Shown here: one piece after another, positions 1-64,000 of the stretch
Position numbering within the stretch: the stretch's first letter is position 1
Layout of the letters: every line of letters starts with the position of its first letter
Assembly (NCBI GenBank): GCA_028715985.1
Contig: JAQUQR010000001.1
Coordinates: 1-64,000 of the forward strand
DNA: 64,000 nucleotides
Source: Methanocellales archaeon
Lineage (GTDB): Archaea; Halobacteriota; UBA148
Direction: 5' to 3'
Notes under the pieces: generated by a model
Database searches by the model: none
What the model was told of the DNA's origin: nothing
Seen by the model: the letters and a program-made list of their open reading frames with translations, nothing else
Position numbers and translations under genes: made by a program

Positions 1-13
1 CAGGAAAAAAGAC

Positions 14-419
14 ATGCAAACGACAAGAAAAGCCTACGGACTAATGCTCCTGATCTTAATGCTCATGGGCTCACTGACAATTACAGCTGCTCAGGCAACA
101 ACAGTTTCCATACCTGAGATAACGACACCAGCGGGCTCTTACGTTACTCTCCCTGTTACCCTCAACGATGTGCAATCCTACGGCACCGGCACCATAAACA
201 TCACCTATGATTCCTCGGTGGTTCATGTTACGGGCGTTGCTAATGGCCCCTATTCAACCATTAATGCTTGGAACCTAGCAGGGGTGAGCGGGTGGTATCA
301 TTTTTGCAAACGTCATCTTCAATGCAGTTGGTGACTATTTTACTCCTTTAAAATTTAAAGCTGTGTTGTATGCACTATCCCTAATGTATGACTTGTATTG
401 CGGCGATTATTTAAAATAA
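14..419 (+). pseudogene. Cohesin-like secreted protein, frameshifted
   Basis: The first frame encodes a signal peptide (hydrophobic LMLLILMLMGSL, then an AQA-type cleavage region) followed by the start of a beta-sandwich of the cohesin type: VSIPEITTPAGSYVTLPV and the strand pattern GTGTINITYDSSVVHV. Near base 290 the reading moves to the next frame, where the expected continuation appears (GGIIFANVIFNAVGDYFTPL) and runs to a stop at 417-419. The stop in the first frame falls at 332-334. I read this as one exported surface protein interrupted by a single-base indel. Even after repair it is only about one cohesin-like domain, so it is also truncated. The family is common on the surface of methanogen-related archaea, but the function here is unknown. 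Confidence 0.6.
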
Positions 420-565
420 GACTGAAAAAAAAAAATCCTAATTTTCAAACCTAAACGATGTATCTGCACAAGAGCATTATCGATATGATGAAAGTTAGGA
501 GCAAGATGGGCGATGTGATGAAATAGAAGTTGTTGCGCTGGTAAACGTATATTATGAAGGGATGC

Positions 566-585
566 ATACCCCTTAAATGGGGCAT
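566..585 (-). terminator. Hairpin after the small membrane ORF
   Basis: Two near-complementary 7-base arms, ATACCCC and GGGGCAT, flank a 6-base loop and lie directly past the TAA of the minus-strand microprotein frame. The position is right for a transcript end, but there is no long T-run. The call is tentative. Confidence 0.3.
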
Positions 586-586
586 A

Positions 587-670
587 TTACATCAGGAAAG
601 GTATCACCACCAATAAGACCCCTAGGGATATCAGGATTATGCCCAGCGTTGTGAAGGGATACATATGCAT
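587..670 (-). CDS. Possible 27-residue single-span membrane protein
   Basis: On the minus strand an ATG at 670 (second ATG at 664) opens a 27-codon frame. The product is almost one transmembrane helix, reading MYPFTTLGIILISLGVLL and then VVIPFLM. The P--LG--LI-LG pattern resembles the small DUF2905-type membrane proteins, though the match is by eye only. No strong ribosome-binding site is seen. A hairpin sits immediately past the stop codon, which would fit a short transcription unit. It could also be the remnant of a longer gene. Confidence 0.3.
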   Translation of the reverse strand: MHMYPFTTLGIILISLGVLLVVIPFLM

Positions 671-790
671 TTTACTCTTAGCCTCTTTCTTTTCTTTTAT
701 CACTTTGTTTTGTTTTCTTCTTCTTTACAAACGTTTCTAATTACACCCTATATGAGATGACGCCTTCAACTCAATCTCTGGTATATCTTC

Positions 791-834
791 TCATGTACAC
801 TCTAAATAAAATTCATGTACACTCTAAATAAAAT
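791..834. repeat. Perfect 22-bp tandem duplication
   Basis: The 22-base unit TCATGTACACTCTAAATAAA plus AT occurs twice in a row without a mismatch (791-812 and 813-834). It is about 60 bases past the 3' end of the HisA-like gene. No function can be assigned. Confidence 0.9.
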
Positions 835-895
835 GAAATGAATACCCAAAAGTCTTTGCAAGACATCTCTTATAATGTGATCTCTCACAATGCGC

Positions 896-1618
896 TCAGC
901 TTTGATATCGGCTCCCACAAATGTCCTCTTTGGTGATTCTTCCGTTATGGATGGCAGTGGCAACTAAAACGCCGCTTACACCAATCGTTTGCATCCGTCT
1001 GATATCCGATATACTATTTATACCACCACCCACTAGGAGGGGCATTGGTATTGATTTAACCATTTTTTTTATCCTATCCTCTCTCATTCCGCAAGAGGTC
1101 CCGACCCTTTTCAGATCGAGATAAATCCACCTCTTAATATCATGATCATAAGATAAAATGATCTTGATCAGGTCTTCTGCATCAAGATTCTTTAATTCCT
1201 TTATCCTTGTCAATAGTTCACCCCCCTTGAAGTCCAGGCTTAACACAATTTCGCATGTCTCGGTCATTTTTTCCAATTCATCCAGTGATTGTAACGTCTC
1301 AGTTCCAACCACTATGCTTCCCACATCTGCCAGGTCCTTAACATCTCTTGCAGTGGATATTCCACTGTCTAGCAGAATATCAAAGCCCAATTTCTTTATC
1401 TCCAACACTGATTTAAGGTTAGATCCCCGCTTCTCTATCGCGTCTAGATCAGCTATGTACAGTTCTCTGGCTCCAAGCTTTTTGAATGCATTTGCAACTT
1501 CTACAGGATTCGTAGACGGGGTTAGAACACTCTTAATTGGCTGATATCTCTCCCTATCTCCTGCTTTTGCGTGGACTACCATACCACCCTTGACATCCAT
1601 CACCGGAATGATTCTCAT
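896..1618 (-). CDS. HisA-like TIM-barrel protein
   Basis: This 240-residue (beta/alpha)8 protein belongs to the HisA/HisF superfamily. It keeps the two acidic catalytic positions of HisA: Asp in IPVMDVKGG at the N-terminus and Asp in LSLDFKGG mid-protein. It also has the C-terminal phosphate-binding LLVGGGINS and GVLVATAIH. The N-terminal signature HAKAGDRERYQPI differs from canonical histidine-pathway HisA and resembles the HisA-related paralogues of methanogens. The ATG at 1618 was chosen because the core motif begins there; the frame extends further upstream without homology. It is divergent from mfnD with 42 bases between them, so a role in C1-cofactor synthesis is possible. That is inference from position. 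The alternative is true HisA (ProFAR isomerase). Confidence 0.75.
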   Translation of the reverse strand: MRIIPVMDVKGGMVVHAKAGDRERYQPIKSVLTPSTNPVEVANAFKKLGARELYIADLDAIEKRGSNLKSVLEIKKLGFDILLDSGISTARDVKDLADVGSIVVGTETLQSLDELEKMTETCEIVLSLDFKGGELLTRIKELKNLDAEDLIKIILSYDHDIKRWIYLDLKRVGTSCGMREDRIKKMVKSIPMPLLVGGGINSISDIRRMQTIGVSGVLVATAIHNGRITKEDICGSRYQS

Positions 1619-1660
1619 CAATATCAATATAATATATGACGTGTTTTTAAATAACATTCC

Positions 1661-2842
1661 ATGAAAATTTTCGTTTTTGAGTATGTAAGTGCTGGAGGTT
1701 TGGGCGAAACGCCTCTGCTGACCGAGGGTTATGCAATGTTGAAAAGCATTTGCAGCAGTCTCTCTGCTGCTGGGCATGAAGTGCATACGTTGTTATGCCC
1801 AGAGATAAGTAAACTTGGCATTCGACCGCCTGCGGACAAGATCAAAACCTATTCCTCCCTGCAGGATGTAAAAAAAATCTTGCCATATGTGGATGCTTGC
1901 ATTCCGATCGCTCCGGATAATCTATTGTATGACCTTACTAAAATGATCGAAGCCAAAACGTCGGTAATAGGGTGCCCCTCTAAAAGCATCTTATCTTGCT
2001 CAAATAAGGATGAGACTTATGGGCTCGCCTCCAGGATATCGAGATATTTTGAAGTGCCAGATTATGCCGCTCTTCCAATAGAGGTCGATCCTATCTCGGA
2101 ATATTGTAATGAAATAGGCTTCCCTGTAGTCATCAAACCGGTCGATGGTGCCGGATGTGAAGGAATCAGTGTGGTAAATTCCAATGAAGGGCTGGCGGGT
2201 GCCGTAAAAAAAGTGTCTGATGTCTCGATGGCGAAGAAGCTTATCGCCCAAAAGTTTTGTGAAGGTGAACATATGAGCTGCAGCCTCATTTGCTCCAAAT
2301 CCGGAGCGCTTCCCATTTCCATGAATTCTCAACGAATCAACATCTCTGGCAGCAATATCAGCTACCTGGGCGGCATATCTCCATATCCCTGTGCGCATAA
2401 AGAGGAAATATTTGAGGAATCAAAGGCTATCGCACAAAAATTGGGGTTATTTGGTTTTGTCGGAATGGACTTGTTGGTGTCAGGGGATAGAACATATTTC
2501 ATGGAAATCAACCCCAGAGTTACCACCTCTTTCATAGCGCTCTCCAATGTAATTCAAATGGGGGAATTGCTGGTCGGCTGTCTTGAAGATGATCTCCCCT
2601 CCTCCGTAAATCTAAATGGCTTTGGGTCTGTCGTCATTTTTCCCTTGAAAAGGAGTTGTGCTGTCGGATATGAAAAAATACTGCAGATTCCTGAGGTCAT
2701 ATCCCCTCCTTTTTCAGAGGAAGGTAAGGTGCTGGCATCTGTCAAGAGTTCAAGTTTATATGGTATCACAGATGAGATTAATGCTGTTCAAAAAAAGTTG
2801 AGAGAAATAGGGGTAGTATGTTGTGTTGATCATCGGCCTTGA
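1661..2842 (+). CDS. mfnD: Tyramine--L-glutamate ligase MfnD (ATP-grasp)
   Basis: This 393-residue ATP-grasp enzyme of methanofuran synthesis joins the amino group of tyramine to the gamma-carboxylate of glutamate. The N-terminus (MKIFVFEYVSAGG) is typical of the family. The ATP-grasp core includes the lysine-bearing strand GFPVVIKPVDGAGCEG (about residues 155-170) and the metal-binding MEINPRVTTS near residue 285. It begins a three-gene operon and overlaps mfnF by 20 bases. The start codon is 42 bases from the divergent HisA-like gene, and AT-rich TATA-like sequence lies at about 1628-1637. Another ATP-grasp ligase cannot be excluded from this gene alone, but mfnF and mfnB directly downstream make MfnD very likely. 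Confidence 0.87.
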   Translation: MKIFVFEYVSAGGLGETPLLTEGYAMLKSICSSLSAAGHEVHTLLCPEISKLGIRPPADKIKTYSSLQDVKKILPYVDACIPIAPDNLLYDLTKMIEAKTSVIGCPSKSILSCSNKDETYGLASRISRYFEVPDYAALPIEVDPISEYCNEIGFPVVIKPVDGAGCEGISVVNSNEGLAGAVKKVSDVSMAKKLIAQKFCEGEHMSCSLICSKSGALPISMNSQRINISGSNISYLGGISPYPCAHKEEIFEESKAIAQKLGLFGFVGMDLLVSGDRTYFMEINPRVTTSFIALSNVIQMGELLVGCLEDDLPSSVNLNGFGSVVIFPLKRSCAVGYEKILQIPEVISPPFSEEGKVLASVKSSSLYGITDEINAVQKKLREIGVVCCVDHRP

Positions 2843-3872
2843 TATAGGTGGCGCTTATACGAAGGTCGCCGTCCTAAGGGTCAAAGGAAAAAAGAGAGAA
2901 GTACTGGATATAGGCTCAGATTACTTTCCCTTTTGGAAGCTCAGCGATAAGTTCCCCCAATTCATCAGAGCACGCCTTCCGGAAGCAGAAAAATTGATAG
3001 GGGTTACTATGACCGCTGAACTGGCGGACTGCTTCTCTTCTAAAGGAGAAGGCGTTGAGCACATTTTGAACTCCGTTCGATCCCTGGCAAAAACGTTGGT
3101 CTTAAGCTCCTCTGCAGAATTCATCAATGCAGAGGAAGCTCTCAGATATCCGCTGAAAGTCGCGGCCTCTAACTGGATTGCCCCCCCGCTTCTGATCTCA
3201 AGGTATGTACCTAACGCGCTCTTCATCGATGTCGGGAGCACGACTACGGATATAGTTCCCATAGTGGATGGAAAGCCTTCAGCTCTGGGGAGAAATGATC
3301 TTGAGAGGCTGTCCTACGGGGAATTGGTCTACACGGGTGCGCTCAGAACAAATCTCGCCACGATAGTGCAGTCCGTTCCCTTCAGAAATAATGCTATACC
3401 CGTGTCCTCAGAATATTTCAGCATAACCGCAGACGTCCATCTTATCTTGGATCATATGCGGGAGGAGGAATATTCCTGTGAGACGCCTGATGGGAGTGGT
3501 AAAGCCAAAGAAGATATATCAAGAAGAATAGCAAGGTTAATATGTGCTGATATGGACATGCTGGACGAGGCTGATGTCATGTGTATAGCAAACCACATAT
3601 ACAAAAAACAGGTCGAGCAGATTCAAGCTGGTCTTATCCATGTGATCGAACAACAGCATATGGATATGGAAAGAAATACGCCAGTAATACTTGCAGGAAC
3701 GGGTGCGCCTTTTTTAGGAAATGTTGCAATCAGGCAGTTGGGCTATAGCGACATCACATATTTTGAGGAGTTCGTCGAGAGGTACATCGGTCTCTCTGCT
3801 GAAAAAACATCTGTATCCGCTCCCGCTTTTAGTATGGCAGTCCTCTTAACCATGGAAGGGATGGGAAAATGA
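2823..3872 (+). CDS. mfnF: MfnF, hydantoinase-like methanofuran synthesis enzyme
   Basis: This 349-residue protein has the actin/hydantoinase-A ATPase fold: an N-terminal phosphate loop IIGLDIGGAYTKVAV and a second nucleotide-binding loop FIDVGSTTTDIVPI near residue 140. The family (often annotated H4MPT-linked C1 transfer pathway protein) includes MfnF, which couples the phosphorylated aminomethylfuran to gamma-glutamyltyramine to form the methanofuran core. The start is GTG at 2823, inside the end of mfnD. The gene ends in an ATGA overlap with mfnB. The tight overlaps suggest translational coupling. Confidence 0.87.
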   Translation: MLIIGLDIGGAYTKVAVLRVKGKKREVLDIGSDYFPFWKLSDKFPQFIRARLPEAEKLIGVTMTAELADCFSSKGEGVEHILNSVRSLAKTLVLSSSAEFINAEEALRYPLKVAASNWIAPPLLISRYVPNALFIDVGSTTTDIVPIVDGKPSALGRNDLERLSYGELVYTGALRTNLATIVQSVPFRNNAIPVSSEYFSITADVHLILDHMREEEYSCETPDGSGKAKEDISRRIARLICADMDMLDEADVMCIANHIYKKQVEQIQAGLIHVIEQQHMDMERNTPVILAGTGAPFLGNVAIRQLGYSDITYFEEFVERYIGLSAEKTSVSAPAFSMAVLLTMEGMGK

Positions 3873-4570
3873 AATTGTTGGTCAGCGTTGTTGATGCAGA
3901 CGAGACGATTGATGCTCTAAAAGGTGGTGCAGATATCATCGATGTGAAAAACCCAAAAGAAGGGTCTTTGGGGGCAAATTTTCCGTGGATAATAAATGAG
4001 ATAAAGCAAACCCTTCCGGACGATATTGAGATGAGCTGTGCTCTGGGAGATGTTCCGTATTTGCCTGGCACGGTCAGCTTGGCTGCTTTGGGTTGTGCTT
4101 CACTTGGCCCGGATTACATAAAGGTTGGGCTGTATGGGACAAAGAACCAGGGAGAGGCGTTGGAGGTCATGAGAGCTGTGGTGAGAAGCGTGGGGGACTT
4201 CAATGACGAAATCAGTATAATAGCCTCTGGTTATGCCGACTTTAGACGGGTTGGCAGTTTGGACCCCCTGCTATTGCCAGAGGTGGCAAGCGAATCCGGG
4301 TGCGAGGGAATACTGGTGGACACAGGCATCAAAGATGGTAAGCGGCTGTTTGACTTCATGAGCCTTGAAAAAATAAGGGATTTTACCGAATGTGGACATG
4401 GGTTTGGCTTGCTCGTGGCCTTGGCAGGATCTCTCAGATCTGAGGATATTTTGCTGCTGAGGGAGATGAAGCCCGATGTTATTGGGATCAGGGGGGCTGC
4501 TTGTGAGCACCATGACAGAAAAGGCAGGATCTCACTAAAAAGGGTCACGGAGTTAAAAAAAATATTTTAG
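3869..4570 (+). CDS. mfnB: (5-formylfuran-3-yl)methyl phosphate synthase MfnB
   Basis: This 233-residue TIM-barrel of the DUF556 family condenses two glyceraldehyde-3-phosphate molecules into the furan phosphate precursor of methanofuran. Characteristic segments are KLLVSVVDADETIDAL at the N-terminus, the Schiff-base lysine region GGADIIDVKNPKEGSLGA (about residues 20-37), DYIKVGLYG mid-protein and VIGIRGAAC near the end. It starts at the ATG overlapping the mfnF stop. It ends convergently with nrpR, and the two stop codons share two bases. Confidence 0.93.
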   Translation: MKLLVSVVDADETIDALKGGADIIDVKNPKEGSLGANFPWIINEIKQTLPDDIEMSCALGDVPYLPGTVSLAALGCASLGPDYIKVGLYGTKNQGEALEVMRAVVRSVGDFNDEISIIASGYADFRRVGSLDPLLLPEVASESGCEGILVDTGIKDGKRLFDFMSLEKIRDFTECGHGFGLLVALAGSLRSEDILLLREMKPDVIGIRGAACEHHDRKGRISLKRVTELKKIF

Positions 4571-5553
4571 ATGAGCTCTTCTATGTGCTTCATCCTCTTA
4601 GTCGGCATCAGCCCATGTACTGCCCTTGTTTCAGTAGCTATTCCCGCCTCTTCTATGGCTGCAATGGGCGTTAAGCCTCCAATGACTGCTACACCGCAAC
4701 TTCGTGTAGGGGGGAGAAGTCCGAGTACCCTTTCACCCGCCTCACCGACCATCATGATGCCTTTAAAAAGAGTGCTGATTTGGTCAAGGACTTCCATGCC
4801 CTCTTTTCGTGAGGATGCGGGTATCTCTCTGTAATTTGCAAGTATCCTGCCCCTACCTTCTTTGACAACTTTGAGAACGCTCGTCATGCCTTTCGCCATG
4901 AACAACTCCAATGGATCGAGCGATGATCCGTCAAAGCGGATTATTTCTACGAACTTCTCGGGTTTTTTATCTTTCACTTCCACTATCCCGCCATAGATCG
5001 GATCCGTAGGTACACCCCTGCTCACTAGAATTCCATCAATATTGATGCTACACACGGTGCATATGGCTGCTTTGCCCTTTGGTACAGTGACTCCACATGC
5101 ATCCTCTCCTTCTGAAAAGACCTTTACCAGAGGATTGATCATCCAGCCGCTCTCATGTACCTTCTTTAACACACTAAGGGCCTTCTTGAGCCTCTCAGCC
5201 CTCAGCAAGCTGATATTTATGATGATATCCCCCTCGCGCGTGAGATGGTCATAGGTTACTCTGTAGGTCAAATCTTGGATCACTGATTTTATGAAGCCCA
5301 CCCTCTCATGGATTTTTTCTGCGTTAAGCTCTGTTATTCCCTTTTCTGTGATTAGACGTCCAAGCCGACCTGCTTTCTTTGTGAATCCCCTCTCATCCAG
5401 TATCTGTAAATAATTTCTTACCATTCGATCGCCGATATGGTGCCCCAATTTCTCAAGTCTCCTCGCGATGATAGTTGCGCCGAGAGGCTCCTTGCTATCT
5501 CTAAGGGTGCCCAGAATGTCCAACAACCTCTGTTCATCTGTGGTTTTGACCAT
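4567..5553 (-). CDS. nrpR: NrpR-type nitrogen regulator
   Basis: This 328-residue repressor of nitrogen-assimilation genes releases DNA when 2-oxoglutarate binds. It has an N-terminal winged helix (about residues 5-65, with PLGATIIARRLEKLGHHIGD as the recognition region), a short linker, and one NrpR/DUF128 effector domain. Effector-domain motifs include CTVCSINIDGILVSRGVPT, GGIVEV and CGVAVIGGLTPIAA. It has a single effector domain, as in NrpRI of some methanogens, rather than two. The ATG at 5553 (MVKTTDEQ) matches the family start; an in-frame ATG at 5586 is the alternative. It is divergent from a glutamate synthase gene, and a candidate operator lies between them. Confidence 0.88.
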   Translation of the reverse strand: MVKTTDEQRLLDILGTLRDSKEPLGATIIARRLEKLGHHIGDRMVRNYLQILDERGFTKKAGRLGRLITEKGITELNAEKIHERVGFIKSVIQDLTYRVTYDHLTREGDIIINISLLRAERLKKALSVLKKVHESGWMINPLVKVFSEGEDACGVTVPKGKAAICTVCSINIDGILVSRGVPTDPIYGGIVEVKDKKPEKFVEIIRFDGSSLDPLELFMAKGMTSVLKVVKEGRGRILANYREIPASSRKEGMEVLDQISTLFKGIMMVGEAGERVLGLLPPTRSCGVAVIGGLTPIAAIEEAGIATETRAVHGLMPTKRMKHIEELI

Positions 5554-5593
5554 GAATGTCGTTGTGTTATCAACGCTTATATACATATCATAT

Positions 5594-5609
5594 CGGAAAT
5601 TTTTTGCCG
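5594..5609. promoter_or_regulatory. Candidate NrpR operator
   Basis: The 16-base near-palindrome CGGAAATTTTTTGCCG has the layout GGAA-N6-TGCC. This is one base off the GGAA-N6-TTCC operator known for NrpR in methanogens and has the same spacing. It lies between nrpR and the glutamate synthase gene. It would sit at or near the nrpR transcription start, suggesting autoregulation, and just upstream of the TATA box of the other gene. The match is by eye. Confidence 0.45.
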
Positions 5610-5614
5610 CTAAA

Positions 5615-5624
5615 TTTATATATT
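5615..5624 (+). promoter_or_regulatory. TATA box between nrpR and glutamate synthase
   Basis: TTTATATATT is a near-ideal archaeal TATA element. On the plus strand it would place a transcription start near 5645, about 40 bases before the ATG at 5688. The reverse complement is also TATA-like and could serve nrpR. Confidence 0.5.
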
Positions 5625-5687
5625 GGAGCCTAAAAAGCAAATTTAAAGGAAATATATTACCGATGATTAAAGTGCGTGGTGAAAAAC

Positions 5688-7280
5688 ATGGCTGACATAT
5701 ATGCAAATGCAAGGTCTACAACTGGAACAAGAACAAGGTTAACGGATATAAATCCGACTTCTGGAATGTGCCCAATATGCATCAGAAATTGTCAAACGCT
5801 CTGTGAAATTGGGTTGTCTGCGTTCAGAGGAAGAGAAGTTCTCTATCCTTCTCCAGAGGTATTTAGCGAAAGTACATCTGCGTCAAATAAAGATTATGCG
5901 CTTGATTGGAGTCATTTTCAGATTTTGGTTGATGTGCTGGGTGCCAAGGGGGTCGAAGCGGACCCAGACAAAGCGATATTTGAGGCAGTAGACATAAGAA
6001 CCGAAGTGGGAGGTGTTCCGCTCAAAATACCAGTGTTAACAGCTGGTCTTGGATCTACGGCCGTAGCCAAGAAGAATTGGGACTCCCTTGCAATAGGCGC
6101 AGCATTAACCGGAACCATACAAGTTATCGGAGAGAACGTATGTGGAATGGACCCTGCCGCAAGGATAACCGGAGGGAAGGTTGTGCATTCGGAGGACCTG
6201 CAGTACAGGGTTGAAAAGTACAGGGAGTTCTGGGACGGAAAACATGGTGACATAGTGGTGCAAACCAATGTCGAAGACCAAAGGCTGGGGGCGGACACAT
6301 ATGCATTGTCAAAGTTGGGTGTCAACATCATAGAAAGAAAATGGGGTCAGGGAGCAAAGGCCATAGGTGGGGAAGTGAGAATCTATGATATAGGGAAGGC
6401 TAAGCTGCTTAAGCAGAGAGGATACATCGTCATTCCAGATCCAGAGGATATGTCTGTGCAAGAGGCCTTTAGAGAAGGAGTGTTCCGATCCTTTGAACGC
6501 CACTCTCGTGTAGGAATGCCAGAGCAAAGGAGCTTTGTCGAAGATGTCGAATGGCTAAGGGGACAAGGCGCAAAAAAAGTCTTTTTGAAAACTGGGGCAT
6601 ATCGTCCTTCTGTGGTAGCGTTTACCCTGAAGGTCGCATCAGAGGCAAAAATCGATGTGGTGACGTTCGATGGAGCGGGAGGTGGGACGGCCATGAGCCC
6701 GGTTCCAATGATGAATGAGTGTAGCACTCCCACCGTATATCTAGAGGCACAGGTTTTGAAATGCATGGAGTTGCTGATGGATAAGGGAAGATACGTGCCA
6801 GATATCGTAATGGCTGGTGGTTTTGTCAACGAGACGCAGATGTTTAAATCGATGGCAATGAGCAATCTCGGAGACGGCCCATGTGTAAAAGCCATCGCTA
6901 TGGCCAGAGCCCCCATCACAGCCGCTTTGAAAGCATCCTATTTCACAGAGCTTGCTGTGAAAGGAGAATTGCCCCAGGCATTCGCAAAGAAATATGGCGA
7001 AGCTCCAGAACAGTTCTTCATAGCTACACCAGAGCTAAAAAGTGAATTCGGAGATAATTTCCGAGACATCCCGGCAGGTGCAATAGGTGTCTACACCTAC
7101 TATTATAGTAGACTTGGCGTCGGTCTGAAACAGTTATTAGCTGCTACGAGGAAATGGAGACTGGACTTGATAGATCGGGGGGACATAGCCTCATTGTCAG
7201 ATAGGGCAAGCAAAGTTACCCTCATACCCACCATAGAAGAAATCGAAAACGACGTCATGGAAAGCATTCTTAGCCGATAG
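5688..7280 (+). CDS. Archaeal-type glutamate synthase, FMN-binding domain protein
   Basis: This 530-residue protein is the FMN/ferredoxin-type synthase domain of glutamate synthase (GltB central region). The family transfers an amide-derived amino group to 2-oxoglutarate. An N-terminal cysteine cluster (CPICIRNCQTLC, residues 22-33) is followed by the TIM barrel with the FMN-binding GAGGGTAMSPVPMMNE and the glycine-rich VMAGGFVNETQM. Archaeal members are stand-alone subunits and lack the bacterial glutaminase domain. The ATG at 5688 was chosen because GGTGA precedes it by about six bases; GTG codons at 5676 and 5679 are alternatives. Control by the neighbouring NrpR is likely from position and the candidate operator. 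Confidence 0.8.
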   Translation: MADIYANARSTTGTRTRLTDINPTSGMCPICIRNCQTLCEIGLSAFRGREVLYPSPEVFSESTSASNKDYALDWSHFQILVDVLGAKGVEADPDKAIFEAVDIRTEVGGVPLKIPVLTAGLGSTAVAKKNWDSLAIGAALTGTIQVIGENVCGMDPAARITGGKVVHSEDLQYRVEKYREFWDGKHGDIVVQTNVEDQRLGADTYALSKLGVNIIERKWGQGAKAIGGEVRIYDIGKAKLLKQRGYIVIPDPEDMSVQEAFREGVFRSFERHSRVGMPEQRSFVEDVEWLRGQGAKKVFLKTGAYRPSVVAFTLKVASEAKIDVVTFDGAGGGTAMSPVPMMNECSTPTVYLEAQVLKCMELLMDKGRYVPDIVMAGGFVNETQMFKSMAMSNLGDGPCVKAIAMARAPITAALKASYFTELAVKGELPQAFAKKYGEAPEQFFIATPELKSEFGDNFRDIPAGAIGVYTYYYSRLGVGLKQLLAATRKWRLDLIDRGDIASLSDRASKVTLIPTIEEIENDVMESILSR

Positions 7281-7494
7281 GGATGCTTAATCAAGGAGAA
7301 AATCGGGATGGAAAAGTGGTCATAGCAGTTTCAGGTGGGGATCTATGGCGGGAGTCTATAATGCTATACTGTGTAATACCGCTTTCCTACATCGGAAGCT
7401 AGAACTCTTTACTTCTCATTGTTAAAGAGGACCTCATCCCCTCTAAGTGGGCATTGGCAACTTTCTCGTAATAATAGCAGGTTAGATCTTTATG

Positions 7495-8307
7495 TTATGA
7501 TATGATATCCAGACTGAAACTTACCCATGGGGCAGAATGCGTGAGCACTCCCAATGACATTATGTTCACTCCGGTACTTGCGAATTCGCTGATGTTTTCT
7601 AGGTTGATGCCGCCAGATGCCTCAAGCCGCACCAGCTTTCTAAGTTTTGCTTTCTTCAATTTCTCCACAGCTTCTCTGATATCTTCTGGATTCATATTAT
7701 CAAACATTATGATGTCAACGCCAAGTCGTGCTACTTTAATCGCATCATTGACATTATCCACTTCGATTTCGATTTCCTTTGTAGGGTAAATCTTTTTAGC
7801 ATTCCTTACGGCATTTTCCAGACCCGCGATCTGGATATGATTATCCTTGATCAATATCGCGTCAGATAGGGCAAATCGGTGTGTGTTCCCTCCCCCAATT
7901 GCAATTGCCTTTTTCTCATATTTTCTGAAGCCCGGCGTGGTCTTTCTAGTGCCTGCGATTTTGACGCCCTTGCTGATCTTAACACATTCTCTGGTTAACG
8001 AAGCTATGCCGCTCATCCTGCCCAAGAAGTTCAATGCCAGCCTCTCTGCTGCCAGAATTGATCTGGAGCTGCCACTAATCTTGAGAACTACGTCCCCTTT
8101 TTTAATTTCAGACCCATCGGTGAATTGGGACTCAACCTTTAGCTCAAAATGCTCAAACACAGCTTTTGCCTCTTCAAGCCCTGCTAAGTATCCCGGTTTA
8201 TCAGCCTTAATCTGCGCTATCACAGGAACTTCAGGGACCACTGCCCCCGAAATGTCTCCGGATCCGATATCTTCTTCGAGGAAGCGCTCAAGGTCAGTAA
8301 TTGTCAT
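7495..8307 (-). CDS. nadC: Nicotinate-nucleotide pyrophosphorylase (carboxylating)
   Basis: This 270-residue enzyme converts quinolinate and PRPP to nicotinate mononucleotide in NAD synthesis. It is full length for the family. Visible family motifs are LEEDIGSGDIS, ERLALNFLGRMSGIAS, the substrate-binding GTRKTTPGFRKYEK, GGGNTHRFALSDAILIKDNH and LEASGGI near the C-terminus. It is divergent from aspartate dehydrogenase, the pathway's first enzyme, with 46 bases between the two starts. Confidence 0.95.
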   Translation of the reverse strand: MTITDLERFLEEDIGSGDISGAVVPEVPVIAQIKADKPGYLAGLEEAKAVFEHFELKVESQFTDGSEIKKGDVVLKISGSSRSILAAERLALNFLGRMSGIASLTRECVKISKGVKIAGTRKTTPGFRKYEKKAIAIGGGNTHRFALSDAILIKDNHIQIAGLENAVRNAKKIYPTKEIEIEVDNVNDAIKVARLGVDIIMFDNMNPEDIREAVEKLKKAKLRKLVRLEASGGINLENISEFASTGVNIMSLGVLTHSAPWVSFSLDIIS

Positions 8308-8353
8308 GTTTCACCGTAAGTAATTTCATACCCCCGATATATAGTTTCCTTTG

Positions 8354-9166
8354 ATGATTAAGATAGGAATAGTGGGATGTGGAGCGATCGGGAGGGAGAT
8401 TTGCAGGGCAGTCGATAAAGGGATCATAAAGGTACAACTGGTGGCGATAGCAGATAGAAAACTTCAGGCTGCATCGGCATTTGCATCCTCTCTGAGATCG
8501 CCCCCAGAGGTGATGAGCGCCGCAGAGTTGATAGATGTTGTGGACTTGGTGGTAGAGTGCGCCTCCCAAACAGCCGTGAGGGAGATAGTGCCTTCTGCAC
8601 TCAAGAAGGGCAAAGATGTGATGATCATGAGTGTTGGGGCATTGACCAGCCCTGACCTTCTAAAGGAGATAACCCTCTTGGCAAGGACATATGGTTGCAA
8701 GGTTTATCTGCCCTCAGGTGCAATCGTGGGCTTGGACGGACTGAAATCAGCTTCTATAGGTAAAATAGACTCTGTGACGCTGACCACCAGGAAGCCAGTG
8801 CACTCTCTGGAGAGAGCGCCTTATATCGAGCAACGCAAGATTGATCTGAGCACCTTAGAGCAACCTACTCTCATATTCGAGGGAAGTGCAGAAGATGCGG
8901 TCAAGGGCTTTCCAGATAATGTGAATGTGGCTGCAACGCTCAGCCTTGCTGGTATCGGCACTCAAAACACTAAAATTCGAATAATAGCTGACCCGACGCT
9001 GGAAAGAAATGTTCATGAAATTTGCGTAGAGGGGGATTTTGGTAAGTTTGAAACAAGGGTGGAAAACGTCCCATCACCAGCCAATCCAAGAACCAGTTAT
9101 TTGGCCGCATTATCCGCCATAGCAACGCTGCGGAGACTGTCAGACCCAATACAGATTGGTACGTGA
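8354..9166 (+). CDS. nadX: L-aspartate dehydrogenase
   Basis: This 270-residue NAD(P)-dependent enzyme oxidises aspartate to iminoaspartate, the substrate of quinolinate synthase. The N-terminal Rossmann loop is IGIVGCGAIGREICRAV. The middle has the family segments SVGALTS and YLPSGAIVGLDGLKSA. The C-terminal part (NVNVAATLSLAGIGTQNT) matches archaeal AspDH. The ATG at 8354 was preferred over a TTG at 8351. A TATA-like GATATATA lies about 15 bases upstream of the start, so the message may have a very short leader. Quinolinate synthase (nadA) is not in the window. Confidence 0.9.
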   Translation: MIKIGIVGCGAIGREICRAVDKGIIKVQLVAIADRKLQAASAFASSLRSPPEVMSAAELIDVVDLVVECASQTAVREIVPSALKKGKDVMIMSVGALTSPDLLKEITLLARTYGCKVYLPSGAIVGLDGLKSASIGKIDSVTLTTRKPVHSLERAPYIEQRKIDLSTLEQPTLIFEGSAEDAVKGFPDNVNVAATLSLAGIGTQNTKIRIIADPTLERNVHEICVEGDFGKFETRVENVPSPANPRTSYLAALSAIATLRRLSDPIQIGT

Positions 9167-9523
9167 CAAGAAAAAAGAGTGGAGTTAAGATTGTTGTGTT
9201 TCATGAGGAAGGCTTTGCAAGGAACGCTAGATGATGGTGAATGTGGCCTCTTGGTCTATGCAAATATGAAGGGCCCAGCTAAGGTATTATATTTATCTAA
9301 TAGAAAAGACCCTTGAAAAAGTGGGGGAATCCAAGGCTGGGCCGATTTTTGCCCAGAAGACGAAAGGGACCATAAGTTTTAGGATTACGAGCCAGTAGGC
9401 AAAGCTCTTGTATGAGATATATCTTATATTGGCTAATGAGCAGGTCGACAGGCTAAAGATAATTGAGATGGATGTACATGCAATTAAGGCATCAACTCAG
9501 AAATTGGACCGGGGGTTGGGAAG
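9167..9523 (+). other. Intergenic region, possible decayed gene
   Basis: Over 350 bases without an intact gene. Two short open stretches occur. One has 37 codons, from ATG 9203 to TGA 9316 (MRKALQGTLDDGECGLLVYA and on). The other lacks a clear start and runs to a TGA at 9525-9527, ending VDRLKIIEMDVHAIKASTQK and a short tail. That stop overlaps the GTG of the next gene, the arrangement expected of a coupled upstream gene. The interruptions suggest a broken gene, but I do not recognise the family. Confidence 0.3.
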
Positions 9524-10342
9524 GTGATCAGGTATATTGAGCTGGCTAGACCCCAGAATTGTGTAATGGCTGGACTTGCCATAGCAATCGGTGGTCTGAT
9601 GGGTGCAGAAAGTACTTTCATCGATAACATACAGCCTATAGCAATTGCCTCCATCGTTGGATGCTTGATCACCGCTGGTGGCAATGCGATCAATGATTTC
9701 TATGACGCTAGGATAGATGCCATAAACCGTCCAGATAGACCGATACCTTCCGGAAGAATTAGCCCAAGGAATGCCCTTCTTTTCTCTCTGAGTCTGTTCG
9801 TCATTGGTACAGTGCTCTCGTTTTTCCTAAACCCTACATGCCTGTTCATCGCATTTTTAAGCTCAATGGTACTGATCTATTATTCACATACGTTGAAGAG
9901 AAAGATATTATGGGGTAACATATGCATTGGCTATCTGGTAGGCTCTACTTTTCTGTTTGGTGGGGCGGCAGTTGGTGGGCTCGTGACCACATCAGTGCCC
10001 TTCATGCTTGCAATGTTATCTACGGTGGGTAGAGAAATAGTGAAGGATATGGAGGATATGGAAGGCGATAAAAAAGAGGGCACCATAACATTGCCGATTG
10101 CGATTGGGGAGAAAAGGTCTGCAGCCATAGCCTCAATGTTCATATTAGGGGCCATATTATTGAGCCCATTGCCAGCCGTGCTTAACATTTTTGGCATGCC
10201 TTATTTAATGGTCGTGGGCTTTGCAGATGTGTGCTTCTTAGCGGCAATTGTGACGATCAAAAGGCCATCAAGGTCCTCATCTTTTCTCAAGAATGGAATG
10301 ATGGTGGCATTGCTCGCTTTCATCATTGAATTGGCGATATAG
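9524..10342 (+). CDS. Digeranylgeranylglyceryl phosphate synthase (UbiA family)
   Basis: This 272-residue polytopic membrane prenyltransferase attaches the second geranylgeranyl chain to glyceryl phosphate in archaeal ether-lipid synthesis. The first Asp-rich site is NDFYDARIDAINRPDRPIPS (about residues 65-84) and the second is DMEDMEGDKKEGTITLP (about residues 178-194). Hydrophobic helices surround both sites. The start is GTG at 9524, preceded by GGAAG. The other lipid-backbone gene, GGGP synthase, is elsewhere in this window (36890-37645). UbiA enzymes for other prenyl acceptors are the alternative, but length and motifs fit DGGGPS. Confidence 0.88.
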   Translation: MIRYIELARPQNCVMAGLAIAIGGLMGAESTFIDNIQPIAIASIVGCLITAGGNAINDFYDARIDAINRPDRPIPSGRISPRNALLFSLSLFVIGTVLSFFLNPTCLFIAFLSSMVLIYYSHTLKRKILWGNICIGYLVGSTFLFGGAAVGGLVTTSVPFMLAMLSTVGREIVKDMEDMEGDKKEGTITLPIAIGEKRSAAIASMFILGAILLSPLPAVLNIFGMPYLMVVGFADVCFLAAIVTIKRPSRSSSFLKNGMMVALLAFIIELAI

Positions 10343-10356
10343 GACAGGTGAAAAAA

Positions 10357-10779
10357 ATGGTCCTCAAGAAACATATTGGAACGAACACGTATGTGATTTT
10401 GAGCAGGTCTTTTGTTGATCGAGACTTCAATGTGGACGGAAACCTGATAGTCGGTAGGAAAGTGTACTTCTGGGGTGACTTGGCTGTCTCCGGCACGCTA
10501 GAGCTCGGAAAGTCCTCAGAAATCAAAGGGAACTTGACAGCAAATCATGCCCTCCTTGGGCCCAGCACACACATTAAGGGAAATGTCCAGGTTGAAAATG
10601 ACCTAACATTGTTGGACGGAGCCAGGATAGATGGCGACGTACTATGTGGGGGCAATGCATTGATCAGACCAGGAGTAATGATGGACCATGTTCAGGCCGG
10701 GGGGGATGTGAAACTGGTTGGTAAGGTTAACACCAAGCGAGTTAAAGCAGGTGGTAAAGTCGTCTCGAGAACATCCTGA
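10357..10779 (+). CDS. Bactofilin-like polymer-forming protein
   Basis: This 140-residue protein consists of short repeating beta-strand turns of the bactofilin/polymer-forming type: NVDGNLIVGRKVYFWGDLAV, SSEIKGNLTA, THIKGNVQVENDLTL, ARIDGDVLCGGNALIRPG, then VQAGGDVKLVGKV. Such proteins form a right-handed beta-helix and assemble into filaments. The ATG at 10357 was chosen because AGGTGA lies five bases upstream; GTG at 10348 is the alternative. It follows the lipid prenyltransferase by about 14 bases and is probably cotranscribed, so a membrane-associated scaffold role is possible. No membrane span is seen. Confidence 0.72.
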   Translation: MVLKKHIGTNTYVILSRSFVDRDFNVDGNLIVGRKVYFWGDLAVSGTLELGKSSEIKGNLTANHALLGPSTHIKGNVQVENDLTLLDGARIDGDVLCGGNALIRPGVMMDHVQAGGDVKLVGKVNTKRVKAGGKVVSRTS

Positions 10780-10876
10780 TCGAGTTCTGATATTCTTTAC
10801 ATTTTGTAGAAGCTTTTTACCATAACGATTCAAAACCTTTATCGGATTTTAAGAGAAATATATTTGGGTGAGAAGA

Positions 10877-11395
10877 ATGCCAAAGAGGACAAGAATCGTT
10901 AATGATCCTGCTGATCTGGTTCCGTTGATACAAGCATTTGGATCAGATTTACATAAAAAGGTGTTTAATGCCTTCTCCTCTGACTGGATGACCAAGGAGG
11001 AGCTTGAAAAAGCAGTAGGTGCTGACGTAAGTGAAAGCCTCAAAATACTTCAAAAGGGCGGATTGATCCAGAGCAGGTGGAGAATGCCCGAGGATGCGGG
11101 GGTTCCTGAAAAAGAGTTTCAGGCATCCTATTCTGATGTGAGAGCCAATTTTCAATGTGGGTTGGATGAGCTGAGCAATTTGATACGAATCGCATCTTCC
11201 GATGATGAAGAATTTCTTGAAATAGTTTTCAAGATAGAGGAAGAGATAAAGATGGGAAATACATCGACAGTTGGCTTGTGTCGGGCTCTAAATCAAAATG
11301 CCTGCTTCATCAGGGGAGTGGCAAAGCGATCTAATAAATTAACGGTCAGGGGTCAGAAGCTTTTGTTGGCTGAGGAAAAGCCATGGATAGGTTGA
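10877..11395 (+). CDS. Winged-helix regulator, ArsR-like
   Basis: This 172-residue protein has a winged-helix fold in its first half (LHKKVFNAFSSDWMTKEELE through SESLKILQKGGLIQSRWRMP). The second half is acidic and helical, ending in a short basic tail, with no recognised ligand motif. The ATG at 10877 has GGTGAG upstream. It overlaps the LarA homologue by 13 bases, so it may act on that enzyme's operon or its own promoter. The TATA-like GAGAAATATATTTG lies just upstream of the start. DNA binding is inferred from fold pattern only. Confidence 0.65.
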   Translation: MPKRTRIVNDPADLVPLIQAFGSDLHKKVFNAFSSDWMTKEELEKAVGADVSESLKILQKGGLIQSRWRMPEDAGVPEKEFQASYSDVRANFQCGLDELSNLIRIASSDDEEFLEIVFKIEEEIKMGNTSTVGLCRALNQNACFIRGVAKRSNKLTVRGQKLLLAEEKPWIG

Positions 11396-12621
11396 GCCAT
11401 CTATCGCTAAAATATGGGAAGAAAGAGATCGATTTAACTTTACCTCCCAATTCACAAATCGTCAAACCCAACGATCTTCCCGGACAGGATGGAGAGGTGG
11501 AAATCAAAAGAGGGCTGATGAGTCCCCTAGGCAGCAAAAAACTTTCTGAGTTGGTGCCTCCCCACGGGAAGACGGCAATCATCGTCAGCGATATTACGCG
11601 TCCCACGCCCACTTCAAAATTGCTGCCCCCCTTGTTAGAAGAGCTGAACAAAGGTGGCGTATCCAGCGAAGACGTGGTGGTAGTTTTTGCAACAGGGCTT
11701 CACAGAAAACTGATCGAGGCAGAGAGAAAATCGTTGGTGGGAGACGTTTATGATCAAATTAAGTGCATCAATCATGATGCAGATGATTGTATATATGTTG
11801 GCAGCACCAGGAGTGGGACTAAGGTCAGCATCCTAAGGGACGTCTTCGATGCAGATGTCGTGATATGTCTCGGCACCATAGAGCTTCATTACTTTGCGGG
11901 TTACAGCGGTGGTGCGAAGTCCATTTTGCCGGGCGTCAGTTCAAGGGAGACGATAGAAATGAATCATAAACTGATGCTTTTGCCAAATGCTGCATCCGGA
12001 TGCGCGGACAGTCCAGTCCGGAAGGACATGGAGGAAGCCGGGGCCATGTTGGGGATAGATTTCATCCTGAATGTGGTCTTGAATACCAAACGAGAAATTG
12101 TTAGGGCAGTTGCGGGGCACCCGGTACATGCGCATAGGGCCGGAGCAATCTATGCAGATCAAATTTACAGGGTTCCCATAAAGGAGCGGGCAGATATAGT
12201 GATCGCATCTTCTGGTGGCGCGCCCAAGGACCTCAACGTTTATCAAGCATACAAAGCCCTGGACAACGCAAAACATGCCGTCTCGAGAGATGGCTCAATA
12301 ATCTTGGTCGCCGAATGCCCAGAGGGGATGGGCAGTGCTGTGCTTGAGTCCTGGGTAAGAGAGGCGAATAGCCCCAGAGAAGTGATCGATCGGCTAGAGA
12401 GAAATTTCAAGTTAGGGGGACATATGGCTGCTGCAATCGCACGTATAGCGGAAAAGCATGACATTTACATCCTATCAGAGCTGCCAGATCATCTGGCGGA
12501 AAAATCCTTCTTCATACCGGTGAAAGATGTGGGGGTGGCTTTGGAGGCGGCGATGAAAAAGCATGGAGATGCCAAGATAATCGTAATGCCCTATGGCAAC
12601 TCCACGCTTCCTTTTACTTGA
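11383..12621 (+). CDS. LarA-family nickel-pincer racemase/epimerase homologue
   Basis: This 412-residue protein belongs to the LarA (DUF2088) family, whose founding member racemises lactate with a nickel-pincer nucleotide. The family histidine in ATGLHR (about residue 106) and the segment HYFAGYSGGAKSILPG, which contains the conserved His and the cofactor-binding Lys, are present. IVSDITRPTP is the usual N-terminal motif. Substrate cannot be told: LarA homologues act on several 2-hydroxy acids. No larB, larC or larE cofactor genes lie nearby. It overlaps the upstream regulator and, convergently, the fumarase beta gene by 31 bases. Confidence 0.8.
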   Translation: MDRLSHLSLKYGKKEIDLTLPPNSQIVKPNDLPGQDGEVEIKRGLMSPLGSKKLSELVPPHGKTAIIVSDITRPTPTSKLLPPLLEELNKGGVSSEDVVVVFATGLHRKLIEAERKSLVGDVYDQIKCINHDADDCIYVGSTRSGTKVSILRDVFDADVVICLGTIELHYFAGYSGGAKSILPGVSSRETIEMNHKLMLLPNAASGCADSPVRKDMEEAGAMLGIDFILNVVLNTKREIVRAVAGHPVHAHRAGAIYADQIYRVPIKERADIVIASSGGAPKDLNVYQAYKALDNAKHAVSRDGSIILVAECPEGMGSAVLESWVREANSPREVIDRLERNFKLGGHMAAAIARIAEKHDIYILSELPDHLAEKSFFIPVKDVGVALEAAMKKHGDAKIIVMPYGNSTLPFT

Positions 12622-13166
12622 ACTTTTTCATTTGCTTTTTTTTGAACGTCATCAAACAGATCGTTGCCATGGGCATCTGTTGCGACGATGAGGGGCCCGA
12701 AATTTTCTACTTCAAGAACCCAAACAGACTCCGCCATCCCGAGGTCTGCCCAATGGTTGCCGACGACGCGCTTTATCTGTTTGGCGGCGGCCGATCCACA
12801 CCCGCCTGTATAGGCTAGATAAACACATTTATCGCGTAATGCCTCTGTAATGCCCATTCCGCCCTTTCCGATGATGGCCCTGATGTCAAAACTTTTTAGC
12901 AGCTCTGGGGTCATCTCGCTCATTCGAGCACTGGTGGTTGGTCCGGCAGACAGGGCTGTCTTTTTTCGCATAAGGGGCCCGCAGTGATATATGGTGGCGC
13001 CCTCCAGGTCGAACGGTATTTTCTTTCCCTCTCTGCTCCACTGCAATAACCGATCATGTGCCTTGTCTCGGGCAGTAATGATGATCCCGTTCAGGTATAC
13101 GACGTCTCCTGCGATCAGCTTAATCACATCCTTCGCGCTCAGGGGCGTTGTTAACCGGTGCTCCAT
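12591..13166 (-). CDS. Class I fumarate hydratase, beta subunit
   Basis: This 191-residue C-terminal subunit of the iron-sulfur, two-subunit fumarase interconverts fumarate and malate. Typical segments are LTTPLSAKDVIKLIAGDVVY, IYHCGPLM, AGPTTSARM, IIGKGGMG and YTGGCGSAAAKQIK. It follows the alpha subunit directly, one base apart. Homologous subunits serve in L(+)-tartrate dehydratase, which is the main alternative. Confidence 0.9.
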   Translation of the reverse strand: MEHRLTTPLSAKDVIKLIAGDVVYLNGIIITARDKAHDRLLQWSREGKKIPFDLEGATIYHCGPLMRKKTALSAGPTTSARMSEMTPELLKSFDIRAIIGKGGMGITEALRDKCVYLAYTGGCGSAAAKQIKRVVGNHWADLGMAESVWVLEVENFGPLIVATDAHGNDLFDDVQKKANEKVQVKGSVELP

Positions 13167-13167
13167 G

Positions 13168-13989
13168 TTACCCCTCCAAAGTGATTGAAGCTCTGCGGGC
13201 AGCCCAGCACTGCATATTGACCGCTACGGGCAGGGATGCAGTATGACAATCCCCGTATTCGACATTCACCGCCATCGCGGTAGTGTTTCCGCCAAGTCCC
13301 ATCGGCCCCAAGCCAAGTGAGTTGATGGCATCCAACAACTCTAGTTCAAACTTGTCCTTGGGTTTGTCCAATTTCCGTAGTACAGCTTTCTTGGCGAGTT
13401 TTGCCGCTCCGTCAAAGGTTCCACCGATGCCAACGCCCACTATGACGGGCGGGCAGGACTTACCGCCAGCGTTTTTCACGGTTTCCAGTACAAAATGCTT
13501 GATATGTTTTATCTCGGAAGGGTTGAACATTCGCAAGGCAGACATGTTTTCTGAGCCCGACCCCTTTGTTAAGACCGTTATTTTGACTTTGTTCCCCTTC
13601 ACGAGGGAAAGGCTTACGTCCATGAGTTCACTTTCAGAGCTCTCTCTGGTGATGGGATGCACTGCATTATGCCTGAGCGGTATCTCCTCCGTTGCTTTGG
13701 CTACTCCCTCCTGAATTGCTGACATAAGGTCGAAATCGATTTCCGCGTCATAGCCCACTTCCACAAAAAAAACAGGCGTGCCGGTGTCTTGGCACATGGG
13801 CGTGCCGTTCTCTCTCGCGATCTCGGCGTTTTCCAGCATCTGGTTCAAATGTATGCGAGCGATTGGATTGCTCTCTGTTTCCAGCGCAGCCTTCAGGGCG
13901 GAAAGGACGTCTTCCGGCAGCTCGGTCTCTGCCTGGCGCAGCAGTTGAAAGACTGCGTTTACGACCTGCTTTCGGGTTATTTTGCTCAC
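13168..13989 (-). CDS. Class I fumarate hydratase, alpha subunit
   Basis: This 273-residue N-terminal subunit carries the three cysteines expected to bind the [4Fe-4S] cluster, in PMCQDTGTPVFF (about residue 65), GGKSCPPVIVGVGIGG (about residue 178) and the C-terminal YGDCHTASLPVAVNMQC region. It heads the two-gene operon with the beta subunit. In an autotrophic archaeon it would serve the partial reductive or oxidative branch of the citric acid pathway; direction cannot be told. Confidence 0.92.
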   Translation of the reverse strand: MSKITRKQVVNAVFQLLRQAETELPEDVLSALKAALETESNPIARIHLNQMLENAEIARENGTPMCQDTGTPVFFVEVGYDAEIDFDLMSAIQEGVAKATEEIPLRHNAVHPITRESSESELMDVSLSLVKGNKVKITVLTKGSGSENMSALRMFNPSEIKHIKHFVLETVKNAGGKSCPPVIVGVGIGGTFDGAAKLAKKAVLRKLDKPKDKFELELLDAINSLGLGPMGLGGNTTAMAVNVEYGDCHTASLPVAVNMQCWAARRASITLEG

Positions 13990-14085
13990 AGTTTTTAATG
14001 GGGCATGAAGTACTAAAAGGTTTCAATTGGGTTTTCTATTTGTTGGGAAAGTAAGAGGAAATAAAAAAATGATACTTCAATTTAT

Positions 14086-14193
14086 ATGGCCGCTCTATTC
14101 AAGGACATCGGGAGGGGCTTCGGATGGGACGAGAGCACCAAGATAAAAGTAAGGATATCAAGGAGAAAAGCGCTGGAGATCATAGGGGTGTGA
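14086..14193 (+). CDS. Possible 35-residue peptide with DE-T-IKVRI motif
   Basis: The frame starts at ATG 14086 and ends with TGA 14191-14193. Its C-terminal part reads DESTKIKVRISRRKALE and closely matches [17 protein letters not shown] from a minus-strand frame at 63773-63859. Codon differences between the two are mostly synonymous or conservative, which favours a real peptide over chance. The N-terminal parts differ. No family is recognised, and each could be the end of a longer, decayed gene. Confidence 0.35.
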   Translation: MAALFKDIGRGFGWDESTKIKVRISRRKALEIIGV

Positions 14194-14200
14194 AAACATT

Positions 14201-14929
14201 TTACTGAACTCCTTTTTTAACAGCTTCAGCACCATTTTTTAATGTCCCGGCTTTCAAAAATCCCCAGAGCAAAAATGCTGCACCCAGCATCTCGGCGGGA
14301 TACAAACCAACTGATTGACCCGCCCTTGCCATGCTGCCTGCAGATGCAATGATCAAAGTTCCAAGAGCAATCAACACATTAGCCCACATTCGGTAAGAGT
14401 ACTGTTTTTTTCGGGCGAACAGGACGATAGAATAGATTGCACCACCCAATAGAAATATTGTGCCTGGTATGTTGAGGAATAAGGAACAGATTCTCGGAAA
14501 TGTCTGTGGATCGCCAAGGGCAGTCCCACCCACAGTGATCCCTGCCACCAGATTTTCTTCCACCAACTCGGTGGTAAATGTGCCATAGAGAAATATAGCC
14601 ATTACGATTAAAACAAACATAAAAAAGATGTGTCCATAGATTTTCTCTCTAAAAATAAGATATAATACGCCCAGACCCAAAAAACCAACGAGGGATGCTG
14701 CAAAAACGATATAGATCCGATAAATATTTGGGTCCCATGAATCCGCATACTCTGAATAGGCTTCCATGAAGGCGGCAATGGTATAAATTAGAAATCCAAT
14801 GGACCATGCTACTTGATGTAGTTTACGGCGGTCTAAGTATTGTTTTACTAATAAAATCGTAAAAATGGCACCGATTATCCCCGTTACCAGGGGCCAGGCC
14901 CAATGCGACCAAAACGCTGTCCAATCCAT
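14201..14929 (-). CDS. Seven-span membrane protein of unknown function
   Basis: This 242-residue protein has about seven hydrophobic helices, starting with WAWPLVTGIIGAIFTILLV. Short polar loops include QYLDRRKLHQ after the first helix and EAYSEYADSWDPN after the second. The C-terminus is basic. It resembles conserved seven-span proteins of unknown role found in bacteria and archaea. No catalytic motif was seen. It stands alone, divergent from the GAF-HD gene about 200 bases away. Confidence 0.65.
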   Translation of the reverse strand: MDWTAFWSHWAWPLVTGIIGAIFTILLVKQYLDRRKLHQVAWSIGFLIYTIAAFMEAYSEYADSWDPNIYRIYIVFAASLVGFLGLGVLYLIFREKIYGHIFFMFVLIVMAIFLYGTFTTELVEENLVAGITVGGTALGDPQTFPRICSLFLNIPGTIFLLGGAIYSIVLFARKKQYSYRMWANVLIALGTLIIASAGSMARAGQSVGLYPAEMLGAAFLLWGFLKAGTLKNGAEAVKKGVQ

Positions 14930-15126
14930 TTTTCACCTCTAATGTTAAGCTTAAAACTCTTTGCGTGCCGTTTCGACTAAGCTATTATATCAAACTCTAC
15001 CATAAAAGGATTTTTACTATTATCTTAACACCCAATCATCGACTTGGTTGATGAGATTTTACTTATCAATCTACTAGTATATTACAAAGATTTATATTAC
15101 AGATATCTGATATTAATCATGGAAAA

Positions 15127-17961
15127 ATGGAAGAGATGAAAATAATTAAACAAGATACTAAAAAATGGCTTTTAAATATACTTGATCCCGCCAATACTTT
15201 TAGTTTAGGGAAGTTACTTGAGGTAATCGCTCAAAGAATTGCTGAAAGAACACATGGTGAGGATTGTACTATATATCTACTAAAAGACAAAGAAAATAAG
15301 TTGGTGTTATCTGCAGCTACTCGTCCAGTCTTTGCTGAATTAATTGGTGAGGAAGAAGCGGAATATAAACCAAATGAGGGGCTCACTGGTTGGGTCTTTC
15401 AAAAAAAGGAGTCTTTAAAAATCAAGGATGTACACAACAAAAACGAGCTCAGACAAATTTCTCCGGATTTAGTGTGGAGAGATAAATTAGGAACTTTTAC
15501 TCGATTTCCAGTTAGAAATCGATCAATATTAGTTGCTCCTATCCATACAAAGGAAAGTGCGGGTGCTATAGGGGTTATATTAGTAACAGTAGCAACTGAT
15601 AGTGAATTTTCCGATAAGGATAAAATATGCCTCGAAGAGGATGCCATCAATTTAGCATACCTTTTAGAAGAGATGGATTTGTATAGAAATAATAACTCTT
15701 GGGTCGCTAATCTAAAGATTGGTAGTACTCGAAGTAAGGATAAGCTACTTGAACATATAGTTAACGAAGCAGCACATATTATTGGAGTGGGGGCACTTTG
15801 TTCAATCTTTTTTTTGGATAAACAAACAACAAAATATTTTTTGAAAAAAAGCACTCATAAAGAATTTGAAGATGAATACAAAAAACAAAATTTATCATAT
15901 GGGGTTGGCGAGGGTAAGACTGGGTGGGTTGCAAAAAATAACAAAACACTAAAAATAGATGATTTAGATGATAAAATTCTTTTAGAGAGGTATGGACTAT
16001 TAAGTGAAAGTACAAAAAGAGAAATATGTGAAACAATATCTCAGTTTGGGGAGCAAGCGAAATCTTTTCTTGCCGTTCCAATTAGAAATATTAATAACAA
16101 AAATGAAGTTATCGGCATTATCCGAGTGCCTAGTACAAAAAAGAATGCATTCACTGATGAACACACAATCCTGCTTGAACGCTTTGCAGACCAATTATCA
16201 CCCATCATTGAGGAATCTAGGATATTTGAGGCAAGGAACGAGTTGGTAGACACTTTTCTTGAAATGGCACAAATCCAGGACTTAAAATTGTTGTACCAAA
16301 GAATGGCTGATGAAGGAAAATTACTTGTTGATGCTGGTGGATGTTCTGTTTTTATAAAATCTAAAAGTGATCCAGAATGTTTTGAACTTAAGGGAACTAC
16401 ATCCCCCCCATCTTCCCCTATTGATGAAATAGCTGTTAAATCTGGGAGGGGTCTTACTGGGTATGTAGTCCAAACAGGAAAAACTCTGTGTTTACGGAAC
16501 GCTGAGGACGAAAAAGAGCTCGATGAGATTGAAAAAGGTCTTCGGAGACTTGGTGAGTATTGTGAGGTTAAGAGAGTTGGACCATTTTTAGCAGTTCCTG
16601 TTAAGACAACAAATACCCTAACTGGAAAGGAAGATGTAATTGGAGTAGTTCGTGCGCCTCGCGAATATGAAAAAATTGATACTCAAGAGTTTTACACTGA
16701 AGCTGATAAACATCTATTTCAGTTTTTTGCAAGATATCTAAGTCTAGTTATTTCTAGGGTTAAAAGAGAAGCAGATGATCGAATAAGAATAAAACAATTT
16801 GAAAAATCTGAGAAGGAAAGAAGAGAAAATTTCGAAAATATTTTCTCTAAGTGTCTGCTTGAAAAATGTCGCGATATATCTGAACTTAGTTATACACCGC
16901 AAATTCAAAAATTTTTATCTCATTACCCATCATCAGGAGACTTAAAATCGGGTATGGATAAAGTCAAAATTAAATCTCCAATTGAAGCCGTTTTAGACTC
17001 CATTAGTTCGCTTTGGCAAATAGATGAGATGGAAAAATACAATTGTAATTTATTTAATGAACTAAAAAATATAGAAGTTTTGCTAAAAGAGATCCCCCAC
17101 TATCGAGATCATTTTATGCATCAGTTTCAAGTGTTTCTTTTAGGATGTTGTATAATCGATAAGATGTACAAGTTTAAGAAGACTAAAAATTTTTCTACTT
17201 TTTCTGATTTATATTTTAAGTCAATTGAAAATACTTTGTCTGGCAATCAAAAATTTAGTGAGGATGAAAAACGTAAAATAGCTGAGACTGCTTGGCTAAT
17301 TGCCTCGACAACCCACGATCTTTGTTATCCCCTAGAAAGGTTCGATGATTGGATAGGTATATTTATTTCTACTTTCTTTAGCACTGAGAAGAAGTTGGTG
17401 GGTGATATTGAGTTAACAAAACTTGCAGGTGAAGCACTACCATATATAGATAGATGGGCAGAGTTTTGTGGGCAATCAATGAAGATTGGAAGTGATCTTG
17501 TAAATAGTCTAAAATCTAAGTTTCTCGATAAAATGGGTGAGAGAGATCATGGAGTTCTTGGAGCTCTTTCTATCTTGAGTAAAAATGTAATGAATAATGA
17601 AATAATTTTACCTGCAAGTATCGCCATTGCTTCACATAAGAAAATGCTATCTGATTTTCCAGATATAACATTCGAAGATTCTCCACTGGTTTTTCTCTTG
17701 AATTATTGCGACATGGTACATGAATGGGGGCGATGTAAAGATGTTGGATTTGAGGAGGAACTGCGCTTATTGGAAAAGCTAGAAATTTCTCCAAAAAATA
17801 TAAGAACTGAAATAAAACTGGGGGATAGAAAAAAAGCAAAGAATAAACTCGAAGAGTTACGGGGTTGTTTTTCAAAATTAAGGTCTTCTAAACCTATTTT
17901 TTGTATTTACATTAAAGATATTCCTGATGGAGTGGACTCCACATTCAGTGGAAGACAATAG
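15127..17961 (+). CDS. Three-GAF-domain protein with C-terminal HD domain
   Basis: This 944-residue, probably soluble signalling protein has three GAF-type sensor domains in tandem (about residues 20-185, 200-360 and 380-550). Each contains the repeated core GLTGWVFQ / GKTGWVAK / GLTGYVVQ followed by FLAVP-like segments. A coiled linker (about 555-640) leads to a C-terminal HD-type domain. Its candidate metal ligands appear in order: H662 and H665 (DHFMHQ), H730-D731 (THDLCYP), H808 (RDHGV), H837 (ASHKK) and D862 (NYCDMVHEW). This suggests a ligand-controlled phosphohydrolase or phosphodiesterase; the substrate is unknown. Base use is more AT-rich than the core genes, suggesting transfer. A TATA-like ATTTATATTA lies about 35 bases upstream. 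Confidence 0.75.
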   Translation: MEEMKIIKQDTKKWLLNILDPANTFSLGKLLEVIAQRIAERTHGEDCTIYLLKDKENKLVLSAATRPVFAELIGEEEAEYKPNEGLTGWVFQKKESLKIKDVHNKNELRQISPDLVWRDKLGTFTRFPVRNRSILVAPIHTKESAGAIGVILVTVATDSEFSDKDKICLEEDAINLAYLLEEMDLYRNNNSWVANLKIGSTRSKDKLLEHIVNEAAHIIGVGALCSIFFLDKQTTKYFLKKSTHKEFEDEYKKQNLSYGVGEGKTGWVAKNNKTLKIDDLDDKILLERYGLLSESTKREICETISQFGEQAKSFLAVPIRNINNKNEVIGIIRVPSTKKNAFTDEHTILLERFADQLSPIIEESRIFEARNELVDTFLEMAQIQDLKLLYQRMADEGKLLVDAGGCSVFIKSKSDPECFELKGTTSPPSSPIDEIAVKSGRGLTGYVVQTGKTLCLRNAEDEKELDEIEKGLRRLGEYCEVKRVGPFLAVPVKTTNTLTGKEDVIGVVRAPREYEKIDTQEFYTEADKHLFQFFARYLSLVISRVKREADDRIRIKQFEKSEKERRENFENIFSKCLLEKCRDISELSYTPQIQKFLSHYPSSGDLKSGMDKVKIKSPIEAVLDSISSLWQIDEMEKYNCNLFNELKNIEVLLKEIPHYRDHFMHQFQVFLLGCCIIDKMYKFKKTKNFSTFSDLYFKSIENTLSGNQKFSEDEKRKIAETAWLIASTTHDLCYPLERFDDWIGIFISTFFSTEKKLVGDIELTKLAGEALPYIDRWAEFCGQSMKIGSDLVNSLKSKFLDKMGERDHGVLGALSILSKNVMNNEIILPASIAIASHKKMLSDFPDITFEDSPLVFLLNYCDMVHEWGRCKDVGFEEELRLLEKLEISPKNIRTEIKLGDRKKAKNKLEELRGCFSKLRSSKPIFCIYIKDIPDGVDSTFSGRQ

Positions 17962-18490
17962 GCGTGCTATGCGTCTGATAAATATAATATAAAATAGTCA
18001 TTTTACTATGCTTTTCAAGATCGTCTGTGTAAGCTATGAAGTTACGGTCATAATTGCTTTCAACGATTGAAACGAATTTATTTCCAATCTCGGATAAGCA
18101 CCGCCTATCCGCTGGGATGCCCTATCTCTTCTTTTTCTTCTACTTCTTCATCTCATCAATCCCATCCCAATTCTCGGAATAACTCCTTCATATTTGTGCT
18201 CTCTGGTATATCTCTTGATAGGAAGTTGGTTTGGTCTGGATTATAGTTATTAGTTTGTTTAATATATTATTTACCATACAACTTCACTGGTTTATTACTA
18301 GGCAAGGGAATAAACAATGATTGATAATGTCCCACCTCATCGGGATTCGATTCGTTGTTTGAGAGTATTTTTCGATTACATTACATTATACTCTTAAAGA
18401 TGCGCATCTTGGAAAATTTATGCTTGTTTATGAGGTCTACGTTTAAGATAATTAGACGTTATTAGGTATCATAATATTCGAGTGAACTGG
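17962..18490. other. AT-rich intergenic region
   Basis: About 530 bases without an intact gene. On the minus strand a 36-codon open stretch without a start codon ends at a TGA (18156-18158) and reads SRDIPESTNMKELFRELGWD at its end. It looks like the tail of a lost gene. A palindrome TTTCAACGATTGAAA lies near 18057-18071. No RNA gene was recognised. Confidence 0.5.
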
Positions 18491-19450
18491 ATGATCAACA
18501 TTGAAAATTTAACAAAGAAATTTGAAAAAATAACTGCGGTGGATAATATAAGTCTACGGATAAAAGAAGGAGAGATATTTGGGTTGCTTGGACCAAATGG
18601 GGCAGGGAAAACCACGACCCTTCTGATGTTAACCACCCTTAAACCACCGACTTCAGGCACTGCAACTATCAATAATTTTGATATCATTAAACAACCTGAT
18701 ATGGTCAGAAAGTCGATTGGAATAGTGTTCCAGGACCCAAGTTCAGATGAGATACTAACTGGTTATGAGAATCTTAAGCTTCACGGATGGCTGTATGATA
18801 TGCCGGATGATTTACGGGAACAAAGAATTATCGAAGTTCTTGACTTGGTCGATCTCACGAATAGGAAAGATGATTTAGTAAAAAAGTACTCAGGTGGCAT
18901 GAGAAGAAGGCTGGAAATTGCCAGGGGGCTTATGCACCATCCAAAGGTGTTATTTTTGGACGAGCCGACTCTTGGGCTTGATCCCCAATCCCGTGAATAT
19001 ATCTGGACCTATATCGAGAAATTATCCAAGGAAAAAAACATTACCATTATTTTAACCACTCATTATATGGATGAGGCTGATAAATTGTGTGACCGTTTGG
19101 CCATCATCGACAGCGGGAAAATTGTTGTCATCGGTTCTCCAAAAAAATTAAAAAAAGATTTGGGCGGAGATATCATACGAATAAAAGCTGAAAAACTTAA
19201 CATCGACGCTTTAAAACAATTAACCTATGTCAAAAATATCACTAATTGTGATGGTGAATTCTGTTTGACCGTTGAGGATGCCAATTTAAATTTACAAGAA
19301 ATTTTGGGTATTGTCGGTAAAGTCGATTCCGTGGAGATCCGAACACCGACACTCGATGACGTATTTTTACATTATACCGGTCGAGGAATTCGAGAGAGTT
19401 CCCCGGAAGGTGGATGGGCTGAGAAAGCCATGCACATGAGGTCGAATTAA
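18491..19450 (+). CDS. ABC exporter ATP-binding protein (DrrA type)
   Basis: This 319-residue ATPase of a two-component ABC-2 exporter has Walker A LLGPNGAGKTTTLLML, the Q-loop GIVFQDPS, signature KYSGGMRRRLEIARGL and Walker B VLFLDEPTLGLDPQ. An H-loop (TTHYMDEAD) follows. The C-terminal tail is the DUF4162-type extension typical of drug-export ATPases. The permease gene follows with a one-base overlap. The ATG at 18491 is used; GTG at 18482 is possible. The exported substrate (drug, lipid or glycan) cannot be told. Confidence 0.9.
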   Translation: MINIENLTKKFEKITAVDNISLRIKEGEIFGLLGPNGAGKTTTLLMLTTLKPPTSGTATINNFDIIKQPDMVRKSIGIVFQDPSSDEILTGYENLKLHGWLYDMPDDLREQRIIEVLDLVDLTNRKDDLVKKYSGGMRRRLEIARGLMHHPKVLFLDEPTLGLDPQSREYIWTYIEKLSKEKNITIILTTHYMDEADKLCDRLAIIDSGKIVVIGSPKKLKKDLGGDIIRIKAEKLNIDALKQLTYVKNITNCDGEFCLTVEDANLNLQEILGIVGKVDSVEIRTPTLDDVFLHYTGRGIRESSPEGGWAEKAMHMRSN

Positions 19451-20220
19451 TGGGTGAATTGAAAGGTATTTATGCCTTATGGTACAGGGAAATCAAGGTA
19501 TTCACGAGAGAACGGTCCAGAGTTATCTCATCGATTGTTAATCCTCTGCTGTGGTTTTTTATCATCGGTGGGGGTCTTGGAGCATCTGTCTCATTTGGTA
19601 GTATAAATTATCAAACATTTATCTATCCTGGTATCCTAATTCAAACAGCACTATTTTCTTCTATTTTTTTCGGGGTTTATATTGTCTGGGATAAAAAAAT
19701 AGATTTCATGAAAGAAGTACTGGTTGCACCTATGAAAAGAACCTCGATATTTGTTGGTAAGATACTTGGCGGGTCTACGGATACATTGATTCAAATTATC
19801 ATTTTATTAACCATCGGTGTTGTTTTTATTGCAACCGGGATTATGAGCGGAATAAATTTTAATTTTTTCACAATATTTGTTACCCTGGTCTTTTTGTATG
19901 TGACAACGGTTGGACTTGTCAGCATCGGGCTTATACTTGGCTCTCAGATGGAAAGCCCCGAAGGTTTTCAATTGATTATCAGTTTTGTTATTTTTCCCAT
20001 GTTTTTTTTATCGGGGGCACTTTTTCCCATAAATAATTTACCGTCCTGGTTAGCCCCTTTCATATTGGCTAATCCAGTAACATATGCAGTGGATGGTGTC
20101 AGGGGCGTTCTGATCGGCTCCTCAAGGTTTAGCCTCGTATATGATTTCCTGATAATTTGCATTTTCTCAATAACAATGATCTCAATTGGCACGTATGCAT
20201 TTAAAAAGATGAAAATTTAG
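19450..20220 (+). CDS. ABC-2 type permease
   Basis: This 256-residue membrane subunit has six predicted helices and the ABC-2 permease signature near the C-terminus (FFLSGALFPINNLPSWLAPF then NPVTYAVDGVRG). The N-terminal cytosolic segment ALWYREIKVFTRERSRV is typical of the DrrB/NodJ group. It starts at the ATG overlapping the stop codon of its ATPase, so the two form one exporter. Confidence 0.9.
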   Translation: MGELKGIYALWYREIKVFTRERSRVISSIVNPLLWFFIIGGGLGASVSFGSINYQTFIYPGILIQTALFSSIFFGVYIVWDKKIDFMKEVLVAPMKRTSIFVGKILGGSTDTLIQIIILLTIGVVFIATGIMSGINFNFFTIFVTLVFLYVTTVGLVSIGLILGSQMESPEGFQLIISFVIFPMFFLSGALFPINNLPSWLAPFILANPVTYAVDGVRGVLIGSSRFSLVYDFLIICIFSITMISIGTYAFKKMKI

Positions 20221-20376
20221 TAATTATTTTTTTTATAAAGCTTAAAAAATCAGTATTATGCTGCCACCATCGGGAATGTTTGTAGGTGCCCAGCTATGAT
20301 TTGCTTCTTCATCTCGCCAATCGCATGCAACAATGGAAAACCTTAATCATCTTTGGGTTGATTATACAGACTCCGC

Positions 20377-21096
20377 ATGAGCGAAAAAACGATCTTCTTC
20401 GACGCATATGGGACCCTGCTGGAGCTTGGAAACTATCACCAGGACCTTTCTGCGCTTATGTTAAAGGAGACCAAGTGCGACTTGGACCTGGATTCATTTC
20501 ACTTGGCATGGAATACTGAATTTGAGCGAATGGTCTTCGATATAATTGGAGGTCAGCGCCCTTTCACAACCCTTCGGGTGATTTACGGGGCAAGTCTTAA
20601 GAGCGCCTTTCTCCAGCACTCGGTTCACCTCGAAGATGAGCGGGTGGCTGAACTCAACATCATTTGCAGGGAATTCTTGGACCAGCGATGCTCCGTATTG
20701 CCTTCAGCAAGCAGAATAATATGCAAGCTGAAAGAGGATGGTGCTAATGTGGGTTTAGTATCCAATGGCGACGATGAAGAGGTTCTGTATCATCTGGGAG
20801 ATCTGGTTGAAATTTTTGATTCAGTGATAACCTCTGAAAAGGTTGGGCTGTATAAACCCGACCCAGAGATATTCAGGATCGCTCTGGGGGAGCTTGGGGC
20901 CAAGGCATGTGATTCTCTGCATATAGGTGATAATCTTCGCATCGATGTGGCAGGCTCGAACAAAGCCGGGATCGGCTCGATATGGTATAACCGAAGGAAC
21001 AAGCGTCCTGTCGATGGCATCCATCCGATGTTCACCATATCAGACATGGAAGAAGTTTTGGAGATCGTTAACCTGATGTTCCCGCAGCATCGATGA
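20377..21096 (+). CDS. HAD-superfamily hydrolase
   Basis: This 239-residue protein has the four HAD motifs: IFFDAYGTLLE with the nucleophilic Asp at residue 9, VGLVSNGD (motif II), KVGLYKPDPEIF with the Lys (motif III) and LHIGDNLRIDVAGSNKAG (motif IV). The second Asp of motif I is replaced by Tyr, as in haloacid-dehalogenase-like and some phosphatase members. The likely role is a small-molecule phosphatase, substrate unknown. It stands alone. Confidence 0.85.
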   Translation: MSEKTIFFDAYGTLLELGNYHQDLSALMLKETKCDLDLDSFHLAWNTEFERMVFDIIGGQRPFTTLRVIYGASLKSAFLQHSVHLEDERVAELNIICREFLDQRCSVLPSASRIICKLKEDGANVGLVSNGDDEEVLYHLGDLVEIFDSVITSEKVGLYKPDPEIFRIALGELGAKACDSLHIGDNLRIDVAGSNKAGIGSIWYNRRNKRPVDGIHPMFTISDMEEVLEIVNLMFPQHR

Positions 21097-21160
21097 TATG
21101 GTAAACAGTATGCACTGATGAGTTGACTCATCGTATTTCTTGATTTCCAAGGCAAATGCC

Positions 21161-21853
21161 CTAGGCAAAGAACGAGAACAGCACCGACAATAAGACCGTG
21201 ATGTAAACTGCTTGGAAGCTCCCGGTTCCGCCGAGATTGACATAAGCGCTTCCACGCTCTTTTATTGAGTGTAATCGTGTCACCATCCCAATCAGTATGC
21301 CCAGAACGCCTGAAACGAGGATCACGGGTGCGATGCTTTGGGGTGATAAGGCTAATGCGAACGGGATCGTTAAAAATCCGATACAACTGGGAACCGTTAT
21401 GCCCACTCCACTTTTCGGTTCAGATAGCAGGTTTGTGGCAACTATCATGATCAACGTGATCAGTATAGTCTCCAGCATGGGTGTGATGTGAAAAACGCTC
21501 AGAGCAAACAGCAATGGCAAGATAAATCCACCTATGTTCAGGGTAACCATCGTATTATATATGCGTGGATCCCCGCTCTCCAGTTCCTCTTTCAACGGTA
21601 CGGAATAAACCTCTCCCAATAGCAAAGCCTCATGACTAGTATAATCTGGTTTCTTCGTCCTTGTACGGTATAGTGGCATCTCAAAAACTTGCAATAAGAA
21701 TATCGCGGCGATTATGGCAAACAATGTATTAGGGAAAAGCCCAAGAGAATTGCCCAACTTTCCCACATAACACAGGTAAAATATCGGGAGCAATAAAAAG
21801 CCAAACAGCGCAAACATTTTCGAATCTGGCTTGTTGATGAGGCCCCTGACCAT
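21161..21853 (-). CDS. DUF1614-family membrane protein
   Basis: This 230-residue protein has about seven membrane spans and the family's conserved segments: NIGGFILPLLFAL, LLSEPKSGVGITVPS and AYVNLGGTGSFQAVYIT at the C-terminus. DUF1614 proteins occur in many archaea and some bacteria, and their role is unknown. It is not clearly in an operon. Confidence 0.75.
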   Translation of the reverse strand: MVRGLINKPDSKMFALFGFLLLPIFYLCYVGKLGNSLGLFPNTLFAIIAAIFLLQVFEMPLYRTRTKKPDYTSHEALLLGEVYSVPLKEELESGDPRIYNTMVTLNIGGFILPLLFALSVFHITPMLETILITLIMIVATNLLSEPKSGVGITVPSCIGFLTIPFALALSPQSIAPVILVSGVLGILIGMVTRLHSIKERGSAYVNLGGTGSFQAVYITVLLSVLFSFFA

Positions 21854-21937
21854 CCTACCACCCTAGAGCAAGTTGTTCGTTGGCTACTTAAATATACCGT
21901 AGAAAGGCACGCTCCTCTTCGTCATCTTATATGGGGG

Positions 21938-22462
21938 CTAACCGAGGATTTCCTGGATATCTCTCTCCTTTTTCTGCTTCTCAAGATAACCATATACGGG
22001 TGCATGTGGCGCCCCCCTGATCAACATTTCGATGCCCCTTCTTACGATCTGGATTTGGTCTGGTGTGCCTATTATTCCAACTGTTTTTGCATAGACCGAA
22101 ATCTTTGCGCCCGTCAATGTCTCCATTAGCTCTCTTGTCCTTCCACCCTTTCCAATTATCCGTCCCTTCACTCGTATGATGTCTTTTTTCGCCTTAAGCA
22201 TCTTGGATAAATCTATTGTGTCCAACATGAGCATTTCATCTTCGAGTAATGAAAGTGCCCTTTCAGGACTGAAACCCCGTCCAATCGCCTTGATAACCTC
22301 GCCTGCCGTCATCTCCTTCAGGGAATCAGAGGAGTTGATCTGGACACTCCCCAATTTACTGTCGATGTTAAGGTTGACGCCGAGTTTTTCAATTATACTT
22401 TTGGTGCTTCCATTAGCACCAATTATAACCCCCACCCTATCTAGTGGAACTTTAACATACAT
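21938..22462 (-). CDS. KH-domain RNA-binding protein (archaeal Pno1/Dim2-like)
   Basis: This 174-residue protein has two KH domains: VGVIIGANGSTKSIIEKLG near the N-terminus and GRIIGKGGRTRELMETLTG in the second half. The archaeal family is related to the eukaryotic small-subunit assembly factor Pno1/Dim2. The ATG at 22462 was chosen because AGGTGA precedes it by five bases; GTG at 22471 is the alternative. It is last in the operon tyrS-aIF1A-rio1-KH. Pairing with a RIO1 kinase supports a role in 30S subunit maturation. Confidence 0.88.
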   Translation of the reverse strand: MYVKVPLDRVGVIIGANGSTKSIIEKLGVNLNIDSKLGSVQINSSDSLKEMTAGEVIKAIGRGFSPERALSLLEDEMLMLDTIDLSKMLKAKKDIIRVKGRIIGKGGRTRELMETLTGAKISVYAKTVGIIGTPDQIQIVRRGIEMLIRGAPHAPVYGYLEKQKKERDIQEILG

Positions 22463-22467
22463 TGAAC

Positions 22468-23220
22468 TCACCTGATCTTTGCAACGACCTCTTCATCGGA
22501 ACATTCCACGCCCAACTTTCTAAAAAATCTAACTACATTCTTCACGTCCCTAAGAAGAAAAGCCTCAGCATTAGGGTGGTCCCTTGTGACGGACTGCCCC
22601 ATATCGATGAAAATCGGTGAGCCATCATACAAGATGTTGTACTCACTCAAATCAGCATGAACCAACTTTGATTTATTGTAAAGGATGCTCATATAGTCCA
22701 CGATCTTGGCGAGCAGCCCAGCGGGGTCCTCAATTTCATGTGCTACCTCCTTTAGCAGAGGTGCCGGACGTTCATCCTTTCCGATGAACTCCATAACCAA
22801 GATGTTCCTTTCCACCACCATCGGTTTCGGAACCCTAACTCCGGCTTCATATGCCTTACCCAGATTTCGCAACTCTTTTCGAGCCCAAGCAAACACGATG
22901 TCTTTTTTGCTATGTTTTATGTTTTTGAATCTGGGATCGCCTGTCAAATATTCCTGCATCGCCTTGAAGTCACTGGTAGCTATTTTATATATCTTGATGG
23001 CAAGCTCGCCCTCTTTACCGATGGCATGAAACACGTTTGACTCTTTTCCGGTACTGACGACTCCGCCCATTGCATTGATGATATTCTTGCTTGCGAGTCT
23101 ATACAGGGCTTTCAGCGTGGGAACGTCAAATACGTCGCCCCATACTTTTAGATCCTCAGAATCTTTTACCCTTACTCGCAGTCGTTCAATCTTTTCGTCG
23201 ATTCTTTGAATCTCCTTCAT
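22468..23220 (-). CDS. rio1: RIO1-type serine/threonine protein kinase
   Basis: This 250-residue kinase of ribosome biogenesis has the flexible P-loop [17 protein letters not shown], the catalytic lysine in LAIKIYKI, the loop [14 protein letters not shown] and the metal-binding IDMGQSV. These are the RIO hallmarks, with no activation loop. The ATG at 23220 ([11 protein letters not shown]) was chosen because it gives the four-base overlap with the aIF1A gene. It is coupled to the KH protein gene downstream. Confidence 0.93.
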
Positions 23221-23510
23221 GTTTTGCCTTTTAAGTATCCCCTGCGCTCCAGCCAATCCACCTGCGGAGAGGTGTATCTCCAAGTCACATCTGCTTTATC
23301 GTCCTGGAAATCCCAAGGCACGATGATTACGACATCTCCGTTGCGTATCCAAATCCGCTTTTTCATCTTACCGGGTATTCTGCCCAGTCTTGTCTTTCCA
23401 TCCAAACATCTAACGCTCACTCGATTAGCGCCAAGCATGCCCTCCACGATACCCAGCATCTCTTTACCCTTGGGAATTCGCACACGTACGATCTCTTCTT
23501 CTTGATTCAA
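23217..23510 (-). CDS. Translation initiation factor aIF1A
   Basis: This 97-residue OB-fold factor assists initiator tRNA and mRNA binding on the 30S subunit. Family motifs include [39 protein letters not shown] and [17 protein letters not shown]. The start is TTG at 23510, in a TTGA overlap with the tyrS stop, followed by MNQEEE as expected for the family. Confidence 0.95.
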
Positions 23511-24487
23511 ATTAACACCTCTCGTACGGGGTCCAAGATCTCATTTACATATTCTATTGCAGCATTCTTCATGTCCAAAGGATGCAATGTGTCGGAAACG
23601 AAATCCCTCTCCAGAGAATCATAGGATGCATAATGCAGGTCTCCTCCAAACTTGTCTGGACGTTTGATCGTGACTTCGGAGAATCTAGGAAAGATATGGT
23701 ATCTGAACAATTGGACTATCGGGTTATCCTTTACTTGCTTTGGACAAAAGGCATCGCTAATCTTTTGTTTGACTTGCTCACCGGAATCATCCACTGAAAT
23801 GTAATTTTCCTTTGATGAACTCATCTTTGCTCCATCCAATCCAACTAAAATCGGTATATGTATGCATATCGGAGCTCTTAGCCCAAGCTTTGGCATCACC
23901 TCTCTGGCCAGCATATGGATCTTACGCTGATCCATGCCTCCTACTGCAACATCTATACCAAGCTCTATTATATCTGCCACCTGCAAGACCGGGTATACCA
24001 CGTTAGAGGTTTTCATGTTTTTTGGGTCCCGAGCTATCATCTTCATACTCCTTATTGCCCTTTTTTCAGTTATATGGCTCATCAGCCTATGGCTCAACAT
24101 CTGATATTCGGGAGTCATTTGAAAGCCATCTTTATCTGAGAGATCATACCCATCTGAGCCGCCGAGCACAAATGTCGTCTTATTTGGGTCGAGCCCCATA
24201 GCCTTGAATGCTTCTTTATTCTCCTTTGCCATTCCCCTGATCTCCTCCAATTCTCCTTTTTCGTTCAAGTACGCATGGAGATCTGCCAAAAGAACGATGA
24301 TCTCAAATCCGGCCTTTTGGAGATCGAGCAGTTTGTTGACTGTGAGAACGTGTCCCATATGTATTTTTCCAGAAGGCTCATATCCCACATAAGCAGTTAG
24401 ACGCTTCTTGGACTCGATCAACTCCTTCAACTCATCCAATGTCACGATCTCTTCTACATTTCTGGTTACCAAAGATAATTTATCCAT
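23507..24487 (-). CDS. tyrS: Tyrosyl-tRNA synthetase
   Basis: This 326-residue class I synthetase has the archaeal/eukaryal size. The HIGH-like site is [10 protein letters not shown] (about residues 37-46) and the KMSKS-like site is [10 protein letters not shown] (about residue 215). The tyrosine-pocket segment [20 protein letters not shown] lies between them. It heads the operon with aIF1A, rio1 and the KH protein, joined by short overlaps. Confidence 0.96.
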
Positions 24488-24608
24488 CTGGGTCTAACAA
24501 GGGGTGGCAATATCTTAATGTTTTGCCTCAATTCAGCTAGTTGTGCTTTTTGCCCTCTAAAAAATCTGAAATAGACATTTATAAAAGGAGCTACACTTAA
24601 GCACTGTT

Positions 24609-25571
24609 ATGCTTGAATACCTAGGGCTAATATTGGGGCTCGCCCTTTTATACAAGGGTGCAGATTATCTGGTTGATGCCTCATCCTCTCTAGCTAAGAG
24701 GCTTGGCATCTCTTCTTTAGTAATTGGGCTGACAATTGTTGCATTCGGCACATCGATGCCCGAGCTCATCGTTAATGTTTATTCCTCTTTTCAAGGAAAT
24801 GCTGATATTGCCTATGGCAATATCGTTGGAAGCAATATCTGCAATGTATTGGTGATACTGGGCATTGCTGCCCTACTAATGCCCTTAAAAGTTCAAAGCT
24901 CAACGGTTTGGAAAGAAATACCATTTGCTTTGATTGCCGCTCTAACTCTTTTTGCGATGTCAAATGAGGCATTCTTTAATTTAGCAAGCACTAACTCTTT
25001 GACAAGGACGGATGGAGTGGTCCTGCTTTTCTTTTTTATGATTTTTTTGTATTATGTTTTTGGATTAACCAGGTCTAAACAGGGAGAAAGTGCAATAGGG
25101 GTTGAAGTGCATAAACATAAAGGAATCATCCTCTTTTTCATGATGGCTGGTGGCTTTGCTGCCTTATATGTTGGCGGAAGGCTTACTGTGGATTCAGCAG
25201 TTAATATAGCAAGGCAGTTTGGAATTAGTGAGCTATTAATCTCCTCAACGATTGTTGCGGTGGGCACATCTTTACCTGAGCTGGTGACATCCTTTATGGC
25301 AGCGCTAAAAAAGGAAATGGACCTGTCAGTAGGGAATGTTATCGGCTCAAATATCTTCAATATATCCTTCATAATGGGCGTAAGCGCGGTTATCTCTCCT
25401 TTGGCTGTGCCGGTAGGAATAAATTTTGATTTTATTGTTCTGATAATCGCCACCATATTATTATTTATTTTTATGTTTAGCGGCACAAAGCGTAGATTAG
25501 ACAGATGGGAAGGAATGATACTTCTATTGCTGTATGTTGTTTATATTGCTGTTATAGTTGTGAGGGGCTAA
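24609..25571 (+). CDS. Na+/Ca2+ antiporter (CaxA/YrbG type)
   Basis: This 320-residue antiporter has two inverted halves of about five helices each. The alpha repeats are VAFGTSMPELIVN with GNIVGSNICNVL, and VAVGTSLPELVTS with GNVIGSNIFNIS. The acidic residues of both repeats are kept. The TATA-like ATTTATAAAAG lies about 25 bases upstream. It stands alone, divergent from tyrS. Confidence 0.9.
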   Translation: MLEYLGLILGLALLYKGADYLVDASSSLAKRLGISSLVIGLTIVAFGTSMPELIVNVYSSFQGNADIAYGNIVGSNICNVLVILGIAALLMPLKVQSSTVWKEIPFALIAALTLFAMSNEAFFNLASTNSLTRTDGVVLLFFFMIFLYYVFGLTRSKQGESAIGVEVHKHKGIILFFMMAGGFAALYVGGRLTVDSAVNIARQFGISELLISSTIVAVGTSLPELVTSFMAALKKEMDLSVGNVIGSNIFNISFIMGVSAVISPLAVPVGINFDFIVLIIATILLFIFMFSGTKRRLDRWEGMILLLLYVVYIAVIVVRG

Positions 25572-25629
25572 TCACCACTCTTCTAATTTGAGTTTCGAGT
25601 TTTTAGCTGACTCTTTTTAGGCATGCCTA

Positions 25630-26361
25630 TCACAATAACCTCAATAAAATAACAAGTGAAATTCCTAAAATTAAAGAAAAAATTGTGGAATGATCTTCTG
25701 ATTTGCCGCATGAATTTGGAATGATTTCATCGCTTGTAATATATATCATTAAGCCAGCAGTAGCTCCTATAATTAGTCCAACCAAAGATGTGGAAATGCG
25801 GGTATACACCAAGTTAGCGATTAGTAGTCCTATTAAAATTGGGATTGCTGTCGACGACGAAACCAAAAAGGACTTTAACCTTTTTTTAGTACAGTAAAAA
25901 TATGGGGCAGAGGTGCATATTCCTTCAGGAATATTATGGATTGCAATTGCTAAAGCTATGATAACACTTACTTTAGCTGTTGAAACAGCTCCAATGGCTA
26001 TGGCCATTCCTTCAGGGATGTTATGCAAAAATATTCCTGTAATGAGGAACAAGGTCGTTCTTTTTAATTTATGTTCTTGGTCTTGAGAACAAAGTTCTGG
26101 ATGTACGTGGGGGATTAGTTTATCAACGATGTACATAGCAACTGAACCTAAACCAATCCCTAAAAGACACATCTCTTCTGAAGAAAGATGTATGCTTTCG
26201 GGAATAAGCTCTAAAAAAGAAATAGCTAACATCACCCCTCCTGCAAAAGCCAACATATTGTACATGAACTCTTCAGAGGGCTTTTTTAGGACGCCAATTA
26301 ACGATCCTGTTACAGGACCTAAAACTGAAATTGCTATGATGATTAATAATGTGTTATTCAT
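25630..26361 (-). CDS. ZIP-family metal transporter
   Basis: This 243-residue, eight-span transporter has the paired metal-binding helices of the ZIP family: GIFLHNIPEGMAIAIG and IAIHNIPEGICTSAP. A His-containing loop (LIPHVHPELCSQDQEHK) lies between helices 3 and 4. The probable role is uptake of zinc or other divalent cations. It is convergent with the antiporter gene. Confidence 0.9.
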   Translation of the reverse strand: MNNTLLIIIAISVLGPVTGSLIGVLKKPSEEFMYNMLAFAGGVMLAISFLELIPESIHLSSEEMCLLGIGLGSVAMYIVDKLIPHVHPELCSQDQEHKLKRTTLFLITGIFLHNIPEGMAIAIGAVSTAKVSVIIALAIAIHNIPEGICTSAPYFYCTKKRLKSFLVSSSTAIPILIGLLIANLVYTRISTSLVGLIIGATAGLMIYITSDEIIPNSCGKSEDHSTIFSLILGISLVILLRLL

Positions 26362-26634
26362 TTTTCAACTCTAATAAAAAGATTAAACTGCATATAAGCT
26401 TTATCAAAACTTTCTCTGAGTTTTTGAGACTATTTTGTAGTGGATTTAGTCTTTCTGGTACGGGATATAATCTATATATTAAAGGGCGTTTTCTTCCACG
26501 GAAAGATTTAAGGTGCAATTAATATTGTATTATAGAGTATCAATATTACATAATGAAAAATAGGACCTAAAGCTCTGAATAAGTATTGTGTTGAAATGAA
26601 CATTGTTAGGCACATTTGCTATGGGGATATACAA

Positions 26635-27151
26635 ATGAGTAAAACAGAAGAAAACCTAAAAGCTGCTTTTGCGGGTGAAAGTCAGGCTAGAAATAAGTAT
26701 CTTTTTTTTTGCAGAGGTTGCAAGAAACGAGGGTTATCACTATATAGCGAAAATATTCGAGGAAACGGCACTTAATGAGATGCAACACGCAAAAGACGAA
26801 TTTAAGCGTTTGGGGGGCATCGGGGATACAAAAGCAAATCTTAAGGAAGCGGCTGAAGGGGAACGTTATGAAGCCTCTGATATGTATCCAACATTTGCCA
26901 AGGAAGCCGAGGAGGAAGGGAACAAAGAGGCTGCAATGCTGTTTAAGCAAATAAGGAAAGTCGAAGCAGAGCATGAGGCACGCTATAAAAAGCTATTGGA
27001 GATGGTGGAAAAAGGCACTGTGTTCAAAAGGGATACGCCGATAAAGTGGAGATGTTCGAAGTGTGGATACGTGTATGAGGGAACAGAACCACCGGCAAAG
27101 TGCCCATGTTGTGGATATCCACGTGAATACTATGAGCCAGAGGAATTTTAG
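26635..27151 (+). pseudogene. Rubrerythrin, frameshifted in a T-run
   Basis: The ATG at 26635 opens the rubrerythrin N-terminus MSKTEENLKAAFAGESQARNKY in one frame. A run of nine T at 26702-26710 then breaks the frame. With eight T it would continue LFFAEVARNEGYHYIAKIFE, through the second di-iron ligand set (AEHEARY) to the C-terminal rubredoxin-like domain with CSKCGYVYEG and CPCCGYPREYY. Repaired, it is about 171 residues, normal for the family of peroxide-reducing di-iron proteins. The shift may be a sequencing error, phase variation or true inactivation. The downstream frame alone lacks the first ligand helix. Confidence 0.85.
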
Positions 27152-27159
27152 TTTAATTC

Positions 27160-27585
27160 TTATTTTTTCTCACTCAATTTAGAGGAAGTCCAACCCCCCA
27201 GTAAGGCAAACATCCCATAAATTAGCAAGGTTATAAGTCCATTAATCAATGAAAGAATTGTTAGATTGATCAAAAAATGATTTTGCGGAAATGGCATGTT
27301 TGCTAAATAAGGCATAACGGAAAGTGGAATCAACCATATCATCCCGACAAAACAGAATATTCCAATAATGAAAACTTGTTTGAGATTGAATTTATTTTTT
27401 GTTGCGTTCCATCCTGCGATGAAGGTAATCAAACCAGAAAATATGCCAAGCGGATTGTAAGCTAATTGCGACATTATTTTTAGTTGAACTGATGAGAATA
27501 TCCCAAGACTCACAATAAATACGGCTATTATATGCTTCCACGAGAATTTCAAATATTCATTGAAGGATTTATCAAACATTTTCAT
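27160..27585 (-). CDS. Small membrane protein, unknown
   Basis: This 141-residue protein has four predicted membrane helices (first WKHIIAVFIVSLGIFSSV, last LINGLITLLIYGMFALLGG) with short loops. No family is recognised. The sequence is AT-rich. The frame begins MKMFDKSF; the second ATG is two codons later. It lies convergent to rubrerythrin. Confidence 0.55.
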   Translation of the reverse strand: MKMFDKSFNEYLKFSWKHIIAVFIVSLGIFSSVQLKIMSQLAYNPLGIFSGLITFIAGWNATKNKFNLKQVFIIGIFCFVGMIWLIPLSVMPYLANMPFPQNHFLINLTILSLINGLITLLIYGMFALLGGWTSSKLSEKK

Positions 27586-27921
27586 GTTGTAACTGTTTAC
27601 TTCTTTATTATATAAATTTCCGGCAAACCCCTCTTTGGGGGCGATTTCTGCTTTTCTATTCTATATATCTGCTAACTTCCTTATTCATCTTTTACGGCTC
27701 TCCATATAGTTTAATTCTTATTTTTAATGTATTTAAAGGGTTCAAAAGTCTTTGGGCAATTTAACTTAGCATCCATATTAAGAGAAGTTTTTGATAAGAA
27801 GTGGGGTAAAATTTGGGTGAAAGGAGGGTATGAAGGAAACCTTTAGAGTAGGGGCTCACCCAACTGAAACCGTTTAATTCGTGTTATCCTAATCCGCCCT
27901 TAAGAAGTGGGGGTGGGTAGT
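27586..27921. other. AT-rich intergenic region
   Basis: About 335 bases with no gene that can be supported. A short hairpin-forming stretch (ACCCCTCTTTGGGGGC) lies near 27628-27643. A 19-base direct repeat, TAGTTTAATTCTTATTTTT, occurs at 27707-27725 and again at 27149-27167 across the rubrerythrin stop. A GC-richer patch precedes the next gene. Confidence 0.5.
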
Positions 27922-28959
27922 ATGACGCAGGACGGCTGCACAAATACGGAAAGAATTATATGTCTTACTAAGGTTACTTATTATGATATGGTGGAATTAC
28001 CGTTTATTGTGAATTTTATTGCAGAATCTGCTTTTGCATTTGTCTTTGTACCTTTCTTTTTAGGAATGATGCCCCCTATACATTCGAAATCTATTTTTAA
28101 AGGTCTATTTGGGATGATATTTCTTTTCCTTTTTTTTGCAAGAAAATTCAGTTTTAATTTTTTTATAGATACCTCTATTTTTATAGTTTTCATAATTTAT
28201 GGAATTATGGTTCTTGTGCCCATGATTAAGTACAAAGGAAAAATGTACGCCATTGAAGAGTATCAAAAGAAACCTCAAAAACCAAAATATGGTCTTAATG
28301 ATACTATAAAAAGGATTAATAACTTTATTTATGTTGCTTTGTTGGCTTGTCTGTTTTTGCTAATCTCAGTTTTTGTTGGTGCTAAAGACATAACGACTCT
28401 TTTTGGGATTATTTTTTTGCTAAGCATATTAGTAATTATGGGAAATCATTTTATGAATGGTCATATTAAAGATACAACTAATATCGATCCTAAAAAAATT
28501 AAAGTCAATTTGTTAACTCTTATGAGTTTAACTCTAATGCTCTCTTTGATGATATTATTCGTTCTTTTATTTAATGTTAGCAAATATTTTCCAACACTGT
28601 TAGATTCTTTTCCATTTATTGCATTTTTAGTTGCTGTTCCACCATTATATATCTCAAATTATCTGTTGGAACGTTCGAGATTGACCTTTTTCAGAGATCG
28701 AGATGTAGCAAAAATTTTTATTTCCAATATTCTACATTATTCAATAATTTCTGTAGTTATTATAATTATTTTATCAGATATCCCCGTTGCTTTAAGTGTG
28801 CTAAAAGGACAGAATGTAAGTAAAATGATCTATTGGGTCATTGGATTTGTATTTTTTATTACTCAAGCTTTAACGATAATTCTCAAGAAATCTCTTTTAT
28901 TTGGACTAGAATCAAAAATTATTAATTTATCTACCTTAAAAAGTCTGGCGTCCGAGTAA
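27922..28959 (+). CDS. Polytopic membrane protein, unknown
   Basis: This 345-residue protein has about eight to nine hydrophobic helices split by a cytosolic-looking loop near residues 80-105 (KYKGKMYAIEEYQKKPQKPK). No family is recognised. ATG 27922 follows GGGTGGGTAG; an ATG at 27988 just before the first helix is another possible start. Strong AT bias and lack of relatives among neighbours suggest recent acquisition. Confidence 0.55.
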   Translation: MTQDGCTNTERIICLTKVTYYDMVELPFIVNFIAESAFAFVFVPFFLGMMPPIHSKSIFKGLFGMIFLFLFFARKFSFNFFIDTSIFIVFIIYGIMVLVPMIKYKGKMYAIEEYQKKPQKPKYGLNDTIKRINNFIYVALLACLFLLISVFVGAKDITTLFGIIFLLSILVIMGNHFMNGHIKDTTNIDPKKIKVNLLTLMSLTLMLSLMILFVLLFNVSKYFPTLLDSFPFIAFLVAVPPLYISNYLLERSRLTFFRDRDVAKIFISNILHYSIISVVIIIILSDIPVALSVLKGQNVSKMIYWVIGFVFFITQALTIILKKSLLFGLESKIINLSTLKSLASE

Positions 28960-29009
28960 TATTTTGCCTAACAACTATTAATCGAGATAATTATTCGCTT
29001 TATATATAG

Positions 29010-29038
29010 ATTTCAGAGTTAAGATGCATTTCTGAAAT
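29010..29038. promoter_or_regulatory. Inverted repeat near the purB promoter
   Basis: ATTTCAGA and its exact complement TCTGAAAT are separated by 13 bases. The TATA-like CTTTATATATA lies immediately upstream at 28998-29008. The repeat could be an operator for the purB-gat-topA operon or a stem in its leader, or a terminator of the upstream gene. Confidence 0.3.
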
Positions 29039-29133
29039 TATTTTTCATCCCCATCCATACTTTAATAAAATCCACTGAGAATAAGGGTAAATACTTTAAT
29101 CATCAGAGGAAATAGCTTTTTCAGGAGATCATT

Positions 29134-30468
29134 ATGGCAATTCATCCAATTGAGTACCGATATGGCACGCCAGAGATGAAAAAAATCTGGACCGAAGAGG
29201 TGAGGCTGCGGAAGTTTCTTGAGGTGGAGGCTGCACTGGCAAGGGCAGAAGCGGATGTCGGGCTGATACCAAAAGAAGCCGCAAATACGATTGCTGCCAA
29301 CTTAAGCAAGGTCAAAGTTCCCAGGGTCAAAGAGATCGAAGATGAGATCGGGCATGACATGATGGCTGTTGTGCTCGCGCTTGCAGAGCAGTGTGGTGAT
29401 GCCGGCGAGTGGATTCACTTTGGTGCGACCTCAAATGACGTATCGGATACTGCGCTTGCTCTGCAACTGAGAGACGGAATCGATATACTAGAGAGAAAAT
29501 TAAAAGGATTGAAGGGCGTATTGGTGAATCTGGCTTTGGAGCACAAGCATACCATCTGTGTATCCCGAACCCATGGTCAGATTGGGGTTCCCACTACGTA
29601 CGGGCTCCGCTTTGCCATCTGGGCATCCGAGGTGGGTCGACATCTTCAACGCTTGAATCAATTGAAGCCAAGAATTCTGGTTGGTCAGATGAGCGGTGCA
29701 GCGGGCACCGGAGCTGCGTTCTCTCCTTTTTATATGGGGGTCAGGGATAAAACGATGCAGTACCTTGGATTGGGCACAGTTGACGTCTCGAATCAGCTCA
29801 TACAGCGTGATCGATACGCAGAGCTTGTGATGTTTTTGGCAAATGTGGCAACTACGCTTGATAAAATCGGAATCGCCTTGAGAACTCTTCAGAGGAGCGA
29901 GATTGCTGAGGTCGAAGAAAGCTTTGGATCCAGGCAAGTGGGCTCATCTACGATGCCCCATAAGCGCAATCCTATTAAGGCAGAGCAAGTATGTGGCTTG
30001 GCCAGGGTCATCAGGGCACAAGTCGAGCCCTCCTTGCTGAACAACACGCTGTGGGATGAACGCGACCTGACGAACTCCTCCTGCGAGCGAATCCTATTCC
30101 CGGAGGTCATGATACTGACAGATCACACGATCGATACCATGGTAAAAATCCTGCAGAATCTTCAATTACATCCTGAAAATATTCGGAAAAATCTTGACCT
30201 GCTGAAAGGAGTGAACATGTCCGAGGCAGTGATGATCGGATTGGCGAAGCGGGTTGGTAGGCAGCGGGCGCACGACCTCCTCAGAACATGTGCGATGAAT
30301 GCCCGCAAGACAGGTAAGCATATGGCAGATGCGCTCCTTGAAGACGAAGAGATCATTAAGCACCTTTCCCCAAGTGAAATCGAGCATCTGATGAATCCAG
30401 AAAATTACATTGGCGCTGCAGTGGAGCAGGTTGAGCTGGTGGCGAAAAAGTTAAGAGATGAACCATGA
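29134..30468 (+). CDS. purB: Adenylosuccinate lyase
   Basis: This 444-residue enzyme acts twice in purine synthesis, splitting fumarate from SAICAR and from adenylosuccinate. It has the superfamily signature GSSTMPHKRNPIKAEQ (about residues 270-285), the first conserved region GATSNDVSDTALALQ and the active-site SRTHGQ. A Shine-Dalgarno (AGGAGAT) precedes the ATG. It begins the operon with gatC, gatA, gatB and topA and overlaps gatC by four bases. Confidence 0.96.
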   Translation: MAIHPIEYRYGTPEMKKIWTEEVRLRKFLEVEAALARAEADVGLIPKEAANTIAANLSKVKVPRVKEIEDEIGHDMMAVVLALAEQCGDAGEWIHFGATSNDVSDTALALQLRDGIDILERKLKGLKGVLVNLALEHKHTICVSRTHGQIGVPTTYGLRFAIWASEVGRHLQRLNQLKPRILVGQMSGAAGTGAAFSPFYMGVRDKTMQYLGLGTVDVSNQLIQRDRYAELVMFLANVATTLDKIGIALRTLQRSEIAEVEESFGSRQVGSSTMPHKRNPIKAEQVCGLARVIRAQVEPSLLNNTLWDERDLTNSSCERILFPEVMILTDHTIDTMVKILQNLQLHPENIRKNLDLLKGVNMSEAVMIGLAKRVGRQRAHDLLRTCAMNARKTGKHMADALLEDEEIIKHLSPSEIEHLMNPENYIGAAVEQVELVAKKLRDEP

Positions 30469-30743
30469 TCACTGAGGAAACCGTAGATCACCTTGGTTGG
30501 TTGGCAAGGATAAAGCTGACTGAGGAACAAAAAGAGAAGTTCACAGATCAGCTGAACTCGATACTAGGTTATTTTGAGAAGCTGGATGAGGTTGAGGCAG
30601 ATGTTCCCCCCACCCATCATGTGTTGGGGCTTACGAACGTTTTTCGAGATGATGTAGCTGGGCAGTCGATCAGCCAGGAAGAAGCACTTGGCAATGCGCC
30701 CAAGAAGGAAAGAGGGTACTTCAAAGGCCCAAGGATAGTGTAG
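30465..30743 (+). CDS. gatC: Asp/Glu-tRNA amidotransferase subunit C
   Basis: This 92-residue structural subunit wraps around GatA in the heterotrimer. Family pattern: VDHLGWLARIKLTEEQKEKF at the N-terminus, LNSILGYFEKLDEV, and a C-terminal FKGPRIV tail. It starts in an ATGA overlap with purB; gatA begins one base past its stop. Confidence 0.93.
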   Translation: MITEETVDHLGWLARIKLTEEQKEKFTDQLNSILGYFEKLDEVEADVPPTHHVLGLTNVFRDDVAGQSISQEEALGNAPKKERGYFKGPRIV

Positions 30744-30744
30744 C

Positions 30745-32139
30745 ATGAACGTCGATGGTCTACGAGAAATGCTCCAGAGCGGGAAGTCTGCGGAGGAATT
30801 GCTTCACTCCATCTTTGACAAAATCGAGCGCAGCAAACTGAATGCGTTCGTCACCCTCGCAAAGGAGAGCGCATTGGAAGAGGCAAGAAGGGCGGACAAA
30901 CATGGCGCGAAAGGAATGCTCGGAGGGATCCCGATCGGAATCAAGGATTCCATCTCCACCAAGGGCATACAAACCACCTGTTGCTCAAAAATTCTGGAGG
31001 GGTACATCCCTCCATATGATGCGCATGTAATTGAGCGATTGAAGGCAGAGGGCGCAATCATCATCGGCAAAACGAACATGGACGAATTTGCAATGGGAAC
31101 CTCCACTGAAACCAGCTGTTTCGGCCCCACCAGAAATCCATGGGACCTGAACAGAGTGCCGGGAGGCTCTTCCGGCGGAAGCGCCGCAGCCGTGGCAGGT
31201 GGAGAAATCCCTCTTGCACTTGGCTCGGATACCGGCGGCTCAGTTCGATGTCCTGCATCTTTTTGCGGCGTGGTGGGATTGAAGCCCACTTATGGCTCGG
31301 TTTCCAGATATGGACTGATCGCATATGCCAACTCCTTGGAGCAAATCGGTCCTTTTGCTGGCAATGTAAAGGACGTTGCGCTGCTCTTAGACGCAATCTC
31401 AGGCTACGACCCAAGAGATTCGACTTCTGTGGCTAAAAAGTGTGAATACCTGAAAGAACTCAGGGATGATGTCTCTGATGTGAAGATAGGCGTTCCCAAG
31501 GAGTTCTTCGGCGAAGGCATCGATGAAAAAGTGGAAAAAGCGGTATGGAGCGGTATCACGGCTCTGGAGGACGGGGGGGCCTCCTACACAGAAATCAGCT
31601 TGCCTCACACCAAATATTCCCTGGCAGCTTACTACATAATTGCGATGAGTGAAGCCTCATCCAACCTAGCACGATTCGATGGCCTTAGGTACGGTCTTCG
31701 TCTGGGAAAGGACAAGGATTGGCATACCACTTTTTCAGAGATCAAAGCCCAGGGTTTTGGTGAAGAAGTGAAGCGAAGGATACTCTTGGGAACATATGCG
31801 TTATCGGCCGGTTATTATGGGAAGTATTATCTCAAAGCGCTAAAAGTGCGCACTTTGATAAAGCGCGACTTTGAATCCGCTCTGAAGGATACGAATGTGT
31901 TGATAACGCCGACCATGCCTTTCCCTGCATTCAAGATAGGTGAGAAAATGGGGGAGCCCTTGGCATTGTACCTGGCAGACGTAAACACCGTTCCCATAAA
32001 TTTGGCAGGGGTGCCTTCCATATCTGTCCCATGTGGATTTGCAGGAAAACTGCCGATCGGCATGCAGATCATTGGGCGCCATTTCGATGAAGCCACAATC
32101 TTGCGAACCGCATATGCTTTTGAGCGGGGGATGACATGA
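30745..32139 (+). CDS. gatA: Asp/Glu-tRNA amidotransferase subunit A
   Basis: This 464-residue glutaminase subunit has the amidase-signature triad: the Lys in [14 protein letters not shown], then [14 protein letters not shown] and [16 protein letters not shown], which carry the catalytic serines. It supplies ammonia to GatB for converting Asp-tRNA(Asn), and possibly Glu-tRNA(Gln), to the amide. In archaea GatDE usually handles Gln, so Asn-tRNA is the likelier role here. Confidence 0.96.
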
Positions 32140-32140
32140 A

Positions 32141-33571
32141 ATGAAAGAGGTCATCATCGGCTTGGAGGTCCATGTACAACTGAACAAGCTAAGATCCAAG
32201 CTTTTTTGTTCCTGTTCTACGCAATATCATGACTCTGAGCCTGATACTCATACCTGTCCCGTTTGCTTGGGGCTGCCAGGGGCTTTGCCTGTTACAAATG
32301 GGAAAGCTGTTGATAATGCGATCAAAGTCGCATTGGCTTTGAACTGCAACATAGAAGAATGGACTATGTTCTATCGGAAAAACTACTATTATCCCGATCT
32401 GGTCAAGGGCTTCCAGATATCCCAATATGATTACCCCATTGCGACCAACGGCAGTATCAGTCTGGATACGGAAGATGGCGAAAGGGCCATCAGGATCAAG
32501 AGAGTTCACATGGAGGAAGACCCAGGCAGATTGGTTCACGTAGGCACGATAGACAAGTCTAAATATTCGCTTATTGACTACAATAGGTCTGGTGTGGCCT
32601 TGTTGGAAGTGGTGACGGAACCAGACTTGCGTACGCCAAAAGAGGCCAGATTATTTTTGAACAAGTTGAAAAACATCCTGGAATATCTGGATGTGTTTGA
32701 TAGCTCTCTGGAAGGTTCGCTTAGGGTAGATGCCAACGTATCTATAGCAGGAGGGAAACGGGCAGAGATAAAGAATATCTCCTCCTATAAGGGAGTTGAG
32801 AAGGCTTTATTGTTCGAAATCGTGCGCCAGAATAATCTGGTGAGGAGGGGGGTTAAAGTGGTGCAGGAGACGCGTCACTTCGATGAAGTGCGCGGTATCA
32901 CGATCTCGCTTAGGACGAAAGAGGGAGAAGAGGACTACCGATACTTTCCTGAGCCGGATTTAGTTCCGATTACCATAAGGGATAGGGTGGATGACATCAA
33001 GAAGACCTTACCGGAATTGCCGGATGCCAAGCGCCAGAGATTCGCTCTTCAGTATGGTATCTCGGATAATCACGCTAAAGTGCTTATATCCGAGCTGGGG
33101 TTGGCCAATTTCTTTGAGACCGTCGCAACTGAGGTGGATGCAAACTTAAGCGCAACATGGATAGCAGACGTCTTGAAAGGAGAATTGAACTACCGCGATC
33201 TGGATATAAGCGCATTTTCACCCGCTCACATGGTCCAAATCTTGCAAATGCTGAAAAAAGACACGATCACGGAAAAAGGCGCAGTGCAGGTCATACGAAC
33301 GCTACTTGATGAGGGAGGGACTCCATCAGAGATCGTCAAACGTAAGGGCTTGCTGAAGATTGCGGCAGATGTCAGCGAAAATGCTGTCTTTGAGGTCCTA
33401 GCGGAGAATCCTGCCGCTGTTCAGGATTATCACGATGGCAAAGATGAAGCGTTGAATTTCCTGGTGGGGCAGGTTATGAAAAAAACTCGCGGAAGGGCAG
33501 ATCCCAGAACTGTTAGCAAATTGCTCAAGGAGAAATTACAAAATGCACCTGATAATCACCGAGAAGCATAG
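32141..33571 (+). CDS. gatB: Asp/Glu-tRNA amidotransferase subunit B
   Basis: This 476-residue subunit activates the tRNA-bound acid with ATP and transfers ammonia. The N-terminal [11 protein letters not shown], the zinc-site cysteines CSCS and CPVC (residues 24-45), and [10 protein letters not shown] with [17 protein letters not shown] are typical. A C-terminal YqeY-like tRNA-binding domain covers about the last 140 residues. It overlaps topA by 29 bases. Confidence 0.96.
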
Positions 33572-35546
33572 CACAGCGAAGAGAATCGCGGCTATACTTT
33601 CCGAAAAGAAACTGAAGAAAGAGAGGATCAGCGGCGTTGATACCTATAAATTCAACGAAACGGTTGTGATGGGTCTATCTGGCCATATACTGGAAGTGGA
33701 TTTCCCCAAGGAGTATAACAACTGGCAAAAGACGGACCTGAAGGAACTTATCTATGCTCAGATACGCACTTCACCCACACATGCTAATATGGTCACTGCG
33801 CTTCGAAAGCTCGGGAAAGAGGCGAAGCATCTTACCATTGCCACCGACTACGACAGGGAAGGCGAGCTTATCGGTGTCGAGGCGCTGAAGGTGATACAGA
33901 AGATAAATCCCGATGTTCCAGCAGATCGGGTTCATTACAGCACCATAACCCCCGCAGAGATAAAGCAGGCATTTGCATCCCCGACAAAGATAGATTTTAA
34001 CCTGGCTGCAGCAGGTGAATCCCGTCAGATCATAGACCTGGTATGGGGCGCAGTGCTGACCCGTTTTGTCTCGCTCAGTTCAGGAAGGCTCGGCGACAAG
34101 TTCCTTTCCGTGGGGCGGGTCCAGTCACCAACTCTTGCCCTACTGGTAAGCAGGGAAAAGGAAAGGGATGCTTTCGTACCCGTACCCTACTGGGAAATCT
34201 ATGTGATACTGGCAAACAGCGGGGAATTCGAGGCACAGCATAAGAAGGGAAGATTCCTGGATAAAGCTGAAGCTGCAGCGGTTCATGCAAAGCTCGGAAA
34301 GACAGGACTCGTTAAAAGCATCGAAACGGGAAAACGAAGCGAGAAGCCTCCCACCCCCTTCAATACGACAGAGTTCCTGAGAGCAGCAAGCGCTTTAGGG
34401 ATATCTCCGGCAAATGCCATGCGGATAGCAGAGTATCTGTATGTCAACGGTTTTATCTCGTACCCCCGTACCGACAATACCGTTTATCCCGCCACGCTTG
34501 ATACCAAGGGCATCATGGCCTCATTTTTGAACACGGAGTTCCATGAGTATGCGCAGAAACTCCTCAAAGGGAAGCTGACGCCCACAAGAGGCAAGAAGGA
34601 GACCACTGACCACCCGCCAATACACCCGGCGACTCCTGTTAAACGAAGCGAACTCCGAGAGCATGAGTGGAAAGTATACGAACTGATCGTGCGACGATTC
34701 TTTGCGACGTTTGCAGGCGAAACAAAGTGGGAGACCCTTGCAGTGACCGTGGATATAAGCGGCGAAGATTTTGGAGCGAACGGCGCAAGGATGATTGAGC
34801 CGGGATGGCGATGGTATTATCCCTATAATGCCCCCGAGGACAGACTCCTTCCTCAGCTCAAGGAAGGACAGGTTCTGACGGTCAAAGAAACGAACCTTGC
34901 AGGGAAAGAAACGCAGCCCCCCTCAAGATACGGGCAGGGGCATCTGATCAAGATAATGGAAGATATGGGGCTGGGCACTAAATCCACGCGCCATGAAATA
35001 ATCTCAAAACTGTACTCCAGAGCGTATGTCGTGGGTAACCCCATACAGCCTACAAGAACGGCATATGCTGTGATCGAAGCGCTCGAGAAGTACGCAAATA
35101 CCATCACAAAGCCTGAGATGACTTCCAGGCTTGAGAAGGACATGGACAGAATCGCCGATGGCACGATCGATGAAGAGAGCGTTGTCCAGGAATCCAGGGA
35201 GATGCTTGATGCACTATTTGAAAAATTAAACGGAAGCAAAGAGCACGTGTCCAGGACCCTCCAAGAGGGATTGAGAGAGGATAAGATAGTGGGCAAGTGC
35301 CCGGATTGCGGCTCCGATCTCATTATACTAAGGTCCAGAAGGGGCCGTTTTATAGGCTGCACAGGCTATCCGGATTGCTCGTTCTCCCTTCCTTTGCCAA
35401 AGAGCGGAAGCATAATAGTGACAAGCAAAGAGTGCGACGAGCACGGTCTTCACCATTTAAGGATCGTCACCAAAGGGCGCAGGCCATGGGACCTGGGGTG
35501 CCCCCATTGCAACTACATCGAGTGGCAGAAGTCGAAGAAAGAATGA
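33543..35546 (+). CDS. topA: DNA topoisomerase I (type IA)
   Basis: This 667-residue enzyme relaxes negatively supercoiled DNA. The N-terminal Toprim region has [14 protein letters not shown] and the acidic [11 protein letters not shown]. The catalytic tyrosine is Tyr307 in [34 protein letters not shown] is the conserved late motif. Two C-terminal zinc-ribbon-like segments follow, [13 protein letters not shown] (about residue 586 on) and [12 protein letters not shown]. The start lies inside gatB, so translation is probably coupled. Confidence 0.95.
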
Positions 35547-35584
35547 GAATTACGTTAAAACGTTGTTATGTTCAATTGTCGAGC

Positions 35585-36331
35585 TTAACGGAGAGCTACC
35601 TTTAGAATCAAATTCCCAATTGATTCTAACTCTTTTGAAGAAAATTTGATTTTTGATTCTTTATTTTGGAGATAATCATATAATTCTTCAACTTTCAGTA
35701 CAGTAACGGTTGGCTCATTTAATTTCAAATTAACATTGGGGTTTGTAAAAACAACAATTCCTTCGACCCATATTTTTAATGGATTTCTGAATATGTTTTT
35801 CTGCGATTCTATCAGTTGTTTTAATTTTACTGCATTTCCTTTAACTTGTTTACTAGGGCTCCCGATATCATAATCTCTCGGTTCTTTCCAATACGGTCTT
35901 CCTCGCATACTTATTGTAAAACCACCCTCATAATGTCTGTGCCATTCATCACCATCACAAATAATCTCTCCTTCATAGTTTTTGGTCTCGATTACAAAAA
36001 TCCCCTTTGGGCAAAGGAGAATGTGATCAACGTTCCCGTATCTTTCTGGTAGCATTACATCGTTGATTAAGTAATGACCGTCATCTAAATTCCGAAGCAT
36101 ATCAATAACTATTTTTTCTCCAACTAACCCAACGCTATACTTTGTGTATTGTACCAAGAAATATCCGCCAATCACCATAATATAACCAGAAATACACACA
36201 AAAATAAAGTTTGCAAACATAAAAGAGAAAATCATTCCTAGAATTCCAATTGAGAGAAATACAAATGATGCTTTCGCGTAAAATTCCATTTGTTCTTTAA
36301 GATAATTGCCTTTTTCTTTCAGGATTTTCAT
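35585..36331 (-). CDS. NERD-domain membrane protein
   Basis: This 248-residue protein has two N-terminal membrane helices (about residues 18-65), then a NERD (nuclease-related) domain. Its endonuclease-like core is GNVDHILLCPKGIFVIETKN (the D, E-x-K motif) preceded by GEKIVIDML. The domain is seen in membrane proteins and in some DNA-processing and defence loci; activity is unproven. It is AT-rich relative to the flanking topA and GGGPS genes. A small gene lies 18 bases upstream on the same strand. Confidence 0.75.
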   Translation of the reverse strand: MKILKEKGNYLKEQMEFYAKASFVFLSIGILGMIFSFMFANFIFVCISGYIMVIGGYFLVQYTKYSVGLVGEKIVIDMLRNLDDGHYLINDVMLPERYGNVDHILLCPKGIFVIETKNYEGEIICDGDEWHRHYEGGFTISMRGRPYWKEPRDYDIGSPSKQVKGNAVKLKQLIESQKNIFRNPLKIWVEGIVVFTNPNVNLKLNEPTVTVLKVEELYDYLQNKESKIKFSSKELESIGNLILKVALR

Positions 36332-36349
36332 AGTACAATTTTATTTCCT

Positions 36350-36655
36350 TTATTTAAAGAAACATTTTTGAACGTATGGTTTATCTTCTGTGATTTCTCG
36401 AATTAATTTCAAATCAAAAAAAGTATCATCAAATCTTGGACAGAAGTTTGGATTATCTTTCTTTATCAATTCTGTAACCTCAATTAAAACTTCTTCCTTT
36501 GTTTTTTCCTTCTCGCTTTTTTTACCAAGACTATGCAACCTAAAGCTCCAATATGCTTGTCGCAACATGTTCTGGTTAAAATCCCATCTTGGTATATGGC
36601 TTAATTCTTCCTTGACCTTCTCTCTCATTTGGTTGAGTTTCATAATATGTTCCAT
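36350..36655 (-). CDS. Small protein next to NERD gene, unknown
   Basis: This 101-residue charged protein is probably soluble and helical in its first half (KLNQMREKVKEELSHIPRWD). No family is recognised. It precedes the NERD gene by 18 bases and likely shares its transcript. An inverted repeat TAAGTATC / GATACTTA lies just upstream of its start (about 36665-36702), as in self-regulated gene pairs. It may start at the ATG four codons inside. Confidence 0.5.
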   Translation of the reverse strand: MEHIMKLNQMREKVKEELSHIPRWDFNQNMLRQAYWSFRLHSLGKKSEKEKTKEEVLIEVTELIKKDNPNFCPRFDDTFFDLKLIREITEDKPYVQKCFFK

Positions 36656-36889
36656 TTTCTCGCCTTAAGTATCTATCTTACTATTAGATACAAGGATACT
36701 TAAATCTTTCTATTTTGAAATTGAATAAAAATCTGTGAACTCCCTACTTGGCTGCTATTCGTCACTTCGCTATACTTCGTTCTTCGACCTCGTTTAATTT
36801 GGAGAATATAACAGCCGCTAAAAGACTCAACCTGTAGACTACGCCAAAATTTGATCTCGGTGGAAGAAAAGCAATCTCGTGTTAGAATC

Positions 36890-37645
36890 TTATTCCTTAA
36901 TCGCCCTGACGATCTCCTCGATCTTGGACTTTGCGTTTTCCTCTTCTACCACCGTTCCTGTTACGATGACATCTGCGCCTGCCTTTGCGCATTGCTCTGC
37001 GCTCGTGCCATCTCTGATTCCTCCGCCCACGATGACCTTTGTATCACCGATGGACTCCTTGACTGCCTGAATCAAAGACGTTGGAACCGGCTCGTCCACA
37101 CCGGAGCCCGCCTCCAAATAAACCCATCGCATCCCAAGATATTTGGCAGCGAGAGCGTATGCAACTGCCAACTCTGGCTTTTCCCTGGGTATTGGCTTAG
37201 CATCGCCAATCCAGGCAGCTGTTCCCCCCGGATGGATAAGGAGGTATGCCATCGGAATCGGCTCTAATTCGTACCTCTTGATGATGGGTGCTCCTAGGGC
37301 TTGATGGGTAGTTATATACGTGACGTTTCTGGAGTTCAATAAACTCATAAAAAAAACTGCATCTGCATGTTTGCTGAGTCCGTAGACACCACTTGGGAAC
37401 AGGATTGTGGGCAAATCCGTCCTCTTCTTTATCGCCAACAAAGTCTGGTCAAGTTGAGAGCCTCCAGCGCCTACAGAGCCACCGATCATGATCGCATCCG
37501 TCCCACTAGCCGTGGCATCAGCAGCGATTTCTGCAGCCCTGTCCACATTCTGAGAGTCCGGATCAATCAATGTCAGATGGGCTACACCATCTTTATCGAT
37601 GATTTCGTTAAGGCGTCTTTCCACCTTCATCTCATCTAATCTCAT
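36890..37645 (-). CDS. Geranylgeranylglyceryl phosphate synthase
   Basis: This 251-residue TIM-barrel enzyme forms the first ether bond of archaeal lipids from sn-glycerol-1-phosphate and geranylgeranyl diphosphate. Motifs include HLTLIDPDSQN, AIMIGGSVGAGG, ILFPSGVYGLSKHADAVFF, YLEAGSGVDEPVP and IVGGGIRDG. It follows the L40e gene by one base, so the two are cotranscribed. Confidence 0.95.
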   Translation of the reverse strand: MRLDEMKVERRLNEIIDKDGVAHLTLIDPDSQNVDRAAEIAADATASGTDAIMIGGSVGAGGSQLDQTLLAIKKRTDLPTILFPSGVYGLSKHADAVFFMSLLNSRNVTYITTHQALGAPIIKRYELEPIPMAYLLIHPGGTAAWIGDAKPIPREKPELAVAYALAAKYLGMRWVYLEAGSGVDEPVPTSLIQAVKESIGDTKVIVGGGIRDGTSAEQCAKAGADVIVTGTVVEEENAKSKIEEIVRAIKE

Positions 37646-37646
37646 C

Positions 37647-37793
37647 TCACTTCTTACTCTCCTTAGACTTCATTCGCAATCCTTTATAACCACATTTTCT
37701 GCATCTTACAGCCCGAACAGGGTTGCGTGCATTACATTTCATACAGATTCTTAAATTAAGAATTCTTTTCTCTGCCTCTGGAAATCGCGCCAT
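37647..37793 (-). CDS. rpl40e: Ribosomal protein L40e
   Basis: This 48-residue protein of the large subunit starts [20 protein letters not shown]. It has a four-cysteine zinc ribbon, CMKC then CRKCGYKG, followed by a basic tail. Length and cysteine spacing are normal for archaeal L40e. The start is ATG 37793 and the TGA lies at 37647-37649, one base from the GGGPS start. Confidence 0.95.
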
Positions 37794-37947
37794 TGATAGT
37801 ACCTCAATTAAATGTGATATCTAACGTTCGGTATAACCTCAATATGATATTAACACTTAACCTTAACGATATCCGTGCTTTTTGTCGCAGGATGATTTAA
37901 GGATTTGTGGGCTTTTTGTAGTTTACGGGTAGAAGCCTAAAATCACA

Positions 37948-38472
37948 TCACATATACCCCTTCTGAATCTCAATCACTTCTGCGCTATCCTTTGCCTTTG
38001 AATATTCTTCCAGCGGCTCTCGATTCAGCTCCAAAAAATTTAGCCCCCAGCCAAACTTGCTGAGAATCTGTATGGCTTGCGTTTTTCGGTTGAGTATGTA
38101 CAGGGCTGCAGCCAATGCCTCAACGCTGCTCAGCTGAAAAGGTCTGCCATAGTTTACGGGGTTCGCAGCTAATAGATATGGCAAAGCTCTGTGAAGCATC
38201 CGCTTTCTCCGAAGTCGTGGGAAGACATTCTCCACTTCTTTCCAGGAGCAGTCCATCACCACTATGCCCTTTTTTAATCCGCTCTCATCAGCCGGGGATA
38301 TCGCATTACTTGCTAAAGGGTCGAGTAATATTGAGTCAGAAGGCAGTTTTTCCACTTTTCTATGTAGCTCCACTAAGCCCAGCCTTGCCAGCTTCAAAGA
38401 GGTGCACCTCTTCGATGCACATTGTCCTGCATGATACGCATGCAAACGGACATCCGTCATCATCGTCAACAT
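37948..38472 (-). CDS. tsr3: Tsr3-type rRNA aminocarboxypropyltransferase
   Basis: This 174-residue DUF367-family enzyme transfers the aminocarboxypropyl group of SAM to a pseudouridine-derived base in small-subunit rRNA. Family segments: [19 protein letters not shown] near the N-terminus, [45 protein letters not shown] and [14 protein letters not shown]. The first ATG is used, though ATGs three and four codons in are possible. It is divergent from the tRNA-Gly gene. Confidence 0.92.
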
Positions 38473-38530
38473 TTATTATCGTCCAAGCATATTAATTAAG
38501 AGTTCAGTCATGTTAACGTTGCTGAACAGC

Positions 38531-38643
38531 GCGCCGATAGTCTAGTGGTTAGGACTTGGGCCTTCCAACGATCTTTCCCATTTCGTGCAGATGGAAAGTG
38601 AGGGAGATAGCCTACAACCCGGGTTCAAATCCCGGTCGGCGCA
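38531..38643 (+). tRNA. tRNA-Gly(TCC) with 41-nt intron
   Basis: All arms fold: acceptor GCGCCGA/TCGGCGC, D-stem GTCT/GGAC, anticodon stem TGGGC/GCCTA, loop CTTCCAA with anticodon TCC (38564-38566), and T-arm CCGGG/CCCGG with loop TTCAAAT. A 41-base intron (38568-38608) sits at the canonical archaeal position after base 37; without it the tRNA is 72 bases. The discriminator A (38643) is also the A of an ATG that begins the downstream RNase P subunit frame. TATA-like ATTAATTAA lies about 35 bases upstream. CCA is not encoded. Confidence 0.93.
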
Positions 38644-38648
38644 TGAAA

Positions 38649-38963
38649 ATGAAAAAAAAATATTGGATCCAAGACATATCAAAACAACGAATTGAGAGAC
38701 TATTTGAATTCGCTGGTCAGGAGTTTGATGAACATCCCGATCGAAGCAACAGGTATGTTCAGTTGGCCAGACAAATCGGCATGAGGCATAATGTCAGGAT
38801 TCCTAGGGGGTTAAAAAGGCGAATGTGTAAATATTGCCATTCTTATTTGGTGCCTGGAAGCAACGCAAGAGTGAGGTTGCGAGGAACACATGTGGCAGTA
38901 ACCTGTCTCGTGTGCGAGAAGCAAATGCGGTATCCCTATTCTTCAAGAATTGAAGAAAGATAG
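38649..38963 (+). CDS. rnp4: RNase P protein component 4 (Rpr2/Rpp21)
   Basis: This 104-residue subunit of archaeal RNase P helps cut the 5' leader from pre-tRNAs. The N-terminal half is helical (ISKQRIERLFEFAGQEFDEH). The C-terminal zinc ribbon has RRMCKYCHSYLVPG and VTCLVCEKQMRYPY, giving the four cysteines. ATG 38649 is used; ATG 38643, which shares its A with the tRNA 3' end, is equally possible. It lies directly against the intron-containing tRNA-Gly and must share its transcript. Confidence 0.93.
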   Translation: MKKKYWIQDISKQRIERLFEFAGQEFDEHPDRSNRYVQLARQIGMRHNVRIPRGLKRRMCKYCHSYLVPGSNARVRLRGTHVAVTCLVCEKQMRYPYSSRIEER

Positions 38964-39125
38964 ATTATTTTTTGAGGGCGCCTTAGTTAAATTTAAAAGC
39001 TATATTGCGCTATGGGTTGTAACTGCCAGATGCCATTTGTTGGTCACTGAGAATCTCCCCAACAGATATGCTATTTATAGTATCTCAACAGTTATGGCAA
39101 GTCGAGTGAATTAATTACCGTATGC

Positions 39126-39134
39126 TTTAAAAAG
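39126..39134 (+). promoter_or_regulatory. TATA box of the S19e ribosomal operon
   Basis: TTTAAAAAG lies 44-52 bases upstream of the S19e ATG and sits in a small palindrome (GCTTTAAAAAGC). It is the best TATA candidate before the long S19e-SRP54 gene run. Confidence 0.4.
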
Positions 39135-39177
39135 CAAGCGATAGATTAATCAACAATGCTTCCAATGGAGGTCAGAG

Positions 39178-39627
39178 ATGACGACAATTTACGATGTACC
39201 TGCGTCTGCGCTTATAAACAAAGCAGCGCAGCAACTAAAAGATGAGGAACATATGGTCCCACCTGATTGGTCAGCATATGCCAAAACAGGCGTGCATAAG
39301 GAGATGCCACCCTCAAGCGAAGATTGGTGGTACGTGAGGTGCGCTTCAATCCTTCGGCGTATCTATATCGATGGGCCAGTTGGGGTTTCAAGGCTCAGAT
39401 CATTCTATGGCGGTAGTGGGAACCGGGGGTCGAAACCAGAGCGATTTTCAAAAGGGAGCGGCTCAATCATCCGAGAAGCCCTCCAGCAATTGGAAAAATC
39501 GGGGTATGTTAAAAAGATTAAAGGCGGTAGGATAATCTCCCCACAGGGACAATCATTCCTAGACAACATCGCGAATGAAGTTAAGAAAGAACTCGTAAAA
39601 GAAGTTTCAGGTCTCGAAAAGTATTGA
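39178..39627 (+). CDS. rps19e: Ribosomal protein S19e
   Basis: This 149-residue winged-helix-like small-subunit protein has the family start TTIYDVPASALINKAAQQLK. Other marks are DWWYVRCASILRRIYIDGPVG and RLRSFYGGSGNRGSKPERF. AGGTCAGAG precedes the ATG. It begins the conserved gene run to SRP54. Confidence 0.96.
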   Translation: MTTIYDVPASALINKAAQQLKDEEHMVPPDWSAYAKTGVHKEMPPSSEDWWYVRCASILRRIYIDGPVGVSRLRSFYGGSGNRGSKPERFSKGSGSIIREALQQLEKSGYVKKIKGGRIISPQGQSFLDNIANEVKKELVKEVSGLEKY

Positions 39628-39632
39628 TTTTT

Positions 39633-39962
39633 ATGATGAACGATGAATTAGATGAAATCAGGAGGAGAAAACTAGAAGAACTTAAGCAAGAGCAAATGCG
39701 AGTAGCCCAGGAAGAGGCGGCAAAAGAGGAATTGCAAGCTAAAAAGCAATCCATCCTGCGTGCTATATTGACCACCGAGGCACGCGAGCGTCTGAATAGC
39801 ATAAGAACGACGAGACCCTCATTTGCCGACCAGGTCGAACTTCAATTGATAGCACTCGTTCAGAGTGGTCAGATTCGCCAGCAAATTAATGACAATCAGT
39901 TAAAACGAATACTTCTCCTGCTTCAACCCAAGAAGAAGGATGTAACAATCAGACGAATATGA
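39633..39962 (+). CDS. PDCD5-family DNA-binding protein
   Basis: This 109-residue helical protein of the PDCD5/TFAR19 family has a charged N-terminal helix (RRRKLEELKQEQMRVAQEEA) and the core ILTTEARERLNSIRTTRP, with QIRQQINDNQLKRIL. Archaeal members bind DNA; their role is not settled. ATG 39633 or 39636 begins just past the S19e stop. The end overlaps the PP-loop gene by four bases. Its place between S19e and L39e is conserved in archaea. Confidence 0.92.
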   Translation: MMNDELDEIRRRKLEELKQEQMRVAQEEAAKEELQAKKQSILRAILTTEARERLNSIRTTRPSFADQVELQLIALVQSGQIRQQINDNQLKRILLLLQPKKKDVTIRRI

Positions 39963-40597
39963 AAGTTTCAGTTTTGTTCAGCGGTGGAAAAGACAGCTCG
40001 CTTGCAGCAATTATGCTGGGACAATTCTTTGAAGTTGAGTTGGTCACATGTAACTTTGGCATCCTTCCTACGTGTCGTCCTGTGCGCTCGATTGCAAGCG
40101 AACTAGGTTTTCCACACAGATTCGTGCAGTTGGAGCCAGAAATACTCCAAGATGCCGTGCGTTTGGTGGTCAACGATGGCTTTCCAAATAATGGCATCAA
40201 GTTGATACATTGTCATGCATTGGAGCACGTGGCGACTGATGTGCAGGCAATCGCAGATGGAACCCGGCGTGATGATAGGGTGCCGGTGCTAAGCTTATCT
40301 GAGGTATTGAGCTTGGAAAGCAGGCTTAATGTACATTATATCCGTCCTTTGGAAGGCTATGGTAGAAAAACTATTAATGTGCTGGTGGACAGATACTTTG
40401 AGATTGAGGAAAAGGAAAGCGCTTTAATGAAAGGTGCTGAATATGAATTCGAGCTTAGGGAAGAGATCAAAAGGCTATATGGAGATGATGAGGTGCGAAG
40501 GATATTCCCACGACATCATACTCATTCCAGGGTGATCAAAGTGCGAACAGAATTTTTTGAACTCCCGGGATTCAAAAGGGCTAAGGTGAGAAATTGA
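39959..40597 (+). CDS. PP-loop ATPase-type protein
   Basis: This 212-residue protein of the adenine-nucleotide alpha-hydrolase fold has the PP-loop [17 protein letters not shown] at the N-terminus. It also has conserved [14 protein letters not shown] and [12 protein letters not shown] segments. Such enzymes activate a carbonyl by adenylation, often in tRNA or cofactor modification. Position in the ribosomal run suggests an RNA-related substrate, but no reaction can be assigned. Confidence 0.8.
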
Positions 40598-40746
40598 GCA
40601 AGAAGACAAAAGGCAGAAAGATCCGGTTGTCAAAGGCGACTAATCAGAATAGACGGGTGCCTGTATGGGTGATAATGAAAACAAATAGGGCGGTGATGAC
40701 GCATCCGAAAAGGCGGCATTGGAGGAGAAGTGATCTGAATATCTAG
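40594..40746 (+). CDS. rpl39e: Ribosomal protein L39e
   Basis: This 50-residue, very basic large-subunit protein reads [20 protein letters not shown], then [13 protein letters not shown] and the end [11 protein letters not shown], as expected for L39e. The start is TTG at 40594, in a TTGA overlap with the upstream stop and with AGGTGA just before it. Confidence 0.96.
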
Positions 40747-40754
40747 GAGGAACC

Positions 40755-41012
40755 ATGGTTGAGGGAGAAAAGATATACACGATTCCATTGAGGGCTGTAA
40801 GAGGTGCGCCAAGATGGCAGAGGTGCAATAGGGCAATCAAAGAGATCAGAGATTATCTGGCAAAGCATATGAAAGCTGACCAGGAAAAAATACACTTAGA
40901 TGCGTCGATAAATGGGATTGTATGGGAACATGGAAGCAAAAAGGCACCATCGAAAATTCGGATTAAAGCAATGAAGTTCGAAGACGGAGTTGTTGAAGCA
41001 GAAGTTGCATAG
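40755..41012 (+). CDS. rpl31e: Ribosomal protein L31e
   Basis: This 85-residue large-subunit protein has the family segments KIYTIPLRAVRGAPRWQRCN and KIHLDASINGIVWEHGSKKA. TAGGAGGAACC precedes the ATG as a strong ribosome-binding site. It follows L39e by eight bases. Confidence 0.96.
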   Translation: MVEGEKIYTIPLRAVRGAPRWQRCNRAIKEIRDYLAKHMKADQEKIHLDASINGIVWEHGSKKAPSKIRIKAMKFEDGVVEAEVA

Positions 41013-41026
41013 GATGGGATGATTCC

Positions 41027-41686
41027 ATGATAAGGCGATTGAGCTTCGATGGAAATCCGTTTATTGGGGTGTTCGCTGCAAGCACAGAGAATGTGGCGAT
41101 ATTACCGCCAGACATCCCAAACAAGACCTTTCAAAAGGTATCTGATGCATTGGGCGTTGAGGCTGTGAGAGCCTTTATCGGGGAGAGCTCCGTACTGGGC
41201 GCTCTAATAGCTGGAAACTCGCATGGTTTTGTGACGTCTCCTTATGCGCTCAAAGAGGAAATTGAGGTGATAGAGAAATATGCTCCTGTCGCCAGATTGC
41301 CAGGTAAAATGACTTCGGCCGGCAACCTGATCTTGGCAAATGATAGTGCAGCGGTGGTGCATCCGTTCATGGACAAGAGAGCCATAGATGTAATAAAAAA
41401 TACATTACAAGTGGATGTGCACAAGGGAACCATCGCTCATTTAAAAACCGTTGGAATGGCAGCGGTCGCAACAAACAAAGGAGTCCTGGTCCATCCGAAA
41501 GCATCTGCATCGGAATTAGAGTTTCTGGAAGATGTTTTTGGTTTGCCGGTGGACATAGGCACCGTAAACCGTGGCTCTGGATTGATAGGCTCCGCTTTAT
41601 TGGCAAACTCGAAGGGATGCGTCGTAGGGTCACAGACCACGGGGCCAGAGCTCGGTAGGATAGAAGATACGCTTAGTTTTGGGTGA
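41027..41686 (+). CDS. Translation initiation factor aIF6
   Basis: This 219-residue, five-fold pseudosymmetric protein binds the 50S subunit and prevents premature joining with 30S. The repeated pattern (FIGVFAASTENVAILPP, VLGALIAGNSHGFVTSP, LILANDSAAVVHP, AAVATNKGVLVHP, GSALLANSKGCVVG) shows all five units. It lies between L31e and LX, as in most archaea. Confidence 0.96.
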   Translation: MIRRLSFDGNPFIGVFAASTENVAILPPDIPNKTFQKVSDALGVEAVRAFIGESSVLGALIAGNSHGFVTSPYALKEEIEVIEKYAPVARLPGKMTSAGNLILANDSAAVVHPFMDKRAIDVIKNTLQVDVHKGTIAHLKTVGMAAVATNKGVLVHPKASASELEFLEDVFGLPVDIGTVNRGSGLIGSALLANSKGCVVGSQTTGPELGRIEDTLSFG

Positions 41687-41692
41687 TAAAAT

Positions 41693-41869
41693 ATGAAGAC
41701 GTTTCTCATAGAAGGAGAGTTCAGGGCCGGGACTGAGTGGGAAAAGTTTAGGAAGCAGGTACAAGGCCAAAATGAAAGAATGGCTGTTGAAAAGCTCTAT
41801 TCCTTGGTCGGTAGCAAGCATGGTTTGAAAAGAAATTTCATAAAAATTCATTCAGTCAAAGAGGAATGA
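41693..41869 (+). CDS. rplX: Ribosomal protein LX (L18ae)
   Basis: This 58-residue archaeal large-subunit protein has the pattern MKTFLIEGEFRAGTEWEKF and VEKLYSLVGSKHGLKR with the end IHSVKEE. The start is ATG 41693. The end overlaps the prefoldin gene by four bases (ATGA). Confidence 0.93.
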   Translation: MKTFLIEGEFRAGTEWEKFRKQVQGQNERMAVEKLYSLVGSKHGLKRNFIKIHSVKEE

Positions 41870-42285
41870 GCATGGTTGAGAAAAAGATGAGTGAAGAAGA
41901 ACTTCGAAATATCCTCCTACAGCTACAACAATATCAAGCCACTTCAGAGGCACTTCAGCAGCAGATCGCCTTGATAGACACCTCAATACGTGGATGTGAG
42001 AGTGCCATGCAGGTCCTTGATGGGCTGGAGGGTGTAAAGGACAGCAGGGAAATGCTAGTGCCCATCGGTGCCGGGTCCTACATATATGCATCCATCACCT
42101 CAGATCAGATTTTGATGGAACTTGGTGCTGGTATAAGCGCAGAAAAAAGCGTTGAGGAAGCGAGACAAAGCATATCGGAAAGAAAGGATAGGTTAAGCAA
42201 GATGATCGAGCGTTTTAATAAAGACTTGGGTGAGATACATAAGGAAATGCAGAATTTGCAGCTGAAAGCCTCTCAATATGGGTAA
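41866..42285 (+). CDS. pfdA: Prefoldin alpha subunit
   Basis: This 139-residue chaperone subunit is a helical hairpin. The N-terminal coil has LRNILLQLQQYQATSEALQQ. The central beta segment is REMLVPIGAGSYIYASI, and a C-terminal coil follows (ERFNKDLGEIHKEMQNLQLK). It captures unfolded protein for the thermosome. The first ATG is used; ATG 41872 is possible. Confidence 0.95.
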   Translation: MSMVEKKMSEEELRNILLQLQQYQATSEALQQQIALIDTSIRGCESAMQVLDGLEGVKDSREMLVPIGAGSYIYASITSDQILMELGAGISAEKSVEEARQSISERKDRLSKMIERFNKDLGEIHKEMQNLQLKASQYG

Positions 42286-42292
42286 TTAGTCT

Positions 42293-43189
42293 ATGTTCGA
42301 TGGTGTGAAAAAAAGAATCCATGCCTTTCAAAAAGAGGCAACGACCTTTCTTAAAGGTGAATTAGACGAAAAAGCCCTGGATAAAATGCTATCGGATTTT
42401 GAGTTAAGCCTTATTGAAAGCGATGTTGCATTGCCAGTGGCAGAGGCTATAGTGCAGTCTGTAAAAGCAAATCTATTCGACACCAAAAGAAAACAAGCTG
42501 ATGACGTGCTAGAGAGTGCAATACGCGATACATTAAAAAAAGTGCTCTATTCAAGAGATTTTGATTTTGATGAGTATGTCAAGAATACGACAAAGCCGAT
42601 CAAAATCCTTTTTGTCGGGATCAATGGGGTGGGTAAAACAACTACCCTAGCGAAAGTTGCTAGGCGTCTGCAAAAAAATGGGCACTCCGTCGTCATCGCA
42701 GCTGGAGATACACATAGGGCGGGTGCATCTGAGCAAATAAGCATCCATGCACAGCGGTTAGGCGTTAAGCTAATCGAACACCAGGTTGGTGCCGATCCCT
42801 CTGCAGTGATATACGATGGAGTTCAGTATGCCGAGGCGAGACACAAAGACGTTTTGCTGGCTGATACTGCAGGCAGACTGCACACAAAGGTGGGCTTAAT
42901 GGACCAGCTAAAGAAGATATGCAGGGTGATCGTTCCAGACCTCGTCATCTTCGTCGACGAGGCTATTGCGGGAAACGATGCTGTGGTTCGAGCCCAGATG
43001 TTCAAAGAGGTGGTCGGCATCAATGGTTCCATTCTTACCAAGGCGGATGTAGATGTAAAAGGTGGTGCTGCAATCTCTATAGCCTATGCCACTGGGTCCC
43101 CAATACTTTTTTTGGGAACCGGACAAGAATACGAAGACCTGGTGAAGTTCCAGCCAGAATGGTTGTTTGACCGATTATTTGAGGAGTAA
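42293..43189 (+). CDS. ftsY: Signal recognition particle receptor FtsY
   Basis: This 298-residue SRP GTPase has an N domain (about residues 1-85) and a G domain with FVGINGVGKTTTLAKVA (G1), AGDTHRAGASEQ (G2), DTAGR (G3), TKADVDVKGGAA (G4) and FLGTGQEYEDL (G5). The acidic N-terminal A domain of many bacterial FtsY is absent, usual for archaea. It is immediately upstream of SRP54, its partner. Confidence 0.96.
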   Translation: MFDGVKKRIHAFQKEATTFLKGELDEKALDKMLSDFELSLIESDVALPVAEAIVQSVKANLFDTKRKQADDVLESAIRDTLKKVLYSRDFDFDEYVKNTTKPIKILFVGINGVGKTTTLAKVARRLQKNGHSVVIAAGDTHRAGASEQISIHAQRLGVKLIEHQVGADPSAVIYDGVQYAEARHKDVLLADTAGRLHTKVGLMDQLKKICRVIVPDLVIFVDEAIAGNDAVVRAQMFKEVVGINGSILTKADVDVKGGAAISIAYATGSPILFLGTGQEYEDLVKFQPEWLFDRLFEE

Positions 43190-43195
43190 ATACGT

Positions 43196-44503
43196 ATGCT
43201 CGATAACCTGAGTCTCTCGCTACAGAATGTGGTCAAGAAGATCGCTGGAGCCAGAAGAATAGACCCTCGCACGATAGATGAAATGGTCAAGGATATCCAG
43301 AGAGCCTTATTGCAAGCGGATGTGAAAGTCCAGCTGGTAATGGGTTTATCGACGAGAATAAGGGAAAGAGCGCTCAAGGAGAAGCCACCAGTAGGGGCAA
43401 ATCCAAGGGAGCATGTCATAAGAATCCTGTATCAGGAGTTAGTGGATATATTGGGCAAGGGTGCAGATATTCCTCTGGGCAAACAAACGATCCTAATGGT
43501 GGGCTTGTATGGCGGGGGAAAAACGACTACTGTAGCAAAGCTTGCAAGATACTTCCAAAAAAAAGGTCTAAAGCCTGCCGTAATTTGTGCCGACTCCTAC
43601 CGGCCAGGAGCCTATGATCAGCTAAAACAATTGTGCGAGCAGATTAGCGTCCTCTTTTATGGCGAGAGGGATAGTGAGCCTATCACAATCGTAAGAAATG
43701 GGCTAAAAGAGATCAAAGGGGATGTGATGATCATCGACACTGCAGGACGCCATGCGCTAGAGTCAGATTTGATAAAGGAGATGAAACAAATTCATGCACT
43801 TGTAAAGCCGGACCAAAGTTTGCTCGTGCTGGACGGGGCTATGGGTCAAATTGCCGGCAAATATGCGAAGGATTTTGATGATGCCATTGGAATTACCGGC
43901 GTAATACTAACCAAGTTGGATGGCACCTCCAAAGGCGGTGGGGCTCTGTCAGCCATCTCAGAAACAAATTCATCCATAGCATTTATAGGGACCGGTGAGA
44001 CGTTGGATGATTTCGAAAGGTTTGATCCAGATCGATTCATATCGAGGTTGCTTGGCATGGGGGATATCAAGAGCCTGATCGAGCGGGCGGAAGAAACTTC
44101 GGCTGCAGAGGACTTAGACGTGGAATCGATGCTTCGCGGAAGGTTCACCTTAAAGGACATGTATAAACAACTTGAAGCGGTAAGTAAATTAGGCCCCCTT
44201 AAGCAAGTGATGCAGATGATGCCCATCGGCTTAGGGGTGGACGTATCTGATGAAACCTATCAAGTTACGAAGGACAGACTAAGTCGCTATAAGGTGATAA
44301 TGGACTCTATGACTGATGAAGAGATGCAAGATCCGAGAATCATTGGCAGCTCGAGAATAAAGCGAATCACCTTGGGATCTGGTACCTCTCTGGCAGATGT
44401 TCGTGAGTTATTGAAATATCATAAAATGATGCAAAATGCGATGAAGGGTTTTCGTGGGGGTAAATTCCCGATGAGAAAATTGATGAAGAGATTTAATATG
44501 TGA
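43196..44503 (+). CDS. srp54: Signal recognition particle protein SRP54
   Basis: This 435-residue GTPase binds signal peptides and 7S RNA. The NG domain has [19 protein letters not shown] (G1), [21 protein letters not shown] and [14 protein letters not shown]. The methionine-rich M domain from about residue 300 includes [29 protein letters not shown] and [17 protein letters not shown]1 reads GGGKTT where most homologues have GSGKTT. It ends the S19e-SRP54 run. Confidence 0.97.
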
Positions 44504-44536
44504 AATGCCATATTGGAATGTGCCGAGGTAATCAAC

Positions 44537-44716
44537 ATGAAAAGGGATTTGATGGACATCCTGGCTTGTCCTATGTGTAAGTGTGATCTGGAATTGGAGG
44601 TCGTCGAAGGCGATGGGGAAATAATCACTGGAACACTTTACTGCGCAAAATGTGATGAGTTTTATCCGATTGAGGAAGGAATTCCAAATCTACTGCCACC
44701 GGACCTTAGGCGATGA
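44537..44716 (+). CDS. Trm112-like zinc protein
   Basis: This 59-residue protein has the pattern LMDILACPMCKCDLELE then YCAKCDEFYPIEEGIPNLLP, with two CxxC pairs, typical of Trm112. The eukaryotic and archaeal protein is a partner that stabilises and activates several RNA and protein methyltransferases. ATG 44537 was chosen because GAGGTAAT precedes it. It overlaps the next gene by four bases. Confidence 0.88.
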   Translation: MKRDLMDILACPMCKCDLELEVVEGDGEIITGTLYCAKCDEFYPIEEGIPNLLPPDLRR

Positions 44717-45303
44717 AATTGCAGACAATACACATTAACCGGAGCGATATTAACTCGATCGAATTCGATATCAAAGAGCTCACAATCCCACTAAGTCCAG
44801 GGGATGAAACGAGTTTCGAGATCAAGGTGATCAACTATGGGACCCCCACTCACATATATCTGTCAGCAACTGAGAATATCAGGGATAAGATCACATTCCT
44901 AAGCCATAATCCCTATGTGAGATATGAAGAGACGATACCCATAGTGGCACGACTTCCAAGGGATGGCAAAGGGCTTTACGTCGGAGAGATAGTCGTAACC
45001 ACCGGTTATGGGGCAAAGAAGAGCGGTTTTGTCATAAAATTGGGGCTCGAAGAAGAAACACATGTTGTGGTCGATGAGGGCTTAGTTAAGCGCAAATATA
45101 TCAAAATGCGCCACAAAAAAGCCGTCGATATTACGTTGGTATGGCATCCTTTGGCAATCCCCCTAATGATCTGCTTCATCATCGTCTTCCTGATTTTGGC
45201 ATACGCGAAATCTGGGAATGCACAACTTTTCAGCGCAGTAATGGCCTCCGTCTTGATCGTTTTTGTCATACTATACGGCCTAATCAAACTAGTCAAAGCG
45301 TGA
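44713..45303 (+). CDS. Conserved archaeal membrane protein, unknown
   Basis: The N-terminal 135 residues of this 196-residue protein are predicted beta-sandwich, resembling Ig-like/NEW1-type domains ([20 protein letters not shown]). Two C-terminal helices follow ([19 protein letters not shown] and [20 protein letters not shown]). The tail is short and basic. No function can be assigned. It lies between Trm112-like and pyrG with tight spacing. Confidence 0.6.
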
Positions 45304-45308
45304 GTGAG

Positions 45309-46889
45309 ATGAAATACATCGTGATTACGGGCGGAGTTATGAGTGGCTTAGGAAAGGGAATTACGGCCGCATCAGTGGGTCAAATTCTGAAAAACAAAGG
45401 ATATGAAGTTACTGCAATCAAGATCGATCCCTACATAAACATCGATGCAGGTACGATGAATCCCTTCCAACATGGGGAGGTCTATATACTCAAAGACGGT
45501 GCTGAGGTTGACTTGGACCTGGGACATTACGAGCGTTTTCTTGATACTGAACTTACCGGCGAGCATAATCTGACAACAGGCAAGGTATATCGTTCTGTGA
45601 TCGAAAAAGAGCGCAGAGGAGACTATCTCGGGGGCACCGTTCAAATAATCCCCCATATAACCAATGATATCAAGGAACGAATAAGGCATGTTGCAGCCAA
45701 AAGCAAGGCAGATATTTGCTTGATCGAGATAGGTGGTACGGTTGGTGACATCGAGAGCATGCCGTTCCTGGAAGCCGTCCGCCAAATGCATGGTGAGGAG
45801 GCTGAAGAGGACTTGGTTTTCATCCATGTTACCTTGGTACCTCTTAGCCTGCTGGGGGAACAAAAAACTAAACCAACACAGCATTCAGTTAAGGCGTTCC
45901 GAGAATTGGGACTCAGCCCTGACATAATCGTTGGGCGATGTAAGACGCCTTTATCACAGGAAACAAAATCGAAAATTTCGCTGTTCTGTGACGTGCCTGT
46001 TCAAGCAGTAATAAATGCACATGATGCCGAGGATATTTACTTTGTACCTCTCTTATTGGAGGAGGAGGGTCTAGGTGAATTTCTCATGAACAAACTTCAT
46101 CTTACTCCCCGAGGGGATAGGACGGAATGGCGCCAGATGGTTGAAAAAATGTCCTCTTTAAAAAGAAGAGTTAGTGTTGCAATAGTCGGTAAATACACCC
46201 ATCTCGAAGATGCATACCTGAGCATCAAAGAGGCATTGAAACATGCTGGCATCGATCTGGGCTGTGCTATAGATATCACATGGATCGAGGCAGAAAATCT
46301 TGAGGCAGAAGGAACGAAATGCCTAGATGGTTTGGGCGGCATACTGGTTCCCGGGGGATTTGGCGTCAGGGGAACGGAAGGCAAGATTTGTGCCATTAAA
46401 TATGCCAGAGAGAACGATGTACCCTTTTTGGGACTTTGTTTTGGCATGCAGCTAGCAGTCATCGAATTTGCCAGAAATGTAGTTGGTTTAGAGGGTGCAG
46501 GCAGCTCTGAATTGGCGGAGACTAAACATCCGGTTATCGATCTTCTGCCGGAGCAATGTGGCATCGAAGACATGGGCGGAACGATGCGTTTGGGTAATTA
46601 CGAAGCGAGCTTAAAAAAAGGATCCCTCGCACATAGGATCTACGGGGCTACGGAGATCATTGAACGCCACAGGCATAGATATGAGGTGAATCCAAGATAT
46701 ATAGATCAAATAGGGGCGCATGGCATGATCTTTTCCGGCAGGAACGACCACAGGATGGAGATCGCAGAGATCCCCTCTCATACTTTCTTCTTCGCCTCAC
46801 AATTCCACCCGGAATTCACATCGCGTCCTGGGCGGGCTTCACCGCCGTTCAAGGCGTTTGTAAAAGCGATTTTAGAATCATCTCGGTGA
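45309..46889 (+). CDS. pyrG: CTP synthase
   Basis: This 526-residue enzyme aminates UTP to CTP. The N-terminal synthase domain starts [20 protein letters not shown] and has [20 protein letters not shown]. The C-terminal class I glutaminase has the catalytic Cys in [15 protein letters not shown] and the His/Glu in SQFHPEF. ATG 45309 was chosen as the family start; it follows GTGAGTGAG by few bases. Confidence 0.97.
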
Positions 46890-47054
46890 ATGGTTGGACA
46901 TACATATATATCTATCTATTCATCCATCTATTTTTATTTAGAAACAAATTTATGCCCCCTATTGATGCCTCTCTACTAAATTGGGCTGACCCATATGGCA
47001 AGAAAAGCACTTTTTATAATGCCCGAAGTAATTACTTATCAAAACGTGGTATGC

Positions 47055-48197
47055 ATGAACAAAGATGTGATGGCTAAAGAGGCTATATATTTGATCCAAA
47101 CATACAAGCGCCAGCCCCTTGTTATCGCGAAGGGTAAAGGTGCAATTGTATGGGATATAAGTGGTAAGGAGTACATCGACTGCATAGCTGGCATAGCGGT
47201 TAACAATGTCGGACACTGTCACCCAAAGGTCGTTTCTGCGATTAAGAAGCAAGCAGAGCGATTGATTCACACATCCAATTTGTATTATACGGAGGTACAA
47301 GTTGAGCTTGCAGAAAAAATAGCATCTCTGACACGCTTGGACAAGGTTTTCTTCTGTAACTCAGGTACAGAAGCGGTTGAAGCTGCTCTAAAGCTCGCAA
47401 GAAAAGCATCTGAAAAAACAGACTTCATAGCAGCTGACGGCTCTTTTCATGGCAGAAGCATGGGTGCACTGAGCGTTACATCGAAGGAAAGGTACAGAAA
47501 ATCGTTCGAGCCCCTGATTCCTGGGGTCAAGTTTGTACCGTATGATGATGCAGAGGCGATTAAAAATTCGATCACTCCAAAAACAGCTGCGATCATCCTG
47601 GAGCCCATTCAGGGCGAGGGAGGAGTAAATGTACCTTCAGACGGATATCTAAGGGCTGTGAGAGAGATCTGTGATGATGCTGATATATTGCTCATTTTCG
47701 ATGAGGTGCAGACTGGCTTCGGCAGGACCGGGAGATGGTTTGCATCCATGCACTGGGGCGTCCAGCCGGATATTATGGTCCTTGCAAAGGCAATGGCTGG
47801 GGGCTTTCCCATGGGTGCAATGGTTGCGAAAGAGAGTGTGGCAAAAAAGTTCCAAAGCGGAGATCACGCCTCTACGTTTGGAGGGGATCCACTGGCATGT
47901 GCAGCCTCGCTCGGGGCGATAGAGGCACTTGAAGATGGTTTGGTAGATAGGTCAGAAAAACTGGGAAAATACTTCCTTGAAAAATTAGGCGAGCTGAGGC
48001 ACGACTACATCAAGGAGATTCGTGGTAAGGGATTGATGATCGGGATGGAGTTGGCGATGGACGGGAGTTCCATAGTCGATAAGGCGAGGGACAGAGGGGT
48101 ATTGCTAAATTGTATCTCAGAGACGGTGCTCAGATTTGCGCCACCGTTGGTTATCACAAAAGAGCAGATCGACAGGGTGGTGGAAGTTCTTGGCTAG
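47055..48197 (+). CDS. argD: Acetylornithine aminotransferase-type protein
   Basis: This 380-residue class III PLP aminotransferase has the PLP lysine in VLAKAMAGGFPMGAM, with DEVQTGFGRTGRW upstream. NSGTEAVEAALKLARK and the GSFHGRSMGALS segment are typical of the acetylornithine group. N-acetylornithine is the likely substrate in arginine synthesis; succinyldiaminopimelate or lysine-pathway roles are possible. ATG 47055 fits homologue length; upstream in-frame ATGs exist. The end overlaps hisC. Confidence 0.88.
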   Translation: MNKDVMAKEAIYLIQTYKRQPLVIAKGKGAIVWDISGKEYIDCIAGIAVNNVGHCHPKVVSAIKKQAERLIHTSNLYYTEVQVELAEKIASLTRLDKVFFCNSGTEAVEAALKLARKASEKTDFIAADGSFHGRSMGALSVTSKERYRKSFEPLIPGVKFVPYDDAEAIKNSITPKTAAIILEPIQGEGGVNVPSDGYLRAVREICDDADILLIFDEVQTGFGRTGRWFASMHWGVQPDIMVLAKAMAGGFPMGAMVAKESVAKKFQSGDHASTFGGDPLACAASLGAIEALEDGLVDRSEKLGKYFLEKLGELRHDYIKEIRGKGLMIGMELAMDGSSIVDKARDRGVLLNCISETVLRFAPPLVITKEQIDRVVEVLG

Positions 48198-49266
48198 GAT
48201 AAGGAATGCAATTCTTAAGATAAGCGAATATGTGCCGGGAAAGACGATAGAGGATGTAGCCAAAGAATATGGTTTTATCCCCGAAGAGGTCATAAAGCTG
48301 GGTTCAAACGAGAATCCCTTGGGACCTAGTCCTAAGGCAGTTCAAGCGGTGAAAGATCATGCAAGCACCATCAGTGTTTACCCTCCATCGGGTGCCAAGG
48401 AGTTGAGGCATGCGCTGGCACAATATGTCGGTTACCCGGTGAATCAGATAGTGGTCGGCAACGGCATGGATGGCGTGCTCGATATATTTACTCGCTTATT
48501 TATGGAGAAAAATGATGAAGTGATCATACCGATTCCCACCTTTTCCTATTATGAGCTTTTTACATTAGCTTGTGGGGCTGTCCCCGTCTTCTTGCCCAGA
48601 AATTCAACTTTTGATGTTGACGTTCAAAAATTGCTGGGTGCTGTGAGCAAAAGGACCAAAATCATTTTCCTATGCTCGCCGAACAATCCGACAGGAAATC
48701 CGGTGAAGGAGAGTGACCTTAGGCAAATACTCGACGCCACAGAAATAATGATAATCTTGGACGAGGCCTATGTGGAATTTGCGGATTTTTCCATGGTGGA
48801 ACTTATCAGGGAATATGAAAACCTCATCGTCACGCGCTCGATGTCCAAAGCATTTGGGTTAGCGGGGTTGAGGATAGGTTATGCTGTGGCGCCTCCTGAG
48901 ATTTCTAGAGAATATATGAAGGTTGCTCCGGTCTTTAGCGTTAACAGGCTTGGGATGTCTGCAGGAGTAGCAGCGTTAGGGGATGACGAACATCTCACCC
49001 GGACGATCAAAACCATAAGGAGTGGCAGGGCATTTCTCCAGAATAACATGCCTTTCAAAGTATATCCCTCTCAAGCAAACTTTGTTTTGGTGGATGTGTC
49101 CCCGTTTTCCTCAGAAGAAATATGTGAATCGCTCTTGAGAAAAGGAATAATTGTTCGGGACTGCAGCTCTTTCAGAGGTGCCGGAGACTCATTGATCCGG
49201 GTAAGCGTTGGTACCAAGGAACAGAATAAGCGTGTTATCGAAGCTTTTAAGGGTGTAAGGACTTGA
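48190..49266 (+). CDS. hisC: Histidinol-phosphate aminotransferase
   Basis: This 358-residue fold-type I aminotransferase has the N-terminal KLGSNENPLGPSPKA, SPNNPTGNPV, LDEAYVEF and the PLP lysine in TRSMSKAFGLAGLRIGY, all typical of HisC. It converts imidazole acetol phosphate to histidinol phosphate. The start is TTG 48190, inside the end of argD, with GGTGG shortly upstream. It is coupled to the next gene by TTGA overlap. Confidence 0.9.
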   Translation: MARIRNAILKISEYVPGKTIEDVAKEYGFIPEEVIKLGSNENPLGPSPKAVQAVKDHASTISVYPPSGAKELRHALAQYVGYPVNQIVVGNGMDGVLDIFTRLFMEKNDEVIIPIPTFSYYELFTLACGAVPVFLPRNSTFDVDVQKLLGAVSKRTKIIFLCSPNNPTGNPVKESDLRQILDATEIMIILDEAYVEFADFSMVELIREYENLIVTRSMSKAFGLAGLRIGYAVAPPEISREYMKVAPVFSVNRLGMSAGVAALGDDEHLTRTIKTIRSGRAFLQNNMPFKVYPSQANFVLVDVSPFSSEEICESLLRKGIIVRDCSSFRGAGDSLIRVSVGTKEQNKRVIEAFKGVRT

Positions 49267-49784
49267 AGGTTGGCATCACAGGAACTCCAGGGACCGGCAA
49301 AAGTGCAGTCTGCGAAATCCTCCAAAAATACTACCCTGTGATCGATCTGAATCAACTCATCAAGGAAAAGAAATTCTATACGAAAAAAGATCGAGAGCGC
49401 AATACTCTGGTCGCAGATACGGATGTGCTCCTAAAATATGTGTCAAATTATTCGAAGGGCGTAAAACAAACGGCCATATTTGAGGGGCATTTGGCGCATC
49501 ATCTTCCCTTGGATATGGTCATTGTGCTTAGGGCATCACCTTCTGAGCTCAAGAGACGGCTGAGCAAAAAGGGATTTGATGAAGCCAAGATAAAGGAGAA
49601 TGTGGAGGCCGAAGCACTGGATGTCATACTCGTTGAAGCACTTGAAAGGCATGAAAATGTACATGAGATAGATACGTCTAAGAAGGATGTAACCGAGGTT
49701 GTGAGCTGTATCATGGAGATCATCGATGGCTCGGAAAAGTACCGTCCGGGGTCAATTGATTGGAGCGGAGAGTTATTCGGATGA
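49263..49784 (+). CDS. AK6/Fap7-type nucleoside-phosphate kinase
   Basis: This 173-residue P-loop kinase has Walker A VGITGTPGTGKSAVCEIL and FEGHLAHHLP, with RASPSELKRRLSKKGFDEAK as the mobile lid region. These are marks of the AK6/Fap7 family, which has adenylate kinase activity and takes part in small-subunit rRNA maturation in eukaryotes. The start is TTG 49263. It sits between hisC and the CDP-alcohol transferase with overlaps on both sides. Confidence 0.88.
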   Translation: MKVGITGTPGTGKSAVCEILQKYYPVIDLNQLIKEKKFYTKKDRERNTLVADTDVLLKYVSNYSKGVKQTAIFEGHLAHHLPLDMVIVLRASPSELKRRLSKKGFDEAKIKENVEAEALDVILVEALERHENVHEIDTSKKDVTEVVSCIMEIIDGSEKYRPGSIDWSGELFG

Positions 49785-50380
49785 CCCTTGAATCGTTCAG
49801 ACCATTTTTTAGGGGGCTTATAGACCCGATAGCAAGTGCACTAGAGGATCTGGGTGCTGGTCCAAATTCCTTATCAGTTGCATCGCTATTTTTCGCAGCA
49901 CTGGCAGGTATTTCCCTCTATTTCAGGTTTTTATTCCTTGCTGGGCTCATGGTCTTTCTAAATGCAGCCTCTGATGCACTGGATGGGGCACTTGCACGCC
50001 GTATTGGTACGGCAGACTTGCGAGGTGACTTTCTAGATCATGTGATCGATAGATATGCTGATATATTCATCGTATGTGGAATCTTCTTTGGAGGCTATGC
50101 ACCTTGGCAGATCGGCGTTGCTGCGATCACAGGCGTGTTATTAACGAGTTATCTAGGGACACAAGCACAGGCTGTGAATATTGGAAGATATTACGGCGGA
50201 ATTTTGGGCAGGGCTGATAGGCTGGTAGTTATATTTATCGCGATAATCGCAAATTCGGTCTACTCGGAGGACATTTATGGGTTGCCCCTTCTTGGGTGGG
50301 TACTGCTCCTAATAGCAATTACTAGCCATTTTACAGCCATTCAACGATTTATACGCATCTGGCAGGAGCTCTCTAAGTAG
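49781..50380 (+). CDS. CDP-alcohol phosphatidyltransferase
   Basis: This 199-residue membrane enzyme has the signature D-x2-D-G-x2-A-R-x9-G-x3-D-x3-D, seen as SDALDGALARR with GDFLDHVIDRYAD (about residues 65-95). About six helices surround it. Family members attach alcohol phosphates to CDP-archaeol; archaetidylinositol phosphate synthase is the nearest guess. It starts in an ATGA overlap with the AK6-type gene. Confidence 0.85.
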   Translation: MTLESFRPFFRGLIDPIASALEDLGAGPNSLSVASLFFAALAGISLYFRFLFLAGLMVFLNAASDALDGALARRIGTADLRGDFLDHVIDRYADIFIVCGIFFGGYAPWQIGVAAITGVLLTSYLGTQAQAVNIGRYYGGILGRADRLVVIFIAIIANSVYSEDIYGLPLLGWVLLLIAITSHFTAIQRFIRIWQELSK

Positions 50381-50395
50381 GGCTTCAAAAATATC

Positions 50396-51622
50396 TCAGG
50401 CGAACATCTCTCCAGCATCAGATGAGGGCTCCATTTTTGGAGAATTGGTTAAAACTTTTTTTACAGCTCTATCAAAATCGCTCATCGTTACAGCCTCCCT
50501 ATTCTCCCGGATTGCAAACATCCCCGCTTCCATGACGATGGCGCTCAGATCCGCCCCACTTAAGCCACCAGTTACAGATGTTATTTGCTTAAAGTCGATT
50601 TCATCAGCGAGATTTATGTCCTTGGTATGGATTTTGAGTATCTCCACTCGGGCCTCAAGGTTTGGTAGCGGTACCTCGATCATTCTATCAAAACGGCCAG
50701 GGCGAAGTAGGGCAAGGTCCAGAATATCCGGGCGATTGGTAGCTGCGATAATCTTAACATCTCCTCTTGGATCGAATCCATCCATCTCTGCTAGGAGTTG
50801 CATAAGAGTTCTTTGAACCTCTCTGTCACCAGACGTTGCACTTTCGAGACGTTTTGCCCCTATTGCATCCAACTCGTCTATAAATATGATAGAGGGTGAC
50901 TTCTCTCTCGCCATTTCGAATAACTCGCGGACAAGGCGAGCGCCTTCGCCGATATACTTTTGAATCAGTTCGGAGCCCACAATCCTAATAAAAGTAGCCT
51001 CTGTGCGTTTAGCAACAGCTTTTGCCATCAGCGTTTTTCCGCTTCCGGGTGGACCATATAACAATACGCCTTTTGGCGGTTTTATGCCCACCTTGGCAAA
51101 GATGTCTGGATTAATTAATGGTAGCTCAACGATCTCCTTTAATTCTTGTATTTGGGCTTCAAGTCCGCCTATTTGATCGTAATCTACAGACGGAGATTCG
51201 ATGATTTCCATGCCATAAACCGTTGGATCCTTGGGTGGCGACAAAACGCCAACAACTGCCAAAGTCTGCTGATTCAGGGCAACCCTGGTTCCAGGCAGTA
51301 GACTGGACCCTTCGATAAATTGAGAGGCATTTACAACAAATTTAGGACCTGTGCTGCTCTTAATCACCACTTTCTCATTTTCTAGAACATCTAGGATGGT
51401 CCCAACCACTAAGGGTGGACCTTTTAGTCTTTCAAGTTCACTCTTCAGTTTTCGGATCTCTCGCTCGTACTGTATTTTTTGGTTTTCTGCAGATCGCCTT
51501 TCGCTCTCTATTCTGCGATAATCCTCCCAAAGTCTGAGATTTTTCTCCTCTAATTGACGAACTCTGTCAAGCAGGTATTTTGAGAAATCATCTAGCTCTG
51601 GGTCAGCATCAACATCACTCAT
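50396..51622 (-). CDS. pan: Proteasome-activating nucleotidase PAN
   Basis: This 408-residue AAA+ unfoldase feeds substrates to the 20S proteasome. An N-terminal coiled coil ([20 protein letters not shown]) precedes an OB domain. Walker A is [17 protein letters not shown], Walker [12 protein letters not shown], and the arginine-finger region is [13 protein letters not shown]. The C-terminus is MFA, a variant of the HbYX proteasome-docking motif with Phe for Tyr. ATG 51622 leaves room for a divergent promoter (TATA-like GTATATATC at 51656-51664); ATG 51652 is the longer alternative. Confidence 0.93.
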
Positions 51623-51671
51623 CTGTAATCCCGTAATATTAATTAGGCTCATGTTGTATATATCTCTTGGT

Positions 51672-52247
51672 ATGGTCTACTGTGAAATATGCGGCGCTGA
51701 AATCAAAGGACAGTTACATATAATCAAAATAGAGAGATCCAATCTAAACGCATGTGGAAAATGTGCACAGTATGAAAAGCATCCAACCTATGGGGATCCT
51801 TCTATGTCTGGAAGCCAAGCTGTACTTTCGGATATAGCCAAGAAATACTCTTTTGGACTGGGGGGTGTTAGTAGTGTGCGCAGGGTGGAAGACGATCAGC
51901 GTAGGTTACTTCGCGGAGACCACGTTAAAAAAATCAGAAGAAATAGGGACACATATGACCAACTTTTTGGAGAGCTAATCCCGGATTTTTATACGATAAT
52001 CCGCAGAGCACGTCAAGCTCACGGTTGGACTCAAGAAGAGTTTGCTTCTATGGTAAAAGAGAAGTCATCGCTGATAAGTAAAATAGAGCGTGGAGATATG
52101 GTGCCAGACGATGAATTGCGAAAGAAATTGGAGCACACTCTGGCCATCAAGCTAACTGAACAGGTCCTGGAGCCTAAGCTGGACACACAGAACCCAAAAG
52201 AACTTACGTTTGGAGAGATCGCTGTGATAAAACATAAAAAAAGATAG
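51672..52247 (+). CDS. Multiprotein-bridging-factor 1 homologue (aMBF1)
   Basis: This 191-residue protein starts with a zinc ribbon ([11 protein letters not shown] and [11 protein letters not shown]). After a variable linker comes a helix-turn-helix of the Cro/XRE type ([20 protein letters not shown] then [13 protein letters not shown]). This is the aMBF1 layout, a general transcription-related factor of archaea. ATG 51672 begins the zinc ribbon and fits the family. It is divergent from PAN. Confidence 0.93.
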
Positions 52248-52292
52248 CAGAGGGCAGTAGCACCCCATCCATCACGTCTACTAGTGGAAAAA

Positions 52293-52847
52293 TTAAAGCA
52301 GAAATACGGCAGCAGCCACTACAGTCGTCCAAGAGCCGTTTTTCCCTCCAACGGCAGATTGGGTTATGTTCTTCGTTCTGACTATTTTACCACTAATTTT
52401 CCAGATTTCCCTCTTCTCATCATAACTAACATTTGGGTCAAATTCAACGCCCAGCGTGGATGCTAACATCGATGCAGCCAAATCTTCTGCATAATCTCCT
52501 GCTATTTGTTCAGTCTCACCAAAAGAATGGTGCTCGCTCAAATATCCATATGCCTTTCGATCTGAGGGTATTGCACATCCAACCGATGCAACAATTAGTC
52601 GATTATGCTCATTTGTTGCATTCTGTGCCATGACACAAAATACGACTTGTCCTGGCTCTAATTCACCTAAATATTGGCTTCTTGGGACTATTCTACAGCC
52701 AGGCGGAAAAATGCTTGAAACAGTAACAAGATTATATTTTTCTATCTTGGCATCTCTTAGGGCCAACTCATAGGAGCTTAGCTTTTCTGTATGCCTCCCA
52801 ACACCTCTCGTAAAAAACATCATCTTAGGAACCAATGGCGTATTCAT
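52293..52847 (-). CDS. pdaD: Pyruvoyl-dependent arginine decarboxylase
   Basis: This 184-residue proenzyme cleaves itself to form a pyruvoyl group and then makes agmatine from arginine, feeding polyamine (and possibly agmatidine) synthesis. The cleavage site is the Ser-Ser pair at about residues 44-45 in [26 protein letters not shown] is conserved. The length is normal for archaeal members. Confidence 0.93.
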
Positions 52848-53023
52848 TTGTCACCTCTCTTGCAGAACTTGTACTTAAATGTAACATATACGCTTAAAAT
52901 CATTTTCATATCCTAGATAAAAATTTTTGAGATAAATTGCTAGATTTGGCAATACAATAAAAGATATACAGCTGTACTCCCATACATAAGTAAACTAGTA
53001 CAGGAATTGATGGAATGATCTGA

Positions 53024-53812
53024 ATGGAATCAAGACAATACCATATCGATTGTTGTCAAGGAGATGTAGCACGGTATGTTTTGTTACCTGGTGATCCTGC
53101 ACGCATATCAATCATCTCCAAATTATGGGCCAGCTTTCGAGAGGTGGCGAGACACAGGGAATACAGCACCAACACAGGGGTGTACAAAGGAGTGCCCATT
53201 AGCGCCGTCTCCACTGGAATCGGTAGCCCATCTGCTGGAATCGCAGTAGAGGAGCTGGCAAGAATTGGCGCTGACACGATGATAAGGGTTGGAAGTTGCG
53301 GTGCGATTCAGCCACATATCAATTGTGGCGATCTTGTGATATCCACTGGGGCAGTACGCCTCGAGGGAACAAGCAAACAATACATATGCTCGGAATATCC
53401 AGCTGTTGCGAGCTATGAGGTCGTGTTGTCACTGATAGAGGCAGCAGAAATCTTAGGATGTACATACCATGTGGGAATTACCGCATCGACGGACTCTTTC
53501 TATTGCGGACAAGGGAGAGCTGGGTTCAGTGGACATAAATCGAGCATGACAAATAATTTGATGTCAGATCTTCAGAGAGCAGGTGTGCTTAACTTAGAAA
53601 TGGAGACAGCAGCCATCTTCACGTTAGCAAACCTCTTCGGGCTCAGGGCCGGATCCATTTGCACGGTGTTCGCAGTTAGCCCAGACAAGTTTGAGTTAAA
53701 GGGAGAGCAAGATGCAGCCCAAGTTGCTAGTGAGGCGGTTAAGATACTCAGTGAATGGGATGTAAGGAAAGAGAAACGCGATAAGAAATATTGGTATCCT
53801 TCTTTAATGTGA
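53024..53812 (+). CDS. Nucleoside phosphorylase, uridine phosphorylase-like
   Basis: This 262-residue enzyme of the NP-I family has VLLPGDPARISIIS with the phosphate-binding segment, STGIGSPSAGIAVEEL, MIRVGSCGAIQ and LEMETAAIFTLA. The pattern is nearest to uridine phosphorylase. It cleaves the nucleoside glycosidic bond with phosphate. It lies nine bases before the MTA-phosphorylase homologue, forming a nucleoside salvage pair. Confidence 0.88.
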   Translation: MESRQYHIDCCQGDVARYVLLPGDPARISIISKLWASFREVARHREYSTNTGVYKGVPISAVSTGIGSPSAGIAVEELARIGADTMIRVGSCGAIQPHINCGDLVISTGAVRLEGTSKQYICSEYPAVASYEVVLSLIEAAEILGCTYHVGITASTDSFYCGQGRAGFSGHKSSMTNNLMSDLQRAGVLNLEMETAAIFTLANLFGLRAGSICTVFAVSPDKFELKGEQDAAQVASEAVKILSEWDVRKEKRDKKYWYPSLM

Positions 53813-53821
53813 GATGATCCT

Positions 53822-54592
53822 ATGAGAATTGCCATAATAGGTGGAAGCGGTGTTTATGACATTGCATTGCTTGAGTCAAGAGAAGAAATCATCAAGACGG
53901 AATATGGTGCTGCCAATATAACTAAGGGGCAGTATGGGGATAGGGAGATCGTCTTTCTTGCAAGGCATGGTAAAGGTCATGGGATACCCCCCCATAAGAT
54001 CAATCACCGAGCTAATATTGCTGCACTGAAAGCCCTGGGAGTCGAAAGGATTATTGGAACGACTGCTGTGGGGGGCATAAATTCTAGCATGAAACCGGGT
54101 GATTTCATATTACTGGATCAATTTCTGGATTTTACGAAGCAAACTCTGACGTTTCATGATGAAGAGGTTGCACACATTGAAATGACAAATCCCTATTGTC
54201 CGGGGCTTAGGAAAATCATCCTGCAAGCATCAAAAGCACTGGAAATGAGCTTGCATGAAAAAGGAACCTATGTCTGCGTCGAAGGTCCGCGATTTGAAAC
54301 TAGTGCGGAGATACAGATGTTTGCACTTCTTGGAGGGGATGTGGTGGGAATGACAGTCGCCAAAGAGTGCATCTTGGCTAGGGAAGTTGGAATCTGTTAC
54401 GCTGCCATAGCACTGGTTGCAAACCCGGCAGCAGGCATCTCATATGAAGAGCCTGGAATTCGCCAGATAATCTCTTTTATGGAGTCTAAACAGGAACGTC
54501 TCAGCAAACTTCTCAGGAAGACCCTTTCGATTTTACCGGAAGAGAGAAGTTGTGAATGTGGGGATAAGCCTGATAGGGCATCTATATGTTGA
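53822..54592 (+). CDS. MTA/MTI phosphorylase family protein
   Basis: This 256-residue trimeric-type nucleoside phosphorylase has IAIIGGSGVYD, RHGKGHGIPPHKINHRANI, TTAVGGINSSMKPGDF and CVEGPRFETSAEIQMFA. It salvages methylthio-nucleosides from polyamine and SAM metabolism. At the base-recognition site it has Asn201 (VANPAAG) where human MTAP has Asp. This suggests a 6-oxopurine such as methylthioinosine as substrate, as in the deaminating archaeal pathway. That specificity is inferred, not shown. Confidence 0.85.
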   Translation: MRIAIIGGSGVYDIALLESREEIIKTEYGAANITKGQYGDREIVFLARHGKGHGIPPHKINHRANIAALKALGVERIIGTTAVGGINSSMKPGDFILLDQFLDFTKQTLTFHDEEVAHIEMTNPYCPGLRKIILQASKALEMSLHEKGTYVCVEGPRFETSAEIQMFALLGGDVVGMTVAKECILAREVGICYAAIALVANPAAGISYEEPGIRQIISFMESKQERLSKLLRKTLSILPEERSCECGDKPDRASIC

Positions 54593-54732
54593 TGTTGAGC
54601 AAGACTTTTAGTTATCCAATGGTTATCCAATTATATACTAAAGAAATATTAGCTCTTTGAATGCTGTGTAAGATATTCGAACCAGCATTTGAACTCATAC
54701 ATATATGCTAACTTTGTGCTGTTTAATTTATA

Positions 54733-57594
54733 TTAAGGCTCTATTGTTTTAAACCTATCAAACTCACTTCTTCTTAAGTCTATTTCCCGCTCAACACGGG
54801 CGTTTTCACATTTTATGCGATTTTGGAGATACGCCATATAAGATTTGGCAAATGAGGAAACAGATTCATTAGGATCATCTTTCCATGACGTTATATCTTT
54901 AATTTTCTCTTCATAGGCTTTTACTAAACCGTACTCCCCTCCAACAAATCTTATATGGGAAAGAATAGATTGAAGCTCTAATCTTAATTCGTGCGAAACC
55001 TCGAAATTTTTAACAATTTCCTTGATGATCTCCAATACATCAGGACTTCCTTCATATTTATCTAAAATCCAAAGAATATAGTCTAATTTTGTAGTATCTT
55101 TTGTTTTTATTATTTGAATCAATTTACCCTTAATATCTCCTTCTATTTTTGGGAATATTATGTTGAATAAACAGCTTGCTCCCCATCTTAGCTTCCCATC
55201 ACCGTTTTCAAACCATTTGAAAATCTCTTTAATTATCAAATCACTATTTTTGTTTAATTTACCAGTTAATAACTGAAAATCAAAAGGAATTGAATCAATC
55301 AACTTTACGCCACTTTCTTTATTTTTAACACGCTTATAGAAAAAATCAATAATCCTCTCAGGTTCTTTTTCAGCTAAAGGCAATAAAACTTGTTCAGTAT
55401 AATAATCCACGACCTTTTTCATAACTAGATTTTTTAGAATGATTTCATATTCATCAACAGATAAATCCTTACTGATTTCATCTGTAAGATATGATACTTT
55501 CTGTGGCCATTCATAAAAAGATAAATCCGTCATTTTATCTATTATTTTTACAAATAACGCCTTAAGGTTCTTATTATTAGAATACTGTCCACATATCGTG
55601 TGTAAAATTGCAAGAATAGATGAAATCTCACCATTTTTCAATATCTTGTTCGTGAGATCTGATAGCAGACACTCATCTATGTCTTTAACTGAGAAAAATG
55701 CAGATGCAATTTCAGATAAAGATTCACTCTTTTTTATCATTGTTTTGATATCCTTTTTAATTTGGCTCTTTTTATCACTTCCCAACAACCCAATTAGCAA
55801 AGCTACTCTAAATTTAGATAATTCGGAAATATCAAGGAGTTTTCTACCTTCGTTTGGTTTTTTGACTGCTAACTTATATAAAAAATAATGAACATTCTGG
55901 TATTCTCCTTGATTCTGGTCATTATAATCAGCCAATATTTCTGTTACTAAATAATTTTTCCATTCATTCAAGTTTTTGTCTGTGATTTGAATAACATAAC
56001 TTTCAATTTGTTCTTTTCTTTCTTTTTCTATCTGTTCGAAGTCTGAACCATAATCTAAGCCATAACCCACAAATGTTTTGTATTTTAGGTAATTCTCATC
56101 ACCTGATAGCTTTCCCTTTATCTCTTTCAGCTTTTCAGATTCGTTACCCGTTCCAGAAAACCATATTAAATGCTTCTCAATGGCTCTTTTATTGTAGTTT
56201 TTTATTTTGTCATAATTTTGGATCAAAAAGGAAAGAATAGTATCAATATTTTCACGCATAGTTTTAGTATGCTCTTCTGTTGTCTTCCCATTATGTATTG
56301 GAGATGAAGAATTAAACAATGCGGTGATAATCTTTTCTGATTCTCTACAATCTTGTTCGTTCTCAAACAATTTAATTAACAATTGTATAGAGTCGTGCCT
56401 GATCTCTTTAATCTTGTCCTTAATGGGTATTGGACCCATAATCAATGTGAATGTATCAAACTGTTCCTGTGCCGAGCCTTCAATTGTGTTATTCAATAAA
56501 GAACCGCATATGGAAATCAAAGCGTCTTTAATTTCTGTATTTTCACTGTCTAATTGAGAGATTCTCTCAATCAATATTTTTTGAGGGGTATAACCAATCG
56601 CTCTAACTGCATTTAAATCATATTTTCCAAATACCTTAAGTGTTTCAAGACATTCTTTTCGGAATAGGTCTTCAGAACATTTATTCACACAAAGTTCAAT
56701 AATTCGTTTATAATCCCAATACTTAACAGATCTAATAAATCTAAAAGAAGCAGTGATAATATCTTGACTCTTTTTGGTCTTCGAGTTACCATCATTCTGT
56801 TTTGATTTGTTCCAAATATCTTCTAAAATAGGTAAAAAATCAAACTCTTCTGGCAACCTATAATAACTCGAAAAAATATTTAACTTATCCATATACTCTA
56901 GTATTTTTTCATTTGAACCCAACTGAGAGAGTTCTTTTAGTTTGTCGATATTTAGTATTTGTTTGCCCTCTTTAAGTCTCTCGAATTGATCAACAATAAA
57001 TGAAAAATTATAACTAGCTTTAGTAATATATTTTGACATTACCTGAGCTAGTTTTTCCTTTAAGAAATCAAAATCTTTTGGAGAGAAATTCATCAGTTCT
57101 TGATCTGGTTTATATATTATATCACGATTTATCTCCGACCAAGCATGGAAAAGAGGAGTTGTAAGTTGTATTTCACAAATTAAATCTTTGAAATTGGTGT
57201 ATTCAACAAGTTTTTCCCTTGCATTATCTAATTTTACAATAATGTGAAGAGCATTATAATTATCGGGGCTACGTTTATCCTTGATATCTTCTATTTTCAA
57301 TTCTTGTTTGATAAATTCACTAAATTTGTAGATATCCTCTTCTAAATAAAAAATCACCCGACAACCAGCTAAGTCGTGAATATTGTTAATTAAATTTGGG
57401 TTGTTTTCAAGTTTTTTCCGTAATGAATCTATGTCTTTGCTTCTAGACTGAATTTGTTGATATTTGAAGTGTTTCGATTTTAGGATTTGTTCAAGAATGG
57501 CAGATACAGACTTGGCAAAATCGGTGTACTTTGTTCTTGATTTTTCATAGTTTTCAACAAACTTATTTATCTTCTCTTTGGTTTTACTATCCAT
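54733..57594 (-). CDS. RelA/SpoT-domain protein with long helical-repeat tail
   Basis: This 953-residue protein starts with a RelA/SpoT nucleotidyltransferase domain (about residues 30-165). Numbering from the ATG at 57600, visible catalytic-type residues are D76 and R81 (HDLAGCRVIFYL), Y115 and H119 (NYNALHIIVK), and E143-Q145 (CEIQLTTPLFHAW, ending in IIYK). Such domains make or consume (p)ppGpp-like alarmones, or pyrophosphorylate tRNA in toxin versions. The remaining 780 residues are mostly helical with HEAT-like spacing and no recognised motif. There is no hydrolase HD domain. Strong AT bias points to transfer. The ATG at 57594 has AGG eight bases upstream; 57600 is possible. Confidence 0.75.
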   Translation of the reverse strand: MDSKTKEKINKFVENYEKSRTKYTDFAKSVSAILEQILKSKHFKYQQIQSRSKDIDSLRKKLENNPNLINNIHDLAGCRVIFYLEEDIYKFSEFIKQELKIEDIKDKRSPDNYNALHIIVKLDNAREKLVEYTNFKDLICEIQLTTPLFHAWSEINRDIIYKPDQELMNFSPKDFDFLKEKLAQVMSKYITKASYNFSFIVDQFERLKEGKQILNIDKLKELSQLGSNEKILEYMDKLNIFSSYYRLPEEFDFLPILEDIWNKSKQNDGNSKTKKSQDIITASFRFIRSVKYWDYKRIIELCVNKCSEDLFRKECLETLKVFGKYDLNAVRAIGYTPQKILIERISQLDSENTEIKDALISICGSLLNNTIEGSAQEQFDTFTLIMGPIPIKDKIKEIRHDSIQLLIKLFENEQDCRESEKIITALFNSSSPIHNGKTTEEHTKTMRENIDTILSFLIQNYDKIKNYNKRAIEKHLIWFSGTGNESEKLKEIKGKLSGDENYLKYKTFVGYGLDYGSDFEQIEKERKEQIESYVIQITDKNLNEWKNYLVTEILADYNDQNQGEYQNVHYFLYKLAVKKPNEGRKLLDISELSKFRVALLIGLLGSDKKSQIKKDIKTMIKKSESLSEIASAFFSVKDIDECLLSDLTNKILKNGEISSILAILHTICGQYSNNKNLKALFVKIIDKMTDLSFYEWPQKVSYLTDEISKDLSVDEYEIILKNLVMKKVVDYYTEQVLLPLAEKEPERIIDFFYKRVKNKESGVKLIDSIPFDFQLLTGKLNKNSDLIIKEIFKWFENGDGKLRWGASCLFNIIFPKIEGDIKGKLIQIIKTKDTTKLDYILWILDKYEGSPDVLEIIKEIVKNFEVSHELRLELQSILSHIRFVGGEYGLVKAYEEKIKDITSWKDDPNESVSSFAKSYMAYLQNRIKCENARVEREIDLRRSEFDRFKTIEP

Positions 57595-57600
57595 TATCAT

Positions 57601-57623
57601 AACCTGATTAACAACCTGATTAA
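57601..57623. repeat. Paired 11-bp repeat before the RelA/SpoT gene
   Basis: AACCTGATTAA occurs twice with one base between, directly abutting the start of the RelA/SpoT-domain gene. On the gene's strand each copy supplies AGGTT, so it may be a duplicated ribosome-binding region or an operator half-site pair. Confidence 0.6.
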
Positions 57624-57773
57624 ATAGTATTATTGTAGGTTTTTATCAACTTTATGATTTGGAGATGATATCATACCGAAAATCGAGCTTGAAATCAAAG
57701 CCCAACTGAGAAGGGTTATTCACAAAGCTTTTTGAAGCTAAACTCAAGATCACAAATTTCCTTGCAAAATAGC

Positions 57774-58340
57774 TTAGTGTTGTTTTAATGGAAAAATTCC
57801 CTCTAAGCAGTAAACAGTCAATTTGCCTTCACTTTTGTCTCTTTCACAAATAGGTGGCATATTGCATATAGGACACAGCTTATCTGTTAGCTTATTTTTA
57901 TTCACCTCAAGGGTTCCTTGTTTATAATGTAACTCGTATAAGAGCTTGAGATATTTGCCTTCTGCAATTCTCGGTACTCCATCCTTGTTTTTCAGTCCAA
58001 TCCATTCATAGAGCCTTTTACCGCCCTTGGATGAATTGCATCTTTTACATATTCTTATTGCATTGTCCGAAATGTCTGGCCCACCACAAGATCTGGGCAA
58101 AATATGCTCAACCGTCAAATTTTCCTTTGAACTACAGTAAATACATTCATTTGGCCTTTCATGCTCCTTAACCCACTCCCTGATAGCAGTCGACCAAGTT
58201 ATTTTGCCATCTCTCAAAGCAATAAAACGATCCATCTGAAAAGCTCTTTGTTTTATCCCAAATCCCACAGACTTGGAAATAATTTTAGCATATTGCCAAA
58301 AAATTTCATCCTTTATTGTTTTTACAACTGCTGGCGGCAT
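57774..58340 (-). CDS. HNH endonuclease
   Basis: This 188-residue protein has an HNH nuclease fold. Zinc cysteines are in ECIYC (C66, C69) and ICKRC (C98, C101). The catalytic strand is LTVEHILPRSCGGPD with H79, and N93 follows in ISDNAI. A second, C-terminal cysteine pair (LCPICNMPP) suggests an additional zinc site. The type is found in mobile elements and in restriction or defence loci. It lies between the RelA/SpoT gene and tRNA-Gly(CCC). Confidence 0.85.
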   Translation of the reverse strand: MPPAVVKTIKDEIFWQYAKIISKSVGFGIKQRAFQMDRFIALRDGKITWSTAIREWVKEHERPNECIYCSSKENLTVEHILPRSCGGPDISDNAIRICKRCNSSKGGKRLYEWIGLKNKDGVPRIAEGKYLKLLYELHYKQGTLEVNKNKLTDKLCPICNMPPICERDKSEGKLTVYCLEGIFPLKQH

Positions 58341-58409
58341 ATCTTCACATCTTTTCAGTTATAAAACTTGTATTTGCCCCCGTAAACCGTAATTCTCATT
58401 GCGCATGAA

Positions 58410-58481
58410 TGCGGCTGCCGGGATTTGAACCCGGGTTCTGAGCTTGGGAAGCTCATGTCATAACCACTAAACCACAGCCGC
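58410..58481 (-). tRNA. tRNA-Gly(CCC)
   Basis: On the minus strand all arms fold in 72 bases: acceptor GCGGCTG/CAGCCGC, D-stem GTTT/TGAC, anticodon stem TGAGC/GCTCA, loop TTCCCAA with anticodon CCC, and T-arm CCGGG/CCCGG with loop TTCAAAT. The discriminator is A; no CCA is encoded and there is no intron. It sits within an AT-rich block of accessory genes, a common place for integration. Confidence 0.95.
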
Positions 58482-58528
58482 ATTAGAGAGTACTATATTA
58501 TGTTTATCACACTATTTATTTAACTATG

Positions 58529-59233
58529 TTAAATATTCCTTTTTTCAGTAAGATCAAACACAGAATTTCCACCTATCTTAGCCCCTTCTAACAAAGCATT
58601 TCCACCTATCTCGGCCCCTCTGAACCAAGCATTTCCACCTATCTTAACACTCCTAAACCAAACATTTCTACTTATTCTAGCTGCCTCAAAACAAGCATTT
58701 CCACCTATCTCGGCCCCTCTGAACCAAGCATTTCCACCTATCTCGGCCCCTCTGAACCAAGCATTTCCACCTATTTTAGTTCCTCCAAACCAAGCATTTC
58801 CACCTATTTTAGTTCCTCCAAACCAAGCATTTCCACCTATCTTGCCCTCCCCAAATAAAGCACCTCCACCTATCTCAGCCCCTCTGAACAAGGCACTCCC
58901 ACCTATCTCAGCCCCTCTGAACCAAGCATGTCTACCTATTTCAACTCCATCAAACAAAGCATCTTTTCTAATAACGGCATGATTAAAATCTAGGGAATCT
59001 CTAATCTTCATCCCTGAAAAATCGATTTCAACTAATCTTGCTCCTTCAAAATTAAAATCCTCTTTGCTTACCTTTTCTTTGACTTTCTGATTTTTTGCAT
59101 CGTTTATTTCTTTGAATTCTTCACTTGATTCGTCTTCTGGGAGATCGATATGGAGTATGCAGAACTCAGAATTCTGCCAAAGCTTCTCATCACAACTCTT
59201 ACCATTACGAAATTGATATCCGCATGTTTTCAT
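58529..59233 (-). CDS. Pentapeptide-repeat protein with zinc-finger-like N-terminus
   Basis: This 234-residue protein has a short N-terminal cysteine/histidine motif (CGYQFRNGKSCDEKLW then FCILH, residues 4-28) and an acidic helical linker. About thirteen tandem 11-residue repeats of the form IGGNAWFRGAE follow, the Pentapeptide_3-type right-handed beta-helix. Several repeats are identical, so the array expanded recently. Some pentapeptide proteins mimic DNA or protect gyrase; many have no known role. Confidence 0.85.
   Translation of the reverse strand: MKTCGYQFRNGKSCDEKLWQNSEFCILHIDLPEDESSEEFKEINDAKNQKVKEKVSKEDFNFEGARLVEIDFSGMKIRDSLDFNHAVIRKDALFDGVEIGRHAWFRGAEIGGSALFRGAEIGGGALFGEGKIGGNAWFGGTKIGGNAWFGGTKIGGNAWFRGAEIGGNAWFRGAEIGGNACFEAARISRNVWFRSVKIGGNAWFRGAEIGGNALLEGAKIGGNSVFDLTEKRNI
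58550..58965. repeat. 33-bp tandem repeat array
   Basis: About twelve units of 33 bases, in the plus orientation of the type AAGCATTTCCACCTATCTCG plus 13 more, lie inside the pentapeptide-repeat gene. Some adjacent units are identical. Copy number is likely to vary between strains. Confidence 0.85.
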
Positions 59234-59385
59234 TTTATCACCTCCCCTGAATTCGTATGTATCGTATCGAAAAGCGATAAATTGCTAACGTGGTACATCT
59301 TATATTAGATTGGTATATATGAAATAGTTTTCATCTCAATAGTGCCAGTTTTTATATCTCAATACAATAGAAAAAGGGTTATTCA

Positions 59386-60036
59386 ATGATAACGCTCAAA
59401 AATCTTGAAAATCCAGCCAGAGACGTAAAATTCCTCTTGGATCGGGGGTATACTTCCACCAGTGTCATTCGGTTTGTAGGTAACCACTATAAACTTTCGC
59501 TGTCAGATAGGCATTTGATAACCAGGGCAGTGTTGCCCTCTAGTATTGCACAAAAACGGAGAGATAAGCTGGTAACATGCAATGAAATGAAAGGCTTAGA
59601 ACTTCTCATAGACGGATACAATGTCTTGATCACTATGGAAAGCGTGCTAGATCAAGAGATCGTTTTATGTGATGATGGTTTTATCAGAGATATAAAAGGT
59701 GTTTTTGGGAAATATAAAAAGACTGATGCTACTGATGTTGCTCTCACCGAGATCTTAACCCTGCTGTCTGAAATCTCTCCATCTTTTGTTTTATTCCTCT
59801 TTGATTCAAAGGTTAGCAAGAGTGGGGAGCTGGCCAGATATGTTAGAGATAAGCTAACCCAGTTCGGACTAGGGGGTGACACAGAAACGCTAAGTAGCGT
59901 TGACCACAAGCTGAAGACGTGTAATGCAATAGTAGCTACAAGTGACGGAAATATCATTGACTCCGTAGATGCGGTAATTGATATGCCTCAATGTGTCATG
60001 AAAATTCGTGGAATAGTTCCATTTCAAATTAAATAA
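59386..60036 (+). CDS. DUF434-family protein
   Basis: This 216-residue protein has an N-terminal helical DUF434 region (ARDVKFLLDRGYTSTSVIRF, then LSLSDRHLITRAVLPSS). The second half is PIN-like or DUF5616-like with LLIDGYNVLITMES and ALTEILTLLSEISPSF. The conserved acidic residues IDGYN and FLFDSK suggest a nuclease fold, but activity is untested. It stands alone. Confidence 0.75.
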   Translation: MITLKNLENPARDVKFLLDRGYTSTSVIRFVGNHYKLSLSDRHLITRAVLPSSIAQKRRDKLVTCNEMKGLELLIDGYNVLITMESVLDQEIVLCDDGFIRDIKGVFGKYKKTDATDVALTEILTLLSEISPSFVLFLFDSKVSKSGELARYVRDKLTQFGLGGDTETLSSVDHKLKTCNAIVATSDGNIIDSVDAVIDMPQCVMKIRGIVPFQIK

Positions 60037-60244
60037 ATATGTCGAAAATAAACATGGTGTCAAATATTAAATATGACTATAATCTATATAAATAAAATAA
60101 TAAAATAAGAAAAACCAAGACACACCCAAATTCAGTTAAATCCCCCATAATAGAATCCAACGCTTATAATAAATAGGACCCAGCGATCGTAAAAAGCTTA
60201 TTATGTATGTTTACATCATTATATAGCAGATAGGTATCCAAATC

Positions 60245-60748
60245 ATGAAATTCAGAATTGGCTTGGTTTTGGTTTTAGTATTGAGCGTGCTGACAGTAAC
60301 TTTTTCAGGATGCGTCGGAGAAGAGCTAGTCATGCCCTCCCAGCCCATAGCACCAAGGGCTGAAGCTGCTCCGACACCAACTCCAAAGCCAACACCAATT
60401 CCAATTGCAACTCCTGTACCAACTCAGACCCAAACTCAAGAAGTATCTCAGCTGAAACAAATAAAATTCTCAGGATGTGAGTCAGGAATTACGCCAGTAT
60501 TTCAACTAGAAAGCGGCACATTCATATTTAGGATGAAGAATGATGCCCCCTCTAATTTTACAGTTTTGCTCGTAGACGTTCGGGCCATCGAGTTCTGCGG
60601 GTGCTGTTACCAATACATAACTGCTGTTCCCGTTGATACAATTGGTCCTTTTGATGGAGTAAAAACCGTTGAGATATTTGAGTCTGGGGATTACATTTTA
60701 GACGTAAAAGCAGAAGGCCAGTGGTCGATAATCATTGAACAACCCTAA
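60245..60748 (+). CDS. Secreted lipoprotein with Thr/Pro linker
   Basis: This 167-residue protein has a signal peptide and lipobox (VLTVTFSGCVGEE, Cys at residue 23). A Thr/Pro/Ala-rich linker (APTPTPKPTPIPIATPVPTQ) is followed by a compact beta domain with several cysteines (FSGCESG, FCGCCYQY). The C-terminal segment (SGDYILDVKAEGQWSIIIEQ) resembles beta-sandwich surface domains. It is anchored outside the membrane; its ligand is unknown. Confidence 0.7.
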   Translation: MKFRIGLVLVLVLSVLTVTFSGCVGEELVMPSQPIAPRAEAAPTPTPKPTPIPIATPVPTQTQTQEVSQLKQIKFSGCESGITPVFQLESGTFIFRMKNDAPSNFTVLLVDVRAIEFCGCCYQYITAVPVDTIGPFDGVKTVEIFESGDYILDVKAEGQWSIIIEQP

Positions 60749-60856
60749 TTTACTGCTCCCTTCGGTGCTAGAGACATCTACAAATAAGAGACTGGCAAGT
60801 ATCTGAAATAAATATCGCTTTTATAAAAAAATTGAACTTAGTGGATAGGACAGAAC

Positions 60857-62209
60857 TCATTCCCTCATAATTTTCCATATGGCTAACAAGCCCACAACCA
60901 TGACAACTGATATCATCATAGTTGCAATGATCATTCTGCGGTTTGCTCTAGAAGTATGTAGCTCTATAATTTGGTCCGAGTCCAGGTTTATACATTTCTC
61001 GTGGGATGAGACTAGAATGGTGTAATTGCCAGGCAATAACCCCAAGAACGTAATATCTTCATCAGATGCGGATGCCAAGGTGATATCTCCTTTTTGTAAT
61101 ACCGCCTCTGTTGGCGAATCCACTATGACCCGTAAATTCGCGTACTCCTTGACAGGAATGATACCCCCCTCAGAGCATGGCAGTACCTCCACTACGTCCA
61201 GTCCGCTGAGCAGTGTCGGCGCTAAATCCTCCTGCCCATAGGTTCCGCTTATCACGTCTTTTCGTATGTTCGGTCCATTTATAATCAGAGGAACTCGCTG
61301 AGATTCGAGGGTTCTTGCATATTTCTCAGAGGCGTGTCCTCCAACTTCTCTGCCCATTTCTGTAAGATCAAAGGTCATCCCATGGTCTGCTGTGATGATG
61401 AATATCAGATCATTTTCCGAGCAAGTTTTATACAGGTCGTAAATATCCTTATCTAACCCTTCAATCACATACAAATACCCTTCTGACCCAAGGTAATGGC
61501 CAGCCAAGTCCACTGCACCCACGTTCACGGTCAGCAAGAACTTCTGGTCTGGATGATTTTTGCACATGAAACTTGCAATTGCTTCCGATGCATCTATGGC
61601 CCATTCATTATAGGCGATGTATCGCTCAACACCCTCTTTCCCCTCAAGAGGCAAATTATTTTGCCATTCCTGCATCAGCTCTACCACATCGTTCGGGCAG
61701 GAAATACTATGCTCTAGGGTTATAGAAGGCTCTCTAATCGAATGAGATGCATCGAAAAGGATTGCATCCTGTTCAGCGCGCATCTCCTCAAAGTCACCTT
61801 TTTGCATCACCGCCATGCAAATATAATCGTGTTCTCTAACGACATCGAAAATCGTTATCATTTCTCCTACCGTATCCTCGTTTGCTTTGGAATATCCCGT
61901 TGTAATGACGGAATGGCCTGGAGTAGTGCTAGGCTGTGGTGCCCTGACATCTAAAACACGTGTTCCACTTTCTGAGATCGCTATGATATTACTTAGGTTC
62001 GCTTTTCCTAATTCATTTCCATCTAGATCGTATGGAGCGAATTCTGGATAGATGTAGGATGATCCCATGCCATCGACGATCAGTAGGACGGCACCATGTG
62101 GGCTATGAACCGGATTGACGAATACATCGATGGCTGATGCATTTGATGAGATCAGGATACATCCTGTAAGGGTTAGTGCTATAATGATAGTTATATGATG
62201 TGGATCCAT
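60857..62209 (-). CDS. Alkaline-phosphatase-superfamily surface enzyme
   Basis: This 450-residue protein has a signal peptide at the ATG 62209 start and a metallo-phosphatase/sulfatase core. The metal and nucleophile region is GAVLLIVDGMGSSYIYPEF with PSTTPGHSVITTGYS. The second metal set is FIITADHGMTF and GGHASEK. A small beta domain and a C-terminal membrane helix (IIATMMISVVMVVGLLAIWK) follow, so the enzyme is exposed outside and anchored. Substrate (phosphomonoester, phosphodiester or sulfate) cannot be told. Confidence 0.8.
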   Translation of the reverse strand: MDPHHITIIIALTLTGCILISSNASAIDVFVNPVHSPHGAVLLIVDGMGSSYIYPEFAPYDLDGNELGKANLSNIIAISESGTRVLDVRAPQPSTTPGHSVITTGYSKANEDTVGEMITIFDVVREHDYICMAVMQKGDFEEMRAEQDAILFDASHSIREPSITLEHSISCPNDVVELMQEWQNNLPLEGKEGVERYIAYNEWAIDASEAIASFMCKNHPDQKFLLTVNVGAVDLAGHYLGSEGYLYVIEGLDKDIYDLYKTCSENDLIFIITADHGMTFDLTEMGREVGGHASEKYARTLESQRVPLIINGPNIRKDVISGTYGQEDLAPTLLSGLDVVEVLPCSEGGIIPVKEYANLRVIVDSPTEAVLQKGDITLASASDEDITFLGLLPGNYTILVSSHEKCINLDSDQIIELHTSRANRRMIIATMMISVVMVVGLLAIWKIMRE

Positions 62210-62370
62210 ATCATTCTTTTTTAACTTCTTTACAAGATATTCTAACTGTTTCACTAGTTGCAGCCTCAAATTTTCATATGTCTGTACTTTTGCGCTGCCC
62301 AGACCGATTGGAATCTATCTCAATTGTCACATATATTGCTGCAATATCTCTAGGGGATAGAAAGCCTGCA

Positions 62371-63732
62371 TCAAGAGAAACTTACTATCTGGTCATATTT
62401 TTCCTGGCTCAGGAAACGGGGTGTATATTTGTAACCATACGTACCCATAGAACTTATATAGGATCTTAGATGCTTTCTTGAGCCTGCCAGCAATCCTCCA
62501 TAGGCTACTATCATGTCTTTTCTATCCGTATTGTCTATCTGTTCCTCCAGATGCATGATACTGATCTCCTCTACATTGGCCCCGGCACCCATGGCATCTT
62601 CCAGAGACCTTTTTCCGATCTCAGTCAGTTCGTCATAAAGTGCCAGGATAGTCGGATTTGTGAACAATCCATGCTCTTCCTGGACAGGATCTTGTAGATC
62701 ATATCTATCTATCAGGATCTTAATCGCATCCATATGGTTCTGCTCCGATTTGGCTATTTTCAGAAAGATTGGTAGTTTCTCTTTATCATATAGATCGAGG
62801 TATAAGTCCCTTGCCATCTTCTCTTCTTCTCTGATTAAGAAGATGCCCTCAATTTCGGTGGTGGTAAGAGGCGCTTGCACCTGCCCTGCCTGCCCACGGA
62901 GCGGCTGCACAGCTTTGGATTCCAGCTCTAAAATCCCCTCTCCGCGCGCCACATTATGCATGACCTTTATGGAATCCTCGTCTGCCATACTCCAGATGAT
63001 AGACACTCTTTGGCCGACTTTGAAGGCTTTGTCATACTTGTCGCCAGTGTCCATCTTTCTCTTGAACTCAATGATGGTGTAGCCACCTTCTTCCCTTCCG
63101 CCATAATCAAGGATATCGTTGGTCCCGCCCAGTTCCTCATCCGGAACGTGAGGCCCGTAGTCATTTGTAGAGTACTTATCAAGGACAGTGACATTATAAC
63201 TATCAACTGCACCCATAATTATATCTGCGTCCTTCATCCACTCAGTGGGCTCAAAGCCGATGGCGACCCATCCGCTGGTATCTCCCTTCAGGGCCATGTA
63301 GAGCGAATCTTCATCATTCTTCCAGGAGATTTCGAGCTTTCCTCCCGAATAGCCCTGGGTGTTTGGCCCATATAAGGTCATGGTTTTAGCATACTCATTT
63401 TCTCCAACTAAAGCATCAGGCTTCCACTCCTCTGTGACTTCCGGCTGAGGGGCTTCTGTTGGCTTCGGCTGAGTTACTTCTTGAGGTTGAGTTGGAGTTG
63501 GCGTTGGAGTGGGCGTAGGCGTAGGTGTAGGTACGGGTGTAGGTTTAGGTGTTGGAGCGGGTGTTGGGGTGGGGATTGGAGTGGGTGTTGATGTAGGCCT
63601 GGGAGTTGGCGTAGGTGTAGGTGCGGGAACCGGGGTTGACTCTTCAGGTGATACACATCCTGAAATACTCATGGTAGCTATAGCTCCTGCAAATGCTATA
63701 TATTTGAGAAACTTGCGTCTTCCAATATTCAT
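62371..63732 (-). CDS. DOMON-DUF2202 fusion lipoprotein
   Basis: This 453-residue exported protein starts with [16 protein letters not shown] (twin-arginine-like) and a lipobox Cys ([10 protein letters not shown]). A Thr/Pro repeat linker covers about residues 30-85. A DOMON-type domain (about 105-270) has [39 protein letters not shown] and [15 protein letters not shown]2202 ferritin-like helical domain (about 285-440) has [34 protein letters not shown] and [14 protein letters not shown] domains bind heme or sugars; DUF2202 has ferritin-like metal ligands. A redox role outside the cell is inferred. Confidence 0.85.
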
Positions 63733-63772
63733 AGTTCCTATCTTATATCGTCCAACATAGAATATAAAGTTT

Positions 63773-63859
63773 TCAACCCTCCCCTACCTCTAACGTCTTT
63801 CGCCCCGTTATCCTTACCTTTATCCTGGTGTTTTCGTCCCTGAGCTTTATGTATATCAT
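63773..63859 (-). CDS. Possible 28-residue peptide with DE-T-IKVRI motif
   Basis: The frame runs from ATG 63859 to TGA 63773-63775 and reads [20 protein letters not shown] with the end KTLEVGEG. The core matches the frame at 14086-14193. GGAG lies about ten bases upstream. It ends 40 bases before the DOMON-DUF2202 gene on the same strand. It could be a microprotein or the end of a longer lost gene. Confidence 0.35.
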
Positions 63860-63889
63860 ACATTTCTCTCCAATAGGGAATTTGATGAT

Positions 63890-64000
63890 ATGTTATTATC
63901 AATGTGCAATGCCACCAATGAAATCGCAAGGCTTTTGAACTTCCTGAGCAAATTCTGTATGTTACTTACTACGATCGAATACCTTGAGCGGTTTCTTTAA
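63890..64000 (+). CDS. Short open frame at window edge
   Basis: A 36-codon frame from ATG 63890 ends with TAA exactly at the last base (NEIARLLNFLSKFCMLL and on). It has no recognised family and no strong ribosome-binding site, and may be chance. Confidence 0.15.
   Translation: MLLSMCNATNEIARLLNFLSKFCMLLTTIEYLERFL

Follow-up and report, generated by a model that had tools for sequence, protein, structure and literature searches.

The 944-amino-acid gene and its genomic slot

The window, the whole stretch of 64,000 nucleotides analysed here (contig JAQUQR010000001.1 of a Methanocellales archaeon), holds at 15127-17961 of the forward strand a single open frame which starts with ATG and encodes 944 amino acids, as proposed in the initial annotation of this DNA; the opposite strand is stop-rich throughout. 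The gene encodes three GAF units followed by a C-terminal domain predicted to be of the HD type:

15127..17961, + strand: gene of the GAF-GAF-GAF-HD protein, 944 aa (GC 34.5%, GC3 0.253)
15202..15639, + strand: GAF1, about aa 26-171 (best Pfam GAF_3 stretch; PF01590 genome match at 15205-15621)
15739..16200, + strand: GAF2, about aa 205-358 (best Pfam GAF stretch; PF01590 genome match at 15739-16200)
16291..16752, + strand: GAF3, about aa 389-542 (third Pfam stretch; limits from the alignment to GAF2)
17080..17739, + strand: predicted HD core, about aa 652-871 (homology over 20 sequences; ligands at or close to helix ends in the model)
17104..17121, + strand: motif I, R660-D661-H662-x-x-H665 (R660 and H665 in 20/20 sequences, D661 in 19/20, H662 in 15/20)
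17314..17319, + strand: HD doublet, H730-D731 (20/20)
17548..17550, + strand: H808 in a DHG motif (20/20)
17635..17637, + strand: H837 (20/20)
17710..17733, + strand: D862 and R869 in a CDxxQEWGR motif (each 20/20)
17770..17913, + strand: predicted C-terminal beta-beta-alpha-beta element, aa 882-929 (DSSP of model md7f8b86ac182)

The GC3 of the gene is the second lowest among the 55 window open reading frames of at least 150 aa (median 0.46). The gene is located between fumarase genes and an ABC transporter, in a slot whose flanking genes are collinear and 83-98% identical in two congeners, G002 and G003, the two used for this comparison (the contig of the third congener stops at the slot). 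The content of the slot varies: a 134-aa open reading frame without Pfam match in G002; a 377-aa open reading frame, a homologue of window 14201-14929 and a Rce1-like 244-aa open reading frame in G003. The HD domain was absent from the other searched genomes of the genus (n = 3), the family (n = 1) and the order (n = 6), some of them incomplete assemblies. The low GC3, the absence in the three congeners and the collinear flanks in the two compared mark the gene as an accessory insertion that was acquired horizontally. Repeats around 15127-17961 were weak or distant pairs without clear mobile-element ends, the promoter and terminator scan at the gene was no better than the shuffle level, and the PHROGs comparison gave no meaningful match.

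The three GAF units

The Pfam GAF model (PF01590) matched three stretches of the protein (E = 7e-27, 95 bits, cut-off 22.4), and the units are similar to each other: GAF1 and GAF2 (29% over 176 aa, E = 3e-17); GAF2 and GAF3 (26% over 165 aa, E = 7e-12); GAF1 and GAF3 (22%, E = 4e-6). Both observations bear out the three units of the initial annotation. A search of the whole assembly with PF01590 gave two matches, both inside this gene. The repeated GLTGWV core described earlier is present as three related copies, but the exact form occurs once, the others being GKTGWV (263) and GLTGYV (442); such a core is an ordinary GAF signature, nothing special.

Residues conserved in the HD domain

Homologues of the HD domain were collected from 23 distinct loci, including the window (L012-L022, L025-L028, L050 and L052-L057; L023, L024, L029 and L051 duplicate loci already counted), and 20 of these were aligned, excluding L025, L056 and L057 with broken or cut frames. 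The aligned homologues, archaeal and bacterial apart from one on a viral contig, are 17-36% identical to the window sequence. R660, H665, G673, H730, D731, H808, H837, D862 and R869 are invariant, so that the conserved doublet and the outer histidines and aspartate expected of the HD superfamily are present in every aligned sequence. All seven residues originally named as a full set of HD-type metal ligands are found where they had been placed, and the H-HD-H-H-D series is invariant; the exception is H662, a position occupied by histidine in 15 sequences and by asparagine in the other five. Judged from the alignment, the predicted ligand set is H665, H730-D731, H808, H837 and D862, and D661, being better conserved than H662, would be the better candidate for any additional role.

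Sequence searches against known HD families

No HD match was obtained in Pfam for the whole protein at E up to 1, nor for aa 571-918 at E up to 10, and no PDB chain matched the HD part by phmmer or by alignment profile at E up to 10; the HD call is therefore made without any sequence match at threshold in NCBIfam, Pfam or PDB. Several candidate families were considered and rejected. Cas3-HD (PF18019) matched only weakly and in part, over aa 802-881 (PADLOC, E = 0.018; NCBIfam, E = 0.068, 13.2 bits against a cut-off of 43.45), and had a 7.4% probability in local hhalign over short stretches, while the PF18019 match of the genome sits on contig C7; in contrast to Cas3, the window protein has no helicase and carries a GAF sensor. 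HD-CE (PF24391) is alike in the order of its HD-type motifs, but its model matches a different locus of the genome (C1:295742-296359), the Pfam scan of the HD part did not match it, and the hhalign probability, again over short stretches, was 5.5%. HD-GYP c-di-GMP phosphodiesterases share the layout of sensor plus HD domain, and HD-GYP proteins carry the H-HD-H-H-D set too; however, the window protein matches neither HD_5 nor any other HD model and reads HDLCYPLE at the HD doublet, without a GYP motif, and no GGDEF was found in the genome. PDEase_I, the class I phosphodiesterase model, had no Pfam match, and no PDB sequence match was found.

The comparison with HD, HD-GYP and HD-CE models suggested by the initial annotation thus gave no match for this domain. 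As far as these sequences tell, the HD domain belongs to an uncurated family of its own, and since the curated models give no match at threshold, its assignment rests on the invariant residues and on the predicted fold.

Predicted fold of the HD domain

Two AlphaFold2 models were obtained, one of aa 570-944 (14-row alignment; pLDDT 76.5, pTM 0.85) and one of aa 620-944 (20-row alignment; pLDDT 81.0, pTM 0.85). In the models a helical domain, with the ligand residues at or near the helix ends, is followed by the small beta-beta-alpha-beta element. Foldseek alone gave no match at E of 0.001 or below for either model. The structures were realigned by a second program over 1000 chains picked by Foldseek, and among the 50 neighbours listed for each model all are HD-fold proteins. 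The first model has 44 class I phosphodiesterases beside 6 PPX/GppA, its best neighbour reaching Z 10.4 at 5.4 A over 232 residues; the second has 41 class I phosphodiesterases beside 9 PPX/GppA, with a best Z of 10.9 at 4.0 A over 182 residues; a family missing from these lists, for instance the HD-GYP structures, is not thereby excluded. PPX/GppA carries an HD-like domain. The listed Z scores (9.2-10.9) are below the level of about 13 under which the program advises caution for helical bundles, and the phosphodiesterases (Z 9.2-10.4 over 197-239 residues) are tied with PPX/GppA. Because the listed neighbours belong uniformly to one superfamily, and because of the residues invariant in the 20 homologues, we accept the HD fold: the models support the predicted HD-type fold of the C-terminal domain (Z 9-11), in agreement with the first proposal.

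A probable GAF-gated hydrolase

On balance, the 944-aa protein is probably a phosphohydrolase or phosphodiesterase that acts on a nucleotide, depends on metal and is gated by its GAF units. It would be intracellular, and its three tandem GAF units would bind a small ligand, dimerise, or both; the signal would run through a linker at about aa 545-620 into the predicted HD domain. There, H665, H730-D731, H808, H837 and D862 may hold one or two divalent metals, and a metal-activated water would break a phosphoester bond of the nucleotide, if the chemistry is that of the HD superfamily. Since they are invariant, R660 and R869 are probably phosphate-binding residues. The likeness to second-messenger phosphodiesterases, pointed out in the initial annotation, holds in this scheme for the architecture and the fold only, not for HD-GYP or HD-CE sequence.

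Distribution and neighbourhoods of the family

The HD family was found in 11 of the 392 genomes of the phylum with a single sequence and in 17 with a 14-row profile, counting the genome of the window in both cases. Further relatives were found in Chlorobi, another bacterium and one viral contig (public-genome and viral scans) and in Parabacteroides (plasmid search). Phage records gave no match to the family. Plasmid records gave one, in Parabacteroides, by the family search and none with the window query; among viral contigs there were the L022 relative, by alignment, and the Parabacteroides copy, none of them close to the window sequence. The nearest relatives within the phylum are Methanotrichaceae and Methanoregula records, which supports the archaeal host assumed from the beginning.

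In the tree of the 20 aligned sequences, whose root is arbitrary and several branches long, the window sequence groups with L012 (99/98), next with L013 of Methanoregula (97/92), and then with L014, L015 and the Chlorobi sequences (89/93). Separate from this group stand a pyr clade, a radical-SAM clade and a small third one. L012, of Methanotrichaceae, has two GAFs plus the HD domain and is 31% identical to the window protein over 759 aa (E = 5e-89). The GAF matches of L015 and L025 fall below the cut-off. GAF units in the Chlorobi sequences were judged by eye from GEGIT motifs, and Pfam matched nothing in the N-terminal 300 aa of L026.

No gene regularly adjoins the HD gene in the GAF-bearing clade, and other branches lie in recognisable contexts: the family f8, with pyrF, pyrE and the HD gene consecutive in 6 of 11 loci (L019, L020, L021, L052, L053, L056; the pyr genes were identified by Pfam OMPdecase and Pribosyltran); Parabacteroides L050, with the order ThsB_TIR, Nmad2, HMUDK_hel (5-hmdU-kinase-type), radical SAM and HD, and an integrase nearby; archaeal L017, with the same radical SAM-HD pair (the two radical SAM proteins are 31.7% identical) and then a uracil-DNA glycosylase gene; L018, with a ThsB_TIR gene after HD; and L016, adjoining a gene with a weak, sub-cut-off nucleoside-deoxyribosyltransferase match. 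The Chlorobi loci lie near candidate-defence genes (AbiD at L028; RhuM, Fic/BRO and YhcG at L027), in a PADLOC scan of 10 hand-picked neighbours without a chance rate as baseline. The thread common to these contexts is nucleotide chemistry, and conflict-type neighbourhoods are found in several branches. Because other clades of the family adjoin nucleotide enzymes, the substrate of the window protein would most likely be a free, cyclic or modified nucleotide.

The variable slot and the relatives placed beside ThsB-type TIR, AbiD, RhuM, Fic/BRO and YhcG genes can also be read in another way, that is, that the protein serves as an effector or regulator in phage defence or stress, its GAFs sensing infection, and depletes or edits nucleotides. 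We regard this as fairly unlikely: no defence gene was recognised adjoining the window gene, the branch of the window is far from those of Chlorobi and Parabacteroides, and the f8 members sit in a housekeeping pyr operon.

Messenger genes in the genome

The genome has a class III cyclase-like gene on another contig (PF00211, 26.7 bits, cut-off 21.9, 322 aa), which keeps, by eye, the class III cyclase motifs FVDIRGFS, KSTGDG and N-x3-R, and a di-adenylate cyclase match of 73.2 bits. The early remark that no cyclase lies nearby is right for the neighbourhood of the HD gene; these two genes lie elsewhere in the genome. PF00211 was found in 10 of the 392 genomes of the phylum and the HD family in 17, and the genome of the window is the only one with both; the overlap expected by chance is 0.43, with a probability of 0.36 for at least one shared genome. 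Because one shared genome fits chance, co-occurrence does not support the cyclase as a partner. The di-adenylate cyclase model matches in three archaeal controls and in this genome, and the HD family is present in only 17 of the 392 genomes, so that c-di-AMP is unlikely as a dedicated substrate.

The protein would be an archaeal counterpart of PDE2/5 if it hydrolysed 3',5'-cNMPs and so ended the signal made by the class III cyclase, with GAFs sensing a cNMP or a metabolite. The listed fold neighbours, mainly class I cNMP phosphodiesterases, the GAF-phosphodiesterase layout and the cyclase gene, over its cut-off and with its motifs kept, are consistent with this function, but the chance-level co-occurrence, the different contig of the cyclase gene and the two invariant histidines in excess of the class I set make it unlikely. 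One study gives 3',5'-cAMP and cGMP as reported in Haloferax and Sulfolobus, which would favour cNMP hydrolysis, and cAMP, cGMP, c-di-AMP and 2',3'-cNMPs as measured in two archaeal models (PMC8646023).

One more gene of the window encodes a candidate partner:

54733..57600, - strand: RelA/SpoT-like synthetase gene, 955 aa (phmmer to PDB 6fgk, YwaC)

The match to YwaC (E = 1.2e-8) covers query aa 44-182, at the N-terminus, and the gene, 37 kb from the HD gene, has a GC3 of 0.27. HD-fold hydrolases are known partners of RelA/SpoT-type synthetases. That the window protein hydrolyses the alarmones produced by this synthetase, in a role like that of MESH1 or the SpoT HD domain, is suggested by this partnership, by the match to YwaC and by the unusually low GC3 of both genes, but it is highly improbable, the two genes not being adjacent, no RSH hydrolase match being obtained in the Pfam or PDB sequence searches, and (p)ppGpp being given as not detected in the two archaea of the study cited above (PMC8646023).

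Relation to known systems

The GAF-gated nucleotide hydrolase proposed here is of an already known kind as an arrangement, that is, GAF units joined to an HD-fold hydrolase. The novelty lies in the HD family, which has no Pfam, NCBIfam or PDB sequence match, in its sparse archaeal and bacterial spread, and in its contexts. No paper was recognised in the literature searches as describing this family, which does not establish its absence from print. To our knowledge, few enzymes have been assigned to archaeal nucleotide signalling, and a sensor-bearing enzyme that switched off a messenger would be, as far as we know, the first dedicated HD-fold nucleotide-messenger hydrolase of this kind in archaea. 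Such signalling is known mostly through metabolite measurements (PMC8646023). A broader reading is that the GAF-gated HD family, horizontally spread, switches off or depletes an archaeal nucleotide signal, paralleling the GAF-phosphodiesterases of animals through convergence or common ancestry, and that its sister clades serve a pyrimidine operon as well as conflict systems of the nucleotide-modifying and TIR-linked kinds; we consider this unlikely. Being a soluble sensor-enzyme whose predicted catalytic set is clean and invariant, the window protein is directly testable, and its activity would assign a function to an HD family recurring beside genes that make pyrimidines, modify DNA bases or encode TIR proteins.

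PPX/GppA proteins, in which the C-terminal HD domain is joined to an ASKHA-type catalytic part, head the neighbour list of the better model, with 161-182 residues aligned at Z 10.5-10.9, but they have no sequence match to the window protein, whose HD domain is attached to GAFs instead. The GAF class I phosphodiesterases (PDE2, 5, 6, 10, 11; trypanosomal PDE-B) are alike in carrying tandem GAFs ahead of an HD-fold hydrolase, and the class I enzymes are the best or near-best among the listed structural neighbours, with no sequence match at E up to 10 (PDB, phmmer or profile). Compared with them, the window protein has invariant H808 and H837, an RDH motif, three GAFs and the C-terminal beta element.

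Genomic neighbourhoods of the HD family

The HD protein related to the C-terminal domain of the 944-aa GAF-GAF-GAF-HD protein is encoded by the third gene of pyrF-pyrE operons at six loci belonging to one archaeal family (L019, L020, L021, L052, L053 and L056), that is, at 6 of the 11 HD-protein loci found within that family. Five of these six loci were included in the alignment, and in all five the RDH of motif I (R660-D661-H662 in the main protein) is replaced by RDN. Within the genus, the cargo of the chromosomal slot holding the main gene, between the fumarase genes and the ABC transporter, differs in every species compared (L136:4200-6186; L137:4258-8307), and in the congener G003 includes a gene encoding an Rce1-like membrane protease.

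Bacterial loci that carry members of the family include:
L050:4573-9215, ThsB_TIR, Nmad2, 5-hmdU-DNA-kinase-type, radical SAM and HD genes (Parabacteroides distasonis, NZ_OY725812.1)
L025:9077-11239, HD-family copy in three ORFs (one GAF part, two HD parts)

The P. distasonis island lies downstream of an integrase and looks like a nucleotide-modification conflict system; its radical SAM-HD pair is likewise present at the archaeal locus L017. The three-way split of the L025 copy reflects decay or a frameshift.

Other genes of the window and genome

Three further features of the window were recorded:
27907-28959, + strand, 350-aa ORF with multiple membrane spans
54733-57600, - strand, 955-aa ORF, RelA/SpoT-like synthetase gene
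58409-58482, tRNA-Gly gene, near the RelA/SpoT-like ORF

The membrane ORF has the lowest GC3 (0.248) among the 55 ORFs of the window (at least 150 aa; median 0.46), and that of the RelA/SpoT-like ORF is 0.27. The N-terminal domain of the latter matches YwaC (PDB 6fgk; E = 1.2e-8), and its long C-terminal region looks helical-repeat-like by eye. RelA/SpoT-like synthetases are described in PMC8646023 as very rare in archaea.

Elsewhere in the same genome are:
L062:4037-5005 (contig C5), 322-aa class III cyclase-like protein
C1:295742-296359 (L090), HD-CE (PF24391) match, 109 bits

Class III cyclase motifs are recognisable in the 322-aa protein, and a Pfam search of its C-terminal half returned no match. 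The HD-CE match contains a single in-frame TGA: the gene may be broken, the TGA may stem from a sequencing error, or the stop codon may be recoded.

Follow-up and report, generated by a model that had tools for sequence, protein, structure and literature searches.

What does a RelA/SpoT-type synthetase that continues into a long helical tail do in an archaeon, and how did it arrive there? The question is raised by a single gene in a 64,000-nucleotide stretch of DNA from a Methanocellales archaeon, referred to here as the window. RelA/SpoT enzymes are rare in archaea, as a first-pass annotation of the window had stated, and they were found in 12 of 276 genomes of the host's phylum. The archaeal fusion, an apparently intact synthetase carried on a foreign insert, is a testable case.

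The fusion gene and its synthetase domain

The fusion gene lies at 54733..57600 on the minus strand and encodes 955 aa, with no internal stop, from the ATG at 57600; an alternative ATG at 57594, which was the start adopted at first pass, gives a protein of 953 aa. The gene is present in a single copy in its 1.5-Mb genome, and the AT bias noticed earlier is real, with 30% GC in the region of the gene compared with about 45% nearby (44–46% in the flanking DNA). The AlphaFold model of the whole protein (15-row alignment; mean pLDDT 80.6, pTM 0.57) has an alpha/beta synthetase at its start; the rest is a long series of helices with a single beta hairpin.

RelA_SpoT was the only Pfam domain detected above the cut-off along the 955 aa. 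The match to PF04607 was significant (E=6.7e-14; 52.6 bits, with the cut-off at 27) and covered residues 52–167 and profile positions 1–112 of 113, which agrees with the alarmone-synthetase signature read from the sequence at first pass. We place the synthetase domain at about residues 44–167 (57100..57471, minus strand), with R53, K55, D76, R81, Y115, H119, E143 and Q145 as its key residues. Six of these (D76, E143, R53, K55, R81 and Q145) are invariant across 12 aligned members of the family, and the G-loop residues Y115 and H119 are retained in the archaeal protein. D76 and E143, which had been proposed as catalytic, line up with the DIAG and EIQIRT motifs in the synthetase site of solved SAS enzymes, and Y115 is aligned as well. 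When the family profile of this domain was compared with solved enzymes, YwaC (1e-17) and YjbM (1e-13) scored better than CapRel (7e-6), and thus the synthetase of the fusion family is nearer to YwaC and YjbM than to CapRel by sequence. Neither an HD hydrolase nor a TGS or ACT domain was found in the fusion protein by Pfam and NCBIfam scans, as the first-pass annotation had also concluded. Judged from its sequence, the fusion protein is a RelA/SpoT synthetase with intact catalytic residues and no hydrolase. It forms a long branch, with an identity of about 23%. Since one branch of the family, the Sphingomonas type (L003, L024, L073 and L074), is devoid of the G-loop histidine, chemistry or activity may vary among members.

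A recent insertion at tRNA-Gly(CCC)

The fusion gene is located within an inserted element of about 3.74 kb and about 30% GC (54665..58405) at the 3′ end of tRNA-Gly; this element is missing in three genomes of the same genus (G036, G026 and G071). Blastn of positions 53500–60500 of the window against G036 and G026 showed that both are collinear with it as far as 54664 (92% identity) and once more beyond the insert, where the alignment resumes at 58406 (86%), and that the two flanking blocks meet in these genomes with an overlap of 6–7 bp, leaving an empty site. G071 is organized likewise, with a purine-phosphorylase gene about 70 bp from tRNA-Gly. The empty site supports a recent mobile acquisition, in line with the mobile module suggested at first pass. 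The insert begins exactly at the 3′ end of tRNA-Gly(CCC) (58409..58482, minus strand), the integration target, which is itself intact. No integrase gene was detected in the 3.74-kb insert, and a full att direct repeat was sought at its ends and was absent, a degenerate likeness to the tRNA 3′ end being all that was seen. This stretch (54658..54695, plus strand), which lies at the distal boundary and may be the 3′ end of tRNA-Gly in a decayed copy, shares TGAATGC, then degenerates, and includes the B-box-like TTCGAACC; as equal-scoring matches occur nearby, it is suggestive only.

Apart from the fusion gene, the insert holds only a gene for an HNH endonuclease (HNH_5 by Pfam, 188 aa; 57774..58340, minus strand), which may be a passenger or possibly a mobility gene of the insert. 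Like the insert, it is missing from the same-genus genomes. The first-pass annotation had regarded the HNH gene and a neighbouring pentapeptide-repeat gene as parts of one mobile module. The former does share the insert with the fusion gene, while the latter has to be removed from the module, being present in relatives without the insertion. A functional partnership of the HNH protein with the synthetase was not borne out either: in other archaea, the relatives of the gene have unrelated surroundings, and we rejected it as a conserved partner given that none of the relatives examined lies beside RelA/SpoT or tRNA genes. No defence island was seen around the archaeal copy.

The pentapeptide-repeat gene itself (58529–59233) carries nine Pentapeptide_3 copies, adjoins tRNA-Gly and is ancestral in the genus; its repeat number may vary between genomes, since several overlapping repeat alignments to the relatives were obtained. 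Elsewhere in the window, an AT-rich ORF (15127–17961; 35% GC) encodes 944 aa that, by eye, resemble several GAF domains with a helical, possibly HD-like C-terminus.

The solenoid tail, its family and its partners

The tail of about 780 aa (residues 174–952; 54745..57081, minus strand), which we propose to be both sensor and autoinhibitor, is homologous along its length to stand-alone tails and to the C-termini of STAND proteins. In the AlphaFold model helices extend across residues 174–952, apart from a predicted beta hairpin at residues 372–390 (56431..56487, minus strand) that lies in a family-conserved motif, D-x-V-x-L...G-x-V/I-P...R. Foldseek matched the tail to karyopherin and HEAT-type solenoids at low TM scores (about 0.1–0.36, most 0.15–0.35), and the tail is thus predicted to be a HEAT/karyopherin-like solenoid in the sense of a fold class and not of a specific relative, in line with the HEAT-type repeats surmised at first pass. 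Karyopherins, CRM1 and CAND1 were rejected as specific relatives (TM about 0.1–0.36, rmsd above 13), and Foldseek against a viral library returned no match at E<=0.001. The HEAT fold is generic, and a receptor role for it is our inference.

Scans of genome contigs and viral contigs with the fusion protein as a single query revealed no relative; it took a tblastn search of plasmids and a three-row alignment to reach the distant family. Among the plasmids, tblastn identified fused homologues of full length (98% coverage) from Rhizobium and Sphingobium (E=6e-63 and 2e-54) and, in Legionella and Pseudanabaena, matches to the tail alone, and the genome scan with the three-row alignment added 15 loci. 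The tail is fused to RelA/SpoT in Proteobacteria, Nitrospira, Desulfomonile and cyanobacteria. Surveys with the tail profile, seeds included, covered two phyla, in which it was present in 2/295 (that of the archaeon) and 2/246 genomes (that of Sedimentisphaerales), and three classes, those of Pseudanabaena (3/291), Dyella (3/369) and Sphingomonas (4/337); by this profile the tail is a conserved yet sporadic family, found in about 1% of the surveyed genomes. Nothing was found for the tail in the viral contigs searched, where the sole phage match was limited to the synthetase region. The tail tree is at odds with taxonomy, with Nitrospira, Gallionella, Desulfomonile and Rhizobium members intermixed. 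We found no description of the family in the literature searched, which comprised open-access papers.

The tail is also paired with other proteins. At six loci (three in Legionella, two in Pseudanabaena and one in Sedimentisphaerales), a stand-alone tail gene lies directly behind a PIN_12 nuclease gene, whose product is modelled with a PIN domain and a winged-helix-like end that are connected by a flexible linker. Two more stand-alone tails (L014 and L072) lie behind a partner with a different N-terminus, without a Pfam match there, and these partners have in common with the PIN proteins a C-terminal adaptor of about 85 aa (L014 against PIN proteins, 3e-7 to 2e-3; L072 against L014, 2e-4). The L014 partner (231 aa, no Pfam match) looks by eye like a PD-(D/E)XK nuclease. 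A planctomycete STAND protein of 1275 aa (L077), which has HTH and AAA_16 and matches Mrr_cat weakly, terminates in the tail, and the hhalign profile comparison of this C-terminus with the tail gave 98.2% (E=2.9e-14, 548 columns). A DUF4062-nSTAND NTPase from another archaeon of the host's phylum (L049) matched the tail with its C-terminus, at 93.9% (E=1.6e-7, hhalign). The pairing of homologous tails with PIN, STAND and other effectors makes the sensor role suggested by the first-pass annotation likely. The fused and the stand-alone classes fall on opposite sides of a single branch (97/92) in the tail tree, and this single change indicates that the exchange between them took place once in our sample and is old rather than frequent.

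The surroundings of the homologues were examined as well. Genes of the anti-phage system DSR2 lie about 1 kb from Sphingomonas L024 and 2.2 kb from Rhizobium L002, i.e. within about 2.3 kb (E=7e-160 and 2e-125 for the two neighbour matches), and L072 is near the type I restriction-modification genes hsdS and hsdM. Four loci (L018, L019, L011 and L004) are beside recombinases, an integrase adjoining a tRNA gene or an ISL3 transposase; L010, L011 and L004 are close to tRNA-Met; L073 is near a relaxase gene, and some family members reside on plasmids. The surroundings of the homologues are thus mobile and defence-rich across phyla, which is not a proof of function.

Several members show peculiarities of their own. 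Rhizobium L002 (6653–10585) has an additional C-terminal poly-gamma-glutamate hydrolase domain past the tail (PF05908, E=9e-45). A cyanobacterial RelA-tail gene (L070) is interrupted by a transposase gene, and a divergent gammaproteobacterial RelA/SpoT-helical protein of 1000 aa (L075) has short HNH genes on either side. On a Pseudanabaena plasmid, a 1021-aa protein (L005, 10629–13694) with no Pfam or PADLOC match adjoins a PIN-tail pair.

Proposed function and comparison with known systems

We consider it fairly probable that the fusion is a mobile abortive-infection receptor made of one protein, whose solenoid would sense an invader and thereby set free a synthetase of toxSAS type. By analogy with CapRel and DSR2, the C-terminal solenoid would hold the N-terminal synthetase inactive and would, upon infection, bind an invader-derived or infection-altered molecule; probably it is such an infection-specific ligand that frees the enzyme. 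The freed enzyme would then use ATP as its pyrophosphate donor, with a nucleotide or the tRNA 3′ end as the acceptor, the output being probably either tRNA 3′-end pyrophosphorylation or a toxic alarmone; of the possible products, we favour pyrophosphorylated tRNA over (p)ppGpp or (p)ppApp. The resulting halt in translation or growth would prevent the virus from multiplying. Other microbes combine this receptor with quite different weapons, which suggests an antiviral alarm system of modular build. Perhaps, with about equal weight for and against, the tail is an unnamed immune-receptor module with at least four outputs (a RelA/SpoT pyrophosphotransferase in cis; a PIN RNase in trans, connected by the winged-helix adaptor; further partners, also in trans; and STAND NTPases whose effectors are DUF4062 or Mrr-like). 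In this reading, the archaeal protein would act against viruses, as an alarmone system or as one that modifies tRNA. If true, one shared sensor domain would link toxSAS immunity, DSR2-like receptors that join an enzyme to HEAT repeats, and Avs-like STAND receptors; it would also provide a handle for finding the trigger and an entry to asking whether archaea use alarmone-type chemistry against viruses.

A regulator of starvation or stress, in which the synthetase makes a (p)ppGpp or (p)ppApp signal and the solenoid senses a metabolic or translational cue of the host, would suit the intact catalytic site and the fact that the nearest solved relatives, YwaC and YjbM, are house-keeping SAS enzymes. 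We regard it as rather unlikely, however, for a gene that is missing in genomes of the same genus and carried on an insert, with homologues elsewhere adjoining defence genes; moreover, the protein has no hydrolase domain to reset the signal, and its tail is common to PIN operons and STAND NTPases, neither of which makes alarmones. Decay of a recently acquired gene has to be weighed, too. The gene is AT-rich and arrived recently, an HNH gene lies alongside and one cyanobacterial homologue is split by a transposase gene, all of which could be expected if the gene were a passenger of an HNH or tRNA-targeted element and played no part in its host at present, the case of a decaying or unexpressed gene included; but the ORF of 955 codons is intact, its catalytic residues are kept and both domains are conserved across phyla, and we hold a mere passenger to be quite unlikely.

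ToxSAS enzymes are classic toxins of toxin-antitoxin systems, and this precedent raises the alternative of an addiction or maintenance module of the tRNA-integrated element, with the tail as a cis-antitoxin that stabilizes the insert and is not primarily antiviral. The insert holds almost nothing else, and tail genes adjoin PIN genes, as such a module would have it. On the other hand, a co-encoded inhibitor that is fused to its toxin is lost at the same rate as the toxin, which precludes classic post-segregational killing, and a solenoid of about 780 aa that is common to STAND receptors fits recognition better than plain neutralization. An addiction module is therefore improbable in our view, and we return to the abortive-infection receptor.

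CapRel (CapRel SJ46, PDB 7ZTB), a fused toxSAS, is like the fusion protein in having an N-terminal synthetase, a C-terminal regulatory region and no hydrolase, and the two are expected to have an invader-driven activation from a closed to an open state in common. In CapRel, the C-terminal domain serves the same enzyme fold in two roles, as its antitoxin and as its phage sensor (PMC9712102). However, CapRel has about 373 aa and a small pseudo-zinc-finger sensor, whereas the fusion protein has a HEAT-like solenoid of about 780 aa that is common to other effectors. In DSR2, phage proteins are bound in cavities to which both the HEAT repeats and the C-terminal domain contribute (PMC11263360). This SIR2 NADase follows a similar logic, a toxic N-terminal enzyme with a large HEAT-like receptor, but its enzyme is different and the fusion protein lacks a SIR2 domain; homology of the solenoid tail to DSR2 was rejected (hhalign, 0.2%). 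A mechanism similar to those of CapRel and DSR2 is thus expected by analogy for the fusion protein.

Two STAND proteins bear the homologous tail at the C-terminus, which is the sensor position in Avs-like receptors, whereas the archaeal protein has no NTPase module and its enzyme is joined directly to the tail. The PADLOC model PDC-S33 (candidate phage defence) matched residues 5–155 of the fusion protein (E=8e-16, model positions 24–175 of 349) and stops short of the solenoid. Weak matches to Olokun OloA came from cyanobacterial L005 (E=3e-7) and from one of 15 aligned members (E=6e-5); neither the archaeal protein nor the remaining members matched the OloA model, and this identity was rejected for the archaeal protein. 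Long RSH enzymes (Rel, RelA, SpoT) have HD hydrolase, TGS and ACT domains, of which the fusion protein has none, and it shows instead the toxSAS/CapRel trait of a synthetase without hydrolase, stand-alone or fused. The other toxSAS/CapRel trait, a toxic tRNA-CCA pyrophosphorylation or (p)ppApp synthesis that an antitoxin domain neutralizes, is a prediction for the fusion protein. On domain content and profile matches, it is not a long RSH, a strict CapRel, a DSR2, a STAND or an Olokun protein. Homologous synthetases with other tails were also observed, such as L006, which has TPR. A further archaeal RelA/SpoT protein (L083, G011:C46), with a frame of 863 residues, has TPR-like repeats and a SLOG-like C-terminus by eye.

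Follow-up and report, generated by a model that had tools for sequence, protein, structure and literature searches.

A DOMON-DUF2202 fusion lipoprotein of a Methanocellales archaeon, a plausible surface redox protein

What might an archaeal lipoprotein do that joins a DOMON domain to a ferritin-like DUF2202 domain, and does it take part in redox chemistry at the cell surface? The gene that raises this question lies near one end of the window, the whole 64,000-nucleotide stretch of DNA from a Methanocellales archaeon that was analysed. DOMON and DUF2202 are known families; their fusion is seemingly undescribed in the open literature, in which no description of the fusion or its ligand anatomy and no mention of "DUF2202" or "MJ0754" was found (subscription literature and domain-architecture databases lay outside the scope of the search). 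Open papers naming both DOMON and ferritin-like proteins included none on an archaeal fusion, as judged by title and the start of the abstract. The features to which the argument refers are as follows.

62371..63732, minus strand: DOMON-DUF2202 fusion lipoprotein gene, 453 aa, ATG start (from the ORF, Pfam and the orthologues L036 and L037)
63655..63732, minus strand: signal peptide, residues 1-26, with twin-arginine motif GRRKFLK and lipobox ISGC (Cys26) (from sequence)
63421..63651, minus strand: Thr/Pro-rich linker, residues 28-104 (from composition)
62986..63342, minus strand: DOMON domain (PF03351), residues 131-249 (from Pfam and fold match)
63235..63237, minus strand: Met166, predicted axial heme-b ligand, motif WMKDAD (alignment A3)
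63148..63150, minus strand: His195, conserved motif YGPH..D, invariant in the fused set
62956..62958, minus strand: His259, predicted axial heme-b ligand, motif MHNVARG (alignment A3)
62380..62856, minus strand: DUF2202 (PF09968) ferritin-like four-helix domain, residues 293-451 (from Pfam and likeness to MJ0754)
62470..62826, minus strand: span of the predicted metal ligands E303/E304, E330, H333, E388 and H421, invariant in the DUF2202 set
60245-60748, plus strand: second lipoprotein with a Thr/Pro linker, 167 aa, FSGC lipobox, no Pfam family

The sequence-only reading had described a Tat-exported, lipid-anchored protein with DOMON and DUF2202 joined by a Thr/Pro linker, and this description is borne out. 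Both domains are strong Pfam matches (DOMON, 99.5 bits against a cut-off of 32.7, 2e-28; DUF2202, 182 bits against a cut-off of 22, 8e-54), the linker holds 29 Pro and 21 Thr in 77 residues, and the twin-arginine motif and lipobox are accompanied in the host by Tat machinery, with three TatC matches and TatA-like proteins. The ORF carries the sole DOMON and the sole DUF2202 found in the genome (1.5 Mb, 96% complete). About 30 bp upstream of its start lies an A/T-rich stretch, by eye a putative TATA-like element, and the orientation of the adjoining genes does not suggest an operon.

Artefactual or chance joining of two neighbouring genes, which the same reading had named as a possible refutation, has a negligible probability. 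Orthologues at 83-85% identity occur in two independent congeneric MAGs, "Methanocellales archaeon MC 2" (L036) and "STD1_76" (L037), so that the fusion is present in three congeneric MAGs, and it recurs in many other genomes, where the fused DUF2202 domains belong to a single clade; orthology, synteny and dN/dS together rule the artefact out. Between congeners the fusion gene shows pairwise dN/dS values of 0.24-0.33; every comparison gives the DOMON half the lower value and the DUF2202 half the higher, and the gene is under purifying selection in the genus. The STD1_76 orthologue (L037:7704-9263, plus strand) has a Sec in place of the Tat signal, and its C-terminus is extended by about 75 aa in which CxxC and CxxxxC motifs recall a zinc ribbon or rubredoxin; further downstream comes a second, partial DUF2202 tail (G010:C18:5822-5935).

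Among 393 genomes of the phylum, DUF2202 is present in 59 and DOMON in 33, and the fusion is found in the window's genus and in several genera of one other family, f19 (Methanothrix-like, including a named Methanothrix, L038). The f19 lipoproteins share with the window protein the architecture, the lipobox, the ligands and the DUF2202 clade; they differ in having Sec-type signals, as in the congener L037, and in lacking the long Thr/Pro linker, so neither the Tat signal nor the linker, which is lineage-specific, is a family-wide trait. A tree with all 26 stand-alone copies gathers the fused DUF2202 domains in a single clade that excludes those copies (SH-aLRT 99.8), which suggests a single fusion event. 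The fused DOMONs form nearly one clade, strict monophyly being marginally rejected (p 0.043); two stand-alone Methanothrix-like DOMONs are nested inside it, and this nesting suggests later loss of their DUF2202 half. Outside the fused genomes the two domains co-occur above expectation: of 17 genomes with DOMON, 10 also have DUF2202, compared with 43 among all 377, as raw counts that include shared ancestry; such co-occurrence speaks for a functional pairing of the kind proposed below.

Whether the DOMON domain would carry heme can be approached through its ligands. In heme-b DOMONs the iron sits between a Met and a His ligand, and work in insects, plants and fungi has relied on these two residues to tell heme-binding DOMONs from sugar-binding ones (PMC10691727, PMC6881789, PMC10784544), in the latter of which the pair is not conserved (PMC10691727). 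The sequence-only reading had named a lack of axial heme ligands as a refutation; inspection of the fusion instead located a predicted axial pair, Met166 and His259, within heme-b DOMON motifs. Their equivalence to the CDH ligands is based on motif position and fold rather than on a direct residue-by-residue alignment. Both residues reach at least 90% conservation in the 32 sequences of alignment A3, and of 18 fused proteins 16 retain the Met and all retain the His. The exceptions are a fused paralogue pair with Lys at the Met position (L051/L057), which counts against the heme reading, and a stand-alone DOMON pair with Gln at the His position (L098/L099).

An AlphaFold2 model of the DOMON domain alone has only moderate confidence (pLDDT 68, pTM 0.73). 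Its fold matches are DBH, NxrC (7b04), EBDH gamma (2ivf_C), the CDH cytochrome (4qi3, 1pl3) and CBM9, so the search recovers heme-b proteins together with the non-heme DBH and the sugar-binding CBM9, the latter two weighing against heme. The modelled beta-sandwich is compatible with heme and is no proof of it. A sequence-profile search of the DOMON against solved cytochromes gave no significant match, and the heme typing therefore rests on ligands and fold; taken together, these make a heme-b type probable. The CDH cytochrome domain (AA8; 1D7B, 4qi3, 6JT6) has the same beta-sandwich and Met/His heme-b pair, although its fungal partners are FAD or PQQ dehydrogenases rather than a ferritin-like bundle and its sequence is too distant for a direct profile match. 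EBDH gamma and NxrC, which are among the best fold matches, are DOMON-like subunits that transfer electrons in molybdenum enzymes, and they lack a ferritin-like domain. CYBDOM and AIR12 proteins of plants and animals likewise have an extracytoplasmic Met/His DOMON, and some are ferric reductases (PMC10691727, PMC10784544); CYBDOMs are supplied with electrons by the cytochrome b561 membrane domain fused to them, whereas the archaeal fusion has a lipid anchor and no membrane domain. The host's gene for heme-b synthase, AhbD (555 bits, cut-off 500), indicates a supply of heme b.

The CBM9 match, and the resemblance of the Pro/Thr linker and surface anchoring to wall proteins, also raise the alternative of a ligand- or sugar-binding DOMON in a cell-wall or sheath adhesion protein whose helical domain is structural. 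This is rather improbable, because Met and His are kept in nearly all members, unlike in sugar-binding DOMONs (PMC10691727), and because the DUF2202 domain has an invariant set of acidic and His residues fit for metal.

That set was found when the helical domain was checked for metal ligands, whose absence the sequence-only reading had likewise named as a refutation: E303, E304, E330, H333, E388 and H421 are the same in all 44 DUF2202 sequences, in a predicted E/ExxH/E/H arrangement that is common to MJ0754 of Methanocaldococcus jannaschii. The DUF2202 model (pLDDT mostly about 80-96) superposes on MJ0754 (PDB 3q4r, which carries Zn2+) with a TMt of 0.96 at 45% identity, and MJ0754 (also PDB 3q4n, 3q4o and 3q4q) resembles the whole helical domain of the fusion, although its solved chain lacks a DOMON and it is annotated as hypothetical. 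A conserved metal site in the DUF2202 domain is thus a well-supported prediction from sequence. A canonical ferritin-like diiron protein, with two E/ExxH half-sites and six ligands, was considered and rejected, the second ExxH being replaced by SxxH: Ser418 occupies the position of the last Glu and is invariant in all 44 sequences (Ser418-x-x-His421). Other fold matches of the domain are the copper protein CopM and DUF305.

Stand-alone DUF2202 genes occur in telling company. In two genera of f7, a gene for DUF4405, which is cytochrome-b561-like, lies directly upstream of a DUF2202 lipoprotein gene (L062:9762-10855, minus strand; L016:960-1995, plus strand), so DUF2202 is paired here, independently of the fusion, with a protein of b-heme type, which speaks for the heme-metal redox reading given below. 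In the f19 genome G378, an exported DUF2202 stands between a ZIP transporter and a cation efflux (CDF) transporter in a tight trio with gaps of about 20 bp (L054:5138-8010, plus strand), which suggests a metal-handling role for that copy. The DUF4405 and ZIP/CDF associations, together with the joining of DOMON to a PQQ propeller described below, favour redox and metal roles for DOMON and DUF2202.

The reading that best accommodates these data, tentatively held at a little under an even chance, is that the fusion protein is a two-domain redox metalloprotein anchored at the membrane on its extracytoplasmic side, in which electrons pass between heme b and a ferritin-like metal site. In the DOMON, Met166 and His259 would hold a single heme b, and the domain would act as a one-electron cytochrome like that of CDH; the long flexible tether would let it contact redox partners in the membrane or at the surface. 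The DUF2202 bundle would hold one or two metal ions through E/ExxH/E/H, Fe being the most likely in vivo. Electrons could then move in either direction between the heme and the DUF2202 metal site, so that an oxidant (peroxide or O2) is reduced or the redox state of bound iron is changed at the cell surface. Among its supports are the nearly invariant Met/His pair, the invariant metal-ligand set, AhbD in the host and the heme-b proteins among the fold matches; against it stand a heme and a metal that are both predicted, a helical site one Glu short of canonical diiron, a solved homologue with redox-inactive Zn, a fused gene without a conserved operon partner, and a host genome in which neither DUF4405 nor an HdrE/NarI-type membrane cytochrome had a match. 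Should the protein bind both heme and metal and couple the two, it would be a small redox protein of the archaeal surface, of a kind undescribed in the open literature searched, and a function for DUF2202 would come within reach.

The main rival to heme-metal redox chemistry is surface metal handling, in which DUF2202 captures or buffers Zn, Fe or Mn for transport while the DOMON first reduces Fe(III) or Cu(II) or merely holds a ligand. It is possible, if on the unlikely side. Plain metal binding would explain the ZIP-DUF2202-CDF trio equally well, and the Zn2+ in crystals of MJ0754, the ferric reductase activity of plant DOMON-b561 proteins (PMC10784544) and the fold matches to CopM and DUF305 all point the same way; however, the ZIP/CDF linkage comes from a single genome, Pfam recognised no metal transporter among the typed genes beside the window's fusion gene, and the conserved Met/His pair indicates heme rather than metal capture alone.

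The sequence-only reading had also stressed the interest of such a protein for archaea that pass electrons outside the cell, and had suggested surveying the domain pair for co-occurrence with multiheme cytochromes; neither that setting nor such co-occurrence finds support in this host. No PF01578 cytochrome-c assembly protein was matched in its genome (the Methanosarcina acetivorans control was positive), and no multiheme cytochrome was found, CXXCH never occurring more than once in an ORF over the window, the next 13 kb of contig C1, and C5 from 60 kb to C19; the listed C1-C5 sites include no dense CXXCH cluster, with at most three same-strand sites per 1.5 kb. Extracellular electron transfer through multihemes is accordingly rejected for the host. 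McrA likewise had no match in the 96% complete genome, so a methanogenic host is not supported, and the lineage, whose close relatives are labelled Methanocellales, is apparently non-methanogenic. The host does have a Tat-exported NiFe hydrogenase beside a PF01292 b-type cytochrome, by which membrane electrons would be available, together with an RnfB-like protein and ApbE. The fusion is a plausible surface redox protein and not proof of an electron-exporting archaeon.

A link to electron export survives indirectly, through the Methanothrix homologues only. Methanothrix carries out DIET without surface multiheme cytochromes, and the route of electron entry is an open question (PMC10470525). 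Anchoring at the surface, a Met/His DOMON and the occurrence of the fusion in many f19 genomes, named Methanothrix included, would fit a protein whose heme-b DOMON exchanges electrons with outside partners or minerals and whose DUF2202 serves as a second relay. That role is improbable for the protein at hand: the window's host shows neither c-type cytochrome machinery nor multihemes, a single heme b with a ferritin-like site corresponds to no known conduit, and the M. thermoacetophila DIET paper names other surface candidates and never DOMON (PMC10470525).

Methanothrix harundinacea UBA475 has a gene for a PQQ beta-propeller protein that ends in a Met/His DOMON (L039:6285-8474, plus strand), and next to it follows a DOMON lipoprotein gene (L039:8534-9142, plus strand); DOMON proteins of similar length are encoded in G171, G216 and G372. 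A PQQ dehydrogenase-DOMON cytochrome arrangement is known from a fungus (PMC6881789). The joining of DOMON to another redox module in the same archaeal group lends some weight to the heme-metal redox reading, and the two genes side by side in one Methanothrix would also suit electron exchange with the outside. That DOMON-DUF2202 and PQQ-propeller-DOMON proteins make up a surface system for electron transfer that does without cytochrome c, relies on heme b, a quinone cofactor and ferritin-like metal sites, serves Methanothrix DIET and is partly shared with an uncultured, apparently non-methanogenic lineage is a speculative proposal with a low probability. The Methanothrix fusion family and the PQQ-propeller-DOMON proteins are candidates, in cultivable organisms, for electron uptake by methanogens without surface multihemes.

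A conserved operon around the fusion gene was rejected, the neighbours varying between genera. A DUF434/DUF5616 protein of the window is kept near the fusion in L036 and L037 and a phosphodiesterase-like protein in L037, while near one Methanothrix-like copy the typed genes belong to sugar biosynthesis and to the MFS and ABC classes; peroxiredoxin-like matches lie near two Methanothrix-like fusions but, few and divergent as they are, carry no weight. A second lipoprotein with the same kind of linker had been placed 3 kb away: the lipoprotein and its linker are real, and about 1.6 kb, occupied by a single gene (60857-62269), separates it from the fusion gene, the figure of about 3 kb being the distance from N-terminus to N-terminus. 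This lipoprotein adjoins the fusion in both congeners; it is a neighbour conserved within the genus that may have a functional tie to the fusion. Elsewhere in the window, a 955-aa protein (54733-57600, minus strand) has an N-terminal RelA/SpoT domain and a long remainder without a Pfam family, and a pentapeptide-repeat protein with strongly repeated units (58529-59233, minus strand) is kept near the fusion gene in the genus.
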